Part shown: one piece after another, positions 1-64,000 of the stretch
Layout of the letters: every line of letters starts with the position of its first letter
Numbering within the stretch: the first letter of the stretch is position 1
Assembly: GCF_018408855.1 (NCBI RefSeq)
Contig: NZ_AP024325.1
Location: 1,054,001 to 1,118,000, forward strand
Source of the DNA: Caballeronia sp. NK8
GTDB taxonomy: Bacteria; Pseudomonadota; Gammaproteobacteria; Burkholderiales; Burkholderiaceae
Length of the DNA stretch: 64,000 nt
Direction of reading: 5' to 3'
Program-made: the position numbers and the translations under genes
The notes under the pieces: model-generated
What the model saw: the letters and a program-made list of their open reading frames with translations, nothing else
Databases searched by the model: none
What the model was told of the DNA's origin: nothing

Positions 1-361
1 ACATCGCCGCGATCTCCAGCCCACCGCCGACGCAGATGCCATGAATCATCGCGACGATCGGATGCCGGCACTCGCGCAATGCATTCAAAGTGCGATGCAT
101 GATTGCGCCGTAAGCCCTCGCCTGCTCGACGTTCGCGCGATCGGTCCGGAACTCCCCAATGTCGTTGCCAGGCGAGAACGCCTTCTCGCCCGCGCCGCGC
201 AGCACGATGCAACGCAGGGTGTCATCGCGGGAAAGCGTCTCGATGGTCTCGCCGAGCGCGCGCCACAGATGCTTCGTCATCGCGTTGAGCTTTTCGGGCC
301 GGTCGATCACGACTGTCACGATATCGCCGTCGCGCTCGGTCAGGATGGATGGTTCCGCCAC
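1..361 (-). CDS. Enoyl-CoA hydratase/isomerase family protein (crotonase), 5' part only
   Basis: The reverse strand encodes the first 120 residues of a crotonase-fold protein; the rest lies beyond the window edge. The chosen start is a GTG preceded by AAGGAGG at about 366-372; the overlapping ATG at 363 is in the wrong frame. Seen are an N-terminal VVIDRPEKLNAM segment, a GAGEKAFSPGNDI segment and an MIHGICVGGGLEIAA segment. These match the oxyanion-hole regions of the enoyl-CoA hydratase family. The family hydrates or isomerises acyl-CoA thioesters in the cytoplasm; the substrate cannot be told. The gene follows the MFS gene on the same strand. A strong inverted repeat 42 bases upstream suggests its own control. 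Confidence 0.85.
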   Translation of the reverse strand, partial: MAEPSILTERDGDIVTVVIDRPEKLNAMTKHLWRALGETIETLSRDDTLRCIVLRGAGEKAFSPGNDIGEFRTDRANVEQARAYGAIMHRTLNALRECRHPIVAMIHGICVGGGLEIAAM

Positions 362-402
362 ATCGCCTCCTTAAAATGAATGCTGCATGCGTTATTCAAT
401 GG

Positions 403-431
403 GGTTCAATGCATGCAAAATGCATTGAACC
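403..431. promoter_or_regulatory. Candidate GntR-type operator upstream of the crotonase gene
   Basis: GGTTCAATGCAT and ATGCATTGAACC form a perfect 12-base inverted repeat around a 5-base spacer (GCAAA). The site lies between the MFS stop codon and the crotonase start. Its core, TGCATGCAAAAT, is shared with the perfect palindrome at 7046-7061 next to the GntR gene, which suggests one regulator binds both. No T-run follows on either strand, so a simple intrinsic terminator is less likely. Confidence 0.5.
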
Positions 432-446
432 GCTGCGCCAGTCGGA

Positions 447-1733
447 TCACACGAACTTGCGCGCGTCCGCTGCGTCCTTGTTCTCGTCCTCCACTTCGAG
501 CGCGTGGTCCGGGCGCATCGTGAACGAGAGAACGATGCCCGCGCCCATCAGGATCATCGACACGGTGAACGGCAGGTTCCAGTTGCCGGTGCGGTCGATC
601 AGCCAGCCGCCCACCACCGGGCTGATGATGGCCGCCAGCGCAGATCCGGAATTCATGATGCCGGATGCGGTACCCGAGTGCTTCGGCGCGATATCCATCG
701 GCACGGACCACATCGGGCCGATCGTCATCTCATTGAAGAAGAAGCCGGCCGAAAGACACACTGCCGCGAGCGTGATCGAAATATCGGAGACGAGCATGAT
801 CGGCGCGAGCGACAGCAGCGTCAGGAACATGCACACGCCGACCATCACGTTGCGCGCGAGGCGCACATTGCCGCTCTTTCTCAGGATGCGGTCGGTCAGC
901 GAGCCGCCGAACCAGTCGCCGAGCACGCCCGCGAAGAACACGCCCGACGCGAAGAGCGCCGACTTGCCCAGTTGCATGTGATAGCTGTGCAGGAAGTATT
1001 GCGGAATCCAGCCGAGGAAGAGCCACAACACCCATCCATAGCAGAAGTACACGGCGGTGACGGGCGCCATGCGGCCGAGCAGCTTGCGCCACGGCACCGG
1101 CGTGCGTTGCTTCACGCCCGAGTAATTCGCGAGCGTCGCGCACTCGGTTTCGGTGATGCGCGGATGATCGCGCGGATTGTCGCGGAAGTAGAAGACCCAC
1201 GCCACGGCCCACACAAAACTGATGATCCCGGTGATGATGAACGCGCCGCGCCAGCTCGTCGCGACCATCAGCCAGACGATGAGCGGCGGCGCCACCGCAT
1301 TGCCGATGCGCGAAGCTGCATGCGTAATGCCTTGTGCAAAACCGCGCTGGTCGGCGGGCATCCAGTTGGACATCGCGCGCGTCGCGGTCGGGAAGGTCGC
1401 GCCTTCGCCGAGACCGAGCAGCACGCGCGCCACGATCAGCGAGAAAAAGCCGCCCGCCAGACCCGTCAGCACGGTCGCGCCCGCCCAGATGATCGCGCAA
1501 AGCGTGAGCGTGCGCCGCGGCCCGAAGCGGTCGCCCACCCATCCACCGATGATCTGAAACACCAGATACGGATACGCGAACGCGGAAAACACGAAACCGA
1601 CTTGCGTGTGCGACAGGCCCAGCTCAGCGCCGAACTGGCTCGCCGCGGTGCTGACATTGACCCGGTCGATATAGGTGATGAAATACATCGCGCATAGCAG
1701 TAACAAAACGCGCGTCGTGGCTCGACGGAACAT
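447..1733 (-). CDS. MFS transporter, anion:cation symporter (ACS)-like
   Basis: This is a 428-residue inner-membrane permease of the major facilitator superfamily with about 12 hydrophobic segments. The first helix carries the ITYIDRVNVS motif common in ACS-family importers of sugar acids and aromatic or organic anions. A GDRFGPRRT loop (MFS motif A) follows helix 2. The start is the second of two adjacent ATGs at 1736/1733; AAGGAG lies 6 bases before it. An upstream in-frame ATG at 1802 has no ribosome site and would add a non-hydrophobic leader. The gene lies downstream of the dehydrogenase/hydratase/aminotransferase operon on the same strand, so it probably imports that pathway's substrate. 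This role is inferred. Confidence 0.85.
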   Translation of the reverse strand: MFRRATTRVLLLLCAMYFITYIDRVNVSTAASQFGAELGLSHTQVGFVFSAFAYPYLVFQIIGGWVGDRFGPRRTLTLCAIIWAGATVLTGLAGGFFSLIVARVLLGLGEGATFPTATRAMSNWMPADQRGFAQGITHAASRIGNAVAPPLIVWLMVATSWRGAFIITGIISFVWAVAWVFYFRDNPRDHPRITETECATLANYSGVKQRTPVPWRKLLGRMAPVTAVYFCYGWVLWLFLGWIPQYFLHSYHMQLGKSALFASGVFFAGVLGDWFGGSLTDRILRKSGNVRLARNVMVGVCMFLTLLSLAPIMLVSDISITLAAVCLSAGFFFNEMTIGPMWSVPMDIAPKHSGTASGIMNSGSALAAIISPVVGGWLIDRTGNWNLPFTVSMILMGAGIVLSFTMRPDHALEVEDENKDAADARKFV

Positions 1734-1753
1734 CATCGTCTCCTTGTGTAACC

Positions 1754-1771
1754 GCGTGCGTGTACGCACGC
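1754..1771. promoter_or_regulatory. Inverted repeats in the leader of the MFS gene
   Basis: GCGTGCGT and ACGCACGC are 8-base arms with a 2-base centre, lying 21 bases before the MFS start codon. A second repeat, CTCGA-ATAA-TCGAG, follows at 1773-1786. Together they could form a leader hairpin or a compound protein-binding site. Their regulatory role is inferred from position only. Confidence 0.4.
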
Positions 1772-1991
1772 CCTCGAATAATCGAGTGGCGCCGGATGTC
1801 ACGGCATGCGGAACTTCCCGTGGGTACGTCGGATGAGGATTGCGGCTCGATCTGCGTCGGCTTACTGCATTCTGCGGCGCAGCTTGCGAATGCGTGGTTT
1901 GCGCGGTGATGTCATGAGCTTGTCTCCTGGTCGCGGCTCGTCACTGTCCGCTGTTTATGTTTCAGTGAATGAAAATGTGGTGTCGCCGCCG

Positions 1992-4900
1992 TCAATCCTC
2001 CGCATCGAGCGCCATTGCGAGCACGCGTGCGACGTGCAGCGCCTCGCGTTGCGCGCCATCCGCGATCTGATGACGGCAGCTGGTGCCGTCCGCGACGATC
2101 AGCGCGTCGCCCGCGCCACGCACGGCGGGCAGCAGCGACAGCTCCGCCATCGCCTGCGATGCTTCGTAGTGCTCCGCTTCATATCCGAAGCTGCCCGCCA
2201 TGCCGCAGCACGACGATTCGATCGTCTTGACATCGAGCGCCGGAATCCAGCCGAGCACCGTTTCGATGGGGCGCACGGCATCGAACGCTTTCTGATGGCA
2301 ATGTCCGTGCAGCATCGCCTTCGGCCGATCGAGCGCCTTGAGCTTCAGACGCAGCCTGCCTGCCGCCTCTTCGCGCACGAGAAATTCCTCGAAGAGAAAC
2401 GACGCTTGCGCGAGCTTGCGTGCGGCATCGCCATAGCCGTATCCGAGAAACTCGTCGCGCAAGGAAAGCAGGCACGATGGCTCGAGTCCGACGATCGCCA
2501 CGCCGCGCTCGACATACGGCATGAGCGCATCGAGCGCGCGGCGCGCTTCGGCCTTCGCTTCATCGACGAGACCGGTTGAAAGAAACGTGCGCCCGCAACA
2601 CAGCGGCCGCTCGCCCCGCTTCACGTTGTGATGAACCGTGTAGCCCGCCGCTTCGAGCACGCGTTGCGCAGCGCGCGCGTTCTCCGGCTCCATGTAGTTG
2701 TTGAAGGTATCGACGAAGAGCAGGACTTCATTGGTTGCGGATGCAACTGGTTTGTCCGCCGCATCGGCGAGAAAGGGCTTCGTGAAGCGGGGAAACGCTC
2801 TTTGCGACGCGAGACCGAGCTTCGCCTTCACCCAGCGCGCGACGCCCGGCATGTTCGCCTCGAATGCGTTGGATAACGCGGGCATGCGGCTCGCATACGG
2901 CGCATAGCGCGGCAGAAACGCAATCAGCCGCTCGCGCAGACGCACGCCATGACGCTGTGTCCACGCGGCGCGCGCTTCGATCTTGATGCGCGCCATATCG
3001 ACACCTGTCGGGCAATCGCGCTTGCAGCCCTTGCACGATACGCACAGATCGAGCACGTCCTTCACATCCTGGCTTGCGAGGCCGTCATCGCCCAGTTGAC
3101 CCGACAACGCGAGCCGCAACGTGTTCGCCCGGCCACGCGTGACGTGTTGCTCATCCTTCGTGATGCGATAGCTCGGGCACATCGTGCCTGCATCGAACTT
3201 GCGGCAATGGCCGTTGTTGTTGCACATTTCGACCGCTTTCGCGAGACCGCCCGACAGATCGCCGCCTGAACCCGGCGTGCCCTCTTCACCGGTCAGCGGA
3301 TCGCGCGTGACGTTCCATGCGGACCAGTCGAGACTTGGCGTCGATGCGCGCTCGCGATATGAAGGCGGAAAGCGGAAATTGCTCGCGTCGTCCATCTTCG
3401 GCGGTGCGACGATGCGGTCCGGGCTCAGCCGATTCTCCGGATCGAAGAGCTGCTTGATATCGCGAAACGCCGCGTTGATGCGCGGGCCGTATTGCCACGC
3501 GACCCATTCGCCGCGGCACAAACCATCGCCGTGTTCGCCCGAGAATGCGCCCTTGTATTCGCGCACCATCGCCGCGGCTTCTTCGGCGATCGCGCGCATC
3601 TTCACGGCGCCGTCGCGGCGCATGTCGAGAATCGGCCGCACATGCAGCGTGCCGACGCTCGCGTGTGCGTACCAGGTGCCTTCGGTTCCGTGCTTCCTGA
3701 AGACCTCGGTCAGGCGGCTCGTGTAATCGGCGAGATGCTCGAGCGGCACCGCGCAATCCTCGATGAAGGACACCGGCTTGCCGTCGCCCTTCATGCTCAT
3801 CATGATGTTGAGGCCCGCCTTGCGCACTTCCCACAGCGCCTTTTGCGGTCCCGCATCGGGCATCTGCACGACCGAGCCCGGCAGGCCGAGATCGCTCATC
3901 AGTTCGACCAGTTGCGCGAGTCTTGCAACTTGCGTGTCGCGATCCGCGCCCGCGAACTCGACGAGCAGGATCGCTTCCGGCTCGCCCACCAGGGCTTTTT
4001 CGATCACGGACCGGAAGGCCGGATTCGACATCGAGAGATCGATCATCGTTCGATCGACCAGTTCCACCGCGACGGGTCCGAGCTTGACGATATGCTGCGT
4101 CATGTCCATCGCATCGTGGAAGCTCGGGAAGTTCACGACGCCGAGCGTCTTGTGCGCGGGCAGCGGTGCGAGCTTCAACGTCAACTGGCGGCTGAAGGCG
4201 AGCGTGCCTTCCGATCCGACCAGCAGATTCGCGAGATTCGGTTCGCCGCTGTCGCTGAAGGCAAGCGGGCTCTGGCAGTCGAACAGATCGAGGTTATAGC
4301 CGGCCACGCGCCGCAGCACCTTCGGAATGCGCTCGCGCAGTTCCTGTTGCTCACGCATCGCGATGCCGCGCACGCCGTCGACGAGATCGCGCGTACGCAC
4401 ATCGGTCGTCATGGTCGAGAGCCTGCCGAACCGCGCTTCGTGACCATCGGCGAGGATCGCGTCGATCGCGTCGACGTTATGCACCATGATCCCGTATTCC
4501 ATCGAGCGCGAGCCGCACGAGTTGTTGCCCGCCATGCCGCCGATCGTGCATTGCGCGCTCGTCGATACATCCACCGGAAACCACAGACCATGGGACTTAA
4601 GCCACGCATTCAGATGATCGAGCACGACGCCCGGCTCCACCGTGACCGTGCGCGCTTCCTTGTCGAAGTGAACGATGTTGTTGAGCCACTTCGTCGTATC
4701 GATGACGAGCGCCTCGCCGATCGTCTGCCCGCATTGACTCGTGCCCGCGCCGCGCGCGAGCACGCTCGCGTGAGTGTCGCGGGCGATCTGTAGCGCGAGG
4801 CGCAAGTCGTCCTGATCCCTCGGCACCACGACGCCGAGCGGCATGATCTGATAGATCGACGCATCGGTGGCGTAGCGCCCGCGCGATGCGCGATCGAACA

Positions 4901-5030
4901 GCACGTCGCCCTTCAGCTCGCGTTGCAGGCGCGCCTGCAGCGGCGTCGGCGTCGACGCGAGGCGCGCGCGCGCCGATGCGGGCATCAGATGTATCGGCTT
5001 CACCAGCCGGTCTGTGGGGGAATTGAGCAT
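1992..5030 (-). CDS. FAD-linked oxidase / 4Fe-4S dehydrogenase (YdiJ/D-2-hydroxyglutarate dehydrogenase-like)
   Basis: The protein is about 1012 residues, close to E. coli YdiJ (about 1018). In order it shows an FAD-binding PCMH-type domain (about 60-280), an FAD-oxidase C-terminal domain (about 300-560), a dicluster ferredoxin region with CVSCKGCKRDCPTG near residue 660, and two CCG motifs (CCGRTF near 810, SSCCGMAG near 940). The family oxidises D-2-hydroxy acids such as D-2-hydroxyglutarate or D-lactate and passes electrons through Fe-S clusters, usually at the inner membrane. The start at 5030 lies 10 bases after the stop of the upstream hydratase-like gene. An internal ATG at 4985 and an upstream frame to 5165 are alternatives. 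The exact substrate is not shown. Confidence 0.88.
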   Translation of the reverse strand: MLNSPTDRLVKPIHLMPASARARLASTPTPLQARLQRELKGDVLFDRASRGRYATDASIYQIMPLGVVVPRDQDDLRLALQIARDTHASVLARGAGTSQCGQTIGEALVIDTTKWLNNIVHFDKEARTVTVEPGVVLDHLNAWLKSHGLWFPVDVSTSAQCTIGGMAGNNSCGSRSMEYGIMVHNVDAIDAILADGHEARFGRLSTMTTDVRTRDLVDGVRGIAMREQQELRERIPKVLRRVAGYNLDLFDCQSPLAFSDSGEPNLANLLVGSEGTLAFSRQLTLKLAPLPAHKTLGVVNFPSFHDAMDMTQHIVKLGPVAVELVDRTMIDLSMSNPAFRSVIEKALVGEPEAILLVEFAGADRDTQVARLAQLVELMSDLGLPGSVVQMPDAGPQKALWEVRKAGLNIMMSMKGDGKPVSFIEDCAVPLEHLADYTSRLTEVFRKHGTEGTWYAHASVGTLHVRPILDMRRDGAVKMRAIAEEAAAMVREYKGAFSGEHGDGLCRGEWVAWQYGPRINAAFRDIKQLFDPENRLSPDRIVAPPKMDDASNFRFPPSYRERASTPSLDWSAWNVTRDPLTGEEGTPGSGGDLSGGLAKAVEMCNNNGHCRKFDAGTMCPSYRITKDEQHVTRGRANTLRLALSGQLGDDGLASQDVKDVLDLCVSCKGCKRDCPTGVDMARIKIEARAAWTQRHGVRLRERLIAFLPRYAPYASRMPALSNAFEANMPGVARWVKAKLGLASQRAFPRFTKPFLADAADKPVASATNEVLLFVDTFNNYMEPENARAAQRVLEAAGYTVHHNVKRGERPLCCGRTFLSTGLVDEAKAEARRALDALMPYVERGVAIVGLEPSCLLSLRDEFLGYGYGDAARKLAQASFLFEEFLVREEAAGRLRLKLKALDRPKAMLHGHCHQKAFDAVRPIETVLGWIPALDVKTIESSCCGMAGSFGYEAEHYEASQAMAELSLLPAVRGAGDALIVADGTSCRHQIADGAQREALHVARVLAMALDAED

Positions 5031-5040
5031 TTTGAGTGCG

Positions 5041-5805
5041 TTATGCGAAATGCAATTCGACGGCAGGCAGTCCTTCGATGACACCGACCGCCGTGCCGGT
5101 CGCCGCCGGAAATGCGAGGCCGGTGTAAGAGCCCGCCGTGAGCACGGTCCCGCGCTCGACGGCAAGCCCGCGCGACACGGCGTGATTCACCGTCCACGCG
5201 AGCAGACGGCGCGGGTCGCCCGCCGGGTTCGCCGGTTCACCCTGAAAGAGCGGTGCGCCTTCGAAGTCGAATGTCATCGTGGGCGCGATGAACGGAAACG
5301 CCGCGTCGTATGGAACGCCCTCGCTCACGATCAGCGCGCCGTGGTTCTGCAGATCGGCAAGCTGCCAGGGCTTTTCGACGTCGGGCCATGCGGCGAAACG
5401 GCTCGCCACCACTTCGATCGCGGCGTGCACGGACTCGATCGCGTCGATCACTTCATCATCGCGATACGGGCCGCTGTGCGGTTCGAAGCGCCGGCCGAGA
5501 ATGAACGCCACTTCGAGTTCGAGGCCAGCCTTGCCGAACGCATGCATCGAGAGACGTGCGCCCGAGCGATGCACGCCATCGGCGGGAAGCGGCGCGCCCT
5601 GAATCGGGCCGTCATGCGATTTCGCGCCGACTTTCCATCCACCGATGTCCGCGCGCAGCGCACGCAGCGTCGCTTCCTGCGCGGCGTAGGCCTGGTCGGC
5701 GTCCGCCGGGCGCGTGCCCTCCGCCAACGCATCGAGCTGCGCGTGATGCGCGCGTGCCTCCACGAAAAGCCGTGCGAGCGCGTCGGCGCCGAACGCGGCG
5801 CTCAT
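5041..5805 (-). CDS. Fumarylacetoacetate hydrolase / 2-keto-4-pentenoate hydratase family protein
   Basis: The protein is 254 residues, the usual length for the MhpD/HpcG hydratase and decarboxylase group of the FAH superfamily. Visible family features are WKVGAKS near residue 60, LELEVAFILGRRFEP in the middle (metal-ligand glutamates) and a HAAIEVVASRF segment. These enzymes use a divalent metal to hydrate or decarboxylate short 2-oxo acids. The ATG at 5805 overlaps the TGA of the aminotransferase by four bases (ATGA), indicating translational coupling. With a D-2-hydroxyacid dehydrogenase downstream and an aminotransferase upstream, a role in keto-acid metabolism is likely. The substrate is unknown. 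Confidence 0.85.
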   Translation of the reverse strand: MSAAFGADALARLFVEARAHHAQLDALAEGTRPADADQAYAAQEATLRALRADIGGWKVGAKSHDGPIQGAPLPADGVHRSGARLSMHAFGKAGLELEVAFILGRRFEPHSGPYRDDEVIDAIESVHAAIEVVASRFAAWPDVEKPWQLADLQNHGALIVSEGVPYDAAFPFIAPTMTFDFEGAPLFQGEPANPAGDPRRLLAWTVNHAVSRGLAVERGTVLTAGSYTGLAFPAATGTAVGVIEGLPAVELHFA

Positions 5806-7022
5806 GCGGCCGCCTTCAGCGCGGGCTTTGCTACGTGACTCGTCAGATAGTCCATCGCCGCCGTCACGCCACTGCCCTTCAGTTCGATGCCCGCTAGCTT
5901 CAAACCCATCTCGCAGCCCGAGAGCGCGGCCATCAGCGTGAGGTCGTTGCAATCGCCGAGGTGGCCGATGCGGAACATGCGGCCCTTCACCTTGCCGAGC
6001 CCCGTGCCGAGCGACATGTCGAAATGTTCGTAGATGAGCTTGCGCACCGCGTCGGCATCGACGCCTTCGGGTGTCATCACGCCCGTGAGCACCGGCGAGT
6101 ACACGGCGGGATCGGCACATTGAATCTCGAGCCCCCACGCGGTGACCGCCGCGCGACACGCCGCCGCGAGCCGTTGATGGCGCGCGAACACGTTGTCGAG
6201 TCCTTCGCCGAGAATCATGTCGAGCGCTTCGGACAGGCCGTAAAGCAGGTTCGTGTTCGGCGTGTAAGGCCAGTAACCCTGCCTGTTCATCTCGATGATG
6301 TCGGTCCAGTCCCAGAACGCGCGCGGCAGCGCGGCGCGCTTCGAGGCTTCGCGTGCCTTCTCCGATACCGCGTTGAAGCTGATTCCCGGCGGCAGCATCA
6401 AACCCTTTTGCGAGCCGGACACGGTCACGTCCACGCCCCATTCGTCATGGCGATAGTCGGCGGATGCGAGGCCCGAGATCGTGTCCACCATCAGCAGCGC
6501 GGGATGCTTCGCCGCGTCGATGGCGCGTCGCACGGCGGCGATGTCCGAGGTCACGCCCGTCGAAGTTTCGTTGTGCACGACGCAAACGGCCTTGATCGTG
6601 TGCTGTGTATCGTCGCGAAGGCGTTTCTCGATCGCGTCGGCCTGCACGCCGCGCCGCCATCCTTCGATGCCGGGCAGACCCAGAAACTCGGGCTTCAGCC
6701 CAAGGTTCTCGGCCATCTTCTTCCACAGCGTCGCGAAGTGGCCGGTCTCGTACATCAGCACCGTATCGCCCGGACTAAGCGTGTTGACGAGCGCCGCCTC
6801 CCATGCGCCCGTGCCCGATGCGGGATAGATCACCACAGGCTGGCTCGTCTTGAAGATCCGCTTGATGCCGTCGAGCACCTTCAGACCGAGCGCGCCGAAC
6901 TCCGGACCGCGATGGTCGATGGTGGGATAGCTCATCGCGCGCAGGATGCGATCGGGCACCGGGCTCGGCCCCGGAATCTGCAGAAAGTGACGGCCGGCAG
7001 GATGGGAATCGAGCTTCAGCAT
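5802..7022 (-). CDS. Class V PLP-dependent aminotransferase, serine-glyoxylate aminotransferase-like
   Basis: The protein is 406 residues. An N-terminal FLQIPGPSPVPDRILRAMS segment and a GSQKGLMLPPG segment (PLP-binding Lys near residue 205) are typical of the SgaA/alanine-glyoxylate aminotransferase group. VDTISGLASADY supplies the conserved Asp that contacts the PLP ring. These cytoplasmic enzymes move an amino group from serine or alanine to glyoxylate or related 2-oxo acids. The start at 7022 is preceded by a modest GAGGAC ribosome site. The gene heads an operon with the hydratase-like and dehydrogenase genes. A perfect 16-base palindrome sits 24 bases upstream, next to the divergent GntR gene. 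Serine-glyoxylate activity is the best guess, not shown. Confidence 0.85.
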   Translation of the reverse strand: MLKLDSHPAGRHFLQIPGPSPVPDRILRAMSYPTIDHRGPEFGALGLKVLDGIKRIFKTSQPVVIYPASGTGAWEAALVNTLSPGDTVLMYETGHFATLWKKMAENLGLKPEFLGLPGIEGWRRGVQADAIEKRLRDDTQHTIKAVCVVHNETSTGVTSDIAAVRRAIDAAKHPALLMVDTISGLASADYRHDEWGVDVTVSGSQKGLMLPPGISFNAVSEKAREASKRAALPRAFWDWTDIIEMNRQGYWPYTPNTNLLYGLSEALDMILGEGLDNVFARHQRLAAACRAAVTAWGLEIQCADPAVYSPVLTGVMTPEGVDADAVRKLIYEHFDMSLGTGLGKVKGRMFRIGHLGDCNDLTLMAALSGCEMGLKLAGIELKGSGVTAAMDYLTSHVAKPALKAAA

Positions 7023-7045
7023 AGGTCTGCGTCCTCTAAAATGTA

Positions 7046-7061
7046 ATTTTGCATGCAAAAT
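7046..7061. promoter_or_regulatory. Palindromic candidate GntR operator
   Basis: ATTTTGCATGCAAAAT is a perfect 16-base palindrome. It lies 24 bases before the aminotransferase start and 125 bases before the divergent GntR gene. Its core recurs in the inverted repeat at 403-431. FCD-type GntR regulators often bind such AT-rich palindromes and control the neighbouring catabolic operon. Binding is inferred. Confidence 0.6.
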
Positions 7062-7186
7062 ACAATAACGCAGCAGGTCGGGCACGTAAAGGAATTCATA
7101 GGCCGAACGGCCTAGGGATAACCCGCTGGCGGTTTTTTCCGCTATCGCTGGGTTAAAATTGCCGCAAATGGAATCAGAGGTATTGA

Positions 7187-7951
7187 ATGCAAAATCCCGA
7201 TCTACCAGAAACGCACGTTTCTTCGCCACTACCGAAGGTGGAGCGGCTGCGCCTGCACGACACCGTCGTCGATCACTTGCGCGGCTTCATCGTCGAGGGA
7301 CTGCTCGCGCCCGGCGTCAAACTCAACGAGCGCAAACTGTGCGAGACGCTCGGCATCTCCCGCACGCCTTTACGTGAAGCGCTGAAAGTGCTGGCCGCCG
7401 AGGGTTTGATCGAGATATCGCCGAACCGCGGCGCGTCGGTATCGCAGATGAGCGAGTTCGAGATTCGCGAGATGTTCGAATTGATGAGCGGACTCGAAGC
7501 TTTTTCGGGTGAGCTGGCGTGCGAGCGCATCACGCCGCTCGAGATCGCCGAGATCAAGGCGCTGCATTACGCGATGCTCGCGTGTCGCGCGCAGAACGAC
7601 CTCTCCGGCTACTACAGCCGCAACCAGGCCATTCACGACAGGATCAACGAAGCTGCACGCAACACGGCCTTGCGTCAGACCTACGTGTCGATCAACCGGC
7701 GCCTGATGGCGCTGCGCTTTCGTTCGAACTTCCAGACGCCGAAATGGGACAGCGCCATTCGCGATCACGAAGAGATGATCGAGGCGCTGGAGACGCGCGA
7801 TGGCAAGCGCATGGGCGAAATTCTGCGCAAGCATCTGCTCTCCAAGCGCGATGCGGTGCTCGCGGAGCGCACGCTGTCGACGGTGAAGGCCGCCGCGCCG
7901 AAAAAGCGTGCGGCGAACCAGTCATCTCGGGATCTGGACGCTGACGAATAG
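7187..7951 (+). CDS. GntR family transcriptional regulator, FCD subfamily
   Basis: The protein is 254 residues. A winged helix-turn-helix (about 22-90) contains KLCETLGISRTPLREALKVL, the classic GntR recognition segment. An all-helical FCD effector domain follows (about 95-225) with conserved metal/effector-site residues, including Asn/His in NQAIHDRINEAARN. A basic tail (AAAPKKRAANQ) ends it. FCD regulators are usually repressors released by a small organic acid. The gene is divergent from the aminotransferase/hydratase/dehydrogenase operon and is its likely regulator through the palindrome at 7046-7061. Confidence 0.9.
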   Translation: MQNPDLPETHVSSPLPKVERLRLHDTVVDHLRGFIVEGLLAPGVKLNERKLCETLGISRTPLREALKVLAAEGLIEISPNRGASVSQMSEFEIREMFELMSGLEAFSGELACERITPLEIAEIKALHYAMLACRAQNDLSGYYSRNQAIHDRINEAARNTALRQTYVSINRRLMALRFRSNFQTPKWDSAIRDHEEMIEALETRDGKRMGEILRKHLLSKRDAVLAERTLSTVKAAAPKKRAANQSSRDLDADE

Positions 7952-8027
7952 CACGGTCGGGTGATTTCCCGGAGCCCACGGTAGGATACGGACCTACGGC
8001 CGTCAGAGCCTTCCACCGGGGAATACG

Positions 8028-8390
8028 TTGACCAGGATTCAAGGGCTATGCATCGCGCTCGGCGCGGTGCTCGTCATCACGGGCTTTTCGCTCTACCACT
8101 CAGCGGATTTCGACGCGGCGCAGGCTGGAATGGACCGGCAAACCGTCGATTGCCTCACGCGCGGACTCACGCACGACGAAAAAGCCCGCATCGCCCGGTT
8201 GACCGCGATGCATGACCGCGAGGGGCTTCGTCCTGTTTATACCGAAGTGCTCACACGCTGCATCGTGCGCTCCGACCAATGGGAGCGACGCCCTCAACTC
8301 GTCACGAGCGCACGCGACATCCTTTCCCGCGATCCGGAATTCAGGCAGTTGCTGAACGCGAGTTCGATGGAACTCGCGCGGCGTCCCTGA
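8028..8390 (+). CDS. Hypothetical protein with one N-terminal membrane helix
   Basis: The protein is 120 residues. Residues 5-24 form a hydrophobic signal anchor (LCIALGAVLVITGFSLYHSA) and the rest is a hydrophilic, Arg-rich domain with two Cys. The start is a TTG, with GGGGA about 6 bases upstream; no in-frame ATG is close by. I do not recognise a family. It is probably an anchored periplasmic protein. It stands alone between the GntR gene and a convergent small gene. Confidence 0.55.
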   Translation: MTRIQGLCIALGAVLVITGFSLYHSADFDAAQAGMDRQTVDCLTRGLTHDEKARIARLTAMHDREGLRPVYTEVLTRCIVRSDQWERRPQLVTSARDILSRDPEFRQLLNASSMELARRP

Positions 8391-8404
8391 AGGAGACGCA
8401 TCGG

Positions 8405-8572
8405 TCAAGCCGTCAGTCCGCTACCCGCGCCGGGTTGAACCTGGCCGCGCGTGCTCGCGCCATGCGCGCTCAGGACGGCTATTTCATGCTGCGCGTAGTG
8501 CGTGACCGGCGCGACGGCCGCCAGCGCTGCGGTGATGACGATGGCGACGATGCTGATCGAAAAGGCGTTCAT
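8405..8572 (-). CDS. Small secreted or membrane peptide (55 aa), function unknown
   Basis: The frame starts at an ATG preceded by AAGGGAG (spacing about 6). It encodes a short peptide with an N-terminal hydrophobic stretch (SISIVAIVITAALAAVAPV) resembling a signal peptide or single membrane helix. A short Gly/Gln-rich tail follows. It is convergent with the gene at 8028-8390. No family is recognised. The good ribosome site and signal-like start support it as real, but it is short. Confidence 0.5.
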   Translation of the reverse strand: MNAFSISIVAIVITAALAAVAPVTHYAQHEIAVLSAHGASTRGQVQPGAGSGLTA

Positions 8573-8727
8573 GGTCGGCTCCCTTGGCGATGTTGATTGA
8601 AACGTTGCGTTCGATGGAATGGATTGTCGTCGCCGAGAGTTAGCAAAGAATGAGCGTGCGCCGGCCGTATATGCGTGCCGGGGTAAGATCGGCATGCATT
8701 CGACCATCGCACAAAACGGCATTCAAA

Positions 8728-9651
8728 ATGCATTCGACATTCGACACATCGACCGCCACGCTCGAACTGCCCTTCAAGCAGCCTTTCGACTGGACACGCA
8801 TGCTGAAATTCATCGGCGGGCGGGCGTCGGCGGGCGTGGAGTCAGTCGAGGACGGCGTGTATCGGCGCGCGATCGAATGGCATGGCGGCGACGGCACCGT
8901 CGAAGTCCGGCCGCATGAGCGCAAGCATCGGCTCGTGGTGACGGTCGAAGGCGCGGCGTCGCGTCATGCGGACGAACTCGCCGCGCCGCTCGCGCGCATG
9001 TTCGATCTGCACGCCGAGCCGCGCGAGATCGCCCGTTGTCTCGCCGGCGATCCGGTTCTCGCACCGCTCGTCGAAGCCGCGCCGGGCCTGCGCGTGCCGG
9101 GCGCGTGGTCCGGCTTCGAGCTCGTGGTGCGGACGATCGTCGGCCAGCAGGTGAGCGTGAAAGGCGCGTCGACGATCATGAACCGCATCGTGCAGCGCGC
9201 CGGCAAGAGGATAGAGGGGCATCCGAATGAAGGCACGGCGTGGCGCTTTCCGACGCCTGCCGAGCTTGCCGCCGCCGATCTGGAGAAGATCGGCATGCCG
9301 ACCAAGCGTATCGAGACGGTGCAGCGCTTCGCGCGTGCGGTCGCCACGGGCGCGCTGCCGCTCGATGAACCCGGCGCGGATGCCGAATTGCTGAAACGCG
9401 AGATGCTCGCCATGCCGGGCATCGGGCCGTGGACCGTCGGCTACGTCGCGATGCGCGCCCTGCGCGACCCCGACGCATGGCCCGATGCCGATCTCGTTCT
9501 CATGCAGGCGATCGCGCGCCGCGATCCGTCGCTTGCGAAACCCGCCCAGCAGCGCGCACGCACCGAACGCTGGCGTCCCTGGCGTGCGTATGCGGCGATG
9601 CATCTCTGGAATGGGGTGGCGATGGAAACGGGGCTTGCGCGCGGGGGATGA
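8728..9651 (+). CDS. alkA: DNA-3-methyladenine glycosylase II (AlkA-type)
   Basis: The protein is 307 residues. An N-terminal AlkA-like domain (about 10-120) is followed by the HhH-GPD fold with QVSVKGAST, a helix-hairpin-helix MPGIGPWTVGYVAMRAL at about 228-245, and the catalytic Asp in PDADLVL (about D255). The enzyme removes alkylated purines from DNA to begin base excision repair. The ATG at 8728 begins MHSTFDTSTATLELPF, which fits the start of the AlkA domain. The ribosome site is weak. The Ada regulator often linked to alkA is not in this window, so it is a stand-alone copy. Confidence 0.88.
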   Translation: MHSTFDTSTATLELPFKQPFDWTRMLKFIGGRASAGVESVEDGVYRRAIEWHGGDGTVEVRPHERKHRLVVTVEGAASRHADELAAPLARMFDLHAEPREIARCLAGDPVLAPLVEAAPGLRVPGAWSGFELVVRTIVGQQVSVKGASTIMNRIVQRAGKRIEGHPNEGTAWRFPTPAELAAADLEKIGMPTKRIETVQRFARAVATGALPLDEPGADAELLKREMLAMPGIGPWTVGYVAMRALRDPDAWPDADLVLMQAIARRDPSLAKPAQQRARTERWRPWRAYAAMHLWNGVAMETGLARGG

Positions 9652-9663
9652 ACTGGCGTGCAA

Positions 9664-9683
9664 CATCACGCATGCAGAATGCC
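9664..9683 (-). repeat. Copy of a dispersed TGCATGCGTNATTC micro-repeat
   Basis: Read on the minus strand, this 20-base stretch contains CTGCATGCGTGATG, nearly identical to the paired copies at 25781-25832 and to 381-400. It lies just after the alkA stop codon in the gap before the next gene. Confidence 0.35.
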
Positions 9684-9817
9684 AGCGGCACCATCCGTCG
9701 CGAACACCGCCGCGATCATTTAGTTCTGTTGTCTTAAAAATGGACTAATCTGCATCGAGCGGCCGAACGCCGTCGACACACGAAGAAGCGCTGACGAAAC
9801 GCCATCGGGAGACGCTC

Positions 9818-11791
9818 ATGAACGCATCATCCCTCGACGCGCAGGACTCGAACCATGTCCCGATCGCGCCGCGCGTGCAGAAGATCGTCGTTGCGATACA
9901 CGGCATCGGCAATCAGTTGCATAGCGACACGGTGCGTTCGGTAGCGAGCCAGTTCGGCGCGCGCTACGACCCGCCGCTGCCCGTCATGCCGCTCGGCTAT
10001 TTCGACATTGCGGGCGTCGGCGAAGTCGATGTACGCCAGCTCGATCTGCCACCTGGCGGCCCCTACACCCCTGAGCAACGCGACTTCTATTCCGCGCTTG
10101 GTTTCGCCGAAGTGTATTGGGCGGATATTCCGCGCGAAGTCGTCAAGCAGGACGACACGCTCGAAGAAAGCAAGGCATGGGGACTCTCGATCGTGAGCCG
10201 CGCGCAGGCCGCCTACATGCTCAACGTCGACGAGCGCAAGCTCGAACCCGCCGATTTCTCGCTCGCGTCGGGCGTCGTCGAGGAAGTCGTCGAGACAGTG
10301 GCCGTCATGCAGAGCCTGCTCGCGGTCACGGAGAAGGCCGGCATCTTCAAGTTCGATCTCGCGCCCATGCTGCGCGATTATGTCGGCGATGTTCAGCTCG
10401 TCGCGGATTTCCGGCAGCATCGCGATACCATCGTGTTCCGCTTTCATCGCGTGATGGAGCGGCTCGTCGCGCTCGTGACCGAGCGTTGCCAGTGTCCGCC
10501 CGAGGTGTATATCGTCGCGCACAGCGAAGGGACGGTGATCAGCTTTCTCGGCATTCTTCAGGCGCTCGCCACGCCCACCGTGAGCGATCCGAAGGACGGC
10601 AAGCAGATCATCAGCACCGAGTGGGTGCAAAGCCTGCGCGGCTTCATGACCATCGGCTCGCCCATCGACAAGCACATTCTGTTATGGCCGAAACTGTGGG
10701 AAGGCATGACGCTGAAAAGCGAAATGCAGGGCGATGCCGTCGCGCAGGTCGAACGCCCCGGCGGTTCCATCACGCTGCCCTCGCGCATCAAGTGGCGCAA
10801 CTATTATGACTTCGGTGACCCGGTCGGCTTCGCGCTCGATACGGCGCGCGCCTATCTCGATCATCACGATTGCAAGGCGTTCGAATTCGAGCCGGCGCAT
10901 GACATCGGCTTCTCGCGCTACTGGCTGCCGGGCAAGGCGCACACGGACTACTGGACCGATAGCGATGTCTTCGGTCACTTCATCGAGAATGTCGTGCTCG
11001 ATAGAAGCACCACAAAAGCCCCGCAAAACAGGCGTTTTCGCGGCATCGTTAGCACGGCGATTCCCTACTTGCTGAGCTTCGCGCTGCATCTTCTCGCCGT
11101 GTTCTTCATCTACAAGGCCGTCACGGCCTCGTCCGATTCCGGCGCGGGCGGAACCAGCAGCGCGCCCGAGTTCATCTATCTCACGCGCTCGGTGTTCGCA
11201 CTCGCATGCCTGCTGATGGGCACGACGGTCGCGGCGCGTATTCCGCGTCTCGTCAAGGCGCGCGGCGCGAAGCGCACGGGTGCGTGGCTGCGCTGGCGCG
11301 TGGTGGCGCTGCTCGCCTTCGTCGCGGGCGCGTCAGTCTTCTGGTTCGTATTGCTCAGCGGCGTGGCCGCATTTCTCGCGAGCCCGTTCGCGGATCTGCT
11401 GCATCGCGATGACGCCGATCCCGTCGTCGGCAAGGCGGTCTTCGTGCTGGCCGGACTCGTGTGCGCGATCAGCGGCTGGCTCGCGCCACGCAAACCGCGT
11501 GTGGGCCGCCGCGTGCTCGTCGCGCTCGGCACCGTGATGATGACGTTGATCGTCGGCGTGAGGTTATGGGGCGATCTGGCAGGCAAGCCGATATGGCCTG
11601 TCGTGCTCGGTGGCGCGTTCTTTCTCTACGCATGGTGGCTCGCGATTCTGATCTTCGATCTCGCGTTCGTGTGGCATCGCTATGTGCGCAATTCCGTCGC
11701 GCTCGATACGCTGCGCGCGTGGCGCGAAAATCGATGCGATGCGCAGCCCAGGCCCATCATGTCGATGCGGACGAAGGCCGCAAGCAAGTGA
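9818..11791 (+). CDS. Membrane protein with N-terminal alpha/beta-hydrolase-like domain
   Basis: The protein is 657 residues. The first ~400 residues look like a lipase-type alpha/beta hydrolase: a KIVVAIHGIGNQ oxyanion-type segment near residues 23-33 and YIVAHSEGTVIS near 231-242. In the latter, Ser lies in an A-H-S-E-G elbow rather than the usual G-x-S-x-G. About six hydrophobic segments follow between residues 410 and 640, so the C-terminal third is membrane-embedded. GGGAGA precedes the ATG. Substrate and orientation are unknown. It could be an esterase or lipase, or a hydrolase-fold protein with another role. It appears monocistronic. Confidence 0.7.
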   Translation: MNASSLDAQDSNHVPIAPRVQKIVVAIHGIGNQLHSDTVRSVASQFGARYDPPLPVMPLGYFDIAGVGEVDVRQLDLPPGGPYTPEQRDFYSALGFAEVYWADIPREVVKQDDTLEESKAWGLSIVSRAQAAYMLNVDERKLEPADFSLASGVVEEVVETVAVMQSLLAVTEKAGIFKFDLAPMLRDYVGDVQLVADFRQHRDTIVFRFHRVMERLVALVTERCQCPPEVYIVAHSEGTVISFLGILQALATPTVSDPKDGKQIISTEWVQSLRGFMTIGSPIDKHILLWPKLWEGMTLKSEMQGDAVAQVERPGGSITLPSRIKWRNYYDFGDPVGFALDTARAYLDHHDCKAFEFEPAHDIGFSRYWLPGKAHTDYWTDSDVFGHFIENVVLDRSTTKAPQNRRFRGIVSTAIPYLLSFALHLLAVFFIYKAVTASSDSGAGGTSSAPEFIYLTRSVFALACLLMGTTVAARIPRLVKARGAKRTGAWLRWRVVALLAFVAGASVFWFVLLSGVAAFLASPFADLLHRDDADPVVGKAVFVLAGLVCAISGWLAPRKPRVGRRVLVALGTVMMTLIVGVRLWGDLAGKPIWPVVLGGAFFLYAWWLAILIFDLAFVWHRYVRNSVALDTLRAWRENRCDAQPRPIMSMRTKAASK

Positions 11792-11798
11792 TGCGCAA

Positions 11799-12947
11799 TC
11801 AGCCATGCAGCACGAGCTTCTGCACGCGCCAGTTGAGCAACTCCGCAACGAACAACGTATTTTCCGCCGGACACGCCATCTCATGAATCCATCCGAATTG
11901 CTTCAACTGCTTGCCCGAGCGTCCGAGCACGCCGAGCAGTTTTCCATCGAGCGATAACTTGTAGATGCGCCCGGGAAACGCATCGGCGGAATACAACACC
12001 TGATTCGGTCCCGGTGAAATGCAGATGGCCCAGGGCGAACCGGGCGCGAAGGTACCTGCTGCGATTGCGGCTTCATCGGGCATATTGCCGATGGCCGGAC
12101 GCGCATCCGATGGCACGGGCACGTCGATCGTGAATTGCCGCTGGAAGTTTCCCTCGCCGTCGAAGACCTGAATGCGCCGGTTGCTGCGATCGGCGACATA
12201 GACCATGCCGTTAGCATCGACGGCAATGCTGTGAGGCGTATGGAACTGACCCGGACCCTTGCCGCGATCGCCCCACGACTTGAGCCAGTTGCCGTCCTTG
12301 TCCACCTTCGCGACCCGCGAGTTGATGTATCCGTCGCTGATGTAGGTATTGCCGGCCGCATCCCATGCGACATCGGTCACCTGACGGAAACGCCCCGGCT
12401 CCGAAGGCAACGGCGGATTCGGATGCTTGAGCGGCGCGGTCTCTTCGTCGGATGCTTCCTGCTTGCGGCCGAACACCATCGCGACGCGCCCTTCGGGCGT
12501 GAACTTGATGATCATGTCCGAGCCCTTGTCGGTGACCCAGACGTTGTCCTGCCGATCCACCTTGACTGTATGCGCGAACGACCACGCATACAGGTTATGC
12601 CCGATCTCGCGCACGAAGCGTCCATTGCGGTCGAATTCGAGCAACTGGGCCGCGGCCGCGCCATAGGCCGGACCGGTACTATTGCCGCGCGAGAGCACGA
12701 AGACATGTCCCGCCGAATTGAGCGCGACGCCGGAGCATTCGCCGAAGTACACGTCGCGCGGCAGTTGCACCGGATCGGGAACGGAATCGTAGGGAATGGA
12801 CGGTACGTCGTTATCGGCGTACGCGAGATGCGGAAACAGCGCGAGCGCGGCGGCGCCCTGGCCCGCGAGCGCCAGAAAGCGACGACGGCTTGCAGCGCCC
12901 GGCGTCGTGTCGCAACATGGACAGTACATCGAGTGTCGAAGACTCAC
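11799..12947 (-). CDS. Tat-exported NHL-repeat/6-bladed beta-propeller protein
   Basis: The protein is about 382 residues. A twin-arginine signal (SRRRFLALAGQGAAALALFP, about 22-42) indicates Tat export. The mature part has repeated propeller blades such as DVAWDAAGNTYISDG, SIAVDANGMVYVADRSNRR and IQVFDGEGNFQRQF, typical of NHL repeats. The start chosen is a GTG at 12947 with a very good AGGAGG site. ATGs at 12929 and 13004 are alternatives. A CPCC cluster lies before the Tat motif. NHL propellers serve as binding scaffolds or, in some families, lyases or lactonases; no catalytic assignment is possible here. Confidence 0.8.
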   Translation of the reverse strand: MSLRHSMYCPCCDTTPGAASRRRFLALAGQGAAALALFPHLAYADNDVPSIPYDSVPDPVQLPRDVYFGECSGVALNSAGHVFVLSRGNSTGPAYGAAAAQLLEFDRNGRFVREIGHNLYAWSFAHTVKVDRQDNVWVTDKGSDMIIKFTPEGRVAMVFGRKQEASDEETAPLKHPNPPLPSEPGRFRQVTDVAWDAAGNTYISDGYINSRVAKVDKDGNWLKSWGDRGKGPGQFHTPHSIAVDANGMVYVADRSNRRIQVFDGEGNFQRQFTIDVPVPSDARPAIGNMPDEAAIAAGTFAPGSPWAICISPGPNQVLYSADAFPGRIYKLSLDGKLLGVLGRSGKQLKQFGWIHEMACPAENTLFVAELLNWRVQKLVLHG

Positions 12948-13048
12948 TGTAACCCTCCTCTCGTTCGAGACGCGAGGAAAAGTGTAGTGCATGAATCGCA
13001 TCATTCACATGCGCGTGTTCTCATCGCTTTCAATACTGAAAGGACATC

Positions 13049-13474
13049 ATGACTGAAGCGCTGCAATACCAGGTTCGAATCCGGCTCGCGCCCGAGTACG
13101 CCGACCTGGCGCGTCGAGACCCGGCAAACGAAAAGCTCGCATCCATCAACGCGCTGCTGATCCAGCACGACGCCCAATTGCAATGCCAGTACGACGCCTT
13201 CGCCGACTACGTGGCGCACGCGGAGCGCGATGGCATCGAGCACTATCCGCTGTATCGATGGACACGCGAAACCATCGAAAATCCCGCGAAAAAAGCGAAA
13301 TATCTGCAAGCATTCACGCTCTATGTGAATGGCGACGAAGTCTATGACAAGCCACTTGCCGATGCGCTCGAAGCCGGTCTCCGCGCTCTCGCGAGCGATG
13401 CAATCACCGATATCCGCACGTTCGACACAAACCCCGCGCACAATCCGCAGCCGCCTTCGAATAACAATTCATGA
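13049..13474 (+). CDS. Hypothetical protein (141 aa)
   Basis: A soluble acidic protein of 141 residues with no signal peptide or membrane segment. AAAGGA precedes the ATG. The C-terminal tail (NPAHNPQPPSNNNS) is Pro/Asn-rich and probably disordered. I do not recognise the family. It lies between the divergent propeller gene and the TetR gene, which begins about 30 bases downstream on the same strand and may be co-transcribed. Confidence 0.6.
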   Translation: MTEALQYQVRIRLAPEYADLARRDPANEKLASINALLIQHDAQLQCQYDAFADYVAHAERDGIEHYPLYRWTRETIENPAKKAKYLQAFTLYVNGDEVYDKPLADALEAGLRALASDAITDIRTFDTNPAHNPQPPSNNNS

Positions 13475-13504
13475 GGTTGACGTCGTGCATCGATCACGTT
13501 AAGG

Positions 13505-13522
13505 TTTGGTAAATCAACCAAA
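13505..13522. promoter_or_regulatory. Candidate TetR autoregulatory operator
   Basis: TTTGGT and ACCAAA form a perfect 6-base inverted repeat with a 6-base spacer (AAATCA) at the very start of the TetR gene. TetR regulators commonly repress themselves through such sites. If it is an operator, the downstream GTG at 13539 is a more plausible start than the TTG inside it. Confidence 0.45.
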
Positions 13523-14093
13523 ACACGGACCCCGCCCCGTGCAGGATCGTCGACAAACCATACTCGAAGCCGCCCTCGCCACGTTGCGCGAGGAAGGTTA
13601 TTCGGGCTTCACGCAACCGCGCGTCGCTGCGCGCGCGGGCGTGCGTCAGAGTCACCTCACCTATTACTTCCCGACGCGTCTTGCCTTGATCGAAGCCGTC
13701 GCGCGCGCCGCGATCGACGGTCAGCTCGCCGCCGTCGATGCCTTCGCGGGTGAAGCGTCGCCCAAGGTCACCGCGGCATCGATCGCCAATGTCGCGATGC
13801 GCCACGAAAACACGCGCGTATTGATGGCGCTTGCGCAAGCCGCCGACGAAGAACCGACCATCCGCAGTCTCTTTCGCGAACTGGCCGAGGGCATCGCGGT
13901 TCGCATCACGCGCATGCTCGAAGCAATGGGCCTCGCCGTCACGAAGGAGCATGTGTCGATGGTGCATGCGCTCGTCGTCGGCCTCGCGGTCATCGATCTC
14001 GCGGTCGGGCGCACGGACGGCAAGCGTCGCGCGAGCACGTCCATCGAAATCCTGTTCTCGCTGCTGCCGCCCGCCGAATCGCAAGCGTCGTGA
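13506..14093 (+). CDS. TetR/AcrR family transcriptional regulator
   Basis: The protein is up to 195 residues. A TetR helix-turn-helix lies at about 18-65, with TQPRVAARAGVRQSHLTYYF and then PTRLALIEAV, the conserved recognition helix and following helix. The C-terminal ~130 residues form a helical ligand domain. Two starts are possible: TTG at 13506 (AAGG too close upstream) or GTG at 13539. The gene overlaps a candidate operator at 13505-13522 and is convergent with the D-2-hydroxyacid dehydrogenase. Its targets are unknown. Confidence 0.82.
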   Translation: MVNQPKHGPRPVQDRRQTILEAALATLREEGYSGFTQPRVAARAGVRQSHLTYYFPTRLALIEAVARAAIDGQLAAVDAFAGEASPKVTAASIANVAMRHENTRVLMALAQAADEEPTIRSLFRELAEGIAVRITRMLEAMGLAVTKEHVSMVHALVVGLAVIDLAVGRTDGKRRASTSIEILFSLLPPAESQAS

Positions 14094-14102
14094 GCGCTGC
14101 GC

Positions 14103-15056
14103 TCACGCGTTGCGCGCGTCGAGCCATTCGAGGATATTGCGCACTGTATCGCCATAAAACGTGCGATACAGTTCTTCCGATACATAACCGATATGCGGCG
14201 TCGCGAGCACGTTCGGCAGCGCGCGCAGCGGGTCGTTCGCGGCGAGCGGCTCTTCATCGTAGACGTCGAGGGCCGCGCCCGCGAGCCTGTGCGACTGCAA
14301 CGCAGCGACCAACGCATCACGATCGACGATCGGCCCGCGCGACGTGTTCACGAGCCGGCTCGTCGGCTTCATCTGCGCGAATTCCTTCGCGCCGACGAGA
14401 TGATGCGTGCGCTCGCTCAGCCGCAGGTGAACCGAGAGCACGTCGGAGGTCGTGAAGAGCGTGTCCTTGTCGACGAGCTGCACGCCTTTTTCCTCCGCGC
14501 GCTCGCGCGTGAGGTTCTGACTCCACGCGATCACGTTCATGCGAAACGCGCGACCGATCACGCCGACCGCCGATCCCACGCGTCCGAGACCGAGCAGGCC
14601 GAGCGTCTTGCCCGCCAGCTCCGTGCCGAGCGCGGTCTGCCAGCCGCCCTCCTTGAGCGAGCGGTTTTCGGCGGCGATGTTGCGCGTCATCGCGAGAATC
14701 AGTGCCCATGTGAATTCGATCGTCGGCGTGGACTGGTAGCCGGTGTGCCGCACCTCGACGCCGCGCTCGGCCGCGGCCTTCAGATCGATCGATGCATTGG
14801 CCGCGCCCGTCGACGCGATCAGCTTCAGATTCGGCAGATGCTCGATGATGTCCCGCGAGAACGGCGTGCGCTCGCGCATCGCGCAGACGACGTCGAACGG
14901 GCGCAGGCGTTCCAGCAGCGCGCCGCGCTCGGCGATGTGGTCGTTGAACACGGTGATCGCGGCGCGTGAGTCGAGCGGCGACCAGTCGGCCATGGAAAGC
15001 GCGACGTTCTGATAGTCGTCGAGGACGGCGACCTTGATCGGATTGGATGTGGCCAT
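14103..15056 (-). CDS. D-2-hydroxyacid dehydrogenase family protein (NAD-dependent)
   Basis: The protein is 317 residues. A Rossmann motif GLLGLGRVGSAVG lies near residue 150-165. The catalytic triad is visible in order: Arg in LVNTSRGPIVD, Glu in DVYDEEPL and His in TPHIGYV. The family reversibly reduces 2-oxo acids to D-2-hydroxy acids, as in 3-phosphoglycerate or hydroxypyruvate dehydrogenases. No C-terminal ACT domain is present, so it is not a long SerA form. The start MATSNPIKVAVLDDY at 15056 fits the family; an upstream in-frame extension to 15155 does not. The substrate is unknown. Confidence 0.85.
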   Translation of the reverse strand: MATSNPIKVAVLDDYQNVALSMADWSPLDSRAAITVFNDHIAERGALLERLRPFDVVCAMRERTPFSRDIIEHLPNLKLIASTGAANASIDLKAAAERGVEVRHTGYQSTPTIEFTWALILAMTRNIAAENRSLKEGGWQTALGTELAGKTLGLLGLGRVGSAVGVIGRAFRMNVIAWSQNLTRERAEEKGVQLVDKDTLFTTSDVLSVHLRLSERTHHLVGAKEFAQMKPTSRLVNTSRGPIVDRDALVAALQSHRLAGAALDVYDEEPLAANDPLRALPNVLATPHIGYVSEELYRTFYGDTVRNILEWLDARNA

Positions 15057-15303
15057 GGCGGTTTCGATTGTTGTGACGAATGGATTGGACGACAGCAGCC
15101 AGTGTGACGCAATGCGCGAATTCATGTCGCGCACGGCTTTCGACAGACTCGGCAAAATGCCGCAGAACCTTGCTGCATAAGGCGGTCAGCTATGACATAG
15201 GTTGAAATAAGTTACCGCGGGACTTCGCGCGACCGTTTCTCTATAGTCACTTCCGTCGCCACTCGAAACGCAACGTGGCCTAAGGAACCGAGAAGGACAT
15301 CCC

Positions 15304-16356
15304 GTGAAAAACAGATCGACTTTCGCTTCAAACGTCCGCGTTGCCCCCGCCTCCGACGCGGCGCCGGCCAAACGCCGCGCGCGCCATCTGCTCGTCATCG
15401 CGGCAGCCGCCGCCCTCACGCTGTGCAGCAGCTCCGCTTTCGCTGGCTGGGCGCACGGCGGCACGGCCTACACCGGCCGCGGCGAATATCAGGGCGCGCA
15501 CGCCGGTTCCTGCGGCGGCGGCAGTTGCTCGCATGCGGGCGGCGTCGAAAATCCGTGGGGCCGCGTCGCCACCAACTCGGGCACCGTGACGCGCACCTCG
15601 CCCGGCCAGTTCTCCAACTCGGGCACCGCCTACGGCCCCAACGGACGCTCGGTGCAACACGCAGGCGACACGAGCTGCGCCGGCGGCAGCTGCTCGCACA
15701 CCGGCAGCGCGACCGGCCCGAACGGCAAGACCGCGACCGGCAGCGATACCGTGACGCGCACGGCGCCGGGCCAATACTCATCGTCGGGCGCGGTGACGGG
15801 GCCGAACGGCAACACGTCGACGCACTCGGCATCGACGAACTGCGCGGGCTACACCTGCAACCGCTCCGGCACCGTCAACACCGCGAACGGTGGTACGGTC
15901 ACACATGCGGGCAGCGCGACGAGCGTCGCGCCGGGCGTCGTCACCACGTCGGGTTCGGCGACGGTCACGAACGGCTCGCACAGCACGACGGTCGTCGGCG
16001 GCGGCACGGTCACATCGGGCACGACGGTGGTCGCGACCACGCCGGTCGTCACCGGAACGACGATCGTCGCCGCACCGGTGGTCGTGCCGCCGCCCACGCC
16101 GCCGACGACGACCGTAGTGGTCGCGCCGCCCCCGCCTTCGTCGACGGTCGTGGTCACGCCGCCCCCGCCGCCGCCCGCGAAGACGGTGTATGTCGCGCCG
16201 GCTGTGAAGACGGTCTATGTCGCTCCGCCGGTGAAGACGGTTTATGTCGCACCGCCGCCTCCGCCGGTGAAGACCGTGTACATCGTGCCGCGTCGCGCGA
16301 TCTGGATTCCCGGCCACTTCGTCGGCGCCGTCTGGGTCCCCGCACACTGGGCATAA
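15304..16356 (+). CDS. Secreted Gly/Thr/Pro-rich repeat protein
   Basis: The protein is 350 residues, starting at a GTG with AAGGA about 6 bases upstream. A signal peptide-like stretch (LLVIAAAAALTLCSSSAFA, about 22-40) precedes the mature domain. The centre has repeats built on G-P-N-G-x-T and T-R-T-(A/S)-P-G-Q, with three C-x3-C knots (CGGGSC, CAGGSC, CAGYTC). The C-terminal ~110 residues are Pro/Val-rich with five KTVYV/I units, ending in a WIPGHFVGAVWVPAHWA-like tail seen in small YXWXP-type envelope proteins. It probably sits in the periplasm or outer envelope. No function is known to me. A strong terminator follows. Confidence 0.65.
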   Translation: MKNRSTFASNVRVAPASDAAPAKRRARHLLVIAAAAALTLCSSSAFAGWAHGGTAYTGRGEYQGAHAGSCGGGSCSHAGGVENPWGRVATNSGTVTRTSPGQFSNSGTAYGPNGRSVQHAGDTSCAGGSCSHTGSATGPNGKTATGSDTVTRTAPGQYSSSGAVTGPNGNTSTHSASTNCAGYTCNRSGTVNTANGGTVTHAGSATSVAPGVVTTSGSATVTNGSHSTTVVGGGTVTSGTTVVATTPVVTGTTIVAAPVVVPPPTPPTTTVVVAPPPPSSTVVVTPPPPPPAKTVYVAPAVKTVYVAPPVKTVYVAPPPPPVKTVYIVPRRAIWIPGHFVGAVWVPAHWA

Positions 16357-16376
16357 ACAGGCGACACCACCACACA

Positions 16377-16411
16377 AAGGCCGGCCGCATGCGTGCCGGC
16401 CTTGTCGTTTT
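16377..16411 (+). terminator. Rho-independent terminator after the repeat-protein gene
   Basis: AAGGCCGGC pairs with GCCGGCCTT (9-base GC-rich stem at 16377-16385 and 16395-16403) around a 9-base loop. GTCGTTTTA follows. It begins 21 bases after the stop codon of the upstream gene. It supports placing the next start at 16507 rather than at the in-frame ATG at 16393, which lies inside the hairpin. Confidence 0.8.
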
Positions 16412-16506
16412 ATGCGCGTCCCGCGCTACACTGCGAGTCAACGCCGCTTCCGACACAGACACGACATGCTGCATGTCTTTTCCTTCCGCCCATGACGAGG
16501 CATCGG

Positions 16507-17847
16507 ATGAAGCGCCCGCACCTGCCTCGCGATCATGCGAAAGGCGTCCTGCACGACATCACGTGGACGGCCGGTCCTGTCGTGCTGGTCATTGCGATCA
16601 TCGTCGCACTCGTCTACTGGCTCGTCGATCCCGCGCCGCCCAAGACCATCACGATGAGCACGGGTCAGCCCGACAGCTCGTTCTACGTCATCTCGCAGGA
16701 ATACGCGAAGATCCTCGCGCGCAATGGCATCACGCTGAAGGTGCTGCCGTCGGACGGCTCCGTGCAGAATCTCGAACGTCTGCTCGATCCGAAACAGCAT
16801 GTCGATCTCGCGCTCGTGCAGGGCGGCATCGCGACGCGCGATGAGGCCTCGAAGCTGATGTCGCTCGGCAGCGTGTCGTATGTGCCGCTCGTCGTGTTCT
16901 ATCGCGGCAAGGGGCTCACGTTGCTGTCGCAACTCGAAGGCAAGCGCATTGCCATAGGGCGCGAAGGCAGCGGCACGCGCATGCTGTCGCTCAAGCTGCT
17001 GGACGCGAACGGCATTCACGCGGGCGGGGATACGCAGCTTCTGCCGACCGACGGCCTGCAAGCCGCCACCCAACTCGTCAGCAACGAAGCCGATGCGGTG
17101 TTCCTCTCCGGCGATTCCGCCACGCGCGGCCTGATGTTGCGGCTCTTGCGCGTGCCCGGCATCTCGGTGATGGATTTCAAGGAAGCGCGCGCCTATACGC
17201 GCCTTTTCCCCTATCTCGACGAGATCGAACTTCCGCCCGGCGTGCTCGATCTGGGCCGGCGCATTCCGCCGGAGACCGTGCATCTGATCAGCCCGACTGT
17301 GGAACTGGTCGCGCGGCAGAGTCTGCATCCGGCGCTATCCGATCTGCTGATCGAGGCCGCACAGGAAGTGCACGGCACGGCCGGATTGCTGCAGCGCGCG
17401 GGGCAATTCCCGAGCGCCGCCGCGCATGAGTTTCCGATCAGCGAGGACGCGAGCCGCTATTACCGTTCGGGCAAGAGCTTCCTCTATCGCGCGCTGCCGT
17501 TCTGGGTCGCGAATATCGCGGATCGCGCGCTGGTGCTGTTGCTGCCCATCGCGGTGCTGATCTTTCCGGCGCTGCGGCTCGTGCCCGCGCTCTATCGATG
17601 GCGCGTGCGCTCGCGCATCTATCGCTATTACGGCGCGCTGATCGCGGTGGAGCGCAGCGCGATGCGCGTCAACACCGACGACGAGCGGCGCGCGTTATTG
17701 GTCGAACTCGATTACATCGAGGAATCGCTCGACACGCTCAGACTGCCGCTCGCCCATGCCGATGCACTCTACGTATTGCGCGAGCATGTCAGCTTCGTGC
17801 GAGCGCGTCTGAGCGAAGGGTCGCGCCGCGAAAAGAGCATGATCTAG
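16507..17847 (+). CDS. TAXI-family TRAP-type solute-binding protein with two membrane anchors
   Basis: The protein is 446 residues. An N-terminal membrane helix (about 18-42, GPVVLVIAIIVALVYWLV) is followed by a TAXI solute-binding fold starting at KTITMSTGQPDSSFY and containing the GREGSGTRMLSLKLL segment. A second helix (about 335-362) and a cytoplasmic helical tail follow. The ATG at 16507 has GAGG six bases upstream. TAXI proteins normally feed a DctQM-type permease, but no TRAP membrane subunit is nearby. It may therefore be a sensor or serve a distant permease. The next gene starts 13 bases downstream, suggesting an operon. Confidence 0.8.
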   Translation: MKRPHLPRDHAKGVLHDITWTAGPVVLVIAIIVALVYWLVDPAPPKTITMSTGQPDSSFYVISQEYAKILARNGITLKVLPSDGSVQNLERLLDPKQHVDLALVQGGIATRDEASKLMSLGSVSYVPLVVFYRGKGLTLLSQLEGKRIAIGREGSGTRMLSLKLLDANGIHAGGDTQLLPTDGLQAATQLVSNEADAVFLSGDSATRGLMLRLLRVPGISVMDFKEARAYTRLFPYLDEIELPPGVLDLGRRIPPETVHLISPTVELVARQSLHPALSDLLIEAAQEVHGTAGLLQRAGQFPSAAAHEFPISEDASRYYRSGKSFLYRALPFWVANIADRALVLLLPIAVLIFPALRLVPALYRWRVRSRIYRYYGALIAVERSAMRVNTDDERRALLVELDYIEESLDTLRLPLAHADALYVLREHVSFVRARLSEGSRREKSMI

Positions 17848-17860
17848 CCGGGGATATTCC

Positions 17861-19417
17861 ATGAAATTCCGTACATGGTTCGCCGTTGCGCTGACGCTGA
17901 TGATGACGGCGTGCGCCAGCCTTCCACCGCAAACCGGACGCATGGAAACTCACGCCCTGACCGATACGGCGAACACGCGCCTCGGCACTGCGTTCGTCGC
18001 AAGCGAAGCCGCGCATCCCGGCGACAACGCGTTTCACCTGCTGTCCAACGGCATGGACGCGCTCATCGCCCGGGTGATACTCAGTGAAAACGCGCAGCGC
18101 ACGCTCGATCTCGAGTACTACATCTGGCACGACGATCTGACGGGTCGCGAAATGGCCGCATCGGTCATGCGCGCCGCCGATCGCGGCGTGCGCGTGCGTC
18201 TTCTGCTCGACGATCTCGGCACGAATGCCGATGACCAGTTCCTGCTCTCGCTCGCATCGCATCCGAACGTGCAGGTGCGGCTGTTCAATCCCGTGGCGAA
18301 CCGCACGTTCAGGAAGCTCGGTTCCGCGGCCGAATTCTTTCGCGTGAATCGGCGCATGCACAACAAGGCGCTCATCGCGGACAATCAGGCCGCGATTCTC
18401 GGCGGACGCAATATCGGCGATGAGTACTTCGGCGCGTCGAGCACGGTTGCGTTCGGCGATCTCGATGTGCTCGTGCATGGCCCTGTCGTGCGAGAAGTAT
18501 CGAGCGCGTTCGATATGTACTGGAACTCGGACGCGGCCTATCCGATCGAGAACCTGATGCGGCGTCAGGCCGATCCCGGCTCGCTCGCGTGTTATCGCGA
18601 GAAGCTCGATGCGTATTTGTTGTCGGAGCAGCATTCGCCATATGTCGCGCAAGTGCGTGAACGTCTCGCCAATGTCATCCAGCAGCACGACACCGAATTC
18701 TCGTGGGGCAAGGCGATCCTGCTTTACGACGATCCCGCGAAGATCACGCGCGCGCCGGATGACACGGAAGGCCATCTGATGTCGCAGATCAAGGCGTTGG
18801 ATCTCGATCCCGACAAGGAGATGCTGATCGTGTCGCCCTACTTCGTGCCACGCAAGGAAGGCGTGCAATGGCTGCGCTCGATGACATCGCGCGGCGTGCG
18901 CGTGACCGTGCTGACGAATTCGCTCGCGGCTACCGATGTCGCCGCCGTGCATGCGGGTTATCAGCGTTATCGCAAGGACATGCTCGAAGCGGGTGTGCGG
19001 CTGTATGAACTGAAGCCGGTCGCATCGGCCAATGACGACAAGAGCACGAAGAAGTCGACGTTCGGATCATCAAAGGCGTCGCTGCATGCGAAGACTTATG
19101 TGTTCGACCGCAAGCGCATCTTCATCGGCTCGATGAATCTGGACCCGCGCTCCGTGCAGTTGAATACGGAGATCGGCGTGTATTGCGAGAGCGCGGCTGC
19201 GGCTGTGGAAGTGGCGGATGGTATCGGCGCGAATATCGATCGCATCGCGTGGCGTGTCGAGCTACGTGAGGACGCCAGCGGTGCCACGCGCATGGTGTGG
19301 GTCGATACCGATGCCAACGGCAACACGACCGAACTGGATAGTGAGCCGGGTGTGTCCGCGTGGAAGCGCGCGGGAATCTGGATGCTTGGGATTCTGCCGA
19401 TCGAATCGCAATTGTGA
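17861..19417 (+). CDS. Phospholipase D/cardiolipin synthase-like lipoprotein
   Basis: The protein is 518 residues. An N-terminal lipoprotein signal ends in a lipobox-like LMMTAC, with lipidation expected at about Cys19. Two HKD motifs are present: HNKALIADN with GGRNIGD near 167-182, and HAKTYVFDRKRIFIGSMN near 408-425. Such proteins hydrolyse or transfer phosphatidyl groups; the double-HKD form with LEYYIW and LLDDLG segments resembles ClsC/YmdC-like cardiolipin synthases. It is probably attached to a membrane facing the periplasm. It lies 13 bases after the TAXI gene. Confidence 0.85.
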   Translation: MKFRTWFAVALTLMMTACASLPPQTGRMETHALTDTANTRLGTAFVASEAAHPGDNAFHLLSNGMDALIARVILSENAQRTLDLEYYIWHDDLTGREMAASVMRAADRGVRVRLLLDDLGTNADDQFLLSLASHPNVQVRLFNPVANRTFRKLGSAAEFFRVNRRMHNKALIADNQAAILGGRNIGDEYFGASSTVAFGDLDVLVHGPVVREVSSAFDMYWNSDAAYPIENLMRRQADPGSLACYREKLDAYLLSEQHSPYVAQVRERLANVIQQHDTEFSWGKAILLYDDPAKITRAPDDTEGHLMSQIKALDLDPDKEMLIVSPYFVPRKEGVQWLRSMTSRGVRVTVLTNSLAATDVAAVHAGYQRYRKDMLEAGVRLYELKPVASANDDKSTKKSTFGSSKASLHAKTYVFDRKRIFIGSMNLDPRSVQLNTEIGVYCESAAAAVEVADGIGANIDRIAWRVELREDASGATRMVWVDTDANGNTTELDSEPGVSAWKRAGIWMLGILPIESQL

Positions 19418-19456
19418 TCCGCGCGCTTTCGCCTGCTCTTCGCGCTCAGTACCGCT

Positions 19457-20434
19457 TCATTTGAAGCCGGCGACCGCATGCGGCACATACGGCGCTTCGA
19501 GCTGCGCAACCTCTTGCGCCGTGAGATTCAACGACAACGCCGCAACCGCATCGCTCAGATGATTCGGCTTCGATGCGCCGATGATCGGTGCGGTCACAGG
19601 CGCCTTCTGCGCGACCCATGCCAGCGCCACCTGCGCACGCGGCACGCCGCGCGCGTTCGCTACCGCCGCAACGGCTTCGACGACCGCGCGGTCGGCATCG
19701 TCGGTACGATACAGCGTGCTGCCGAACTGATCCGACTCTTGCCGCGCGCTCGTCGCATCCCAGTCGCGCGTGAGGCGTCCGCGCGCAAGCGGACTCCACG
19801 GCAGCATACCGACGCCCTGGTCCTTGCAAAGCGGCATCATCTCCCGTTCTTCCTCGCGATACAGCAGATTCAAATGATTCTGCATCGTCCTGAATTCGGT
19901 CCATCCATGCGCGCGCGACGTATAGAGCGCCTTGCTGAACTGCCACGCATACATCGACGACGCGCCGATATACCGCGCCTTGCCCGCCTTCACCACATCG
20001 TGCAGCGCTTCGAGCGTTTCCTCAATCGGTGTCTCGTAGTCCCAGCGGTGAATCTGATACAGATCGACGTAATCGGTGCCCAGACGCTTCAGGCTGTTAT
20101 CGATCTCGTTGAAGATCGCCTTGCGCGAAAGCCCCGCGCCATTCGGACCGGGACGCATGCGATTGAAGACTTTCGTCGCAATCACGATATCGTCGCGCTT
20201 CGTGAAGTCGCGCAACGCGCGTCCGACGATTTCTTCCGATGTGCCGTCGGAATAGGTATTGGCCGTATCGAAGAAATTGATTCCCGCTTCGAGCGCCTGT
20301 TTGATGAGCGGGCGGCTCTTTTCTTCGTCGAGCGTCCACGGATGCGTGCCGCGATCGGGCACGCCGAAGGTCATGCAGCCAAGACAGAGGCGCGACACGT
20401 CGAGGCCGGTCGAGCCCAGTTTCACGTAATCCAT
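19457..20434 (-). CDS. Aldo/keto reductase
   Basis: The protein is 325 residues, a TIM-barrel NADPH-dependent oxidoreductase. All four catalytic residues are visible: Asp56 and Tyr61 in FFDTANTYSDG, Lys88 in IATKVF and His129 in YQIHRWD. NADPH-binding regions GASS and WSPLARGRL follow, with PIIGASKPNHL near the C-terminus. It resembles the YajO/general-stress group of the family that reduces aldehydes. It is convergent with the phospholipase D gene and appears monocistronic. The physiological substrate is unknown. Confidence 0.9.
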   Translation of the reverse strand: MDYVKLGSTGLDVSRLCLGCMTFGVPDRGTHPWTLDEEKSRPLIKQALEAGINFFDTANTYSDGTSEEIVGRALRDFTKRDDIVIATKVFNRMRPGPNGAGLSRKAIFNEIDNSLKRLGTDYVDLYQIHRWDYETPIEETLEALHDVVKAGKARYIGASSMYAWQFSKALYTSRAHGWTEFRTMQNHLNLLYREEEREMMPLCKDQGVGMLPWSPLARGRLTRDWDATSARQESDQFGSTLYRTDDADRAVVEAVAAVANARGVPRAQVALAWVAQKAPVTAPIIGASKPNHLSDAVAALSLNLTAQEVAQLEAPYVPHAVAGFK

Positions 20435-20560
20435 CGTGTGAGTCTCCTTGCAAAACGAAAGGACATGCGCGAGCGCATGAACGGCGAAAGCTGAGACATT
20501 AACTCAGCATCGCGCTGCGCGCTTTTTCGAGTGCTGTCTTTCGCCTCGCAAGCGGGGCAT

Positions 20561-21457
20561 TCAAAGCGCCAGCACATTCACCGCGACATCCACATGATGC
20601 GCCCCGCCGCCGAGAATCATCCCGCGCAATAGCGAAACATCGCTGTAATCGCGCCCCGTCGCGAGCGTGACATGATCCAGATCCGCAAGCACATCATTAG
20701 TCGGATCGAGATCGATCCATCCGCTCTGCGGACAATGCACCGATACCCACGCATGCGACGCATCCGCCCCGATGAGCCGCGCATGTCCCGGCGGTGGATC
20801 GTTGCGCAGATAGCCGCTCACATAGCGCGCCGGCAGACCCAGCGCCCGCAGGCAACCGATCATCACCTGCGAGAAGTCCTGACACACGCCATGACGCAAT
20901 TCGAACGCGCGGGATGCGGGCGTATCGACCGTAGTGGCCGACGGCCGATACTCGAAGTCCTCGTGAATGCGGTGCATCAGATCGATCGCGCCCGCAACGA
21001 GCGGCGTGTCCGCGCCGAAGCTCATCCGCGCATACTCGCGCAGTTCATGATCGACCGAAATATTGGGCGACGCATAACAAAACTCGCTCTCCGGATAGAA
21101 CGGGCCACCCGCGCGATAGCGCAGCCGTTGCGCGACTTCCTCCCACGGCGGCGTGGTGTCCGCGTCGAGCGCGCTCCAGCGCGGCGTCAGGCGCACGGTG
21201 GTTTCGCTCGTCATCGAGAGGCGCTCGTGCGGCGCATCGAGCGAGAAGTACAGCACGTCGTTGCCGAATGCATCGACGCGGCTATGCACGTACGACGGAA
21301 CCGGCTCGATACGCTCCGTATGCGAGATGACCTGCTGCCACGGACAATGCAGCGGACGAATCGTAGCGAGATGCTGCGCGATCTCGACCGGCGTGGAATA
21401 GCGATATGTCGTGCGATGCGTGACCGCGAGCACCGTATCGTTAAGACCGAGACTCAT
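20561..21457 (-). CDS. Transglutaminase-like cysteine protease domain protein
   Basis: The protein is 298 residues. An N-terminal beta domain (THRTTYRYSTPVEIAQHLATI) is followed by a transglutaminase-like core. The triad is visible as Cys191 in RHGVCQDFSQVM, His near 236 in ASHAWVSV and Asp near 250 in DLDPTND. Such bacterial proteins are usually peptidases or amidases rather than protein cross-linkers. The ATG overlaps the stop of the upstream ATP-grasp/alpha-E gene by four bases (ATGA), so the two are translationally coupled. This is part of the predicted peptide ligase/peptidase block. Confidence 0.9.
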   Translation of the reverse strand: MSLGLNDTVLAVTHRTTYRYSTPVEIAQHLATIRPLHCPWQQVISHTERIEPVPSYVHSRVDAFGNDVLYFSLDAPHERLSMTSETTVRLTPRWSALDADTTPPWEEVAQRLRYRAGGPFYPESEFCYASPNISVDHELREYARMSFGADTPLVAGAIDLMHRIHEDFEYRPSATTVDTPASRAFELRHGVCQDFSQVMIGCLRALGLPARYVSGYLRNDPPPGHARLIGADASHAWVSVHCPQSGWIDLDPTNDVLADLDHVTLATGRDYSDVSLLRGMILGGGAHHVDVAVNVLAL

Positions 21458-24063
21458 GACGACACCTGCGCGGCGGGCGTGGTCGCGTGGCTGAAATAGC
21501 GCGCGCTCACTTCGTTCGACGCAGCGCCCACCGATGCGATGAGCCGGTCGCAGAGCACGATCAGCGCATCATGACGGCCATCCTCGCGTGTGTCGCACAG
21601 GGCAGTCAGGTCCGGCAATGCATCGGCGTGAACCAGCAGATCCGAGAAACGCATCGCCTGCGCGCGACGCGTGCCGCCCGCTGCCGCGGCGATCTCGTCG
21701 AGCTTCGTGCGCAGGCGCGCGTACACGCCATAGAGCCCGCGTGGATTGGTTTGATCCACGACGATCAGATCGATCAGCGCCGGCACTTCCAGCCTGCCCG
21801 GATAAAGCGATCGATACGTGAGCGTGCTGTCGAAAAGCTGCAGAAGCAGATCGAAGCCCGCGGGCGATGCGAGCGTGCCGCGCTCGGCGACCACGCGCAA
21901 AAAAGCGGCCATCGTCGCGACGCGTTCGATGTGCCGCCCGATGAACAGAAGCCGCCACGCTTCGTCGCGCGTCATGCGGTCGCCCTGCGCGCCGCTGATC
22001 GCGCAAAGCTGCGTCGCGAGATGTTCGAGCGCGCTCGTGAGCATCAGTCGATCGTAATCGCGGCCGATGCCCGTCCCGACTTCGACGCCGGTAGCGGCGA
22101 GCGCGTCGCGAAAGTCGTTGCGCGACGCGAGAATCGTGCGCCAGTGATCCGTCGAAAGCCGGTCGCGTATTTCACCGCACGCGCGCACCTGATCCGCGAG
22201 ATTGCCGCCGATGCTCGTCGCCCTGCTCGATTCCGGCAGTCCCGCGACGAGCGCGCGCTCGAACGCCTGCGGCGTGCTGCGTGCGAGCGTATCGACCGAT
22301 GGAATCAGTTCGCATTGCGAGGCAAGTTCGACCAGTGTCGGGAAGAGTTCTTCGGCGTCGCTGCCGTCGAGCATCCCGAGCAGGAGCCGGCACAGCCGCA
22401 CGTTGTTTTCCGCGCGCTCGCCGTATCGCCCTGCCCAGAAGAGGTTTTCCGCCGCACGGCTCGACACGGTGCGATGCTTGCGCAGGTCGCCCGGTTTGAT
22501 CGGCGTGGGACGCAGCGAGACCGCGCCGCCGGGCTGGCTCGACATCACCCAGGTATCGACGCTACTGCCGCCGAACTGCATCGACACGGTCGCGCGCTTG
22601 TCGGCCGCGAGCCGCGTGAAACCGCCGGGCATCACGCTCCAGCTTCCGTCGATGTTGGCGATGGCGTAGGCGCGCAGCACGCACGGACGCGAGCCGAGCG
22701 CGCCGTCATGAAAACGCGGCGCCGTGGCAAACGGCAGATTCTCCTGCACCGTGAAGACATCCGGCGCGCGCTCGATGCGCTCGCGCCACGCTGCGATCTG
22801 CTGCACGCCCGCGTCGATGCCCGGCGCCTGATCGGCCTGCGCACCGGGCCACGTCGGTGCAATCAGCGCGCTGTCGACATTGTCGAAAAGCTCGCGCCGC
22901 GCCGCTTCCTCGCCGCACCACCATGTCGGCACGGTCGGCAATTCGAGGGGTTCATCGAGCAGCGCTTGCGCGATACCCGGCAGGAACGCATTGAGCGCGG
23001 GCGTTTCGGTGAAGCCCGCGCCCGGCACGTTGGAGACCATCACGTTGCCCGCGCGCATCACCTGCAATAAGCCCGGTACGCCGATGGTCGAATCCGCGCG
23101 CAACTCGACGGGATCGCAGAACGCATCGTCGAGACGCCGCAATACCGCATGCACGCGCGACAAACCGGCCAGCGTCTTGAGATAGAGCTTGTCGTGGCGC
23201 ACCGTGAGATCCTTGCCTTCGACGAGCGTGACGCCGAGATAGCGCGCGAGAAACACATGCTCGAACCAGGTCTCGCTGAATGGACCGGGACTCAGCAACG
23301 CGATATGCGGCGCATCGTTCGATGCACCGCCGCGGCCGCCCTCGTCATCGCGCATCGTCGCTCGCGCCGCTTGCGCAATGGTCGCGATGAGTTGCGAATA
23401 GGTCGCGGCGAGCCGGCTCACACGCATCGCGCGGAATGGATCGGCGAACAGGCTCGCGACGATCAGGCGGTTTTCCAGCGCATAGCCCAGCCCTGAAGGC
23501 ACCTCGGTGCGATGCGCAATGACCGTCCACGCGCCCGACGGCGCACGCGCGAGATCCACCGCGACGATCTGCAGGAAGCGGCCGAAAGGCGGCATGAAAC
23601 CCTTCACCGCGCGCAGGTAGCCGGGATGGCCGAACACGAGCGCGCCCGGCAGGAGCCCGCGATGCAGCAAGGTCTGCGGGCCATAGACATCGGCGACGAT
23701 CGCTTCCATCAGGCGCGCGCGCTGCGCGACGCCGCGTTCGATCACCGCCCACTCTTGCTCGTCGATGATGAGCGGCAAGAGATCGAGCGACCACGCGCGC
23801 GGCTTGCCGTTATCGGCGTACACGTTGTAGGTGATGTCGTTGTCGCGCACCTGCTGCGCGACGGCGGCGACACCATCATCGAGCCGCGCGATGCCTTGCT
23901 CGCCGAGCAGTTCGAAGAACTGGCGCCACGGCTCGCGCAACTGGCCGGACGCATCGCGCAGTTCGTCCCAATGCCCTTCGCGCGCCGGCAGCGTGCGCAG
24001 CAGCGCAAGCGCATCGACGCGTGCGGCGGTGATATCGAAGGGCAAGCTCGATTGATAAGCCAA
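21454..24063 (-). CDS. Circularly permuted ATP-grasp enzyme fused to an alpha-E domain
   Basis: The protein is 869 residues. Residues 1 to about 510 form a circularly permuted ATP-grasp domain: ITYNVYADNGKPRAWSLDLL, EVPSGLGYALENRL, LLSPGPFSETWFEHVFLARY, RRLDDAFCDPVELRADSTIG, and a MPGGFTRLA segment. Residues from about 530 form an all-helical alpha-E domain beginning RAAENLFWAGRYGERAENN. ATP-grasp enzymes join a carboxylate to an amine using ATP; here an unknown peptide bond is expected. Separate genes for the same two domains lie at 28781-31336, so this is a fusion paralogue. It is coupled to the transglutaminase-like gene downstream. Confidence 0.9.
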   Translation of the reverse strand: MAYQSSLPFDITAARVDALALLRTLPAREGHWDELRDASGQLREPWRQFFELLGEQGIARLDDGVAAVAQQVRDNDITYNVYADNGKPRAWSLDLLPLIIDEQEWAVIERGVAQRARLMEAIVADVYGPQTLLHRGLLPGALVFGHPGYLRAVKGFMPPFGRFLQIVAVDLARAPSGAWTVIAHRTEVPSGLGYALENRLIVASLFADPFRAMRVSRLAATYSQLIATIAQAARATMRDDEGGRGGASNDAPHIALLSPGPFSETWFEHVFLARYLGVTLVEGKDLTVRHDKLYLKTLAGLSRVHAVLRRLDDAFCDPVELRADSTIGVPGLLQVMRAGNVMVSNVPGAGFTETPALNAFLPGIAQALLDEPLELPTVPTWWCGEEAARRELFDNVDSALIAPTWPGAQADQAPGIDAGVQQIAAWRERIERAPDVFTVQENLPFATAPRFHDGALGSRPCVLRAYAIANIDGSWSVMPGGFTRLAADKRATVSMQFGGSSVDTWVMSSQPGGAVSLRPTPIKPGDLRKHRTVSSRAAENLFWAGRYGERAENNVRLCRLLLGMLDGSDAEELFPTLVELASQCELIPSVDTLARSTPQAFERALVAGLPESSRATSIGGNLADQVRACGEIRDRLSTDHWRTILASRNDFRDALAATGVEVGTGIGRDYDRLMLTSALEHLATQLCAISGAQGDRMTRDEAWRLLFIGRHIERVATMAAFLRVVAERGTLASPAGFDLLLQLFDSTLTYRSLYPGRLEVPALIDLIVVDQTNPRGLYGVYARLRTKLDEIAAAAGGTRRAQAMRFSDLLVHADALPDLTALCDTREDGRHDALIVLCDRLIASVGAASNEVSARYFSHATTPAAQVSS

Positions 24064-24099
24064 TGTCGTCTCTGTTCTTTATTCGAATGATGATTGTCT

Positions 24100-27000
24100 T
24101 CAACGATAGCGCAGGTCGAGCGTGAACGGAAATTCGATGCTGCGTTCGCGGCTTTCGACCTCCATCGCGCCGGGCGTGTGACCCGTCGCGAAGAAGCGCG
24201 AGCGTCGACGGCTTTCCGCTTCATAGGCGTTGACCGGGAAGGTCTGATAGTTGCGCCCGCCCGGATGCGCGACGTGATACTGGCATCCGCCGATCGCGCG
24301 CCCCGTCCATGTATCGACGATATCGAACGTAAGGGGCGCATGAGCGTCGATGGTCGGATGCAGCGACGCCGCCTGCGACCACGCGCGAAAGCGCACGCCC
24401 GCGACGTATTCGCTCACGCGCCCGGTCGGCTGCAACGGCAAGGCCCGGCCGTTCACCGTCACCACATGACGATTGCCGTTCAGTCCGAGCGCGCGCACTT
24501 CGAGCCGTTCGACGGACGAATCGACGAAACGCACCGTGCCGCCGATCGCGCCCTCTTCGCCCATCACATGCCACGGCTCCAGCGCGTGGCGCACGGTGAG
24601 CGCAATGCCATTCGTATCGTAAGCGCCGACGAGCGGAAAGCGGAATTCGAAGTGCGGTGCGAACCAGCTTCGTTCGAACGCGAAGCCTGCCTCGCGCAAC
24701 TCGGCGAGCACGTCGTCGAAATCCATCTGCACGAAGGTGCCGAGCATGAAGCGGTCATGCAGTTCCGTGCCCCAGCGCGTGAGGCGCGCGGTATAGGGCG
24801 TCTCCCAGAATCGCGCGACGAGCGCCCGCAGCAGCAACTGTTGCACGAGACTCATGCGCGCATGCGGCGGCATTTCGAAGCCGCGCAGTTCGAGCAGACC
24901 CAGGCGGCCCGTGGGGCCATCGGGCGAGTACAGCTTGTCGATACAGAACTCCGCGCGATGCGTGTTGCCGGTCACATCGATCAGGATGTTGCGCAGAATG
25001 CGGTCGATGAGCCACGGCGGCACGGTCGCATTGCCGCGCCCGCCCAGCAGATCGAGTTGACGCTGCAATTCGCCAAACGCGATCTCCAGCTCGTAGATCT
25101 GATCATTGCGCGCCTCGTCGACACGCGGGGCCTGGCTCGTCGGACCAGTGAAGAGTCCCGAGAACAGCATCGACAACGACGGATGGTTATGCCAGTACGC
25201 GATCAGGCTCGCGAGCAGATCGGGGCGTCGCAGGAACGGGCTGTCCGCAGGCGTCGCGCCGCCGAGCACGAAATGATTGCCGCCGCCCGTGCCGGTGTGA
25301 CGGCCATCGAGCATGAACTTCTCCGGGCTCAGATAGGACTCGTGGGCCGCGCCATAGAGAAACTCCGTGTGCTCGACGAGATCGTTCCAGTTCGCCGCCG
25401 GATGGATATTCACTTCGATCACGCCGGGGTCGGGCGTGACTTGCAGCACCTTGAGACGCGGATCGCGCGGCGGCGGATAGCCTTCGACGATCACCGGAAT
25501 CTGCAGATCGGCGGCGGTCGCTTCGACGGCGCTCAGCAGATCGAGATAGTCATCGAGTTCGGTGAGCGGCGGCATGAACACGTGGATGAGCTTGTTGCCG
25601 GTGCCGTGTTTCTCGCGGGCGTCGGCTTCCGCTTCGGGACCGGCCGCGCGCGCGGGGTCGCGCGCTTCCACGCACAGCGCGATACGCGCGATCCAGCCGG
25701 CCGACTCGCCACGCTCGGGTCTACGCTCCCGCGCTGCCGCCGTTCCCGTGGCGCCGCGCTGCGTTCCGCCCGTATCGGCGTTTTGCATGCGTGATTCAAC
25801 ATCCAGATCCGCATATTGCATGCGTAATTCAGTCGCGGTGCGCAACGGCGCGGACGGCGCGAACGGATCGTGCGCGTGCTGCCAGGGGTAATCGCCCTCC
25901 GACACCCACGGCAGCGAATCGAGCGGCACCCGGTAGCCCATCGGCGAATCGCCCGGAACCAGGTACATGCGCTCGTCGCGGAAGAACCACGGCCCGCTCA
26001 CCCAGCGGCCGGAGTCCGGGCCGTGGCCTTCTTCGCGCGCGATCGGCAGCGCGTAGCCGGTCACGGACGACAGGCCCGCATCGAACACGCGGCGCAGACG
26101 GGCGCGTTCCAGTTCGTCACTGAGGCGCGAATCGAACGGATCGACGTTCACCGGCAAGCGGCGCTCGCGCCACAGGTAGTACCAGGTGTCCTCGTATCCC
26201 GGTTGAATGTATTTTGAATCCAGAGACAGCTTGCCCGCGAGATGGCTGATGAAGCGCGCGGCGTCATCGGCGGTATACGACGCTGGCTGGCGCTCGTCCG
26301 CGAAAAGCGCCGGATCGTGCCAGCACGGCTCGCCGTCTGCGCGCCACAAGAGCGACAACGCCCAGCGCGGCAACTGCTCGCCCGGATACCACTTGCCCTG
26401 CCCGATATGCAGAAAGCCGCCCGTGCCGTATTGCGCGCGCAGCTTGTCCATCAGCGATACGGCGTATGCGCGCTTGGTCGGGCCGAGCGCGTCGGTGTTC
26501 CATTCGGGCGCGTCGCGATCGCGCACCGCCACATAGGTCGGCTCGCCGCCCATCGTGAGGCGCACGTCCGCTGCGACCAGTTGCGCATCCACCTGCTCGC
26601 CCATGCGCAGCACCGCGCTCCAGTCTTCCTCGCTGTAGGGCTTCGTGACGCGCGGTGTTTCGAGCACGCGCTGGATCGACATCGTGTGCTCGAATTCGAC
26701 TTCGCACTTGTCGACCGCGCCGGAGACCGGCGCCGCGCTGTCCGGCTCAGGCGTGCATGCGACGGGTATGTGTCCCTCGCCCGCGAGCAGGCCCGACGTC
26801 GGATCGAAGCCGATCCAGCCCGCGCCCGGCAGAAACACCTCGCACCACGCGTGCAGATCGGTAAAGTCCACCTCGGTGCCGCTCGGGCCATCGAGCGATT
26901 TGGTATCCGGCGCGAGTTGCAGCAGATAGCCGGACACGAAGCGCGCGGCGAGACCGAGATGACGCAACGTTTCGACGAGCAGCCAGCCCGAGTCGCGGCA

Positions 27001-27537
27001 CGATCCCGCCGCGCTTTCGAGCGTCTCCTCCGGCGTTTGCACGCCCGGCTCCATGCGGATCAGATAGCGGATCTCTTGCGCCAGCCGCTGATTGAGTCCG
27101 ACGAGGAAATCCATCGTGGCAAGCGGCGTCCTGTCGATACTTTCGACGAATGCAGCAAAACGCGGTGTCGGTTCGCGCTTGACCATGTATGGCGCGAGGT
27201 CGTGCAGCAACTCGGGCGCATACGCAAATGGAAATTTCTCGGCGGAAGGTTCGAGAAAAAAATCGAACGGGTTATACACGGCCATCTCGGCGACGAGATC
27301 TATCGTCACCTTGAGTTCGCGCGTTTTCTCGGGAAACACGAGGCGCGCCTGATAGTTCGCGAACGCGTCCTGCTGCCAGTTGATGAAGTGATCCTCGGGT
27401 TCGACGCGCATCGAATACGACACGATCGGCGTGCGGCAATGCGGCGCGGGCCGCAAGCGCACGACTTGCGGCGAAAGACCGACGAGCCGGTCATAGCGAT
27501 AATGCGTGACATGGTTCAACGCGACACGAATGGACAC
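24100..27537 (-). CDS. Transglutaminase-like protein with large DUF2126 domain
   Basis: The protein is 1145 residues. The N-terminal ~290 residues form a transglutaminase-like domain: Cys near 180 in SAAGSCRDSGWLLVE, His near 229 in DLHAWCEVFLPG, and Asp near 245 in GFDPTSGLL. The rest is the conserved DUF2126 region, including LTMGGEPTYVAVRD, QGKWYPGEQLPRWAL, a GGGNHFVLGG segment and LLELRGFEMPPHARM. The sequence pattern hints at an amidoligase-type enzyme, but the reaction is not established to my knowledge. Between about 570 and 640 there is a variable low-complexity linker that contains two copies of a DNA micro-repeat. The gene lies 36 bases before the ATP-grasp/alpha-E fusion, on the same strand. 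Confidence 0.88.
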   Translation of the reverse strand: MSIRVALNHVTHYRYDRLVGLSPQVVRLRPAPHCRTPIVSYSMRVEPEDHFINWQQDAFANYQARLVFPEKTRELKVTIDLVAEMAVYNPFDFFLEPSAEKFPFAYAPELLHDLAPYMVKREPTPRFAAFVESIDRTPLATMDFLVGLNQRLAQEIRYLIRMEPGVQTPEETLESAAGSCRDSGWLLVETLRHLGLAARFVSGYLLQLAPDTKSLDGPSGTEVDFTDLHAWCEVFLPGAGWIGFDPTSGLLAGEGHIPVACTPEPDSAAPVSGAVDKCEVEFEHTMSIQRVLETPRVTKPYSEEDWSAVLRMGEQVDAQLVAADVRLTMGGEPTYVAVRDRDAPEWNTDALGPTKRAYAVSLMDKLRAQYGTGGFLHIGQGKWYPGEQLPRWALSLLWRADGEPCWHDPALFADERQPASYTADDAARFISHLAGKLSLDSKYIQPGYEDTWYYLWRERRLPVNVDPFDSRLSDELERARLRRVFDAGLSSVTGYALPIAREEGHGPDSGRWVSGPWFFRDERMYLVPGDSPMGYRVPLDSLPWVSEGDYPWQHAHDPFAPSAPLRTATELRMQYADLDVESRMQNADTGGTQRGATGTAAARERRPERGESAGWIARIALCVEARDPARAAGPEAEADAREKHGTGNKLIHVFMPPLTELDDYLDLLSAVEATAADLQIPVIVEGYPPPRDPRLKVLQVTPDPGVIEVNIHPAANWNDLVEHTEFLYGAAHESYLSPEKFMLDGRHTGTGGGNHFVLGGATPADSPFLRRPDLLASLIAYWHNHPSLSMLFSGLFTGPTSQAPRVDEARNDQIYELEIAFGELQRQLDLLGGRGNATVPPWLIDRILRNILIDVTGNTHRAEFCIDKLYSPDGPTGRLGLLELRGFEMPPHARMSLVQQLLLRALVARFWETPYTARLTRWGTELHDRFMLGTFVQMDFDDVLAELREAGFAFERSWFAPHFEFRFPLVGAYDTNGIALTVRHALEPWHVMGEEGAIGGTVRFVDSSVERLEVRALGLNGNRHVVTVNGRALPLQPTGRVSEYVAGVRFRAWSQAASLHPTIDAHAPLTFDIVDTWTGRAIGGCQYHVAHPGGRNYQTFPVNAYEAESRRRSRFFATGHTPGAMEVESRERSIEFPFTLDLRYR
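25781..25832. repeat. Two direct copies of a TGCATGCGTRATTCA micro-repeat inside a coding region
   Basis: TTTTGCATGCGTGATTCAAC (25781-25800) and ATATTGCATGCGTAATTCAG (25813-25832) are near-identical copies 32 bases apart. They lie in frame inside the DUF2126 gene and encode the related peptides SRMQNAD and LRMQYAD in its variable linker. Similar units occur at 381-400 and, inverted, at 9664-9683. Confidence 0.5.
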
Positions 27538-27699
27538 ACCAGACTCCTTTGTTCAAATGACGCCGTGCGCGCGACACGCGCTGCTACGTAATTCACGCCT
27601 GCCATGAAAATACCGTCAGTTCACGGCACGATGTTTGCGACTGCACCCCCAACCGCGCGTGCATGACCGTCGCGCCATATCCCTTCTGCCGGCCACACG

Positions 27700-28770
27700 A
27701 TGAAGACCTTTCACTGCAACCGTTGCAACCAGCTGGTGTTCTTCGAAAACACGCATTGCGAGAACTGCGGCGCACGCCTCGGCTACGTGCCCGAGATCAA
27801 TCAGATCAGCGCGTTCGAAGAGACCGATGACGGCCGCTGGCGCAGCCTTCATCCGCTCGCGGAGAATCTGGTCTATCGGCCGTGCCACAACTACGCCGTC
27901 GAAAACGTCTGCAACTGGGTCGTTTCCGCGCCCGAACCGGATACGCCCGAGACGCTCTGTTGTTCGTGCGAACTGACGAGCACCATTCCCAACCTCTCGA
28001 ATCCGGAGAACCGCCTCTACTGGTATCGCATCGAAGCCGCCAAGCGGCGCCTCCTCTATACGTTCGCGGAACTGGGCCTGCCGATACAGTCGCGTCAGGA
28101 CGACCCCGAACGCGGCCTCGAATTTCAGTTTCTCGAAGGCGATGCGCAGGGCCACGGTGTGATGACGGGTCATAACAACGGCATCATCACGCTCAACATT
28201 GCCGAAGCCGACGACGCGCATCGCGAGAAGACACGTTCCGCGCTGCACGAGCCGTATCGCACGCTGCTCGGCCATTTCCGCCATGAATCCGGGCACTACT
28301 TCTTCGACCGCCTGATCGCCGATACGGCACGCATCGCCCCGTTTCGCACCGCATTCGGCGACGAACAGGCCGACTACGCCGCCGCGCTCGATCGTCACTA
28401 CCAGGAAGGTCCGCCCGCGCAGTGGGAGAACAACTTCATCAGCAGCTATGCCACGATGCATCCTTGGGAAGACTGGGCGGAAACCTGGGCGCATTACCTG
28501 CATATCGTCGATACGCTCGATACCGCCGTATCGTGCGGCCTCGTGCTCGTGCCCGACAGCCCGCACGAACCCACGCTCACCGACCAGACTCCGGTCGAGG
28601 AAACCACTTTCGATAACCTGATGAAACGCTGGTTTCCGCTCACCTATGTGTTGAACAGTTTGAATCGCAGCCTCGGCATGCCGGACGGTTATCCGTTCAC
28701 GCTCGCGCCCGCGGTCATCGACAAGCTTCGCTTCGTGCATCGCGTCGTCGCGGCAGCGGCCAAGCGTTAA
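27700..28770 (+). CDS. Zinc-ribbon putative metallopeptidase (Peptidase_Mx-like)
   Basis: The protein is 356 residues. A zinc ribbon opens it (C6-x2-C9 and C20-x2-C23), then a CCSCELT cluster near 87-90. A HESGHYFFD motif gives the metallopeptidase signature H195-E196-x2-H199, and a downstream WEDWAETWAHYLH segment probably supplies the third ligand. This matches the putative zinc-binding peptidase family often found beside transglutaminase/ATP-grasp/alpha-E genes. It has no signal peptide, so it is probably cytoplasmic. It reads opposite to its neighbours, divergent from the DUF2126 gene. Confidence 0.85.
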   Translation: MKTFHCNRCNQLVFFENTHCENCGARLGYVPEINQISAFEETDDGRWRSLHPLAENLVYRPCHNYAVENVCNWVVSAPEPDTPETLCCSCELTSTIPNLSNPENRLYWYRIEAAKRRLLYTFAELGLPIQSRQDDPERGLEFQFLEGDAQGHGVMTGHNNGIITLNIAEADDAHREKTRSALHEPYRTLLGHFRHESGHYFFDRLIADTARIAPFRTAFGDEQADYAAALDRHYQEGPPAQWENNFISSYATMHPWEDWAETWAHYLHIVDTLDTAVSCGLVLVPDSPHEPTLTDQTPVEETTFDNLMKRWFPLTYVLNSLNRSLGMPDGYPFTLAPAVIDKLRFVHRVVAAAAKR

Positions 28771-28780
28771 CGGCACGCTT

Positions 28781-29803
28781 TCAGTCCTTGCCTTGCGTTT
28801 GAGTTTGAGTCTGCGTCTGCGATTGAGTCGGCGGCTGCTCCGGCGCCGCCGGTTCTTCCGGCTCGATCGGCAGCAGAAACTCGCGGCTCACGCTACTCGC
28901 CAGGTCGTTCACGCGCGCGAGGAAATTCACGAGATAGGCGTGCAATCCGCCGCGCAGGATTTCCCCGATACGTCCGTTCTGCAATTCCGAACTCATTTGC
29001 GCCGCAAGTTTCGCCGCTTCAGTGTCGCGCCCTTTCTTGACTTGACCGATCAGTTGCTCCACTTCGGCGATGCTCGCCGCAAGCGAACGCGGCCATTCGC
29101 CGTACAGGATCAGCAGGCCCGCGACACGTTCGGGCGTAATCACATCCCGATACACGCGGCGATACACTTCGAGCCCCGATACCGAGCCCAGCACCGCAAC
29201 CCAATGGTGATAATCGAACGGTTGTGCGGAGGTATCGGCGCGCTGCTCCATCATTTCGAACTTCACGTCGAGAATGCGCGCCGTATTGTCCGCGCGTTCG
29301 ATGAAAGTCCCGAGACGCATGAAGTAGAACGCGTCATCCTTGACGAGCGTGCCGAGCTGAACGCCGCGCGACAGATGCGAGCGGAACTTCACCCATTCGA
29401 AGAACGTATAGGGCTCGCGTTCGAGTATGCCGTCGGCCAGCATGCGCTGACAGTCGAGCCAGGTCGTATTGAGCGATTCCCATAGCTCGCTGTTGGTCGA
29501 GCTTCGCACGGCCCGCGCATTTTCGCGCGCGGCGCGCAGACAACTGGCGATCGACGATGGATTGGTCATATCGCGCGCCATGAAGTCGATCACCTCACGG
29601 CTTTTCATACCGTGATGCGCGGCGGAATAGATGCCGCTCAGTTCCGATATCGACAGCATCGCGCGCCAGCCGAGTTCCGCGTATTCATCGGATTGCGGCA
29701 GCAGCGAAAGCTGATAGTTCGCATCGAGCATCCGGGCGGTGTTTTCGGCGCGCTCGGTATAGCGCGCCATCCAGAAGAGATGATCCGCGGTACGGCTCAG
29801 CAT
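28781..29803 (-). CDS. Alpha-E domain-containing protein
   Basis: The protein is 340 residues and mostly helical. It begins LSRTADHLFWMARYTERAEN, the same signature as the C-terminal half of the fused protein at 21454-24063. A second copy, FIERADNTARILDVKFEMM, lies near the middle. The C-terminal tail is low complexity, with Pro-rich then alternating Gln-Thr residues. Alpha-E domains are found with circularly permuted ATP-grasp enzymes and transglutaminases; their biochemical role is not known to me. It lies 60 bases downstream of the ATP-grasp gene and is probably co-transcribed. Confidence 0.9.
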   Translation of the reverse strand: MLSRTADHLFWMARYTERAENTARMLDANYQLSLLPQSDEYAELGWRAMLSISELSGIYSAAHHGMKSREVIDFMARDMTNPSSIASCLRAARENARAVRSSTNSELWESLNTTWLDCQRMLADGILEREPYTFFEWVKFRSHLSRGVQLGTLVKDDAFYFMRLGTFIERADNTARILDVKFEMMEQRADTSAQPFDYHHWVAVLGSVSGLEVYRRVYRDVITPERVAGLLILYGEWPRSLAASIAEVEQLIGQVKKGRDTEAAKLAAQMSSELQNGRIGEILRGGLHAYLVNFLARVNDLASSVSREFLLPIEPEEPAAPEQPPTQSQTQTQTQTQGKD

Positions 29804-29863
29804 GGTGTTCCCGTTTGTTTATCGTTGTCTTCGGTGGCTCGGCGCTTTCTTCAGGAATGTTCC

Positions 29864-31336
29864 TCAGCGTTCCAACACCCACGTATCTTTCGTGCCGCCG
29901 CCTTGCGACGAATTCACGACGAGCGAACCCTCTCGCAACGCGACGCGCGTCAGACCGCCCGGCACCATGCGTACTTCGGTGCCGGACAGCACGAACGGGC
30001 GCAGATCGATATGACGCGGCGCTATGCCCGCTTCCACATAGGTCGGACACGTGGACAGCGCAAGCGTTGGTTGCGCGATGTATTTCTCCGGATGCGCTTC
30101 AAGCACCGCCCGGAATTCCGCTATCTGCGCGGCGGTCGACGCCGGACCGACCAGCATGCCGTAACCGCCCGCGCCATGCGTTTCCTTCACGACGAGTTCG
30201 GGCAGATGATCGAGCACATAGGCGAGATCGTCGGGCTTGCGGCACATCCACGTCGGCACGTTGTTGAGAATCGGCTCTTCGCCGAGATAGAAACGCACCA
30301 TGTCCGGCACGTAGGGATAGATCGATTTATCGTCGGCGATGCCCGTGCCCACTGCATTGCACAGCGAGACATTGCCCGCGCGATACGCGCCGATCAAACC
30401 GGGAACGCCGAGCGCCGAGTCCGCGCGGAACACGTCCGGATCGAGAAAATCGTCGTCGATGCGGCGATAGATCACATCGACACGCTGCGGCCCCTGCGTC
30501 GTGCGCATATATAGATAATCGTTCTCGACGAAGCAGTCCTGTCCTTCGACGAGCTCGACGCCCATCTGCTGCGCGAGAAACGCGTGCTCGAAATAGGCCG
30601 AGTTATACATGCCCGGCGTCATGACGACGATGGTCGGGTTTTCCACCGAAGCAGGCGCGGCTGCGCGCAAGGTATCGAGCAGCAAGTCGGGATAATGCGC
30701 GACCGGCGCGACGCGATTGCGCGCGAACAGATCGGGAAAGAGGCGCATCATCATCTTGCGGTTTTCGAGCATGTACGAAACGCCCGATGGCACGCGCAAG
30801 TTATCCTCCAGCACATAGAACTCGCCCTGTCCGGCGCGCACGATATCGATGCCCGCGATATGCGCGTAGATATCGCGCGCGACGCTGACGCCGCGCATTT
30901 GCGGACGATATTGCGCGTTGCCGAGAATCTGCGCCTCGGGAATGATGCCCGCGCGAATGATGTCCTGCTCGTGATAGATATCGTGGATGAAGCGATTGAG
31001 CGCGTTCACGCGTTGCCGCAGACCGCGTTCCAAGGCGCGCCATTCGTCGGCCGGAAAGATGCGCGGAATGACGTCGAAGGGAATCGTGCGCTCCGGGATG
31101 ATGCCCGGGAGATCGCTGGTACCGTACACCGCGAATGTTATGCCGACGCGTCTGAAGTTGAGGTCCGCCTGCGCACGCTTGATGTCGATCTGCTGCTCGC
31201 TTTGCGCGGCGAGCCAGACCATGAAATCGCGGTAATGCGTGCGCGGATCGCCGACGCCGCGAAATGCCGCCGCCGGCACGCCGTGCGCCTCAAGATCACT
31301 GCGCTCGAACATCTCGTTGAAGAATGCTTGCGTCAT
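29864..31336 (-). CDS. Circularly permuted ATP-grasp family protein
   Basis: The protein is 490 residues, a stand-alone version of the ligase domain in the 869-residue fusion. Shared segments include VGITFAVYG, RVPSGVSYMLENRKMM, MTPGMYNSAYFEHAFLAQQM, YRRIDDDFLDPDVFRADSAL and MVPGGLTRVALREGS. KETHGAGGYGMLVGP is a glycine-rich loop typical of ATP binding. The start at 31336 has GGAAGA about 7 bases upstream; a longer frame to 31507 has no support. ATP-dependent amide or peptide bond formation is inferred from the fold. It heads an operon with the alpha-E gene. Confidence 0.9.
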   Translation of the reverse strand: MTQAFFNEMFERSDLEAHGVPAAAFRGVGDPRTHYRDFMVWLAAQSEQQIDIKRAQADLNFRRVGITFAVYGTSDLPGIIPERTIPFDVIPRIFPADEWRALERGLRQRVNALNRFIHDIYHEQDIIRAGIIPEAQILGNAQYRPQMRGVSVARDIYAHIAGIDIVRAGQGEFYVLEDNLRVPSGVSYMLENRKMMMRLFPDLFARNRVAPVAHYPDLLLDTLRAAAPASVENPTIVVMTPGMYNSAYFEHAFLAQQMGVELVEGQDCFVENDYLYMRTTQGPQRVDVIYRRIDDDFLDPDVFRADSALGVPGLIGAYRAGNVSLCNAVGTGIADDKSIYPYVPDMVRFYLGEEPILNNVPTWMCRKPDDLAYVLDHLPELVVKETHGAGGYGMLVGPASTAAQIAEFRAVLEAHPEKYIAQPTLALSTCPTYVEAGIAPRHIDLRPFVLSGTEVRMVPGGLTRVALREGSLVVNSSQGGGTKDTWVLER

Positions 31337-31734
31337 AGCCGGTCTTCCAATATGAAGTGCATAGGGTGGCGATTCCCCTTCGCTCTGTTTCTGGTTGCAC
31401 TCGCAAGACGCTTGAATAGCCCGAAAGACGCGACGTATCCGATCATGCCGAAACGTCGTTAGGCAACCTCGAAGCGCGATGCTCTTCCACCATTTCGAGT
31501 GGAGCATCGATTGCGCGGGCAGCCCAGTGCCAAACGACCAAAAGCAACTTCAATGCCAATGTTCTAAACGGTTCGCCTCCTTGATGACCCTGTGTCCTGA
31601 CCGCGCATTGTCATACCGATGCACCAAAACAGCGCGCGCTTTTCTCCGGCAGATGCTGCATGACGGTGCGCGAAATACCGGCAACCCTCGCGCCGCCGGT
31701 ATGATAGACGCCTTACAGCACGTTTCTTACGCCT
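31337..31734. other. Divergent intergenic region between the ATP-grasp and yceH genes
   Basis: These 398 bases separate divergent genes and must hold promoters for both. A TATGAT (-10-like) box lies near 31699-31704, about 30 bases before yceH, without a clear -35. I see no convincing gene, repeat or terminator here. Confidence 0.4.
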
Positions 31735-32442
31735 ATGAACACGCCGTCCGCAAGCTCGCCTCGTCCCCCGCTACGCGAACTCACACCGCTGGAAGCCCGC
31801 GTGCTCGGCGTCCTCGTCGAGAAACAGCATACCGTGCCGGACACGTATCCTCTTTCGCTGAATTCCCTTACTTCGGGCTGCAATCAGAAGACGGCGCGCT
31901 CGCCCGTGATGAGTGTCAGCGAGGACGAAGTGCTGACGACCATCGATGGCCTGAAGCGCCTGAGCCTGATCATCGAAGGAAGCAGCAGCCGCGTGCCGCG
32001 CTTCGAGCATAACGTGAATCGCGTGCTCGGCGTGCCGAGCCAGTCGGTTGCATTGCTCGCGACGCTGTTTCTGCGCGGTCCGCAGACGGCGGCGGAATTG
32101 CGCGCGAACAGCGCGAGGCTGCATTCGTTCGCGGACATATCGTCGGTCGAAAGCTTTCTCGACGAACTCGCCGACAACGATCCGCCGCGCGTCGTGAAAC
32201 TGTCGCGCACACCCGGCGAGCGTGAAAGCCGCTGGGCCCATCTGCTTTGCGGAGAAGTGAGCGTAAGCGATCTCCCGCTTCGCGAGACACAAGGCGGCGA
32301 ATCCTTTTCGCTTTCCGAATTCGAAGCATTGAAATCCGAGCAGAAGCGTCTCGCCCACGAAGTCACGCAATTGCGCGCGATGGTTCGGCGCATGGCGAGC
32401 GAACTGGGCATGACGCTCGATGAATCGTCGTCCGATGCCTGA
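31735..32442 (+). CDS. yceH: YceH family protein (DUF480/UPF0502)
   Basis: The protein is 235 residues. The DUF480 signature is clear: LTPLEARVLGVLVEKQ near residue 16, then PDTYPLSLNSLTSGCNQK and the SRVPRFEHN segment. The fold is predicted to contain two winged-helix domains, with a short coiled coil near the end (SEQKRLAHEVTQLRAMV). Its biological role is not established. It is followed three bases later by mnmD, so the two are probably in one operon. Confidence 0.92.
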   Translation: MNTPSASSPRPPLRELTPLEARVLGVLVEKQHTVPDTYPLSLNSLTSGCNQKTARSPVMSVSEDEVLTTIDGLKRLSLIIEGSSSRVPRFEHNVNRVLGVPSQSVALLATLFLRGPQTAAELRANSARLHSFADISSVESFLDELADNDPPRVVKLSRTPGERESRWAHLLCGEVSVSDLPLRETQGGESFSLSEFEALKSEQKRLAHEVTQLRAMVRRMASELGMTLDESSSDA

Positions 32443-32445
32443 ATC

Positions 32446-33177
32446 ATGGATGAGCCGCTCATCTCGGCACCGCTCGTGTTTCGCGATGATGGAACGCCGT
32501 ACTCGCCGCGACACGACGATATCTATCACAGCGCGGCGGGCGCGCTGGCTCAGGCGCGGCACGTCTTTCTGAACGGCAACGGCCTGCCCGAGCGCTGGCG
32601 CTCACGCCCGCGCTTCACCGTGCTCGAAACCGGCTTCGGCATGGGCGTCAATTTCCTTGCGACATGGGCGGCGTGGCGAGACGACGCGCATCGCGCGCAG
32701 ACACTCGAATTCGTGTCGATAGAAAAGCATCCGTTCAGCGCGCACGATTTGCGCGCAGCGCATGCAGCGATCCTCGACGACGACGCTATCGCACCGCTCG
32801 CCGATGCGCTCGCGTCAGCATGGCCACCGCTCGAGCCGGGCTCGCACAGGCTCGCATTCGATGCCGGCGCGCTCACACTGACGCTCGTTCTCGGTGATGC
32901 GACAGACCGCCTGTCTCACCTCGCCGATGAAGGCATCGCAGCGGACGCGATCTATCTCGATGGCTTCGCGCCAGCCCGGAACCCGGACATGTGGACGCCG
33001 GGCATCTTCGCGTCGCTCGCACGCATCGCCAGAGACGATGCGACGTTCGCCACTTATACCAGCGCGGGCAATGTCAAACGCGCGCTCAGGGAAAGCGGAT
33101 TCGAATACCGCAAGGTCCGGGGATTCGGCGGCAAACGCGCCATGCTCATCGGCAAACGTCATGACTGCAAGCGATAA
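32446..33177 (+). CDS. mnmD: tRNA 5-methylaminomethyl-2-thiouridine methyltransferase, MnmD-type
   Basis: The protein is 243 residues and corresponds to the methyltransferase half of MnmC. A SAM-binding ETGFGMGVNF motif lies near residue 60 and DGFAPARNPDMWTPGIF near 168-184, both hallmarks of MnmD. It would add the last methyl group to make mnm5s2U at wobble position 34 of tRNA. The FAD-dependent MnmC(o) half is absent, so another enzyme must supply the substrate or a full mnmC may exist elsewhere. It lies between yceH and the luciferase-like gene, overlapping the latter by 17 bases. Confidence 0.88.
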   Translation: MDEPLISAPLVFRDDGTPYSPRHDDIYHSAAGALAQARHVFLNGNGLPERWRSRPRFTVLETGFGMGVNFLATWAAWRDDAHRAQTLEFVSIEKHPFSAHDLRAAHAAILDDDAIAPLADALASAWPPLEPGSHRLAFDAGALTLTLVLGDATDRLSHLADEGIAADAIYLDGFAPARNPDMWTPGIFASLARIARDDATFATYTSAGNVKRALRESGFEYRKVRGFGGKRAMLIGKRHDCKR

Positions 33178-34120
33178 CACTCCGGCTTCGCCTTCCATCG
33201 CGGATACCGTGTTTGCAGAAGGCAAGCTATCCATCGGCATCACACTGCCGATTACTGGCGACAACCAGAGCGTCGTCGATTTCAACGAGCAGATCGCCAT
33301 TGCGCGACTCGCCGATCGACTCGGTTTTCGCGCGCTCTGGGTCCGTGATGTGCCGCTCAACAGCATCGACTATCCCGATCCGGTCGGGCATCTCGATCCC
33401 TGGGTGCTGCTCGGCGCGCTTGCATCGAATACGGAGCGCAGCGCGCTCATCAGCGGCGCGATCGTGTCGACGCTCAGACATCCGCTTCATGTCGCGAAGG
33501 GCGCGATCTCCGTCGCTACGCTGTCTCAGGGACGCTTCATTCTCGGTCTCGGTTCAGGCGACCGCCCGCCTGAATATGCCGCGTTCGGGCGCGATCCCGA
33601 TGCGCGGCGAGATATCTATCGTGAGCACTGGGACACGCTCGCGGCGGCCGTTACATTGCCCTCGCGCGTGATTCCCGATAGCGCACCTGAAGGCGCGCCA
33701 GCGTTCTATATGTTGCCGCGCCAGCATGCATCCATTCCCATGCTCGCCGTGGGTTCGGGCGGCCAGAGCGTCGACTGGATCGCACGACATTCGCTCGGCT
33801 GGATGACTTACCATCGCGAGCCGCAGGCGCAACGCGGCCGCTACAGCATGTGGCGCGCGGCGGTCGAACGCGCTGCATCCGGCGCGTTTCGCGCCTTCGG
33901 CGTCGCCATGCGGCTCGATCTCAGCAAGGATGCCGACGAACCTGCAACCGATATCGCGCTTGGTTATCGCACCGGGCGTCATGCGCTCATCGCGGTTCTG
34001 CGTGATATGCGCGAAAGCGGCACGCATCATGTCACGCTCAACATCACGTCGGAACGACGGCCTGCGCGCGATATCATCGAAGAAGTCGCCGCACATGTGC
34101 TTCCCGAGTTTCATCGCTGA
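33161..34120 (+). CDS. Luciferase-like (LLM class) flavin-dependent oxidoreductase
   Basis: The protein is 319 residues, an F420- or FMN-dependent TIM-barrel oxidoreductase of the bacterial luciferase superfamily. Typical segments are RLADRLGFRALWVRDVPL, HPLHVAKGAISVATLSQGRFILGLGSGD and MLAVGSGGQSVDWIARHSLGW. The ATG at 33161 lies inside the end of mnmD, overlapping by 17 bases. Since F420 is rare in this group of bacteria, FMN is more likely. The substrate is unknown. A co-transcribed amidase follows 24 bases later. Confidence 0.85.
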   Translation: MTASDNTPASPSIADTVFAEGKLSIGITLPITGDNQSVVDFNEQIAIARLADRLGFRALWVRDVPLNSIDYPDPVGHLDPWVLLGALASNTERSALISGAIVSTLRHPLHVAKGAISVATLSQGRFILGLGSGDRPPEYAAFGRDPDARRDIYREHWDTLAAAVTLPSRVIPDSAPEGAPAFYMLPRQHASIPMLAVGSGGQSVDWIARHSLGWMTYHREPQAQRGRYSMWRAAVERAASGAFRAFGVAMRLDLSKDADEPATDIALGYRTGRHALIAVLRDMRESGTHHVTLNITSERRPARDIIEEVAAHVLPEFHR

Positions 34121-34144
34121 ATCTGTTCGTTCATTCACGAGACC

Positions 34145-35599
34145 ATGACCGCCTCCTCGCCCAGCAACGATATCGTTTCACTCGACGCCGTCGCGCTTTC
34201 GCGCGCCATTCACGCGCGCGATGTATCGTGCGTCGAAGTGATGAACGCTTATCTCGCGCACATCGATGCCATCAATCCGGCGGTCAATGCGATCGTCGCG
34301 ATGCAGAACCGTGATGCACTGCTTTCTCTCGCCGCTGAACGCGATGCACAGTTATCCGGCGGTGAAAGCCTCGGCCCCTTGCACGGCTTTCCGCAAGCGC
34401 CCAAGGATATCCTGCCCGTCGCCGGCATGGTCACGACGAAAGGCTCGCCCATCTATGCGGGCGAAGTCACTCAGGTCGATGCAATCGTCTTCGAACGCAT
34501 GCGCCGTGCGGGCGCGATATTCATCGGCCGCACCAATTCGCCCGAGTTCGGTCTGGGCGGGCACACGTATAACCCGGTCTATGGCACCACGCGCAATGCG
34601 TTCGATCAGTCGCGCTCGGCAGGCGGCAGCAGCGGCGGCGCGGCGGTGTCGGTCGCGCTGCGCATGCTGCCATGCGCGGATGGCTCGGACATGATGGGTT
34701 CGTTGCGCACGCCCGCTGCATTCAACAATGTCTTCGGTTTTCGCACCACGCCGGGCTGCGTGCCCTATGCGCCCAGCGACGACGTGTTCTTTCAGCAGTT
34801 CAGCGTAGCCGGTCCGATCGCGCGAAACATTCCTGATCTCGGCTTGCTATTGTCCGTGCAGGCGGGCTTCGATGCGCGCGCGCCGCTATCGCGCAGAAGC
34901 GATAACCGCGCCGATTTCGCCAGCGCGCTCGAGTGCGATCTGCGCGGCACGCGTATCGGCTGGCTCGGCGATCTGAATGGACGCCTGCCGACCGAAGCGG
35001 GGTTGATGGACACATATGCCTCGGCGCTGCGCCACTTCGAAACAGCGGGCTGCACGGTCGAGCCGGCCGAAGTGGACTTCGACCTCGAACGCCTGTGGGA
35101 TGCGTGGATCGATTTGCGCAGCCTCACGTTCTCCGGCACCAATGCGCCGCTCTATCGCGATGCTGCCAGACGCAAGCTGCTCAAGCCCGAAGCGATATGG
35201 GAAATAGAACGAGGATTGAAGTTATCGGGCGAAGATGTCTCGCGTGCGGTTCGCGATCGCGCGGCATGGTATCAGGCGATCAATGCGTTATTCGAGCGCT
35301 TCGACTATCTGGTCATGCCTTCGGCTCAGGTCTTTCCATTCGATGCGGAACTCGACTGGCCTCATGCAATCGCCGGGCGTGCGATGGATACCTATCACCG
35401 CTGGATGGAAACAGTCGTTCCCGCGACGATGGCCTCGCTGCCCGCATTGAGCGCCCCGGCTGGCTTTGGCGCGAATGGTTTGCCGGCGGGACTGCAGATC
35501 ATCGGCCCGACGCAGGGCGATCTGGGCGTGCTGCAGATTGGCCTCGCTTATGATCGCGTAAGCGGTTTCTCACGCGTGCGCAGTCCGTTGCTCGGCTGA
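34145..35599 (+). CDS. Amidase (amidase signature family)
   Basis: The protein is 484 residues with a complete amidase-signature Ser-cisSer-Lys triad: Lys87 in QAPKDILPVAG, Ser162 in AGGSSGGAAVS and Ser186 in MGSLRTPAA. The family hydrolyses amide bonds of varied small molecules and includes GatA. Nothing nearby (no gatB or gatC) suggests a tRNA role, so a catabolic amidase is more likely. The segment DGSDMMGSLRTP differs from the common DGGGSIR form; many non-GatA amidases vary here. It probably shares an operon with the LLM oxidoreductase. Confidence 0.87.
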   Translation: MTASSPSNDIVSLDAVALSRAIHARDVSCVEVMNAYLAHIDAINPAVNAIVAMQNRDALLSLAAERDAQLSGGESLGPLHGFPQAPKDILPVAGMVTTKGSPIYAGEVTQVDAIVFERMRRAGAIFIGRTNSPEFGLGGHTYNPVYGTTRNAFDQSRSAGGSSGGAAVSVALRMLPCADGSDMMGSLRTPAAFNNVFGFRTTPGCVPYAPSDDVFFQQFSVAGPIARNIPDLGLLLSVQAGFDARAPLSRRSDNRADFASALECDLRGTRIGWLGDLNGRLPTEAGLMDTYASALRHFETAGCTVEPAEVDFDLERLWDAWIDLRSLTFSGTNAPLYRDAARRKLLKPEAIWEIERGLKLSGEDVSRAVRDRAAWYQAINALFERFDYLVMPSAQVFPFDAELDWPHAIAGRAMDTYHRWMETVVPATMASLPALSAPAGFGANGLPAGLQIIGPTQGDLGVLQIGLAYDRVSGFSRVRSPLLG

Positions 35600-35618
35600 A
35601 GGCCAAGGCACAAAGGGT

Positions 35619-36125
35619 TCAGGCCGCCACGCTCTGCGCGCTTTTACGGGCTGGCCTCTTTGTCGCCGTCAGGCCAGTCTCACTCGCGATCCCGTTCGCC
35701 CTCTTCCCGCCCGCAGCGCGCGACGCCGACGCTACACGTCCCCTCCGAGGACCTTCCTTTATTTCGATCTGACTCGCCGCGCCATCGATCAGATACACGC
35801 TTCGATCAGGCGCGCTCTTGATCCATGCCGGCGGACGCGCATGGCCGCTCCACGTGGCGCCCGATACCGGGTCACGATATTTCGGCGGTAGCCTGGACTT
35901 GATTGCCCCTTTCTTCGAGCCCGACCCATTCTTCGATCCGGCCGGACGGCCGCGTTTCTTCCCCGCTCCTATTCCGGCTTTTGCGAGATCGGCTATGGTC
36001 AGGCCGAATTCCTCCATCATTGCCCGTATCCTGGCAATCACCTCTGCCGACTTTCTCTCCCGCAATTCGTCCGCGCGGCGCTGCAATTTCTGAATCTGGC
36101 TTTCCAGCTGCGCCAATGTGGCCAT
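35619..36125 (-). CDS. H-NS family nucleoid protein with AT-hook-like linker
   Basis: The protein is 168 residues. An N-terminal coiled coil (about 3-45) serves oligomerisation. A KKRGRPAGSK AT-hook-like element lies at 56-65 and the H-NS DNA-binding region at about 82-113 (YRDPVSGATWSGHARPPAWI). A basic C-terminal tail of about 50 residues is longer than usual. GGGAGG about 5 bases before the ATG fixes the start at 36125. Such proteins bind AT-rich DNA and silence acquired genes. The usual core Gly-Arg is replaced here by G-H-A-R, which may alter binding. Confidence 0.88.
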   Translation of the reverse strand: MATLAQLESQIQKLQRRADELRERKSAEVIARIRAMMEEFGLTIADLAKAGIGAGKKRGRPAGSKNGSGSKKGAIKSRLPPKYRDPVSGATWSGHARPPAWIKSAPDRSVYLIDGAASQIEIKEGPRRGRVASASRAAGGKRANGIASETGLTATKRPARKSAQSVAA

Positions 36126-36508
36126 TCGTCCTCCCATATCATTCTGCAGAAATCCGCATGGCGCAAAGCACCCGGCATGCGGGCCGCGAAAGCGTTTGTC
36201 TAATGAGTCAGCATCCGCGCCAGGTTCGCGCCACACGCAGATCTTATATGGATAATGTCAATGCTAAGTACTCTTGTTAAAAAGAATGAGTCCTGCAGCT
36301 TTGATTTTGTTGACAGCGCATACCATAAGTTTGTTAATAGCGCGTTATTCCAGGACATCATGTCTGCCATCTGATCTATTGCCCGCTCATCAGACGATTC
36401 GCGCTACCGCGCAGGGTGACCTTTTCAGCGGGCGAGCAAACGCTTCGACGCGTGCATTGCGCACGCGTCATGTAAGTCCACGATCGATCGGTCGGAAACG
36501 AGATCCGG
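36126..36508. other. Intergenic, relatively AT-rich region upstream of the H-NS gene
   Basis: These 383 bases separate two minus-strand genes and are richer in A/T than the surroundings. A TTGACA box lies at 36310-36315 on the plus strand, without a good -10 or a convincing gene downstream. Open frames here lack ribosome sites and family features. The region probably holds the H-NS promoter on the minus strand. Confidence 0.4.
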
Positions 36509-36931
36509 TTAATCTTCGGAAGGCGTCAGTGCCAGCGCTAGAATCATCGCCCCGCTATTGAGCGGCACCGAACTGCCGACACGTCGCGGCCGATACACCG
36601 GCTGTCCGCGTCGGATCGCCTGCCCGCTCAACGCGCATGTTCCACGCTTGCGCGCCGTGCAAAGCGCCCAGACCTGCTCCGAATAGTTGAATGACGTCGG
36701 GTCGTGCCACGATAGCGCGAGCGTCGAGTCGCTGAGCCGCTCCAGTACGCGGATATTGACGCAATGCCCATCGGTCGGTCCGACGCAGGCGCTCTTGCCT
36801 TGTACGTTGCGCACGAGCGAGCGGGTCATCAGCGCAAGTCCGTCGTTCGCTTCCGACGACGGGCGGCCCGAACGGCTATCGAGCATTGCCAGGGTACGGC
36901 TCCAGGGATCCATCAACGATGGATGCTTCAT
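36509..36931 (-). CDS. DUF3331-like protein
   Basis: The protein is 140 residues. AGGAG lies about 7 bases before the ATG at 36931. The C-terminal half shows TLALSWHDPTSFNYSEQVW, then a CTARKRGTCALSG segment with a Cys pair and the ending RRGQPVYRPRR with NSGAMIL. I associate this pattern with DUF3331 proteins, which I know mainly from Burkholderia. Function is unknown. The two Cys residues resemble a small metal- or nucleic-acid-binding element, but that is a guess. Confidence 0.7.
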   Translation of the reverse strand: MKHPSLMDPWSRTLAMLDSRSGRPSSEANDGLALMTRSLVRNVQGKSACVGPTDGHCVNIRVLERLSDSTLALSWHDPTSFNYSEQVWALCTARKRGTCALSGQAIRRGQPVYRPRRVGSSVPLNSGAMILALALTPSED

Positions 36932-37371
36932 GTTCCGCTCCTGCGGGCGGCAACGCACGCCGCAACAGAAGCCGGGTGGGCGTTGCCGGTGGAGTTCCGG
37001 GGAATGCGCTGCATGACCCGATTCCTGACCGGTCTGCCGCGCCGCTTCGGATGATCGTTCCTAGAGTAGTACACCTGAGCATGCTTTTCTTTTGATTTTT
37101 CTTGGACAAGCTTTGACAGGCGCGCCCACTCGGGCGGTTGGCAGGGGTGCAACCGTTCCAGATTCGAAAGTTTGGGATTGAAGTAGTCAGCGATCGTTTA
37201 ACGCCGGACCACAATGAACGAACGTTCGATTTAAAGATATGACACCTCGCGCGACGGGTGCAACCGCCCGGCTTTGGCCGTTTGCGCACGTTTCGCGCTC
37301 ATTCGAAGATGCGCGAACTCGCCAATTTCTGACACAATAAAACCAGCGAACTGTATTTCTTCTGTCGAATC
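36932..37371. other. Intergenic region without a convincing gene
   Basis: These 440 bases lie between the divergent DUF3331-like and DUF1488-like genes. A CGAACGTTCG palindrome lies at 37219-37228. TTTGACAGG near 37112 and GACACAATAAAA near 37331 are weak promoter-like elements. A 137-codon minus-strand frame crosses the region, but its Arg/Pro/Ser-rich product and lack of a start signal argue against it. Confidence 0.4.
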
Positions 37372-37641
37372 ATGACAAGCAAGCTCTCGATCCACGCCAC
37401 CATCTCCGCGGACCGCGCCTCCGTCAGCTTCGTCGCTTTCTCTCGCGAGCAGGCGATTCAATGCAATATCACCCGCAAGGCGCTGGAGCAATGCTTCTGG
37501 GCGCCGTCAGGCGCGAGCGATGAACGCCTGCTCAAAGCCTTGAGCGACGGCTATGAACGCATCAGCGCGCGGGTGCATCGAAAGTTTCTTGCGCATCCAT
37601 CCAGCTCGATTCATCTGGATGTCATCGATTTCGCTTCCTGA
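37372..37641 (+). CDS. Small DUF1488-like protein
   Basis: The protein is 89 residues. The pattern VSFVAFSREQAIQCNITRKAL, then a short helical region and SIHLDVIDF, fits DUF1488, a small protein family of unknown role. No signal or membrane segment is present. The ribosome site is weak. It is convergent with the cytochrome c gene, ending 10 bases from it. Confidence 0.6.
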   Translation: MTSKLSIHATISADRASVSFVAFSREQAIQCNITRKALEQCFWAPSGASDERLLKALSDGYERISARVHRKFLAHPSSSIHLDVIDFAS

Positions 37642-37651
37642 GTGTTGTCGT

Positions 37652-38920
37652 TCAGCGTGCCGCCTGCGTTGCCTTGCGCATCTTCGAAACGTCCTCCACC
37701 TGCACAGCCGGCGTGTTGTTGTTCCACGCGCCACGAACGAACGTCAGCACGTCGGCGATCTGCTGATCGTTAAGCACCGGTGCATAACGCGGCATCGGAT
37801 AAGGCGCGGGCACGCCATGCAGCACGAGATCTTCGGTGCCGTTCAGCGTGACGTTGATCAGCGACGACGCATCTTTTTCCAGCACGTTCGGATTGCCCGC
37901 GAGCGGCGCGAGCATCGGCGCGAAGCCGCGGCCGTCCACGCCGTGGCAGTGCATGCAGTACGCCGTGTAGACGCGCGCGCCCGAGTCGGTTGCGGCCGGG
38001 CGTGTCAGTGACACCTTGGTCGCCTTCGGATCGTAGGAATACGGCGCGCCGCCGTGTCCGCCCGCTGCGGCGAGTGATTTGAGGTAACGCGCCATCGCCG
38101 CGATATCGGCGTCCGTCAGTTCCTGCGTGCTGTTGTTGATGACGCTCGTCATCGAGCCGAATGCCGACGCATGCGTATTCGCGCCCGTCTTGAGAAAGGT
38201 CGCGACGTCCTGTTCGGACCAACGCCCGAGCCCGGTATTGTGTTCGCCCGTCAGATTCGATGCGAACCAGTTGTCGAGCAGGCCGCCCGTCAGAAACGCG
38301 CTGCTGCTTTCGTCCAGTCCTTTTTCCTGAAACGCGATGCCACGCGGCGTGTGGCACGAGCCGCAATGACCGAGCCCCTGAATCAGATAAGCGCCGCGAT
38401 TCCAGGCGACATCTTTTCCAGTCTTGTTCTGATACACGCCCTTGTCGAGAAAGACCACGTTCCAGAGCTTCAGCGGCCAGCGCATATTGAGCGGCCATTT
38501 GATATCAGGTTCGCGATTGGCCTGCTTGACCGGCGTCACGCCTTGCATGAAATACGCGTAGAGCGCATGCATGTCTTCGTCGTTGACCTTGGCATACGAC
38601 GGATAAGGCATGGCCGGATAGAGATTGTGACCGTCTTTCGCCACGCCTTCACGCAATGCGCGCGCAAATTCTTCTTCCGTATAGCGGCCGATGCCGGTAT
38701 CGGGGTCCGGCGTGATATTGGTCGTATAGATCGCGCCCAACGGCGTCATCATCGGCAAACCGCCCGCGAGCGGTTTGCCGCGTGGCGCCGAATGACATGC
38801 GATGCAATCGCCGGCTTTGGCGAGATACGCGCCGCGCGCGACGAGCGCATCGTCGGCTGCCTGTGCCGACGACATGAAAGCGAACAGCGCCGCAAGGAGA
38901 GGCTTGAATGCATTTTTCAT
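37652..38920 (-). CDS. Triheme cytochrome c, electron acceptor of the adjacent molybdenum hydroxylase
   Basis: The protein is 422 residues. A signal peptide (about 1-21, ending SSAQA) leads to three cytochrome c domains. Heme sites are CIACH at C39-H43, CGSCH near the middle and CMHCH near the C-terminal third. GGAGG lies about 6 bases before the ATG. Such triheme subunits accept electrons from periplasmic alcohol or aldehyde dehydrogenases and from IorAB/NicAB-like hydroxylases. It is the third gene of a three-gene operon, 10 bases after the large subunit. Confidence 0.9.
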   Translation of the reverse strand: MKNAFKPLLAALFAFMSSAQAADDALVARGAYLAKAGDCIACHSAPRGKPLAGGLPMMTPLGAIYTTNITPDPDTGIGRYTEEEFARALREGVAKDGHNLYPAMPYPSYAKVNDEDMHALYAYFMQGVTPVKQANREPDIKWPLNMRWPLKLWNVVFLDKGVYQNKTGKDVAWNRGAYLIQGLGHCGSCHTPRGIAFQEKGLDESSSAFLTGGLLDNWFASNLTGEHNTGLGRWSEQDVATFLKTGANTHASAFGSMTSVINNSTQELTDADIAAMARYLKSLAAAGGHGGAPYSYDPKATKVSLTRPAATDSGARVYTAYCMHCHGVDGRGFAPMLAPLAGNPNVLEKDASSLINVTLNGTEDLVLHGVPAPYPMPRYAPVLNDQQIADVLTFVRGAWNNNTPAVQVEDVSKMRKATQAAR

Positions 38921-38930
38921 GACGGCCTCC

Positions 38931-41165
38931 TCAAGCGCTACGCAATTGATCGCCGACGGGTAACTGCCTGATTCGCTTGCCCGTCGCGGCAAAGATCGCA
39001 TTGGTGATGGCCGGCGCAAGCGCCGCCGTGCCCGGTTCGCCGATCCCGCCGGGCGCCTCGGTGCTCTTGACGATATGCACTTCCACCGGCGGCGTTTCGT
39101 GAATGCGCAGCATTCGATAGTCGGTGAAATTGCTTTGCTCGACGCGTCCGTCCTTGATGGTGATTTCGCTATAGAGCGCGGCCGTGATGCCGAAGATGAT
39201 GCCACCCTGCACTTGCGCTTCGACCGTGTTGGGATTCACGACCATGCCGCAATCCACGGCGCATACGATGCGGTTCACCTTGACCGCGCCATCCTTGTCG
39301 ACGGCGACATCCGCGACGATCGAAAAGAAGCTGCCGAATGCGTGCATCACCGACACGCCGCGTCCCTGTCCTTGCGGCACGGTTTGCTGTCCCCAGCTCG
39401 CCGCCTGTGTGGCGACGTCGAGCACATTGCGTGCGCGCGGGGACTTGCCGAGCAGATCGCGTCTGTATTTGACGGGATCGGCTTTCGCCTGCGCCGCCAG
39501 TTCGTCGATAAAGCTTTCCACGACGAAGGTCCCGCGCGTCGGCCCCACGCCGCGCCAGAACGCGGTCGGCACGTCATGCGGCTCAAGACGCACGTAATCG
39601 ACGAGCTGATTGGGCAGATCGTAGGGAAGATCGGAGGCCACTTCCACCGCGTCGGGATCGACGCCATCCTTGACGGCAGGCGGCGCAAAGCGCGCAAGCA
39701 CCGACGATCCGACGATGCGATGCGTCCATGCAACCGGCTTGCCGTTCGCATCGAGCCCCGCGGATAGCTTGTCGTAATAGCATGGGCGATACATGTCGTG
39801 CTGGATATCTTCTTCGCGCGACCATGTCACCTTGACCGGCACGCCGAGCGCCTTGCCGATCTTCAGCGCTTGCGTGGCCATGTCGAATTCGAGCCGCCTG
39901 CCGAAGCCGCCGCCGAGCAGATGGTTATGCACGACGATCTTTTCCGCGGGCAAGCCGGTCGCCTTCATGCCTGCATCGCGGATACGCGTGGGCACTTGCG
40001 TGCCGAGCCAGATATCGCAGCCGTCGGAGCGCACGTGCACCGTGCAGTTGATCGGCTCCATCGTGGCGTGCGCGAGAAACGGCTGGATATACACGGCATC
40101 GACGCGCGTCTTCGCACCGGAGAACGCGTTGTTCACATCGCCTTCCTTGCGCGCGACCGCGCCCGTGCGTTGCGATGCGTTCGCCATGTCGGATACGATC
40201 TGCTTCGTCGATACGTTCGCGCTCGCGCCTTCGTTCCATTGAATCTTCAACGCGGCCGCGCCTCGTTTTGCGGCCCACGTATGATCGCCGATCACCGCGA
40301 CGCCATTGTCGAATTTGACGACCTGACGCACACCGGGAATCTTTTTCGCATTGGTGTCGTCGACGGATGCGAGCGTGCCGCCGAATACCGGGCAATTCAC
40401 GATCGCCGCGTACACCATGTCGGGCAAGCGCACGTCCAGGCCGAACATGGCGGTGCCATCGATCTTTTCCGGCGAATCGAGACGCTTCACCGGCGTGCCG
40501 ACGATCCTGAAGTTCTTCGCGTCCTTGAGCTTGATATCCTGCGGCACGGGCAATTTCGCGGCTGCTTCGGCGAGATCGCCATAGCTCGCGCTGCGATTAT
40601 CCGATGCATGCATCACCTTGCCGCCTTGCGCCTGACACGACGAGGCATCGCATTGCCACTGTTGCGCAGCCGCCGCGACGAGCATCATGCGAGCGGCCGC
40701 GCCGGCCTTACGCATCGGTTCCCATGCATAGCGAATGGAAGTCGAGCCGCCCGTCAACTGACCGCCCAATAGCGGGTCCGTAAAGAGCTTTTCGTCGGGC
40801 GGCGCATGATCGATCGTGACGCTTTCGAGCGGCACGTCGAGTTCTTCCGCGATCAGCATCGGCAACGCCGTATAGACGCCCTGCCCCATTTCGACCTTCG
40901 GCATGATGAGCACGATCTTGCCGCTCTTGTCGATCTGCACGAAGGCATTCGGCGCGAACACGCCGTCCTGCGGCGTCTCCACCCCATCGCCGCCGATCAC
41001 GGACTTGCCTTTGCCTTGATCCTGGCTCGCGGCGGGCAAGCTGAAGCCGATGAGCAGTCCACCGCTCGCGGCGACGCCCGCGGTCACGCCGAACTTCAAA
41101 AACGCGCGACGCGAAAATCCGGCGCGAGCCGCATGACGTCCCGCTTCGATCAGTCCCTGGGACAT
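38931..41165 (-). CDS. Molybdenum hydroxylase large subunit (IorB/aldehyde dehydrogenase-like), Tat-exported
   Basis: The protein is 744 residues. A Tat signal (SRRAFLKFGVTAGVAASGG, about 18-36) suggests periplasmic placement. Molybdopterin-binding features include VEMGQGVYTALPMLIAEELD, LGGGFGRRLEFD and RGVGPTRGTFVVESFIDELA. The catalytic Glu lies in GGIGEPGTAALAPAI. The family hydroxylates N-heteroaromatics or oxidises aldehydes using a Mo cofactor. AAGGAGG precedes the ATG. It lies between the 2Fe-2S subunit (one-base gap) and the cytochrome c; there is no FAD subunit, so electrons should go to cytochrome c. The substrate is unknown. Confidence 0.9.
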   Translation of the reverse strand: MSQGLIEAGRHAARAGFSRRAFLKFGVTAGVAASGGLLIGFSLPAASQDQGKGKSVIGGDGVETPQDGVFAPNAFVQIDKSGKIVLIMPKVEMGQGVYTALPMLIAEELDVPLESVTIDHAPPDEKLFTDPLLGGQLTGGSTSIRYAWEPMRKAGAAARMMLVAAAAQQWQCDASSCQAQGGKVMHASDNRSASYGDLAEAAAKLPVPQDIKLKDAKNFRIVGTPVKRLDSPEKIDGTAMFGLDVRLPDMVYAAIVNCPVFGGTLASVDDTNAKKIPGVRQVVKFDNGVAVIGDHTWAAKRGAAALKIQWNEGASANVSTKQIVSDMANASQRTGAVARKEGDVNNAFSGAKTRVDAVYIQPFLAHATMEPINCTVHVRSDGCDIWLGTQVPTRIRDAGMKATGLPAEKIVVHNHLLGGGFGRRLEFDMATQALKIGKALGVPVKVTWSREEDIQHDMYRPCYYDKLSAGLDANGKPVAWTHRIVGSSVLARFAPPAVKDGVDPDAVEVASDLPYDLPNQLVDYVRLEPHDVPTAFWRGVGPTRGTFVVESFIDELAAQAKADPVKYRRDLLGKSPRARNVLDVATQAASWGQQTVPQGQGRGVSVMHAFGSFFSIVADVAVDKDGAVKVNRIVCAVDCGMVVNPNTVEAQVQGGIIFGITAALYSEITIKDGRVEQSNFTDYRMLRIHETPPVEVHIVKSTEAPGGIGEPGTAALAPAITNAIFAATGKRIRQLPVGDQLRSA

Positions 41166-41166
41166 G

Positions 41167-41622
41167 TCACGCCTCCTTCGCGGCCTGCTTGATGGCGGCG
41201 CGAATGCGGTGATAGGTACCGCAGCGGCAGATGTTGCCCGCCATCGCGGCATCGATATCGGAATCGTTGGGATCGGGGACGGTCGAGAGCAGGGCCGCTG
41301 CCGACATGACCTGTCCGGACTGACAGTAACCGCACTGCACGACATCGAGTTGACGCCATGCTGCCTGCACTTTCTTGCCGGCAGGCGTCTCGCCGATGCC
41401 TTCGATCGTCGTCACCTTGCGATCGCCGACGGCTGCAATCGGCAAGACGCATGAACGAACGGCAGCGCCATCGAGATGAACGGTGCATGCGCCGCATTGC
41501 GCGATACCGCAACCGAACTTCGTGCCGGTCAGTCCTACCATGTCGCGCAACACCCAAAGCAATGGCATATCGGGCGGCGCATCGATCGTGTGGTTCTGGC
41601 CGTTGATGGAAAGCGTGGTCAT
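41167..41622 (-). CDS. (2Fe-2S)-binding small subunit of the molybdenum hydroxylase
   Basis: The protein is 151 residues with two 2Fe-2S clusters. The plant-type cluster is C38-x4-C43-x2-C46 plus C58 ([20 protein letters not shown]). The second is CGYCQSGQ near 98 and CRCGTYHRI near 133. It passes electrons from the Mo site to the next carrier. GGAG lies about 6 bases before the ATG. It is the first gene of the operon with the large subunit and the triheme cytochrome. Confidence 0.93.
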
Positions 41623-41825
41623 GAGCGGCTCCGGCTTATATGTGATTTCGCGGATATCGCAAGTTGCGACTGTGTGGGGAACAGTCAGCCTTGAGGCATC
41701 GGGATTGTAGCGCCGCTCAAAAAATCGAGCTTGGATGACGGCGTGATTATCGAAAGTCTTGCTTATGCTTCACGTTGGTGCAATCCGATGGCGCGCGCGG
41801 GGAGGACAGTTAGTTGCATCGAAAA

Positions 41826-42701
41826 TCAATCGTGTTCTTCGCCTAGCGCTGCCATGGTTTCATCCAGCAAGGCGCGCAAGCGCGCGACACGCTTGAGATC
41901 ACGGTGATAGCCCAGCCATACATCGCGCCCGGGCGGTGCTTCGCCGAGATTGAAGCGCATGAGGCGCGCATCGGCATCGCCCAGGGGGCATGGCAGAACT
42001 GCGAAGCCGGCGCCGTGAGCGCACATCTGCGCCTGCGCGTCGCGATTGTTGCTGCCGAAAATAATTTTTGCCGCGGGCAGCATACGTTTGACCCAGAGCA
42101 CATCCGGCAAGTGATCGAATGCGCTATCCATGCTGATGAGCGTCAGCCCTTCGCCTTTGCCTGCTGCAGGCCGCGCACAATCGACGCGTCCATAAAGCGC
42201 GTAATCGATATGCATGAGCTTGCGCTGCACGACATCCGGTTCGTCGAACGGCGTGATGCGAAACACGAGATCGGCTTCGCGACGCGCAAGGTTATAACGG
42301 CGCGCATCGGTGACGAGCTCGATCGATACTTCCGAATGTTTCGCCAGAAAGCGCGCGAATACCGGCGTGAGCACATGCACGCCGAACCAGTCGGAGGATG
42401 ACACGCGCAGCAGACCGGTCAGTTTCGCATCCTGACCCGCCAGCGCACGCGTGAAGCCAAGCGCCTCTTCCTCCATGCGTTCGGCATACGAGAGAACTGC
42501 CGTGCCCTCGTCGGTCAGGACGAAACCGTCGCTCGTGCGCTGAAAAAGCACATGACCGAGTGCTTCTTCGAGCGCGCGCAGACGTCGGCCCATCGTCGGC
42601 TGGGTCTGTCCGATCATTCTCGCGGCCGCGCCCAGCGTGCCGCTTCGCGCGATCGCGAGAAACACGCGCACGTCGCTCCATTCGAGATCCGGTCCAGTCA
42701 T
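41826..42701 (-). CDS. LysR family transcriptional regulator
   Basis: The protein is 291 residues. The N-terminal winged helix-turn-helix (about 8-67) contains SGTLGAAARMIGQTQPTMGRRLRALEEALG. A periplasmic-binding-like effector domain follows (about 95-285). The gene is divergent from the quinone-oxidoreductase-like gene and probably controls it. The shared region holds an inverted repeat CATGC-N6-GCATG at 42736-42751. The effector is unknown. Confidence 0.9.
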   Translation of the reverse strand: MTGPDLEWSDVRVFLAIARSGTLGAAARMIGQTQPTMGRRLRALEEALGHVLFQRTSDGFVLTDEGTAVLSYAERMEEEALGFTRALAGQDAKLTGLLRVSSSDWFGVHVLTPVFARFLAKHSEVSIELVTDARRYNLARREADLVFRITPFDEPDVVQRKLMHIDYALYGRVDCARPAAGKGEGLTLISMDSAFDHLPDVLWVKRMLPAAKIIFGSNNRDAQAQMCAHGAGFAVLPCPLGDADARLMRFNLGEAPPGRDVWLGYHRDLKRVARLRALLDETMAALGEEHD

Positions 42702-42735
42702 TTTCGTTTGGCCGCCGTGCGGTTATGTCGATTTA

Positions 42736-42751
42736 CATGCTTGCGCGCATG
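42736..42751. promoter_or_regulatory. Candidate LysR-type binding site
   Basis: CATGC-TTGCGC-GCATG is a perfect 5-base inverted repeat in the 101-base gap between the divergent LysR and oxidoreductase genes. The spacing is of the kind seen in LysR boxes. Binding is inferred. Confidence 0.4.
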
Positions 42752-42802
42752 GCGGAGTATGAGCGCATCGCAAACAACCTTCAATCTTTCCGGGAGCTGT
42801 CG

Positions 42803-43807
42803 ATGTCCACCATGCAAGCACTCGTTCTCGATCGTCATAACGGTCCGCTCGAACTCGTCGAGATCGAACGTCCCGAAGCGGGGCCGGGCGAAGTCCTCGT
42901 GCGTATCGCGGCAAGCGGGCTCAATCCGCTCGACACGAAGATTCGCGCGGGTGCGGCGGCGCATGCGAAGCATCCGCTGCCGCTCGTGCTCGGCATCGAC
43001 ATGGCCGGCGTCGTCGAAGCAGTCGGCGCGGGCGTGGACGGATTCAGTCCAGGCGATGAGGTCTATGGCATGACGGGCGGAGTCGGCGGCATTCAGGGCT
43101 CGCTCGCGCAATACGCGGCGGTCGATGGCGCGCTTCTCGCGCATAAGCCCGCAAATCTTTCGATGCGCAGCGCCGCCGCGTTGCCGCTCGGGTTCATCAC
43201 GTCTTATGCGGGCATCGTCGATCGCGCACGTTTGCAAGCGGGACAAACCGTGCTCGTGCAAGGCGGCGCGGGCGGTGTCGGTCATCTGTCGGTGCAACTC
43301 GCGCGCGCACTTGGCGCACAGGTATTCGCCACCGCAAGCGTGCGCGATCACGAATACATTCAGAGCCTCGGCGCGACACCGATCGACTATCGCGCGATGA
43401 GCGTCGAGCAATATGTCGCCGCTCATACCAGCGGCGCGGGCTTCGATCTCGTTGTCGATACTGTCGGCGGCGCTTCACTCGATGCGTCGTTTGCAGCGGT
43501 AAAGCACTTCGGCCACGTGGTCAGCGCGTTGGGATGGGGCACGCACGCCCTCGCGCCGCTGTCGTTTCGCGAGGCGAGCTATTCCGGCGTGTTCACGTTG
43601 CATCCGCTGTTGACGGGACAACATCGCGCGCATCACGGCGACATGCTGCGCGAAGCGGCGCGCCTCGCAGAAGCGGGCAAGTTTGCGCCACGCATCGACG
43701 CAAGACGCTTCGCACTGCACGATGCCGAGCGCGCTTATGAAGCATTGCTGGATGGCACGGCGCGCGGCAAGATCATCGTCGATGTCGATGCGGCGCTGGC
43801 CGGCTAG
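42803..43807 (+). CDS. Zinc-independent alcohol dehydrogenase/quinone oxidoreductase (MDR superfamily)
   Basis: The protein is 334 residues. An N-terminal GroES-like domain (LELVEIERPEAGPGEVLVRI) is followed by a Rossmann NADPH-binding domain with VLVQGGAGGVGHLSVQLARAL near 150. The usual zinc-ligand cysteines are absent, as in quinone oxidoreductases. The family reduces quinones or alpha,beta-unsaturated carbonyls. CGGGAG lies about 6 bases before the ATG at 42803; an internal ATG at 42812 is possible. It is divergent from a LysR regulator, a common arrangement for inducible detoxifying reductases. Confidence 0.88.
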   Translation: MSTMQALVLDRHNGPLELVEIERPEAGPGEVLVRIAASGLNPLDTKIRAGAAAHAKHPLPLVLGIDMAGVVEAVGAGVDGFSPGDEVYGMTGGVGGIQGSLAQYAAVDGALLAHKPANLSMRSAAALPLGFITSYAGIVDRARLQAGQTVLVQGGAGGVGHLSVQLARALGAQVFATASVRDHEYIQSLGATPIDYRAMSVEQYVAAHTSGAGFDLVVDTVGGASLDASFAAVKHFGHVVSALGWGTHALAPLSFREASYSGVFTLHPLLTGQHRAHHGDMLREAARLAEAGKFAPRIDARRFALHDAERAYEALLDGTARGKIIVDVDAALAG

Positions 43808-43811
43808 TCGT

Positions 43812-44339
43812 TCACCCGAATACGCCCGCGAGCCCGAGCAAGGCGCTTGCCGCGACGAGATAGATCGGATTGAGCTTGCTGCGATAAGCGACCGCTGCGC
43901 ACACCACCGTGCATAGCGTGCGCGACACGTTCACATCCGTTTCGCGCGCGAACACGTACGCAGCAGAAACGAGCAGGCCCACGGTCACGGGCGCGAGTCC
44001 CTTACGAATCGCAGTGACGATGCGTGAGTCCTGCCGCCGCTCGACCCACGCGCTCACGAAGTACGCCATCAGTGAAGAAGGCAGGATCTTGGCGATGGTC
44101 GATACCAGCGCGCCCGCGAGTCCCGCCGCCTGAAAGCCGATCAACGCGACAGCCATGCCGTTCGGGCCCGGCGCCGCCTGCGTGATCGAAAAGAACGTGA
44201 CGAACTGCTCGCCCGTGAGCCAATGGCGCGTATCGACGGCATAGCGCTGGATATCGGCGAGTGTCGCGTTCATGCCGCCCACGGCGAGCAGCGACCAGAT
44301 CGCGCCGTGCACGAAGAGATCGGCGAGTGTGCTCCACAT
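43812..44339 (-). CDS. Chromate transporter half-protein, C-terminal-type
   Basis: The protein is 175 residues with about five or six membrane segments. FFSITQAAPGPNGMAVALIGFQAAG carries the APGPNG motif of the CHR (chromate ion transporter) family. GGAG precedes the ATG. The partner half lies immediately upstream, with a 4-base gap. Paired short CHR proteins work together where long ChrA is one chain. Chromate export is the family role, but many members have not been tested. Confidence 0.85.
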   Translation of the reverse strand: MWSTLADLFVHGAIWSLLAVGGMNATLADIQRYAVDTRHWLTGEQFVTFFSITQAAPGPNGMAVALIGFQAAGLAGALVSTIAKILPSSLMAYFVSAWVERRQDSRIVTAIRKGLAPVTVGLLVSAAYVFARETDVNVSRTLCTVVCAAVAYRSKLNPIYLVAASALLGLAGVFG

Positions 44340-44343
44340 CGCC

Positions 44344-44955
44344 TCACTCCTTGCGCGCGCGGCGCAACATCGCGATCGTGCCGAGCGGCCCGAGCACGGC
44401 AAGCACGATGAGAAGCGGCAACTTCATGATCGCGATGGCGATGAACGTGCCCGCCACGAGCACGATGCTCGCCGCACCGCGCGGCAGACTCGTCACGAGC
44501 TTCAGCACGGTCGCGATGACGAGTCCCGTCGCCGCGGGCATGAGCCCCGCGAAGAGATGCGCGGTGATCGTCGCATGTCCCCATCGCGCGTAAGCGTAGC
44601 CCACGCCGATCGTGATGATGGTCGGCGCGAGATACAAGCCGAACACCGCGATCGCCGCGCCCTTCGCGCCGCGATATTGCCGCCCGAGCACGGTCGCGAT
44701 GTTCGCGACGTTCGGCCCCGGCAGCAATTGTGCGAGCGGCAACAGCTCCGCGAATTCGCGATTCGTGAGCCAGCCCAGACGCTCCACCAGCATGCGACGC
44801 GCCCATGGCAACACGCCGCCGAATCCCGTCAGACCGATAAGGAAGAACGCCTTGAATAGCGCGAACGAAGTGGGCACGGGCGGTGCAGCGAACGTGTCCA
44901 GTTCGCTCGCGACCGTGGCGGCGGGCGGGATCTCACTGATCGTATGGGCAGTCAT
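44344..44955 (-). CDS. Chromate transporter half-protein, N-terminal-type
   Basis: The protein is 203 residues. LIGLTGFGGVLPWARRMLVE and LAQLLPGPNVANIATVLGRQYRG carry the CHR-family motifs of the N-terminal half. It pairs with the 175-residue partner. The ATG at 44955 begins 6 bases after the stop of the decarboxylase-like gene, so it appears translationally linked to the aromatic operon. This placement makes a catabolic-intermediate anion role worth considering besides chromate resistance. Confidence 0.85.
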   Translation of the reverse strand: MTAHTISEIPPAATVASELDTFAAPPVPTSFALFKAFFLIGLTGFGGVLPWARRMLVERLGWLTNREFAELLPLAQLLPGPNVANIATVLGRQYRGAKGAAIAVFGLYLAPTIITIGVGYAYARWGHATITAHLFAGLMPAATGLVIATVLKLVTSLPRGAASIVLVAGTFIAIAIMKLPLLIVLAVLGPLGTIAMLRRARKE

Positions 44956-44961
44956 GCGTGC

Positions 44962-45951
44962 CTAGATCCTGGCGGTTTCGAACGTGGCCGGATGAAAGAC
45001 ATCCTCGATACTCAGGCGGCGTTTCGATAGCCCTTGCGAATGATGATGGCGCAGGAAGGTTTCGAGCGTATCGCGATTCGCCTCGATGCCATAGGACCAG
45101 TGATCGTCGCCCATCAATTCGCGCGCGGCTTTCAACTGCTCTTCGACGAAAGGCAGCGTGACCTTCGTCGCCGATGTATCCGATAGCCGCGCGAGCGCCA
45201 CGCGCTTCGCTTCGGTGAATGCCTTGAGCACGGCGGCCGGCAACCACGGATGCTGCTCGACCAGCGTCTTGCGTATGCCCACCACATGCATGATCGGGAA
45301 CACGCGCGTGCGACGGTAATAGTCCTTCGCTGCCGCGGTCGGATCGCGAAACAGCCAGCCGACGTTCGGGTTCGTCGCCGCGCAACCGGGCGGACGCGGC
45401 GCCATGAAGCCATCGATATCGCCGCGATCGAGCATCGCCGAAATCGTGTCGCTTTCGGACGCGGCTTCGAGACGGATATCGGACGGCAGATCGAGCTTGA
45501 TCTTCTCGGGGCGCCCCGGCTCGTCGATGCCGCCGCGCACCCACTTCACATCGCTCGGCTTCACGCCGAAGTCATCTTCCAGCACCGCGCGCGCCCACAC
45601 GTTCGCGGTCAGTTGATATTCAGGCAGGCCGATGCGCTTGCCCTTCAGATCCTCGGGCCGCTGGATGCGATCGGTACGCACATAGATGGACGTGTGGCGA
45701 AAGGCCCGCGAAAGAAACACGGGAATGGCGACGTAAGGACACGAACCATCCGCGGTCTTCACTGCGTAACTGGAGAATGACAGTTCGCTGATATCGAACT
45801 CTTCATGGCGGAACGCGCGAAAGAACATCTCTTCGGGCGAGAGCGTCATGAATGCGGGTTCAGCGCCGTCGATCTGCACCTGACCGTCGAGCAACGGGCG
45901 CGTTCTGTCGTAGTCGCCCATCGCGACGGAGAGTCTGAGTTTTCCGATCAT
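44962..45951 (-). CDS. 4,5-dihydroxyphthalate decarboxylase-like protein (copy 1)
   Basis: The protein is 329 residues, starting MIGKLRLSVAMGDYDRTRPL, with EEMFFRAFRHEEFDISELS and AFRHTSIYVRTD. These match the Pht5/OphC family, which has a periplasmic-binding-like fold and decarboxylates 4,5-dihydroxyphthalate to protocatechuate in phthalate degradation. No signal peptide is present, so it is cytoplasmic and not a transport component. AGGAG lies about 9 bases before the ATG at 45951. A paralogue at 55951-56943 shares the architecture. Activity on phthalate itself is inferred from family and neighbours. Confidence 0.82.
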   Translation of the reverse strand: MIGKLRLSVAMGDYDRTRPLLDGQVQIDGAEPAFMTLSPEEMFFRAFRHEEFDISELSFSSYAVKTADGSCPYVAIPVFLSRAFRHTSIYVRTDRIQRPEDLKGKRIGLPEYQLTANVWARAVLEDDFGVKPSDVKWVRGGIDEPGRPEKIKLDLPSDIRLEAASESDTISAMLDRGDIDGFMAPRPPGCAATNPNVGWLFRDPTAAAKDYYRRTRVFPIMHVVGIRKTLVEQHPWLPAAVLKAFTEAKRVALARLSDTSATKVTLPFVEEQLKAARELMGDDHWSYGIEANRDTLETFLRHHHSQGLSKRRLSIEDVFHPATFETARI

Positions 45952-46012
45952 CGTGTGATTCTCCTGCGTTTTGTATTCATAAGGCCGGTTTGTCGATTGC
46001 ATTCAAAGTGCG

Positions 46013-46726
46013 TTAAACCAGCGAGTGCACCAGGTTGCGATTGACCTTGCGGCGCAGGAACTCGAAGTTGACGGCGAACTGCTCGGCGCGCGTCACGGCG
46101 TCGTGCAGGCGTTCCACGTCTTCCGGCGAGAAGGTTTCGGCGACGCCGCCTGCCGCTTTGGTCAGCAATTGAATACGGCATGCGTTGTCCAGAAGCAGCG
46201 ACAGCACCACCGATTCCTCGATCGAGCGCCCCACCACCGCGACGCCGTGATTGCGCATCAGCACGGCCTTGTTCGGCCCGAGCGCGCGCGCGACGCCCGC
46301 GCCCATGTCCTGGGTGCGGATGAGATTCATCGTGTCGGTGTAGTACGGCAGGCCGTCCGCGAAATGCACGCTCGGCTGGCTGATCATTTCGAGTGGCTGG
46401 CCCGTGGCCGAGAGCGCGACCGCATGAGTCGGGTGCGCGTGAATCACGCTCGTCACATCGGGGCGCAACCTGAAGATTTCCGAGTGGATGAAGACCTCGC
46501 TATGACGACGCCCGCCGCCGCTCACCTTCTCGCCTTCGAGATTGCAGACGACGATGTTGTCCTCGGTGATCTCGTCGAAGCCGTGGCTATGCGGCTTCAT
46601 CAGGAAATGGGTGGGGTCGCCCGGCACGCGCACCGAAATATGCCCGCGCGTGAGATCGCCCTGTCCTTCCGCTTCGAGAATGCGCCCTGCGTCGATCAGT
46701 TTTTGCTTCGCTTCGTCCAGAGTCAT
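46013..46726 (-). CDS. Class II aldolase/adducin family protein (copy 1; aromatic decarboxylase candidate)
   Basis: The protein is 237 residues. The zinc/catalytic residues of the family are seen: Glu83 in FIHSEIF, His96 and His98 in VIHAHPTH and His160 in LMRNHGVAVVG. Class II aldolases cleave sugar phosphates, but the family also includes decarboxylases acting on dihydroxyphthalate-type compounds. Next to a Pht5-like gene and a Rieske oxygenase, the decarboxylase role is more likely. That is inferred, not shown. A second copy lies at 63256-63966. Confidence 0.87.
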   Translation of the reverse strand: MTLDEAKQKLIDAGRILEAEGQGDLTRGHISVRVPGDPTHFLMKPHSHGFDEITEDNIVVCNLEGEKVSGGGRRHSEVFIHSEIFRLRPDVTSVIHAHPTHAVALSATGQPLEMISQPSVHFADGLPYYTDTMNLIRTQDMGAGVARALGPNKAVLMRNHGVAVVGRSIEESVVLSLLLDNACRIQLLTKAAGGVAETFSPEDVERLHDAVTRAEQFAVNFEFLRRKVNRNLVHSLV

Positions 46727-46770
46727 GGTGTCGTCCTGCGTTCGTGATGATGGTTATGATTCCGCTATGG

Positions 46771-47835
46771 CTAGTAGCGCCCGCCCACCGCGGCTTTCGC
46801 TTTGGAAAGCACATCGGGCGGGGTCTTGTAAAGCTCGTCGAGCAACTGGTCCATGCGCTGCCACGATACGGGCCGCACTTCGAGGCCCATGCGCTTGGCT
46901 TCGGCGAGAAACTGCGGGTCTTTCAGCGTCTGCTCGAACGCCTGACGCAATGCGGCCGTGCGCTCCGGCGGAATGCCCGGCGGCGCCGCGAACGGACGCG
47001 CGAACACCTGGCTCGCGACAATCACCTTCAAGACCTGACGCGTCTGATCGTTCGGCGCGAGGTCGAGCAAAAGCGGCACGTCGGGCAACTCGGGATGCTT
47101 CTCCAGCGCGACCTGTACGAGAATGTTGATCTTCTTGCCCGAGATCCAGTCGGGATGGCGCGTCTGAATCGTGCTCCACGACACGCCGCATTCGCCGTCG
47201 ATCTCGCCACGCTCCATCGCGAGCGCGGTTTCGTTGCTGCCCGGATAACCGGTGACGAGCTTCAGTTTCGAATTGAAGAGATTCTTGATCGTCGATGCGA
47301 TCACGTCGGGGTCCGAGCCCGCGCCCTGCCCGCCCATGCGCGCTTCCTTGTCGACGAGATCCTTGAAGGTCTTCACCGGCGAGGTATTCCACGTCACGCA
47401 CAAGCTGACATCGCTCGTGATGCTGCCAAGCCAGGTGAGCTTGCGCGCATCGAACTTCGCTTCGCCCAGAAGCGGCTCTTCGGGCATCGTGCGGCCGAAG
47501 GTGCCGAAGGTCGCGCCGTCCTTCGGCGCGATGCCATAGAGATAATTCACCGCTTTCAGGCTGCCCGCGCCGGGCATACTTTGCGGCGTGATCGTCGGCT
47601 TGCCCGGCAGGAAATTGCCGATGTATTTGCCGAGCAGGCGCGCATAGGTATCGTAGCCGCCGCCGACGGAATAGCCGATCGTCATCGTGACATTGCGGCC
47701 GTTGTAGAAGTCCGCCACGGGTTCGGCCGCCGCGCGGGTCGCAAGCGGCGCGCAGAGGAGCGTTGCCGCGAGCACTGAGGTAGTTGCGCGCGCAATCATC
47801 TGCCGAGCCTTTGACTGCGAGAGTCGATCGTTCAT
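46771..47835 (-). CDS. Tripartite tricarboxylate transporter substrate-binding protein (TctC/Bug family)
   Basis: The protein is 354 residues. A signal peptide (about 10-38, MIARATTSVLAATLLCAPLA...) is followed by a Bug-type periplasmic binding fold, including VTMTIGYSVGGGYDTYARLL and the GKPTITPQSMPGAGS segment. Its ligands in this family are often carboxylates, including aromatic ones. GGAGA precedes the ATG. It lies just downstream of the fused TctA-TctB permease and is its likely binding subunit. Confidence 0.9.
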   Translation of the reverse strand: MNDRLSQSKARQMIARATTSVLAATLLCAPLATRAAAEPVADFYNGRNVTMTIGYSVGGGYDTYARLLGKYIGNFLPGKPTITPQSMPGAGSLKAVNYLYGIAPKDGATFGTFGRTMPEEPLLGEAKFDARKLTWLGSITSDVSLCVTWNTSPVKTFKDLVDKEARMGGQGAGSDPDVIASTIKNLFNSKLKLVTGYPGSNETALAMERGEIDGECGVSWSTIQTRHPDWISGKKINILVQVALEKHPELPDVPLLLDLAPNDQTRQVLKVIVASQVFARPFAAPPGIPPERTAALRQAFEQTLKDPQFLAEAKRMGLEVRPVSWQRMDQLLDELYKTPPDVLSKAKAAVGGRY

Positions 47836-47905
47836 GATTCTGTCTCCACCAGTGATGACCGGCTGGCCTCGCCGCCGATGTCTTTTGCTTGTTCGTGCTG
47901 CGCGC

Positions 47906-50113
47906 TCAGACGAGACCGCCGAGCTGACGCAGCGCCGGAAGCCAGTCGCCGATGAGCGATTGCGGCCACGGCGTCGAGAAAATGCGGCCGAATACGAGCC
48001 ATAACGCGACTGTCATCGCAACGGAAAGCACGACCGACGTGCGCCAGCGTTCGCCGAACTCGAACCGCGCGACGAGCAGCATGAAGATCAGCAATGCGGG
48101 CAGCAAGCCTATGACCGCCGCCGCCGCGAGCGCACCCGCGATCGATGCGAAGAAGCGCACGCCGCGTGTGTAGAGCGTCCGTGTATCGAGCGCCGATGCG
48201 AGGCCATCGTGCAACGATGGATCGCCGTGTGTTCCGATGCTCACGCTCGCGGCCGCGTTCGCATTGGCCTTGGCAAGGTTGTTGGTTTGCGCGTCCACGC
48301 TTGCGCGCGGTTCGCTGAAATGCGCTCCTGCGCCGGCCAGCGCGAGTTCGCCCATCGGCGCGGACGTATCGAACGATGAAGATGCTTTCACTTCGGCCGT
48401 GCTCGTTTCGCGTGTGAACAGCTGCTCGATCAGCACGATGCCGCAGAACACGAGCGCGGCGCATGCGCTGGTCATCGGCATCAGGCGCGCGGCGAAGGCC
48501 CAGTCGCTGGCGAACGTCATCGCGACGATCACGAGCGCCGTCAGCGCGAGCGTGAAGACGATCTGCCAGTCGAAGCCGCGCAGACGCAGCCTGAACGAAG
48601 GCGCTGCGACGCGCGAAGATGATTGCGAGCGCGCACGCAAGGTCTTGCGCAGGCCCTTGATCGTCGGGCCGAGCACGACCCACAACGCGGCGAGCAGGAT
48701 CGAGATGACAACCGGCCGCGCGAACAGCCCCATGCCGTAGATCTCGTGCGAGATGAAGTAATAACGCTCGAAGATGCTGCCGAGCACGAGCCCGAGAATC
48801 AGCGGCGGACGCGGCCAGTTCAGCCGCTTCATGATCCAGCCGATCGCGCCGAACAGCACGAGCGCGCACAGGTCGCCCCAACTCTGGCTCGCATTGAACG
48901 CACCGAGATAGACGATCGCGACAACGAGTGGAATCAGGATGCCGACGCGCACCGTCGCAAGACGCGAGAACACGCTGCTGCTCGAAAGACAGATCACCGC
49001 GCCCATGATGTGCGAGATCGTCAGCGTCCAGATGATCGTGTACGTCACGTCGAGATGCTTGGTCAGCATCTCCGGGCCGGGCGTGAAGCCGTGCATGATG
49101 AATGCACTCAGCAGCAGCGCCATCGATGCGCCCGCCGGCATGCCGAACGCGACGGTCGGAATCAGGTGGCCGCCCTCCTTCGCGTTGTTCGAGCTTTCCG
49201 ATGCGATCACGCCGCGGATATCGCCCTTGCCGAAGTTCTCCGGGTTCTTCTCGGTGCGGATGGCGTGGCCGTACGCCATCCAGTCGATCACCGCCGAGCC
49301 GATGCCCGGCACCGCCCCAAGCAGCGCGCCGAGGCCGCTGCAGCGCAGGATGAGCCACCAGTGACGCGCGGCGTCCTTCACGCCGTCCCATTGCGTGCTC
49401 GCCCGCACGCCGGGTTGCGCACGCTCGCGCACGATGCCGGTGCGCTCGATCGCCATATCGGCGAGTTCGGGCAGCGCGAAGATGCCGAGCGTGACCGGCA
49501 CGATCGGCAGATGGTCCCATAAATACAAAGTGCCAAACGTCCAGCGCAGCGTGCCCGTTTGCGGATCGGAGCCGATCAGCGAAAGCATCAGGCCGAACGA
49601 GGCCACGGCGAGACCTTTCATCGGCGCCTTGCCCGAGAGCGTCGCGACCATCGAAAGACCGAAGATGCACATCGCGAGCAATTCAGCCGAGCCGATATAC
49701 AGCACGATCAGGCGCAATACCGGAATCGCGAGCGCGAGCAGCAGCGCGCCGAAGATGCCGCCCGCGAGCGAAGCCGCGTAACCCGCGCCGAACGCCCGCC
49801 GCGCGTGGCCCTGTTTCGCGAGCGGATGGCCGTCCAGGACCGTGGCCGCCGCGCCCACGGTGCCGGGCACGCCGAACAGCACGGCGGGGATGAAGTCGGA
49901 CACCGTCGTCACCGCGGCCATGCCGAGCAGGAGCGCGAAGGCCGTGTAGCCGTCGAGGTGATAGGTGAACGGAATGAGCAGCGCAAGCCCGACGATGCCG
50001 CCCAGGCCCGGCACGACGCCGAGCGCGAGTCCGAGCAGCACGCCGCCCAGCATGATCCCGAGACGCAGCGGATCGAGGATCAGGGTCAGCGCATGGAGAG
50101 CGGCATCGAGCAT
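47906..50113 (-). CDS. Fused TctA-TctB tripartite tricarboxylate transporter permease
   Basis: The protein is 735 residues. The first ~500 residues form a TctA permease with about 12 helices, starting LALGVVPGLGGIVGLALLIP, with GVPGTVGAAATVLDGHPLAK and the repeat GAVPGIGSAVIDW. After a Ser/Ala-rich linker (about 590-650) the C-terminal part resembles the small four-helix TctB subunit, normally a separate gene. GGGAGG precedes the ATG. The binding protein lies 70 bases downstream and the Rieske oxygenase upstream, so the complex probably imports that enzyme's aromatic carboxylate. Confidence 0.87.
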   Translation of the reverse strand: MLDAALHALTLILDPLRLGIMLGGVLLGLALGVVPGLGGIVGLALLIPFTYHLDGYTAFALLLGMAAVTTVSDFIPAVLFGVPGTVGAAATVLDGHPLAKQGHARRAFGAGYAASLAGGIFGALLLALAIPVLRLIVLYIGSAELLAMCIFGLSMVATLSGKAPMKGLAVASFGLMLSLIGSDPQTGTLRWTFGTLYLWDHLPIVPVTLGIFALPELADMAIERTGIVRERAQPGVRASTQWDGVKDAARHWWLILRCSGLGALLGAVPGIGSAVIDWMAYGHAIRTEKNPENFGKGDIRGVIASESSNNAKEGGHLIPTVAFGMPAGASMALLLSAFIMHGFTPGPEMLTKHLDVTYTIIWTLTISHIMGAVICLSSSSVFSRLATVRVGILIPLVVAIVYLGAFNASQSWGDLCALVLFGAIGWIMKRLNWPRPPLILGLVLGSIFERYYFISHEIYGMGLFARPVVISILLAALWVVLGPTIKGLRKTLRARSQSSSRVAAPSFRLRLRGFDWQIVFTLALTALVIVAMTFASDWAFAARLMPMTSACAALVFCGIVLIEQLFTRETSTAEVKASSSFDTSAPMGELALAGAGAHFSEPRASVDAQTNNLAKANANAAASVSIGTHGDPSLHDGLASALDTRTLYTRGVRFFASIAGALAAAAVIGLLPALLIFMLLVARFEFGERWRTSVVLSVAMTVALWLVFGRIFSTPWPQSLIGDWLPALRQLGGLV

Positions 50114-50247
50114 CAGCGCGCCTCCCGGTGAGCTTGCCGCGCCACACGACAGAAGCCGTGACCACGCGATCGAGTGCTTGTGAGCCGCATCTCAAGTCTC
50201 CGGTAATCGCCCGGCTGCGTGGCCGGGCGTTTATAGTCGAACCGCCT

Positions 50248-50305
50248 GTTGCATTATGCGTTTTGCATTACGCATTCAGGATTGCGTTATGTCTTTTGAA
50301 TGCGA
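50248..50305. repeat. AT-rich cluster of GCATT/GCGTT half-repeats
   Basis: The 229-base gap between the Rieske and TctA-TctB genes holds several overlapping GCATTATGCG, TTTTGCATTACGCATTC and ATTGCGTTATG units. They resemble the dispersed micro-repeat seen at 381-400, 7046-7070 and 25781-25832. Their function is unknown. They could carry a regulatory site for the transporter genes. Confidence 0.35.
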
Positions 50306-50342
50306 GATGCAAGCTCCGACGCGTGCGCTGCGCCCCGCGCGT

Positions 50343-51581
50343 CTATTCGAAGATCCGCACCAGATCCTGTGCGATCGGTGAATACTTCGCATGCGTGCGC
50401 AGCATGAAGCTCGCGAAGCCGTCGCTGTTGTGGTGCTTTTTGCGCTCGTTGGGCAAGTCGATGCACTGATTGCGCACGGGATCGCGCACGATGCCCATCG
50501 GGTCTTCGCCCGCCTCGACCTTTTTCATCTCGCGTCGGAGCATGCGGCGGTAGATCGCGAGGCCCTGATCGGACGCGCCGAGGTTCTCGCGCGTGCGGTC
50601 CGCGATCGCGCCCTGCGTGATCCACGCCATCATGTCCTGACCATCGACGTTATCGACGATGAACTCGCCGTCTTCGTTCCTGAACGGCACGTCGTAGGTA
50701 TGCAGACGCTCGGTGAGTCGCGCCGGCACGTCCATGCCCTGCGGCGGAATGTAGGCGTTGTACCAGAGGTGGAGCGTATGCTCGTCGTCGACCGGCACAC
50801 GGATCTGGAACGAGTAGTAGCGCGAAGTCTCGTCGCCGTTGCCCACGGCCAGCATGTTCGGAAACACGATCGGATGGCCGATGCGCCAGTCGTCCGAGTC
50901 CTCCGAATGTCCCGCGAGCAGACGATGCTTGGTCACGCCGAACTCGAACTCGTTGAATGCGATCTTTTCGTGCTTCGCGCTGATCGCGACCTTGACGCCT
51001 TCCTGCTCCTTCTGAAACTCATAGTGATGGCCATGCAGCCACTCGGTATGAATCGGATCGACCGAGTTCTCCATGATCTGCAGCCAGTTCACCGGCAGCA
51101 GCGCGCGGCCCATCATGCGGATCGCGCCGGGCGCGACGAAGCCATCGAAGCGCGGCAGAAGCGGGCGCGGTTCCGGTCCCATGTACGCGAACAGCACGCC
51201 GCCGAGTTCCTCCACCGGATACGCATCCGTCGCGACCTTGTCGCGAAACGCGCAGTTGTCAGGCTCGTTGGGCTGATCGAGGCACTTACCCTCTGCGCTA
51301 AACTCCCAGCCGTGATAGGGACAACGGATGCCCTGTTCCGTCGGGATGCCATGCGCGAACGACGCGCGCCGGTGCGGACATTGCTCCGCGATCAGGCCGC
51401 GCCTTCCTTGCCGGTCCCGAAAGAGCACGAGATCCTCGCCGAGCAGACGCACACGCCGCGTCCACTTGTCGTCGAGTTCCGATGCCGCAGCGAAGGGCTG
51501 CCAATAGCGACGCAACAGCTTGCCCATCGGCGTGCCCGGCCCGATGCGCGTCATTGTTTCGTTTTGTTCTGCCGTAAGCAT
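50343..51581 (-). CDS. Rieske non-heme iron oxygenase, phthalate-4,5-dioxygenase class
   Basis: The protein is 412 residues. The Rieske cluster is Cys68, His70, Cys87 and His90 (CPHRR ... CPYHGW). The mononuclear iron site is Asp175, His178 and His183 in NSVDPIHTEWLHGH, with a later VDGQDMMAW segment as the likely distal ligand. No beta-subunit gene is present, which fits the one-subunit phthalate dioxygenase/vanillate demethylase class. It hydroxylates or O-demethylates an aromatic carboxylate using an external reductase, probably the gene at 53661. It is divergent from MarR, with a candidate operator at 51659-51670 over its promoter. Confidence 0.88.
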   Translation of the reverse strand: MLTAEQNETMTRIGPGTPMGKLLRRYWQPFAAASELDDKWTRRVRLLGEDLVLFRDRQGRRGLIAEQCPHRRASFAHGIPTEQGIRCPYHGWEFSAEGKCLDQPNEPDNCAFRDKVATDAYPVEELGGVLFAYMGPEPRPLLPRFDGFVAPGAIRMMGRALLPVNWLQIMENSVDPIHTEWLHGHHYEFQKEQEGVKVAISAKHEKIAFNEFEFGVTKHRLLAGHSEDSDDWRIGHPIVFPNMLAVGNGDETSRYYSFQIRVPVDDEHTLHLWYNAYIPPQGMDVPARLTERLHTYDVPFRNEDGEFIVDNVDGQDMMAWITQGAIADRTRENLGASDQGLAIYRRMLRREMKKVEAGEDPMGIVRDPVRNQCIDLPNERKKHHNSDGFASFMLRTHAKYSPIAQDLVRIFE

Positions 51582-51658
51582 GAGTCGATTCCCGTATGTT
51601 TTGGAAAAAGCTTGCCGGAGACACCGTCCTGCCGCCGGCCTTGAAATCGATATTATGC

Positions 51659-51670
51659 TTAGGTACCTAA
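51659..51670. promoter_or_regulatory. Candidate MarR operator at the Rieske oxygenase promoter
   Basis: TTAGGTACCTAA is a perfect 12-base palindrome, 78 bases before the Rieske start. On the minus strand a CATAATA (-10-like) box lies directly beside it at 51651-51657. The pattern CTTAG...CTAA recurs at 51823-51840 and 59017-59028. Confidence 0.6.
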
Positions 51671-51822
51671 CTTAAAAATAATGGAAAATACCGAGTCGGG
51701 ACGCGCACGCTTCTGAAAGCCGTCTAGAACAAGCGGGCGCTATAAAGAGCCTACTTTCTGCAAGGAGGCCGTCCATCGATGAGATCGGGATTCACCCTAA
51801 CGTCGGGATCGTTGACAAATTT

Positions 51823-51840
51823 AACTTAGTTATCTAAGTT
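51823..51840. promoter_or_regulatory. Candidate MarR operator at its own promoter
   Basis: AACTTAG-TTAT-CTAAGTT is a perfect 7-base inverted repeat. A consensus TTGACA (-35) lies at 51812-51817 on the plus strand, so the repeat covers the promoter spacer and -10 region of marR. This is the classic layout for autorepression. Confidence 0.65.
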
Positions 51841-51883
51841 TATGAAAAGCGGCATGTGAGCGTGCCGGAACACAGGTGAGAGG

Positions 51884-52438
51884 ATGAACAAGAACGAGCA
51901 GAAGATTCCCCGCGACCCGCAGCCGGGCACGCTCAAGCATTGGCGCGAGGCGTTGCCGGAAGAGCGCATGGCGCATCTCGTGAAGGACGCGGCGCGTGGC
52001 TTTTCACGTTCCTTACAGGCTCGTCTCAAAGAGCATTCGGTGCTCTATGGTCACTGGACATTCCTGCGCATCCTCTGGCAAACGGACGGTCTCACGCAAC
52101 GGCAGTTGAGCGAGCAGGCGGGCGTCGCGGAGCCGACCACGTTTTCCGCACTGAAGACGATGGAAACCCTCGGCTATCTCACGCGCCAGAAGCTGCCCGA
52201 CAACCGCAAGCAGGTTCGTGTCTTTCTCACACCGAAGGGCGTCGCGCTGCGCAGCGTGCTCGTGCCCTACGCGATCGATGTGAACCGCATCGCACTCGCG
52301 GGCATCGCGCCGGAAGACATCGCTGCGACGCGGCGAACCCTGCTCGCGATGATCGAGAATCTGGCCGCCGACGAAGTCGCGGCTCCGAAGAACGGCCGCG
52401 ATCCGGCCAACGGCGATTCGAGCGAGGACTCACTGTGA
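51884..52438 (+). CDS. MarR family transcriptional regulator
   Basis: The protein is 184 residues. A winged helix-turn-helix (about 60-125) contains LTQRQLSEQAGVAEPTTFSAL and the wing DNRKQVRVFLTPKG. MarR proteins are dimeric repressors released by phenolic or aromatic ligands. It is divergent from the Rieske oxygenase and overlaps the Gfo/Idh gene by four bases (GTGA), so it is expressed with the dehydrogenase and reductase. Two candidate operators flank the intergenic region. Confidence 0.9.
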   Translation: MNKNEQKIPRDPQPGTLKHWREALPEERMAHLVKDAARGFSRSLQARLKEHSVLYGHWTFLRILWQTDGLTQRQLSEQAGVAEPTTFSALKTMETLGYLTRQKLPDNRKQVRVFLTPKGVALRSVLVPYAIDVNRIALAGIAPEDIAATRRTLLAMIENLAADEVAAPKNGRDPANGDSSEDSL

Positions 52439-53598
52439 CGAACACGAGCGACGCGGCGAAGCGGGTACGCATTGGCATCGTCGGCTTCGGCACGGCGGGA
52501 CGCGCGTTCGTGCCCGCCATCGTCAAGCATGCGGGCTTCGTGTTCGCAGGCTTCGCCGATCCGTCGGAAGCGGTGCGCGAACGCGGCGCGCAGGAATTCG
52601 GCGTCGCCGCTTACGAAAGCATCGACGCGCTCATCGAACACGGCGCGCTCGATGCGGTTTATGTCGCATCGCCCACGACGCTGCATCGCGCGCATGTCGA
52701 GCGTGCGGCGCGCGCGGGCAAGCATGTGCTCGTCGAAAAGCCGATGGCCGCGAATCTCGACGACGCACGCGCAATGGTCGCCGCCGCCGATACGGCCGGC
52801 ATCGTGCTGCTCGCCGGGCACTCGCACAGCTACGATCAGCCGATTCACGCGATGCGCGAGCTCATCGCGTCGGGCGAGCTTGGCCGCGTGTGCATGGTGC
52901 ATACGTGGTGCTTCACGGACTGGATCTATCGTCCGCGCCGCCCCGATGAGCTCGATGTGTCGCAAGGTGGCGGCGTGACCTTGCGCCAGGGCTCGCATCA
53001 GTTCGACATCATCCGTCTGCTCGCCGGCGGCGCCGCGCGCAGCGTGCGTGCGAAGACTTTCGACTGGGACCCGGAGCGTCGCGCGACCGGCGCGCACACG
53101 GTGTTCATCGAATTCGCCGACGGCGCCGCCGCCACCGCGGTCTACAACGGCTATGGACGTTTCGCGAGCGCGGAGTTGTGCTTCGACATCGGCGAATGGG
53201 GTTTTCCGGCGCAATCGCGCGCGATCGCCAGACCCGCGAATATCGAAGACGAATTGCGCGCCAAGGCCGAACGCGCACGCAACGCGATTCCCGCGAGTGC
53301 GCCGAATCAACCGTTCTTCGGACTCACGCTTGTCAGTTGTGAACGCGGCGAGATGCGCCAGTCGGCCAAGGGCTTGTTCGTTTATACGAGCGACGGAAAA
53401 CGCGAAATCGATTTGCCCACCGATGTCTCACCGCGCGAACTCGTCATGCGCGAGTTCCACGATGCGATCAGCGGACGCAAGCGCGCCATCCACGATGGTC
53501 GCTGGGGGCTCGCGAATCTCGAAGTCTGCGCGGCGGCGATTGCATCGTCGGAGCGTGGCGAGGAAGTATTTCTGGAGCATCAGGTCGCGCTCGCCTGA
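52435..53598 (+). CDS. Gfo/Idh/MocA family oxidoreductase (dihydrodiol dehydrogenase candidate)
   Basis: The protein is 387 residues. The Rossmann motif GIVGFGTAGRAFVPA opens it, then the conserved VLVEKPMAANLDDA, where the Lys of EKP is catalytic. The start is a GTG overlapping the MarR stop (GTGA). In phthalate degradation the cis-dihydrodiol dehydrogenase (Pht4/OphB) belongs to this family. Its place between MarR and the reductase supports oxidation of the Rieske product. Substrate is inferred. Confidence 0.85.
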   Translation: MTNTSDAAKRVRIGIVGFGTAGRAFVPAIVKHAGFVFAGFADPSEAVRERGAQEFGVAAYESIDALIEHGALDAVYVASPTTLHRAHVERAARAGKHVLVEKPMAANLDDARAMVAAADTAGIVLLAGHSHSYDQPIHAMRELIASGELGRVCMVHTWCFTDWIYRPRRPDELDVSQGGGVTLRQGSHQFDIIRLLAGGAARSVRAKTFDWDPERRATGAHTVFIEFADGAAATAVYNGYGRFASAELCFDIGEWGFPAQSRAIARPANIEDELRAKAERARNAIPASAPNQPFFGLTLVSCERGEMRQSAKGLFVYTSDGKREIDLPTDVSPRELVMREFHDAISGRKRAIHDGRWGLANLEVCAAAIASSERGEEVFLEHQVALA

Positions 53599-53660
53599 TC
53601 GCGTGATCGCGTGATGACCTGATCCAACTGTGAGGCGGCAAACGAGGCCGCGCGAGAATC

Positions 53661-54650
53661 ATGAATACGATTAGCATGCCTGACCGAATCGAATCTATCG
53701 ACGGAACGCTGTCGCTCACCGTCACGTGCAAGCGCGAAATCGCGGAGGATATATTTCTGTTCGAGTTGCGGCCCGAAGACGGCGGCACGCTGCCGCCCTT
53801 CACCGCTGGCGCGCACTTGCTGGTGCAGACCCCCGCAGGCATTGCGCGACGCTATTCGCTTTGCAACGATCCCGCCGAGCGCGATCGTTACGTGATCGCG
53901 GTGAAGCGCGATGCGGCGGGCGGCGGCGGCTCGCTGAGCATGGCGCGGGACGTGCACGCCGGCGCCGTGCTCGATGTGGCGTCGCCATTCAACTACTTTC
54001 CGCTATCGCGCGATGCGTCGCGCTATCTGCTGATCGCAGGCGGCATCGGCATCACGCCGATGCGCGCGATGATGGCCGAGCTATCGGCGCGCGGCGCGCA
54101 TTTCGATGTGATCTATTGCACGCGCTCACCCGAATCGACCGCATTCCTCGACGAACTGCTGGCCGGAGAATTTGCTGCGCGTGTGCGCGTGCATCACGAC
54201 TTCGGCGACCGCGCGCAGTCGCTGGCGATCGCGCCGCTCGTCGCCGAACGTCATGGCGACACGCAGATCTATTGCTGCGGCCCGCGTCCGCTCATGCAGG
54301 CGGTGCGCGACGCCGCTTCGCACTGGCCCTCTTCCGCCGTGCATTTCGAGGACTTCGGCACGAGCGCGCATGACAACGCCGCGGGAGAAAAGGCATTCAC
54401 CGTGCGGCTCGCGCGCAGCGGCGGCTGCGTGAACGTCGCGCCGGGCGAAACGATCCTCGACGCGCTGCGCGCGAATGGCATCGATACACCGAGCTCATGC
54501 GAAGCTGGCACATGCGGCTCGTGCAGAACCCGTCTGTTGTCAGGCGAGGCCGATCATCGCGACTTCGTCCTCGATGATGACGAGCAGGCGTCGGATATCA
54601 TGATCTGTGTTTCGCGTGCGTGTTCGGATGAACTGGTGCTCGACCTCTGA
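53661..54650 (+). CDS. PDR/VanB-type oxygenase reductase
   Basis: The protein is 329 residues. In order it has an FMN-binding domain (PFTAGAHLLVQ, ARRYSLCNDP), an NAD domain (LLIAGGIGITPMRAMM, YCCGPRPLM) and a C-terminal plant-type 2Fe-2S domain (SSCEAGTCGSCRTRLL and a later Cys in MICVSRA). This order defines the phthalate dioxygenase reductase/VanB group. It probably supplies electrons to the Rieske oxygenase at 50343-51581. It follows the Gfo/Idh gene by 62 bases. A 7-base hairpin immediately follows the stop codon. Confidence 0.9.
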   Translation: MNTISMPDRIESIDGTLSLTVTCKREIAEDIFLFELRPEDGGTLPPFTAGAHLLVQTPAGIARRYSLCNDPAERDRYVIAVKRDAAGGGGSLSMARDVHAGAVLDVASPFNYFPLSRDASRYLLIAGGIGITPMRAMMAELSARGAHFDVIYCTRSPESTAFLDELLAGEFAARVRVHHDFGDRAQSLAIAPLVAERHGDTQIYCCGPRPLMQAVRDAASHWPSSAVHFEDFGTSAHDNAAGEKAFTVRLARSGGCVNVAPGETILDALRANGIDTPSSCEAGTCGSCRTRLLSGEADHRDFVLDDDEQASDIMICVSRACSDELVLDL

Positions 54651-54667
54651 TCGTTTCGTCGAAACGA
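54651..54667 (+). repeat. Short hairpin after the reductase gene
   Basis: TCGTTTC and GAAACGA are perfect 7-base arms around a 3-base loop, directly after the stop codon. No T-run follows, so it may slow decay of the upstream transcript or be a weak terminator. Confidence 0.4.
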
Positions 54668-54779
54668 CCATGAGACGCGATTCCATTTTCACTCATCGCA
54701 CGCTTTGGGGGTATTAGCGCCATGTCATGACTTTCGTCGTTACTCTTGACTCAATGAGACGAACGATAAAGGTGACGTC

Positions 54780-55904
54780 ATGGCGTCCCAGACCGAACTC
54801 AAGCGCTTCACATCCAATCTCGCCGACGAACTCGACAGCGCAGCCCTCTACGACACCCTTGCGCACGCCGAAAAGCAGGACGACAAGCGGCGCGTCTATG
54901 CGGAACTGGCCGCGGCGGAACGCCGCCACGCCGATATCTGGGCCGCGAAACTAAGAGCGAACGGCGTAGCGGTGCGAACACATCGCGTCGGTGCGAAGAC
55001 GCGGATCATGCGGGTGCTCGCGCGAGCGTTCGGCCGGGATTTCGTGCTGCGTTCCGTAGCCGCCAGCGAAATGGCCGATCGCGACAAATACGCGGAACAA
55101 CCCGATGCGGCGCAAATGTCGGCCGAAGAGCGTCATCACGCGGACATCGTGCAGGATGTGGTGAATCGCAACAAAGGCCTGAGCAAAGGCGGTGCGATCG
55201 CGGCGGCCGAATCGTGGCATCGCGGCGTAGCGTCGGGCAACGATTTGCGCGCCGCCGTGCTCGGCGCGAACGATGGTCTCGTCTCCAACTTCTGTCTGAT
55301 CATGGGTGTTGCGGGCGCGGGCAGTGAAAGCGGCACGATCCTTCTGACGGGGTTCGCCGGCCTGATAGCGGGCGCTGCGTCAATGGCGCTCGGCGAGTGG
55401 CTCTCCGTCACCAATGCGCGTGAGCTTGCACGCGCGCAGATCGCAAGGGAACGCGACGAGCTGGAGCACATGCCCGATGCCGAGCGTCACGAACTCGCGC
55501 TCATATATCAGGCGAAGGGCATGGACGCGGAACAGGCGCGCAGCGTCGCCGCCGAGATCATGCGTGACAAGGACAAGGCGCTCGATACCCTTACGCGCGA
55601 AGAGCTCGGTCTCGATCCTCGCGAACTGGGCGGCAATCCGTGGACGGCCGCGCTCGCGTCATTCATCACGTTCGCCATCGGCGCGTTCATTCCGGCTGTG
55701 GCGTTTCTATGGGCGAGCGGTACGCAAGGCATCGTGCAGTGCGTCGTGTTGAGCGGCCTCGGGCTTGCGGGCATCGGCATGTTCACGTCGCTCTTCAATG
55801 GCCGTGGCGCGCTGTTTTCTTCCGTGCGGCAAGTGCTGATCGGGATGGTCGCGGCGGGCTGCACATACGGCATCGGCAGTCTGCTGGGCGTATCGCTTTC
55901 CTGA
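54780..55904 (+). CDS. VIT1/CCC1-family iron/manganese transporter with rubrerythrin-like N-terminal domain
   Basis: The protein is 374 residues. The first ~150 residues are a helical rubrerythrin/ferritin-like domain with Glu/His metal-ligand pairs (ELAAAERRHADIW, SAEERHHADIVQ). The remainder is a VIT/CCC1 membrane domain, beginning LRAAVLGANDGLVSNF and containing GAASMALGEWLSV. This architecture matches MbfA-like proteins that export iron and protect against peroxide. AAGGTGA precedes the ATG. It sits between the two halves of the aromatic island with its own promoter region and need not share its function. Confidence 0.85.
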   Translation: MASQTELKRFTSNLADELDSAALYDTLAHAEKQDDKRRVYAELAAAERRHADIWAAKLRANGVAVRTHRVGAKTRIMRVLARAFGRDFVLRSVAASEMADRDKYAEQPDAAQMSAEERHHADIVQDVVNRNKGLSKGGAIAAAESWHRGVASGNDLRAAVLGANDGLVSNFCLIMGVAGAGSESGTILLTGFAGLIAGAASMALGEWLSVTNARELARAQIARERDELEHMPDAERHELALIYQAKGMDAEQARSVAAEIMRDKDKALDTLTREELGLDPRELGGNPWTAALASFITFAIGAFIPAVAFLWASGTQGIVQCVVLSGLGLAGIGMFTSLFNGRGALFSSVRQVLIGMVAAGCTYGIGSLLGVSLS

Positions 55905-55950
55905 GCGAAGCGCCGCGCTTCCGAACGCGCGGCACATCGCGTTCCGGTAG

Positions 55951-56943
55951 TCAGATCTTGAACGACTCGAAGGTCTCCGGCGCGAAGATTTCCTCAGGTT
56001 CGAGCAAGCGCTTCGACAAGCCCTGCTCGTATGAATAACGCAGGAACGTGCGCAGGTTCTCGCGATTTCTGTCGAGCCCATAAGGCCAGAAATCGTCGCC
56101 CATTTCCTTGCGCGTCGCTTCGACATGCGCGTTCAGCCACGGCAACATCGACTTCAGCGCGGCGGTCTCGTTGAGGTCCGCATACGTGCGACGTTGCGAT
56201 TCGATCAGTGCCTTATAGAGCGATTGCGCGGCCCAGCGATTCGCTTCGTAAACCTCGCGCCTCAGCACGACCGTGTGCATGATCGGGAACATCTTCGTGT
56301 CGCGGAAGTACTGACGTTCCACATCGATATAGTTTTCGAAGAGACGCTTCACGCGCCCCTTGCCGCTCACATACGACGACGGCATGCGCGCGGTATAGAG
56401 CGCATCGATTTCGCCATCGAGCAGCATCTGCGACAAGGTCTTGTCCGCACCGATCTGCTCGACGCGAATGTTCGAAGGCAGATCGAGCTTGAGCTTCTCC
56501 GGACGATTCGGCTCTTCTTCGCCGCCGGTGTAATACGTGACGCTATCCACGGGCACGCCGTAATGGTCCGACAGAATGCCGCGAATCCACACGGGTGCGG
56601 TCATCTGATACTCCGGATTGCCGATGCGCTTGCCGATCAGATCCTGCGGCTTCTCGATGCCCGAATCGGCATTGACGTAGATGCACGAATGACGGAAGAA
56701 GCGCGACGGAAACACCGGAATCGCGATGAATGGACGCGGCTCGCGAAAGCACGACATCGTGTACGACGACAGCGACATCTCCGACGCATCGAATTCGTGA
56801 TGACGCAGCATGCGGAAGAACGTTTCTTCCACCGGCATGTTCAGATAGTTGAGATCGATGCCGTCGGGCTGCACGCTGCCGTCCATCAATGCGCGCGTGC
56901 GGTCGTAATTCCAGCATCCGAAAGTGAGTCTCAGCTTGGACAA
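55951..56943 (-). CDS. 4,5-dihydroxyphthalate decarboxylase-like protein (copy 2)
   Basis: The protein is 330 residues, a paralogue of the gene at 44962-45951. Matching segments are KLRLTFGCWNYDRTRALMDG, EETFFRMLRHHEFDASEMS and FRHSCIYVNAD. The start is a TTG at 56943 with AGGAG about 7 bases upstream. The protein has no signal peptide. It is the last gene of the IclR-reductase-decarboxylase operon, 27 bases after the reductase. The two copies probably act on related but different aromatic acids. Confidence 0.82.
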   Translation of the reverse strand: MSKLRLTFGCWNYDRTRALMDGSVQPDGIDLNYLNMPVEETFFRMLRHHEFDASEMSLSSYTMSCFREPRPFIAIPVFPSRFFRHSCIYVNADSGIEKPQDLIGKRIGNPEYQMTAPVWIRGILSDHYGVPVDSVTYYTGGEEEPNRPEKLKLDLPSNIRVEQIGADKTLSQMLLDGEIDALYTARMPSSYVSGKGRVKRLFENYIDVERQYFRDTKMFPIMHTVVLRREVYEANRWAAQSLYKALIESQRRTYADLNETAALKSMLPWLNAHVEATRKEMGDDFWPYGLDRNRENLRTFLRYSYEQGLSKRLLEPEEIFAPETFESFKI

Positions 56944-56970
56944 GGTCTGCTCCTGGCAGCGTGTTGGGAT

Positions 56971-58011
56971 TCAATAGAACTGATCGAAGTGCACCTGCTC
57001 GAATGGCATTTTCAATGCAACGAGCGCGCGCTGGATCGCCGCACCCATCGCGGGCGGTCCGGCGAAGTAGATCTCCATGTCGCGCAGGTTCTCGCCGAAG
57101 AGCGTTTCCGCCACCGTGTGCACGAAGCCGACGTGGCCATCCCACACGGTTTCGCTATCGGGCGCGACATCGGACACGGCGGCCTGGAAATGCAGGCGCT
57201 CGGCCCATCCCGGCAACGCTTCGAGCATGTCGCGGCCGCACACGTCGCGCGGCGTGCGCCCGCCGTAGAGGAAATGCAGCTTGATATCGTCGAGCGCGGG
57301 ATCGGCCGCGACGCCGCGCGCGATCGAGATCATCGGCGCGAGACCCGATCCGCCCGCGATGCAGAGAATGTCGCGCTTCACGTCGCGACGCAGATAAGCC
57401 ATGCCATAAGGCCCGTCGATATCGACGCGCGTGCCGATATCGAGCGCATCGAACAGCACGCTTGTGCCCTGTCCGTTCGGCACGCGGCGAACCTGGAAAT
57501 GCAGTTCGCGCGGCTCAGCGATGCCATCGGCGATATTGCTCATCGAATACGCCCGCTGGCCGGTGACGCCGGGCAGCGTCAGCAACGCATACTGGCCCGG
57601 CTCGAACGGCATGTCGCCGGACAACGTGAAGCGGAATTCCTCGATGTCATGCGTGATCGCGCGGCGCTCCGTGAGCGTGCCGCTCACGGAGCGCGGCACA
57701 TGTTTCGGCGCGTAGTGCGCGGAAGGACGCATCTTGATGGTGCAATCGCCGCGCGGCGCGCTCTGGCAGCCGAGATAACGCCTGCGCTCGCGATCCTTCG
57801 CGGTCCAGCCCGGCGCGTCGGGCCACACGACATCCACTTCCCCTTCGATCAGTTCGAACTTGCAGTTGCCGCATGCGCCGACATTGCATTCGTATGGAAA
57901 CGCGATGCCCGCACGCAGGGCCGAGCGCAGCATCACATCGCCGGCCTCGCATTCGAAGGATTGATCGGTTGCTGCGAGCGTGATGCGATGTGCGTGGCCG
58001 TCCGAATGCAT
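56971..58011 (-). CDS. Oxygenase reductase with N-terminal 2Fe-2S, FAD and NAD domains
   Basis: The protein is 346 residues. A plant-type 2Fe-2S domain comes first (C42, C47, C50 in ECNVGACGNCKFELIEG, then Cys near 82 in YLGCQS). The FAD domain (QRAYSMSNI) and NAD domain (LCIAGGSGLAPMISIA) follow. This order (BenC/XylZ/phenol hydroxylase type) is the reverse of the VanB-type gene at 53661. It would serve a second oxygenase not seen in the window. A GGTGG site supports the ATG at 58011; 58029 is an alternative start. It lies 26 bases after IclR. Confidence 0.87.
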   Translation of the reverse strand: MHSDGHAHRITLAATDQSFECEAGDVMLRSALRAGIAFPYECNVGACGNCKFELIEGEVDVVWPDAPGWTAKDRERRRYLGCQSAPRGDCTIKMRPSAHYAPKHVPRSVSGTLTERRAITHDIEEFRFTLSGDMPFEPGQYALLTLPGVTGQRAYSMSNIADGIAEPRELHFQVRRVPNGQGTSVLFDALDIGTRVDIDGPYGMAYLRRDVKRDILCIAGGSGLAPMISIARGVAADPALDDIKLHFLYGGRTPRDVCGRDMLEALPGWAERLHFQAAVSDVAPDSETVWDGHVGFVHTVAETLFGENLRDMEIYFAGPPAMGAAIQRALVALKMPFEQVHFDQFY

Positions 58012-58037
58012 GAATCCACCTTGTTTCAAGAGTTATT

Positions 58038-58853
58038 TCATAGCGGCCTGTGGAATCCGAGGGTTGCGGAAATGCCTTCGGCCGCCGTAAGCAAATGCGG
58101 CACCGCTGCGCGCAGCGCCTTTTTCGTGAGCCGTTGCGCCGGCCCGCCTATACCCACCGCGGCCACCACGTTGCCCGAGATATCGCGCACGGGCGCCGCG
58201 ATGCCGCGCATGCCGACCTCCGACTCTTCGTCGTCGATCGAATAGCCGTCGCGGCGCGCCGCGTCCAGCGTCTTCAGGAACACCTGCGTGTCGGTGTTGG
58301 TCTTCGGCGTGCGCGCAACGAGCCCTTCTTTCAGCACACGCGATACGACGTCCGGCGTGCGCGCCGCGAGCAGCACATGACCTTCGGCGGTGCAGAACGC
58401 GGGCTTGCGCACGCCGATATACGAACGCATGCGGATCGCCTGATCGCTCTCGAGATTGAACAGGTACACGATGCTCGTGTCGTCCAGCACCGCGAGATGC
58501 ACGGTTTCGTCGGTGTGCTCGCGTAGCACGTGCAGAAACGGCACCGCCTGCTTCGCGACATCGAAGCGCCGCCGCACGAGCGCGCCCAGCGTGAACAACT
58601 GAATGCCCAGGCGATAGCGCCCGTTATCCGCGTTCTGCTCCAGCATGCCCTCGGACAGCAATGCGCTCGCGAGCCGGTGCGCCGTGCTCTTCGCGATGCC
58701 CATGCGTTTCGCGAGCACGCTGATGCCCAATTCCGGCTCGTGCTCCGAGAACACCTTCAACAACTGGAGCGCCGCGGTCACGGACGACAGCCGCTGCGGT
58801 CCCTCCTCTTTCTCCTGCGCCTTTGCTTCGCCCTGCCCTACTTCTGATTTCAT
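58038..58853 (-). CDS. IclR family transcriptional regulator
   Basis: The protein is 271 residues. A winged helix-turn-helix (about 20-80) contains LGISVLAKRMGIAKSTAHRLAS. The effector domain (about 100-265) shows AFCTAEGHVLLA and the conserved GMRGIAAPVRDISGNVVAAV. IclR regulators often control aromatic-acid pathways. The start at 58853 has GTGGAG about 9 bases upstream. It heads an operon with the reductase and decarboxylase. A repeat at 58890-58906 is its likely own operator. Confidence 0.9.
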   Translation of the reverse strand: MKSEVGQGEAKAQEKEEGPQRLSSVTAALQLLKVFSEHEPELGISVLAKRMGIAKSTAHRLASALLSEGMLEQNADNGRYRLGIQLFTLGALVRRRFDVAKQAVPFLHVLREHTDETVHLAVLDDTSIVYLFNLESDQAIRMRSYIGVRKPAFCTAEGHVLLAARTPDVVSRVLKEGLVARTPKTNTDTQVFLKTLDAARRDGYSIDDEESEVGMRGIAAPVRDISGNVVAAVGIGGPAQRLTKKALRAAVPHLLTAAEGISATLGFHRPL

Positions 58854-58889
58854 CGAAATATACTCCACGAAATACTTAAATGGAATAGC

Positions 58890-58906
58890 GTTCCGCATAT
58901 AGGAAC
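58890..58906. promoter_or_regulatory. Candidate IclR operator at its own promoter
   Basis: GTTCC-GCATATA-GGAAC is a perfect 5-7-5 inverted repeat, extended to 7-base arms at 58888-58908 (GCGTTCC/GGAACGC). It lies 37 bases before the IclR start. The same layout recurs at 59069-59085 and 60491-60507. Confidence 0.6.
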
Positions 58907-59016
58907 GCATGGATCAGCGAATGCGTCCGTCCAATCGCCTGTATCGCGATGCGAAAACCGACAGATCGAGCGATACCGATGCGGAATAACCCTGACTGCC
59001 TTTCGTTCCGCTTGAC

Positions 59017-59028
59017 TTAGGGACCTAA
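59017..59028. promoter_or_regulatory. Candidate MarR operator between IclR and the porin
   Basis: TTAGGGACCTAA is a 12-base near-palindrome, one base different from the site at 51659-51670. It lies in the 438-base gap between divergent IclR and porin genes. It suggests the MarR protein also acts on this second half of the island. Confidence 0.45.
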
Positions 59029-59068
59029 ACAAAGCGAAACTCAATTCGTCCCATTTTAACAGACCGTC

Positions 59069-59085
59069 GTTCTGTATAGCGGAAC
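59069..59085. promoter_or_regulatory. Second candidate IclR operator
   Basis: GTTCT-GTATAGC-GGAAC has the same 5-7-5 layout as the site at 58890, with one mismatch in the arms. It lies 207 bases before the porin start and 216 bases before the divergent IclR start. Confidence 0.5.
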
Positions 59086-59291
59086 GAAATGAAGATCTGC
59101 GGATTTCCTCGGCCGGGCGGCCAACAGAAGTAACCGAACATTCGTTAAAAGAAATAGCTCCCGAGAGTGCTCATGACGCACTTACGGTTAGGCATCCGTA
59201 TCAATGTGCAATCAACTTCAAAAGATTTCGCAACACAGCATCCCGGTTCGCACGAAACCGGCATCACTATGAAACAAGGGACGGAGACCCC

Positions 59292-60428
59292 ATGAAAAAG
59301 TCAGCGTTGTTTATCGCACTTCCCATGCTGGCCGGCGCCGGCGTGGCGCATGCGCAGAGTTCGGTCACGTTGTACGGCCTGCTCGACGCCGGTCTGGTCT
59401 ATATCAACAACCAGTCGGGCCACTCGAACATCGAGACGGTGACGGGACAGACCAACGGCAGCCGCTGGGGCATGCGCGGTTCCGAAGATCTCGGCGGCGG
59501 CATGAAGGCGATTTTCACGCTCGAAAACGGTTTCGATACCTCCAACGGAAAGCTGCTGCAGGGCGGCCGCGAATTCGGCCGGCAAGCGTTCGTCGGCCTG
59601 TCGAGCCCGTACGGCACGGTCACGCTCGGCCGCCAGTACGATCCGATGACCGAATGGATCGGCGAGATCGCGGCGACCTCGCTGTGGGCTTGGGTCGGCA
59701 CGCACCCGGGCGACTTCGATAACCTGAACTCGAACTTCCGCGTCAACAACGCGGTGAAGTACATGTCGCCGAATATGTACGGCCTGCGCCTGTCGGGGAT
59801 CTTCGCGCCGGGCGGCGTCGCGGGCAACTTCGCGTCGAATCGCATCTACACGCTCGCGGCCTCGTATGTGAATGGACCGATCTCGGCCGCGATCGCTTAT
59901 GACAACGTGAACAACCCGTCGGTCTCCGCGTATGACGGCACCGTGAATCCCGGCCAGCCCGGCTACACGTCGCCGGGCAAGAGCCCTGTATATAGCGGCT
60001 ATGCATCGGCGAATTCGGTCGAGATTTTCGGCGCGGGCATTTCCTACAGCTTCGGTTCGGGCAAGATCGGCTTCGTGTACACCAACACGCGCTTCAACGA
60101 CATCCTGCGCACGCCGACCACGCCTAACACCGGCAAGGCCACCTTCAACAGCTACGAAATCAATGCGCGCTGGTACGTGATTCCGTCGCTTCAACTCGCC
60201 GCTTCCTTCGACTACACGAAGGCCGAATCGGCGAAATACGAACAAGTGGATGTCGGGCCCGACTATTTCATCTCCAAACGCACCGACCTGAATCTGGTCG
60301 GCGTCTGGCAGCACGCATCGGGCATCGATTCGACGGGCAAGCCCGCCGTCGCGGCGATCGGCTCGCTCGGCCAGTCGACGACGCCGAACCAGGTGGCGGT
60401 CAAGCTCTCGCTGCGTCACCGCTTCTGA
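59292..60428 (+). CDS. Gram-negative porin (Burkholderia type)
   Basis: The protein is 378 residues. A signal peptide (about 1-21, ending GVAHA) precedes QSSVTLYGLLDAGLVYI, the usual first strand of beta-proteobacterial general porins. Other family segments are SRWGMRGSEDLGGGMKAIF and GTVTLGRQYDP. The chain ends in SLRHRF, the C-terminal Phe needed for outer-membrane insertion. It forms a trimeric channel and probably admits the substrate of the downstream ABC importer. GGGACGGAG precedes the ATG. Confidence 0.92.
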   Translation: MKKSALFIALPMLAGAGVAHAQSSVTLYGLLDAGLVYINNQSGHSNIETVTGQTNGSRWGMRGSEDLGGGMKAIFTLENGFDTSNGKLLQGGREFGRQAFVGLSSPYGTVTLGRQYDPMTEWIGEIAATSLWAWVGTHPGDFDNLNSNFRVNNAVKYMSPNMYGLRLSGIFAPGGVAGNFASNRIYTLAASYVNGPISAAIAYDNVNNPSVSAYDGTVNPGQPGYTSPGKSPVYSGYASANSVEIFGAGISYSFGSGKIGFVYTNTRFNDILRTPTTPNTGKATFNSYEINARWYVIPSLQLAASFDYTKAESAKYEQVDVGPDYFISKRTDLNLVGVWQHASGIDSTGKPAVAAIGSLGQSTTPNQVAVKLSLRHRF

Positions 60429-60490
60429 ACGCGTTTGCATTGACAGCGCGATTTCGTCGATGCTAATGTTGTTCCATACAACGACACGTT

Positions 60491-60507
60491 GTTCCATATA
60501 AAGGAAC
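60491..60507. promoter_or_regulatory. Candidate IclR operator upstream of the ABC importer operon
   Basis: GTTCC-ATATAAA-GGAAC is a perfect 5-7-5 inverted repeat, extended to 7-base arms at 60489-60509 (TTGTTCC/GGAACAA). A direct half-copy TTGTTCCATA lies at 60469-60478. The site lies 18 bases before the GTG of the solute-binding protein, which would let it block transcription. Confidence 0.6.
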
Positions 60508-60525
60508 AACAGAAGGAGATACGTA

Positions 60526-61566
60526 GTGAAAGGAGTCAGAGTATGGGGCGCGGCGCTCGTTGCGTGCGTCGTGTCGGGATCGGGGGCCGCGCTTGCCGCC
60601 GATCTGACGACGGTACGCGTGGGCATCGCCAACGCGAGCAGCGACGTGGCGTTCTTCATCGCCGAGAAGAAAGGCTACTTCCGCCAGGAAGGCCTCGACG
60701 CGAAGTTCATTCCGTTCGACTCCGGCGCGAAGATGGTCGCGCCGCTCGGTGCGGGGCAGCTCGATGTCGCGGGCGGCTCGCCTTCCGCGGGGCTGTACAA
60801 CGCGGTGGTGCGCGGCATCGGCATCAAGATCGTGGCCGATAAAGGGTCGACGCCGCCGGGATACGGCTATCAGCCGCTGCTGGTGCGCGCCGATCTCGTC
60901 GCGAATGGCCGCTACAAGTCGCTCGCCGATCTGAAGGGCATGAAAGTCGCGGGCAGCGCAACGGGCAGCGCATCCACCTCGACGATGAACGAAGCGCTCA
61001 AGAAAGCCGGCCTAAAGACGAGCGATGTCGAGCGCATCTATCTTTCCTTTCCGCAGCACGTGATGGCGCTGCAGAACAAGGCCGTCGACGCCGCGCTGAC
61101 GACCGAGCCCTCCGCCACCGAAGCCGTCAGGCGCGGCGCCGCAGTGCGCGTGATCGGCGACGATCAAATCTATCCGGATCATCAGCTCGCGGTCGTGCTC
61201 TATTCGACCGTCTTCATCAAGGATCATCCGCAGGCGGCGAAGGCCTTCATGCGCGCGTATATCCGCGCGGTCCGCGACTATAACAATGCACTATTGAACG
61301 GCAAGATCGCGGGACCGAATGCAGCGGAAGTGATCTCGATTCTCAACGAATACACGCCGATCAAGGACCCCAACACCTACCGCACGATCGTGCCGCAGGG
61401 CACGAATCCGGACGGCAAGCTCAACGTCGCGAGCCTGGAGAACGATCTCGCGTTCTTCAAGAGCGAAGGCGTCGTGAAGGGCAACGTGACGGTCACGCAA
61501 GTGCTCGACACGTCGTTTGCGGAGAACGCCGTGAAAGAACTCGGCCCATACAAACCGCTCAAGTAA
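60526..61566 (+). CDS. ABC transporter substrate-binding protein (NitT/TauT, NMT1/THI5-like)
   Basis: The protein is 346 residues. It starts at a GTG with AGAAGGAGAT upstream. The signal peptide (about 1-25) ends at ALAADL. The binding domain resembles SsuA/TauA and nitrate/aromatic-acid binding proteins: SSDVAFFIAEKKGYFRQEGL and GAGQLDVAGGSPSAGLYNAV. It delivers a small sulfonate, aromatic carboxylate or similar anion to the ATPase and permease that follow. The ligand is unknown, but context favours an aromatic acid. Confidence 0.9.
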   Translation: MKGVRVWGAALVACVVSGSGAALAADLTTVRVGIANASSDVAFFIAEKKGYFRQEGLDAKFIPFDSGAKMVAPLGAGQLDVAGGSPSAGLYNAVVRGIGIKIVADKGSTPPGYGYQPLLVRADLVANGRYKSLADLKGMKVAGSATGSASTSTMNEALKKAGLKTSDVERIYLSFPQHVMALQNKAVDAALTTEPSATEAVRRGAAVRVIGDDQIYPDHQLAVVLYSTVFIKDHPQAAKAFMRAYIRAVRDYNNALLNGKIAGPNAAEVISILNEYTPIKDPNTYRTIVPQGTNPDGKLNVASLENDLAFFKSEGVVKGNVTVTQVLDTSFAENAVKELGPYKPLK

Positions 61567-61575
61567 GGAACCGGC

Positions 61576-62400
61576 ATGTCCATCCCCTCTCTTTCCGATG
61601 ACGCGCCAGTCAAGATCCGTCTGCGCAATCTGACCAAGACGTTTCAATCGGGCGGCGGCACGGTGACCGCGCTCGACAACATGTCGCTCGATATTCCCAC
61701 GGGCTGCTTCTTCATGATCGTCGGCCCGAGCGGCTGCGGCAAGTCCACGCTGCTGCGCATGCTCGCGAATCTCGACGAACCGACGAGCGGCACCGTCGAG
61801 ATCAGCGCGCCCGCCGAGAATCGCCCGAGCAATTCGATGGTGTTCCAGGGCGATTCCCTGTTCCCGTGGATGACGGTATGGGACAACGCCGCCTACGGTC
61901 TCACGTTGCGCGGCGTACCCAAGGCGCAGATCCGCGAAGTGGTCGGGCATTACCTGAGCCGCACTGGTCTCACGCGCTTCGCGAAGGCTTATCCGCATCA
62001 ACTGTCGGGCGGCATGCGTCAGCGCGTTTCGATCGCGCGCGCGTTCGCGAACGACCCCGACATTCTGCTGATGGACGAACCCTTCTCCGCACTCGACGAA
62101 CAGAACAAGGTGCTGTTGCAGGAAGAACTGCTGCGCATCTGGGAAGAGACGCGCAAGACCGTGCTCTTCATCACGCACAGCGTCGATGAAGCGGTGACGC
62201 TCGGCGATCGCGTGATGATCATGACGGCGCAGCCGGGCACGGCGAAACAGATCGTCGATGTGCCGTTCGAACGTCCGCGCTCGGTGCTCGAACTGCGTTC
62301 GCGGCCCGAGTACGGCGAGTTCGTCTATTCCATCTGGGGGCAACTGCGCGAGGAAGTTCAGCGCGCCCGTTCACGCGACCTTGGCGAGATTCACGCATGA
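61576..62400 (+). CDS. ABC transporter ATP-binding protein (NitT/TauT type)
   Basis: The protein is 274 residues. Walker A is GPSGCGKST at 50-58. The signature is LSGGMRQR near 143 and Walker B is ILLMDEPF near 163, followed by the H-loop in FITHSVDEAV. It energises the importer formed with the binding protein and the permease. Its last four bases overlap the permease start (ATGA). It lies 9 bases after the binding-protein gene. Confidence 0.95.
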   Translation: MSIPSLSDDAPVKIRLRNLTKTFQSGGGTVTALDNMSLDIPTGCFFMIVGPSGCGKSTLLRMLANLDEPTSGTVEISAPAENRPSNSMVFQGDSLFPWMTVWDNAAYGLTLRGVPKAQIREVVGHYLSRTGLTRFAKAYPHQLSGGMRQRVSIARAFANDPDILLMDEPFSALDEQNKVLLQEELLRIWEETRKTVLFITHSVDEAVTLGDRVMIMTAQPGTAKQIVDVPFERPRSVLELRSRPEYGEFVYSIWGQLREEVQRARSRDLGEIHA

Positions 62401-63230
62401 AAACCGCGCAAAAACTGACCGCACCGGCGATGCAATACACGTCATCCTCTTCCCGTCTCAAGCGCTTGTTCTCGGGCAATAGCCGCGACCGCATGATCAG
62501 CATCGCATCGCCGGTCGTGCTGCTGATTATCTGGCAGATCCTCGCGGAGACGGGCGTGATCGACGAGCGCTTCTTTCCCGCGCCATCGAAAGTGTTCGGC
62601 ACTTTCATCGCGCTCGTCAACGACGGCTCGCTATGGGACAACACCTGGGCCACGCTGCAGCGTCTCTTCTGGGGCACGCTCGCGGGCGGCATTCCGGCGC
62701 TGATCCTCGGCGTGGCGATCGGTCTGTCGCGGCCGCTGCGCGCCGTGTTCGACCCGCTCATCGCAGCAACCTATCCGGTGCCGAAAAGCGCGATCTTTCC
62801 GCTGCTGCTGCTGATCTGCGGACTCGGCGAAGCATCGAAGATCGTGATGGTCGCGATTGGCGTGTTCTTCCCCGTGCTCATCAATACCGCTACGGGCGTG
62901 CTAGAAATCAACAAGATCTATCTTGATGTGGGCCGCAACTTCCGCGCGAGCCGCTGGCAAGTGTTTCGCACCATCGCACTGCCGGGCGCCGTGCCGCACA
63001 TCATGAGCGGCATCAAGCTCGGCATCGGTCTCGGTCTGATGCTGATCGCCATCGCGGAAATGATCGGTTCGAAGAGCGGCCTCGGCTACATGATCTGGAA
63101 TGCGTGGGAGCTGCTGTCCGTAGAACAGATGTACGTCGGCTTGCTCGTGATCGCCGCGCTCGGCTATCTCATCTCGGTCGTGCTGACCGAGCTGGAGCGC
63201 AAGCTGATTCCGTGGAAGTCCTCGCGTTGA
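62397..63230 (+). CDS. ABC transporter permease (NitT/TauT type)
   Basis: The protein is 277 residues with about six membrane segments. The conserved cytoplasmic EAA-like loop, NFRASRWQVFRTIALPGAVP, lies near 178-197 and contacts the ATPase. GAASS-type importers of this class take up sulfonates, nitrate or aromatic acids. The start overlaps the ATPase stop by four bases. An aldolase-like gene follows after 25 bases, so catabolism and uptake seem joined in one operon. Confidence 0.93.
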   Translation: MKTAQKLTAPAMQYTSSSSRLKRLFSGNSRDRMISIASPVVLLIIWQILAETGVIDERFFPAPSKVFGTFIALVNDGSLWDNTWATLQRLFWGTLAGGIPALILGVAIGLSRPLRAVFDPLIAATYPVPKSAIFPLLLLICGLGEASKIVMVAIGVFFPVLINTATGVLEINKIYLDVGRNFRASRWQVFRTIALPGAVPHIMSGIKLGIGLGLMLIAIAEMIGSKSGLGYMIWNAWELLSVEQMYVGLLVIAALGYLISVVLTELERKLIPWKSSR

Positions 63231-63255
63231 ACGCGCCTCATCATTACGTCACGTC

Positions 63256-63966
63256 ATGAATTCGACCGTATCGATTCAAACGCAGAACCATACCGGCCAG
63301 AAGCGCATGCTGGCCGACGCGATCCTCATGCTGGAACGCGCCGAAGTCATCGATTTCAACGGACACGCAAGCTGGCGCGTGCCGGGCCAGGAGCGCATGC
63401 TGATCAACTCGGGCGCGTCGGCGCGCAGCGCGCTCAGTGCGGCGGATATCGTCATCATCGATTTCGACGGCAACCTGATCGAAGGCGACGCCGCCCCGCC
63501 GATGGAGTTTCACATCCATTCGGAGATCTATCGCAGGCGGCCCGATGCGGGCTCGGTGATTCATGCACATCCGTTATGGTCGACGCTCTTCAGCATGACA
63601 GGCAAGCCGGTCCAGCCCGTCATCATGCAGGCGGCCGTGCTCGGCGAGATCCAGCGCTTTCCGAAGACCGCATCGATCAATCGCAAGGAACTCGGCGAAG
63701 AACTGGCCGAAGCGCTCGGGCCGCATCGCGTCGCCATGCTGAAGTCGCATGGTTCGGTGATCGCGGCGGCGAGCATTCTGGAAGCGTTCGTGCTCGCGTT
63801 CTATCTGGAAGAGAACGCGCATCGACAATATCTTGCGAGTCAGCTCGGTGAACCGGCCGTGTTGGATCAGGCACAGATCGAGGTGATCCGGCGCAATCTG
63901 TGGAAGCCGAACCTGCTGCAGAAGGTCTGGGACTATCACGCGGGCAAACTCGGCGAACGCGGCTAG
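63256..63966 (+). CDS. Class II aldolase/adducin family protein (copy 2; aromatic decarboxylase candidate)
   Basis: The protein is 236 residues. Family residues are Glu90 in HIHSEIY, His103 and His105 in VIHAHPLW and His165 in MLKSHGSVIA. Copy 1 at 46013-46726 has the same residues but a different surrounding sequence, so they are distant paralogues. By analogy to class II aldolase-type dihydroxyphthalate decarboxylases it may remove a carboxyl group from a hydroxylated aromatic acid. It is the last complete gene of the window; more operon genes may follow past 64000. Confidence 0.85.
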   Translation: MNSTVSIQTQNHTGQKRMLADAILMLERAEVIDFNGHASWRVPGQERMLINSGASARSALSAADIVIIDFDGNLIEGDAAPPMEFHIHSEIYRRRPDAGSVIHAHPLWSTLFSMTGKPVQPVIMQAAVLGEIQRFPKTASINRKELGEELAEALGPHRVAMLKSHGSVIAAASILEAFVLAFYLEENAHRQYLASQLGEPAVLDQAQIEVIRRNLWKPNLLQKVWDYHAGKLGERG

Positions 63967-64000
63967 CTTTTCGTTCCATATGCATCGCGAACGCATACCG

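Follow-up and report, generated by a model that had tools for sequence, protein, structure and literature searches.

The ligase cluster of Caballeronia sp. NK8 is probably one composite amidoligase set of a nitrogen-starvation type, in which an active unfused ligase is combined with DUF2126 as a probably GS-like second ligase, with a partner that would be a pseudo-ligase, and with peptidases, and not the two parallel copies of one system that the original prediction had described. The cluster was analyzed within a window of 64,000 nucleotides (the whole stretch of DNA under study), from a genome of 9.2 Mb in seven contigs. The gene set that had been claimed is real, as the ATP-grasp, alpha-E, DUF2126, transglutaminase and metallopeptidase genes all gave strong Pfam matches, every one far over the cut-off. 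The proposed link to predicted amidoligase systems also held, and circularly permuted ATP-grasp and alpha-E were above the cut-off in both sets. The genes are:

20561..21457, minus strand: transglutaminase-like protein (TG; Pfam)
21454..24063, minus strand: fused protein, apparently a pseudo-ATP-grasp with a partly degenerate alpha-E (Pfam, 4e-130 and 9e-54)
24100..27537, minus strand: transglutaminase-like domain fused to DUF2126, a putative GS-like amidoligase (PF09899, 1317 bits)
27700..28770, plus strand: zinc-ribbon and Peptidase_Mx metallopeptidase (PF10005 and PF15887, 2e-110)
28781..29803, minus strand: unfused alpha-E (PF04168, 1.4e-88)
29864..31336, minus strand: unfused circularly permuted ATP-grasp (PF14403, 7e-169; PF04174)

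The stop of the fused ATP-grasp/alpha-E gene overlaps the start of the TG gene (ATGA), so that the claimed coupling could be read directly from the sequence. The unfused ATP-grasp has 490 residues counted from the ATG at 31336, its reading frame being open from 31507. The metallopeptidase had been identified correctly, and its placement was corrected to the plus strand at 27700-28770; it converges on alpha-E, 10 bases separating the two gene ends, and points away from DUF2126. The ORF opposite it on the minus strand (27616-28776) had no Pfam match. Both of the predicted ATP-grasp/alpha-E copies are present in the window, but they are not the only ones, as a third pair was found on contig C2 in a complete operon of ATP-grasp, alpha-E, TG and Anbu (G000 contig C2:1182324-1186228, in locus L007). 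The only Anbu match of the genome is the one on C2, Anbu being absent from the window cluster, and the unfused pair in the window lacks a dedicated, separate transglutaminase. Adjoining the cluster at 32894-35599 (plus strand) are genes for a luciferase-like monooxygenase and then an amidase, possibly for nitrogen scavenging. A second Peptidase_Mx match was observed on G000 contig C4:751664-752389, some 330 kb away from the cluster in the window.

The fused and unfused ATP-grasps were distinguished by the residues of the ATP site. From GspS and GshB, we take the E-x-N motif to provide the Mg ligands and K384 and the Gly loop to bind ATP. The unfused ATP-grasp has E177-D-N179, K384, GGYG and K483, and the same residues were present in 40/40 distinct unfused sequences (ORFs of 440-720 aa). 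For the fused protein, 205 rows were compared, 85 from loci (ORFs of at least 780 aa) and 120 listed of 4684 from a protein search, and E177, N179 and GGYG were found in none of them, position 179 being R in 204. In the same 205 rows (120 listed among the 4684), K384 was retained in 55, K483 in 4 and D164 in all. Identical rows were removed, as was the window's second unfused copy, and no two of the 205 fused rows have the same letters, but the fused protein of the window and those of close strains may have entered twice, from the loci and from the protein search. As these rows were mostly from Burkholderiales, 20 stretches were taken from other families of the phylum, and 16 of them yielded a fused gene. 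Together with the window's own and those on four named plasmids, from B. cenocepacia, Enterobacter, Azospirillum and Granulicella (Acidobacteriota), a diverse set of 21 fused proteins was obtained (at least 740 aa; unfused, 400-740 aa); these length limits excluded split copies (L043) and an ATP-grasp of 325 aa in L153. In this set, reaching Acidobacteriota, E, N and GGYG were found in 0/21, and in the diverse unfused ATP-grasps, including those of Tsukamurella (Actinomycetota) and Deinococcus, in 16/16. D164 was retained in 19/21 of the diverse fused proteins, K483 in 13/21, K384 in 8/21 and R446 in all fused proteins of either set. Judged from these alignments, the fused ATP-grasp seems to be a conserved pseudo-ATP-grasp, apparently without an ATP site, and the unfused ATP-grasp is predicted to be active. 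The dN/dS of the fused gene against three Caballeronia relatives was 0.095, 0.085 and 0.145, near the values for DUF2126 and TG, and from this range the gene was deduced to be under purifying selection and not decaying. The only sequence relative of the unfused ATP-grasp in the PDB was 3n6x (E 4e-209).

The alpha-E domain was found to be an internal tandem duplication with an ERA[DE]NTAR motif in each half. The two halves aligned with a local score of 67, compared to 28.5 +/- 5.1 for 200 shuffles, of which the highest reached 46. The fused copies retain the first motif and E169-R170 (E17, R18, E169 and R170 each in at least 196 of 198), and about nine residues that are invariant in the unfused copies are lost. 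Thus N81, N95, R97, E109, N112, D172, R176 and D179 were present in 42/42 unfused copies and each in 0 to 5 of the 198 fused ones, while R93 was retained in 21 of the 198. This loss of residues in both domains of the fused protein suggests that the missing alpha-E residues serve the ligase reaction, and the co-lost residues would make alpha-E a contributor to the ligase site.

These data bear directly on the possibility that the cluster holds two ligase systems working independently and in parallel, on different substrates or in successive steps, and that the fused ATP-grasp is active with altered residues. Such an arrangement would account for the purifying selection on the fused gene and for its retention of D164, R446 and, in 55/205 rows (120 listed among 4684), K384. 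It is nevertheless considered improbable: the presumed Mg ligands E and N and the Gly loop are missing from 205/205 fused relatives (120 listed among 4684) and from 21/21 of the diverse set, otherwise invariant alpha-E residues are lost in the same proteins, and the fused gene was never found without an unfused ATP-grasp (40/40 among 100 family genomes). Because the fused copy is without the presumed ATP-site residues, a loss that the original prediction had itself named as refuting, the claim of two parallel copies is not supported.

Co-occurrence was surveyed in 100 Burkholderiaceae genomes, where fused and unfused genes were separated by frame length and score, and in 200 genomes of the phylum, which were judged on alpha-E alone with the match number per genome complete; all of the counts ignore shared descent. 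In the family, DUF2126 and the fused gene were present in the identical 40 genomes, in each case on one strand with the domain matches 1.6-1.9 kb apart. All 40 also had a full-length unfused ATP-grasp and an unfused alpha-E, the latter as frameshifted pieces only in G063 and cut by a contig end in G038. Conserved clustering in related genomes, on which the original prediction depended, was therefore observed, completely for DUF2126 with the fused gene and in 22/40 for unfused alpha-E within 12 kb (G063 among these with fragments only). Unfused alpha-E was found in 72 of the 100 genomes and Anbu in 60, all within those 72, with the broken unfused copies of G063, G038, G094 and G023 counted as present. 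The remaining 12 genomes had DUF2126, to which alpha-E was linked (as fragments in G063). Within the family the two sets do not substitute for each other: the fused gene goes with DUF2126 and unfused alpha-E with Anbu, DUF2126 or both. Peptidase_Mx was present in 29 of the family genomes, 25 of which also had DUF2126. In the phylum, alpha-E was found in 112/200 genomes, and the unfused form was present in 63/63 genomes with DUF2126 and 67/69 with Anbu. Of the 111 genomes with unfused alpha-E, 16 had neither Anbu nor DUF2126. Exceptions were G135, G163 and G175, which had DUF2126 without the fused gene and where DUF2126 adjoins Anbu. From these counts the unfused pair was read as a hub: it behaves as one that either of two clients, Anbu or DUF2126, can use, a rule followed closely in the family and more loosely in the phylum.

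Several individual arrangements were also recorded. L139, L151 and L152 represent a variant with merged client modules: DUF2126 adjoins Anbu, and the stretch contains no fused gene. In G013, G030, G034, G075 and G081, Anbu is present without alpha-E at its side, the sole unfused alpha-E being that of the DUF2126 cluster, as though a single ATP-grasp/alpha-E pair served both. In G051, one of the Anbu copies has fragments of alpha-E next to it. In G055, the unfused ATP-grasp close to the DUF2126 cluster (C68:12833-13960) has no alpha-E match beside it, and C102 carries another ATP-grasp that does have alpha-E. In an Enterobacter roggenkampii plasmid (L039, 9603-18794), ATP-grasp, alpha-E, TG-DUF2126, the fused gene and TG form one run. 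This 90.7-kb IncFII plasmid is typed as non-mobilizable in PLSDB, and with insertion sequences near the five-gene run, horizontal transfer of the set is suggested.

Candidate regulatory sites were located by consensus match:

31543..31558, minus strand: sigma54-type promoter TGGCATTGAAGTTGCT before the ATP-grasp gene, matching the consensus and near-identical in three Caballeronia relatives (L044, L045, L046)
31620..31636, minus strand: NtrC-like site CGCGCTGTTTTGGTGCA, lying 78 bp further upstream than the sigma54-type site, with a matching site in L044-L046
27624..27639, plus strand: sigma54-type promoter CGGCACGATGTTTGCG before the metallopeptidase gene, the same in L044 and L045 and similar in L046

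The ATP-grasp gene thus has, by consensus match only, a -24/-12 promoter with an upstream NtrC-like site. Each locus other than L007 contributed a single upstream region to the tally, and sites with two or fewer mismatches were called sigma54-type. Such sites were found before the leading genes in 26/35 loci for ATP-grasp, 49/72 for DUF2126 and 12/25 for Mx, with 4-6% for shuffles, and before the internal genes in 2/65 (fused), 5/83 (TG) and 1/41 (alpha-E). NtrC-like sites were found in 12/35, 18/72 and 13/25 for ATP-grasp, DUF2126 and Mx, respectively, with 5-10% for shuffles. No sigma54-type site was found before DUF2126 in the window or L044-L046, where DUF2126 is possibly transcribed from alpha-E onward, through the oppositely oriented metallopeptidase gene. 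None was found within 350 bp upstream of the Anbu-linked ATP-grasp on C2. With sigma54/NtrC-type sites on its leading genes, the set would be expected to be switched on in nitrogen limitation.

The pattern of sigma54-type sites matches the published NtrC control in B. cenocepacia, where I35_5080-5083 are dependent on NtrC and sigma54, with log2 values of -6.0 to -9.4 in an ntrC mutant, and are controlled beside polyamine-transport, urea and nitrate genes (PMC5491218). In P. putida, PP_2686-2688, a TG-domain gene and its two neighbors, are up in nitrogen limitation (PMC7801951); we infer that the neighbors are ATP-grasp and alpha-E. COG3484, the proteasome-type protease Anbu, was placed in a predicted sigma54 regulon (PMC12316311), and in a marine metagenome study the domains of the ligase set correlated with urea domains and urea metabolism (PMC3597751). 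On a megaplasmid of Acidithiobacillus caldus (L041), DUF2126, split over two frames, is near ntrC, glnL, glnA and an amidase gene. Two Anbu-like genes and an unfused pair are also close to these genes in L041. The ligase set is probably nitrogen controlled and on when nitrogen is short.

The active-site residues of the other enzymes were well conserved. The Cys-His-Asp triad of the transglutaminase-like domain in the DUF2126 protein was present in 71/71 and that of the TG protein as Cys192 in 85/85, HAW in 81/85 and Asp251 in 84/85 relatives, while HExxH (H195/E196/H199) and eight zinc-ribbon Cys were found in 24/24 metallopeptidases. The fold matches of DUF2126 were weak and include glutamine synthetases and a gamma-glutamylmethylamide synthetase; it is probably a GS-like ligase. 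These matches also suit small-molecule nitrogen scavenging, in which a gamma-glutamyl-amine would be formed by GS-like ligation and later hydrolyzed by TG. The model for such ligation is the logic of PuuA and GMAS. Control by NtrC alongside genes for polyamine transport, urea and nitrate (PMC5491218) and the metagenome correlation with urea domains (PMC3597751) point the same way, and we regard this proposal as a tentative one.

In the composite set that we favor, the unfused ATP-grasp and alpha-E would be the catalytic hub, forming an amide (a peptide or amine conjugate) via an acyl-phosphate, as expected of the family. DUF2126, probably GS-like and joined to a transglutaminase-like cysteine hydrolase/transferase, may carry out a second ligation and also reverse or trim it. 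The fused ATP-grasp/alpha-E, in which the domains are kept and the presumed ATP/Mg residues lost, would be a pseudo-ligase. Most likely it is a non-catalytic subunit that binds the substrate or product of the hub, or pairs with the hub, and delivers to DUF2126. The second TG and the metallopeptidase may process or recycle the product. A more specific form, a two-ligase assembly line, is put forward with some reserve: as a pseudo-ligase dedicated to this role, the fused protein would associate with the active ATP-grasp/alpha-E, capture its product and pass it to DUF2126, and the second ERADNTAR of alpha-E would lie in the ATP-grasp active site. The joint loss of the ATP site and the alpha-E motif would then arise because this motif belongs to the ATP-grasp site.

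The presence of peptidase genes beside the ligase genes could also indicate protein tagging in nitrogen starvation, in which proteins would receive a peptide or amino acid by ligation and TG, Mx or Anbu would remove or degrade it. This would agree with the occurrence of unfused alpha-E in Anbu genomes (60/60 in the family, 67/69 in the phylum draw). We know of no tag or tagged protein, however, which counts against it, as does the inactivity of Anbu on the peptides tested in PMC6376114, where the hypothesis was put forward. It is judged rather unlikely for the window cluster.

To our knowledge, no product is known for these widespread gene sets. A likely catalytic ATP-grasp, a look-alike tied to DUF2126 and probable nitrogen control can guide the choice of gene for deletion and of the condition to be examined. 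Among known systems, glutathionylspermidine synthetase/amidase (GspS) pairs a circularly permuted ATP-grasp ligase, also present in the window, with a cysteine amidase. The window differs in having a TG domain and separate chains instead of a CHAP amidase, no CHAP match being found in its ligase-set genes at E 0.001 (Pfam); the GspS name on 3n6x is annotation only. The ATP-grasps of RimK/RimB and RloABC are of a different family from those of the window. These systems resemble the window in having ATP-grasp and peptidase in one operon, RloABC also having an inactive TG, and differ in their aspartic peptidases and in that alpha-E or DUF2126 is not mentioned in the available part of the source (PMC12239564). 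The Anbu operon has been linked to nitrogen starvation, and its ATP-grasp, a relative of the window's, released phosphate from ATP (PMC6376114). Its ATP-grasp and alpha-E are of the same families, the window pair being 75% and 49% identical to the C2 pair of its own genome, whereas in place of Anbu the window cluster has DUF2126, the pseudo-ATP-grasp fusion and the metallopeptidase. Iyer et al. 2009 reportedly predicted that systems of circularly permuted ATP-grasp, alpha-E and transglutaminase make amides or peptides. Their domain set and general prediction, as cited in PMC6376114 and PMC5666114, are common with the window. No statement of an inactive fused member was found in the literature searched, which excluded Iyer et al. 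2009. As far as that work is known here through citing papers, the fused copy without the presumed ATP site, its dependence on the unfused pair and the sigma54-type promoters go beyond it; the domain set and general prediction were already known, and the apparently inactive fused member is added here.
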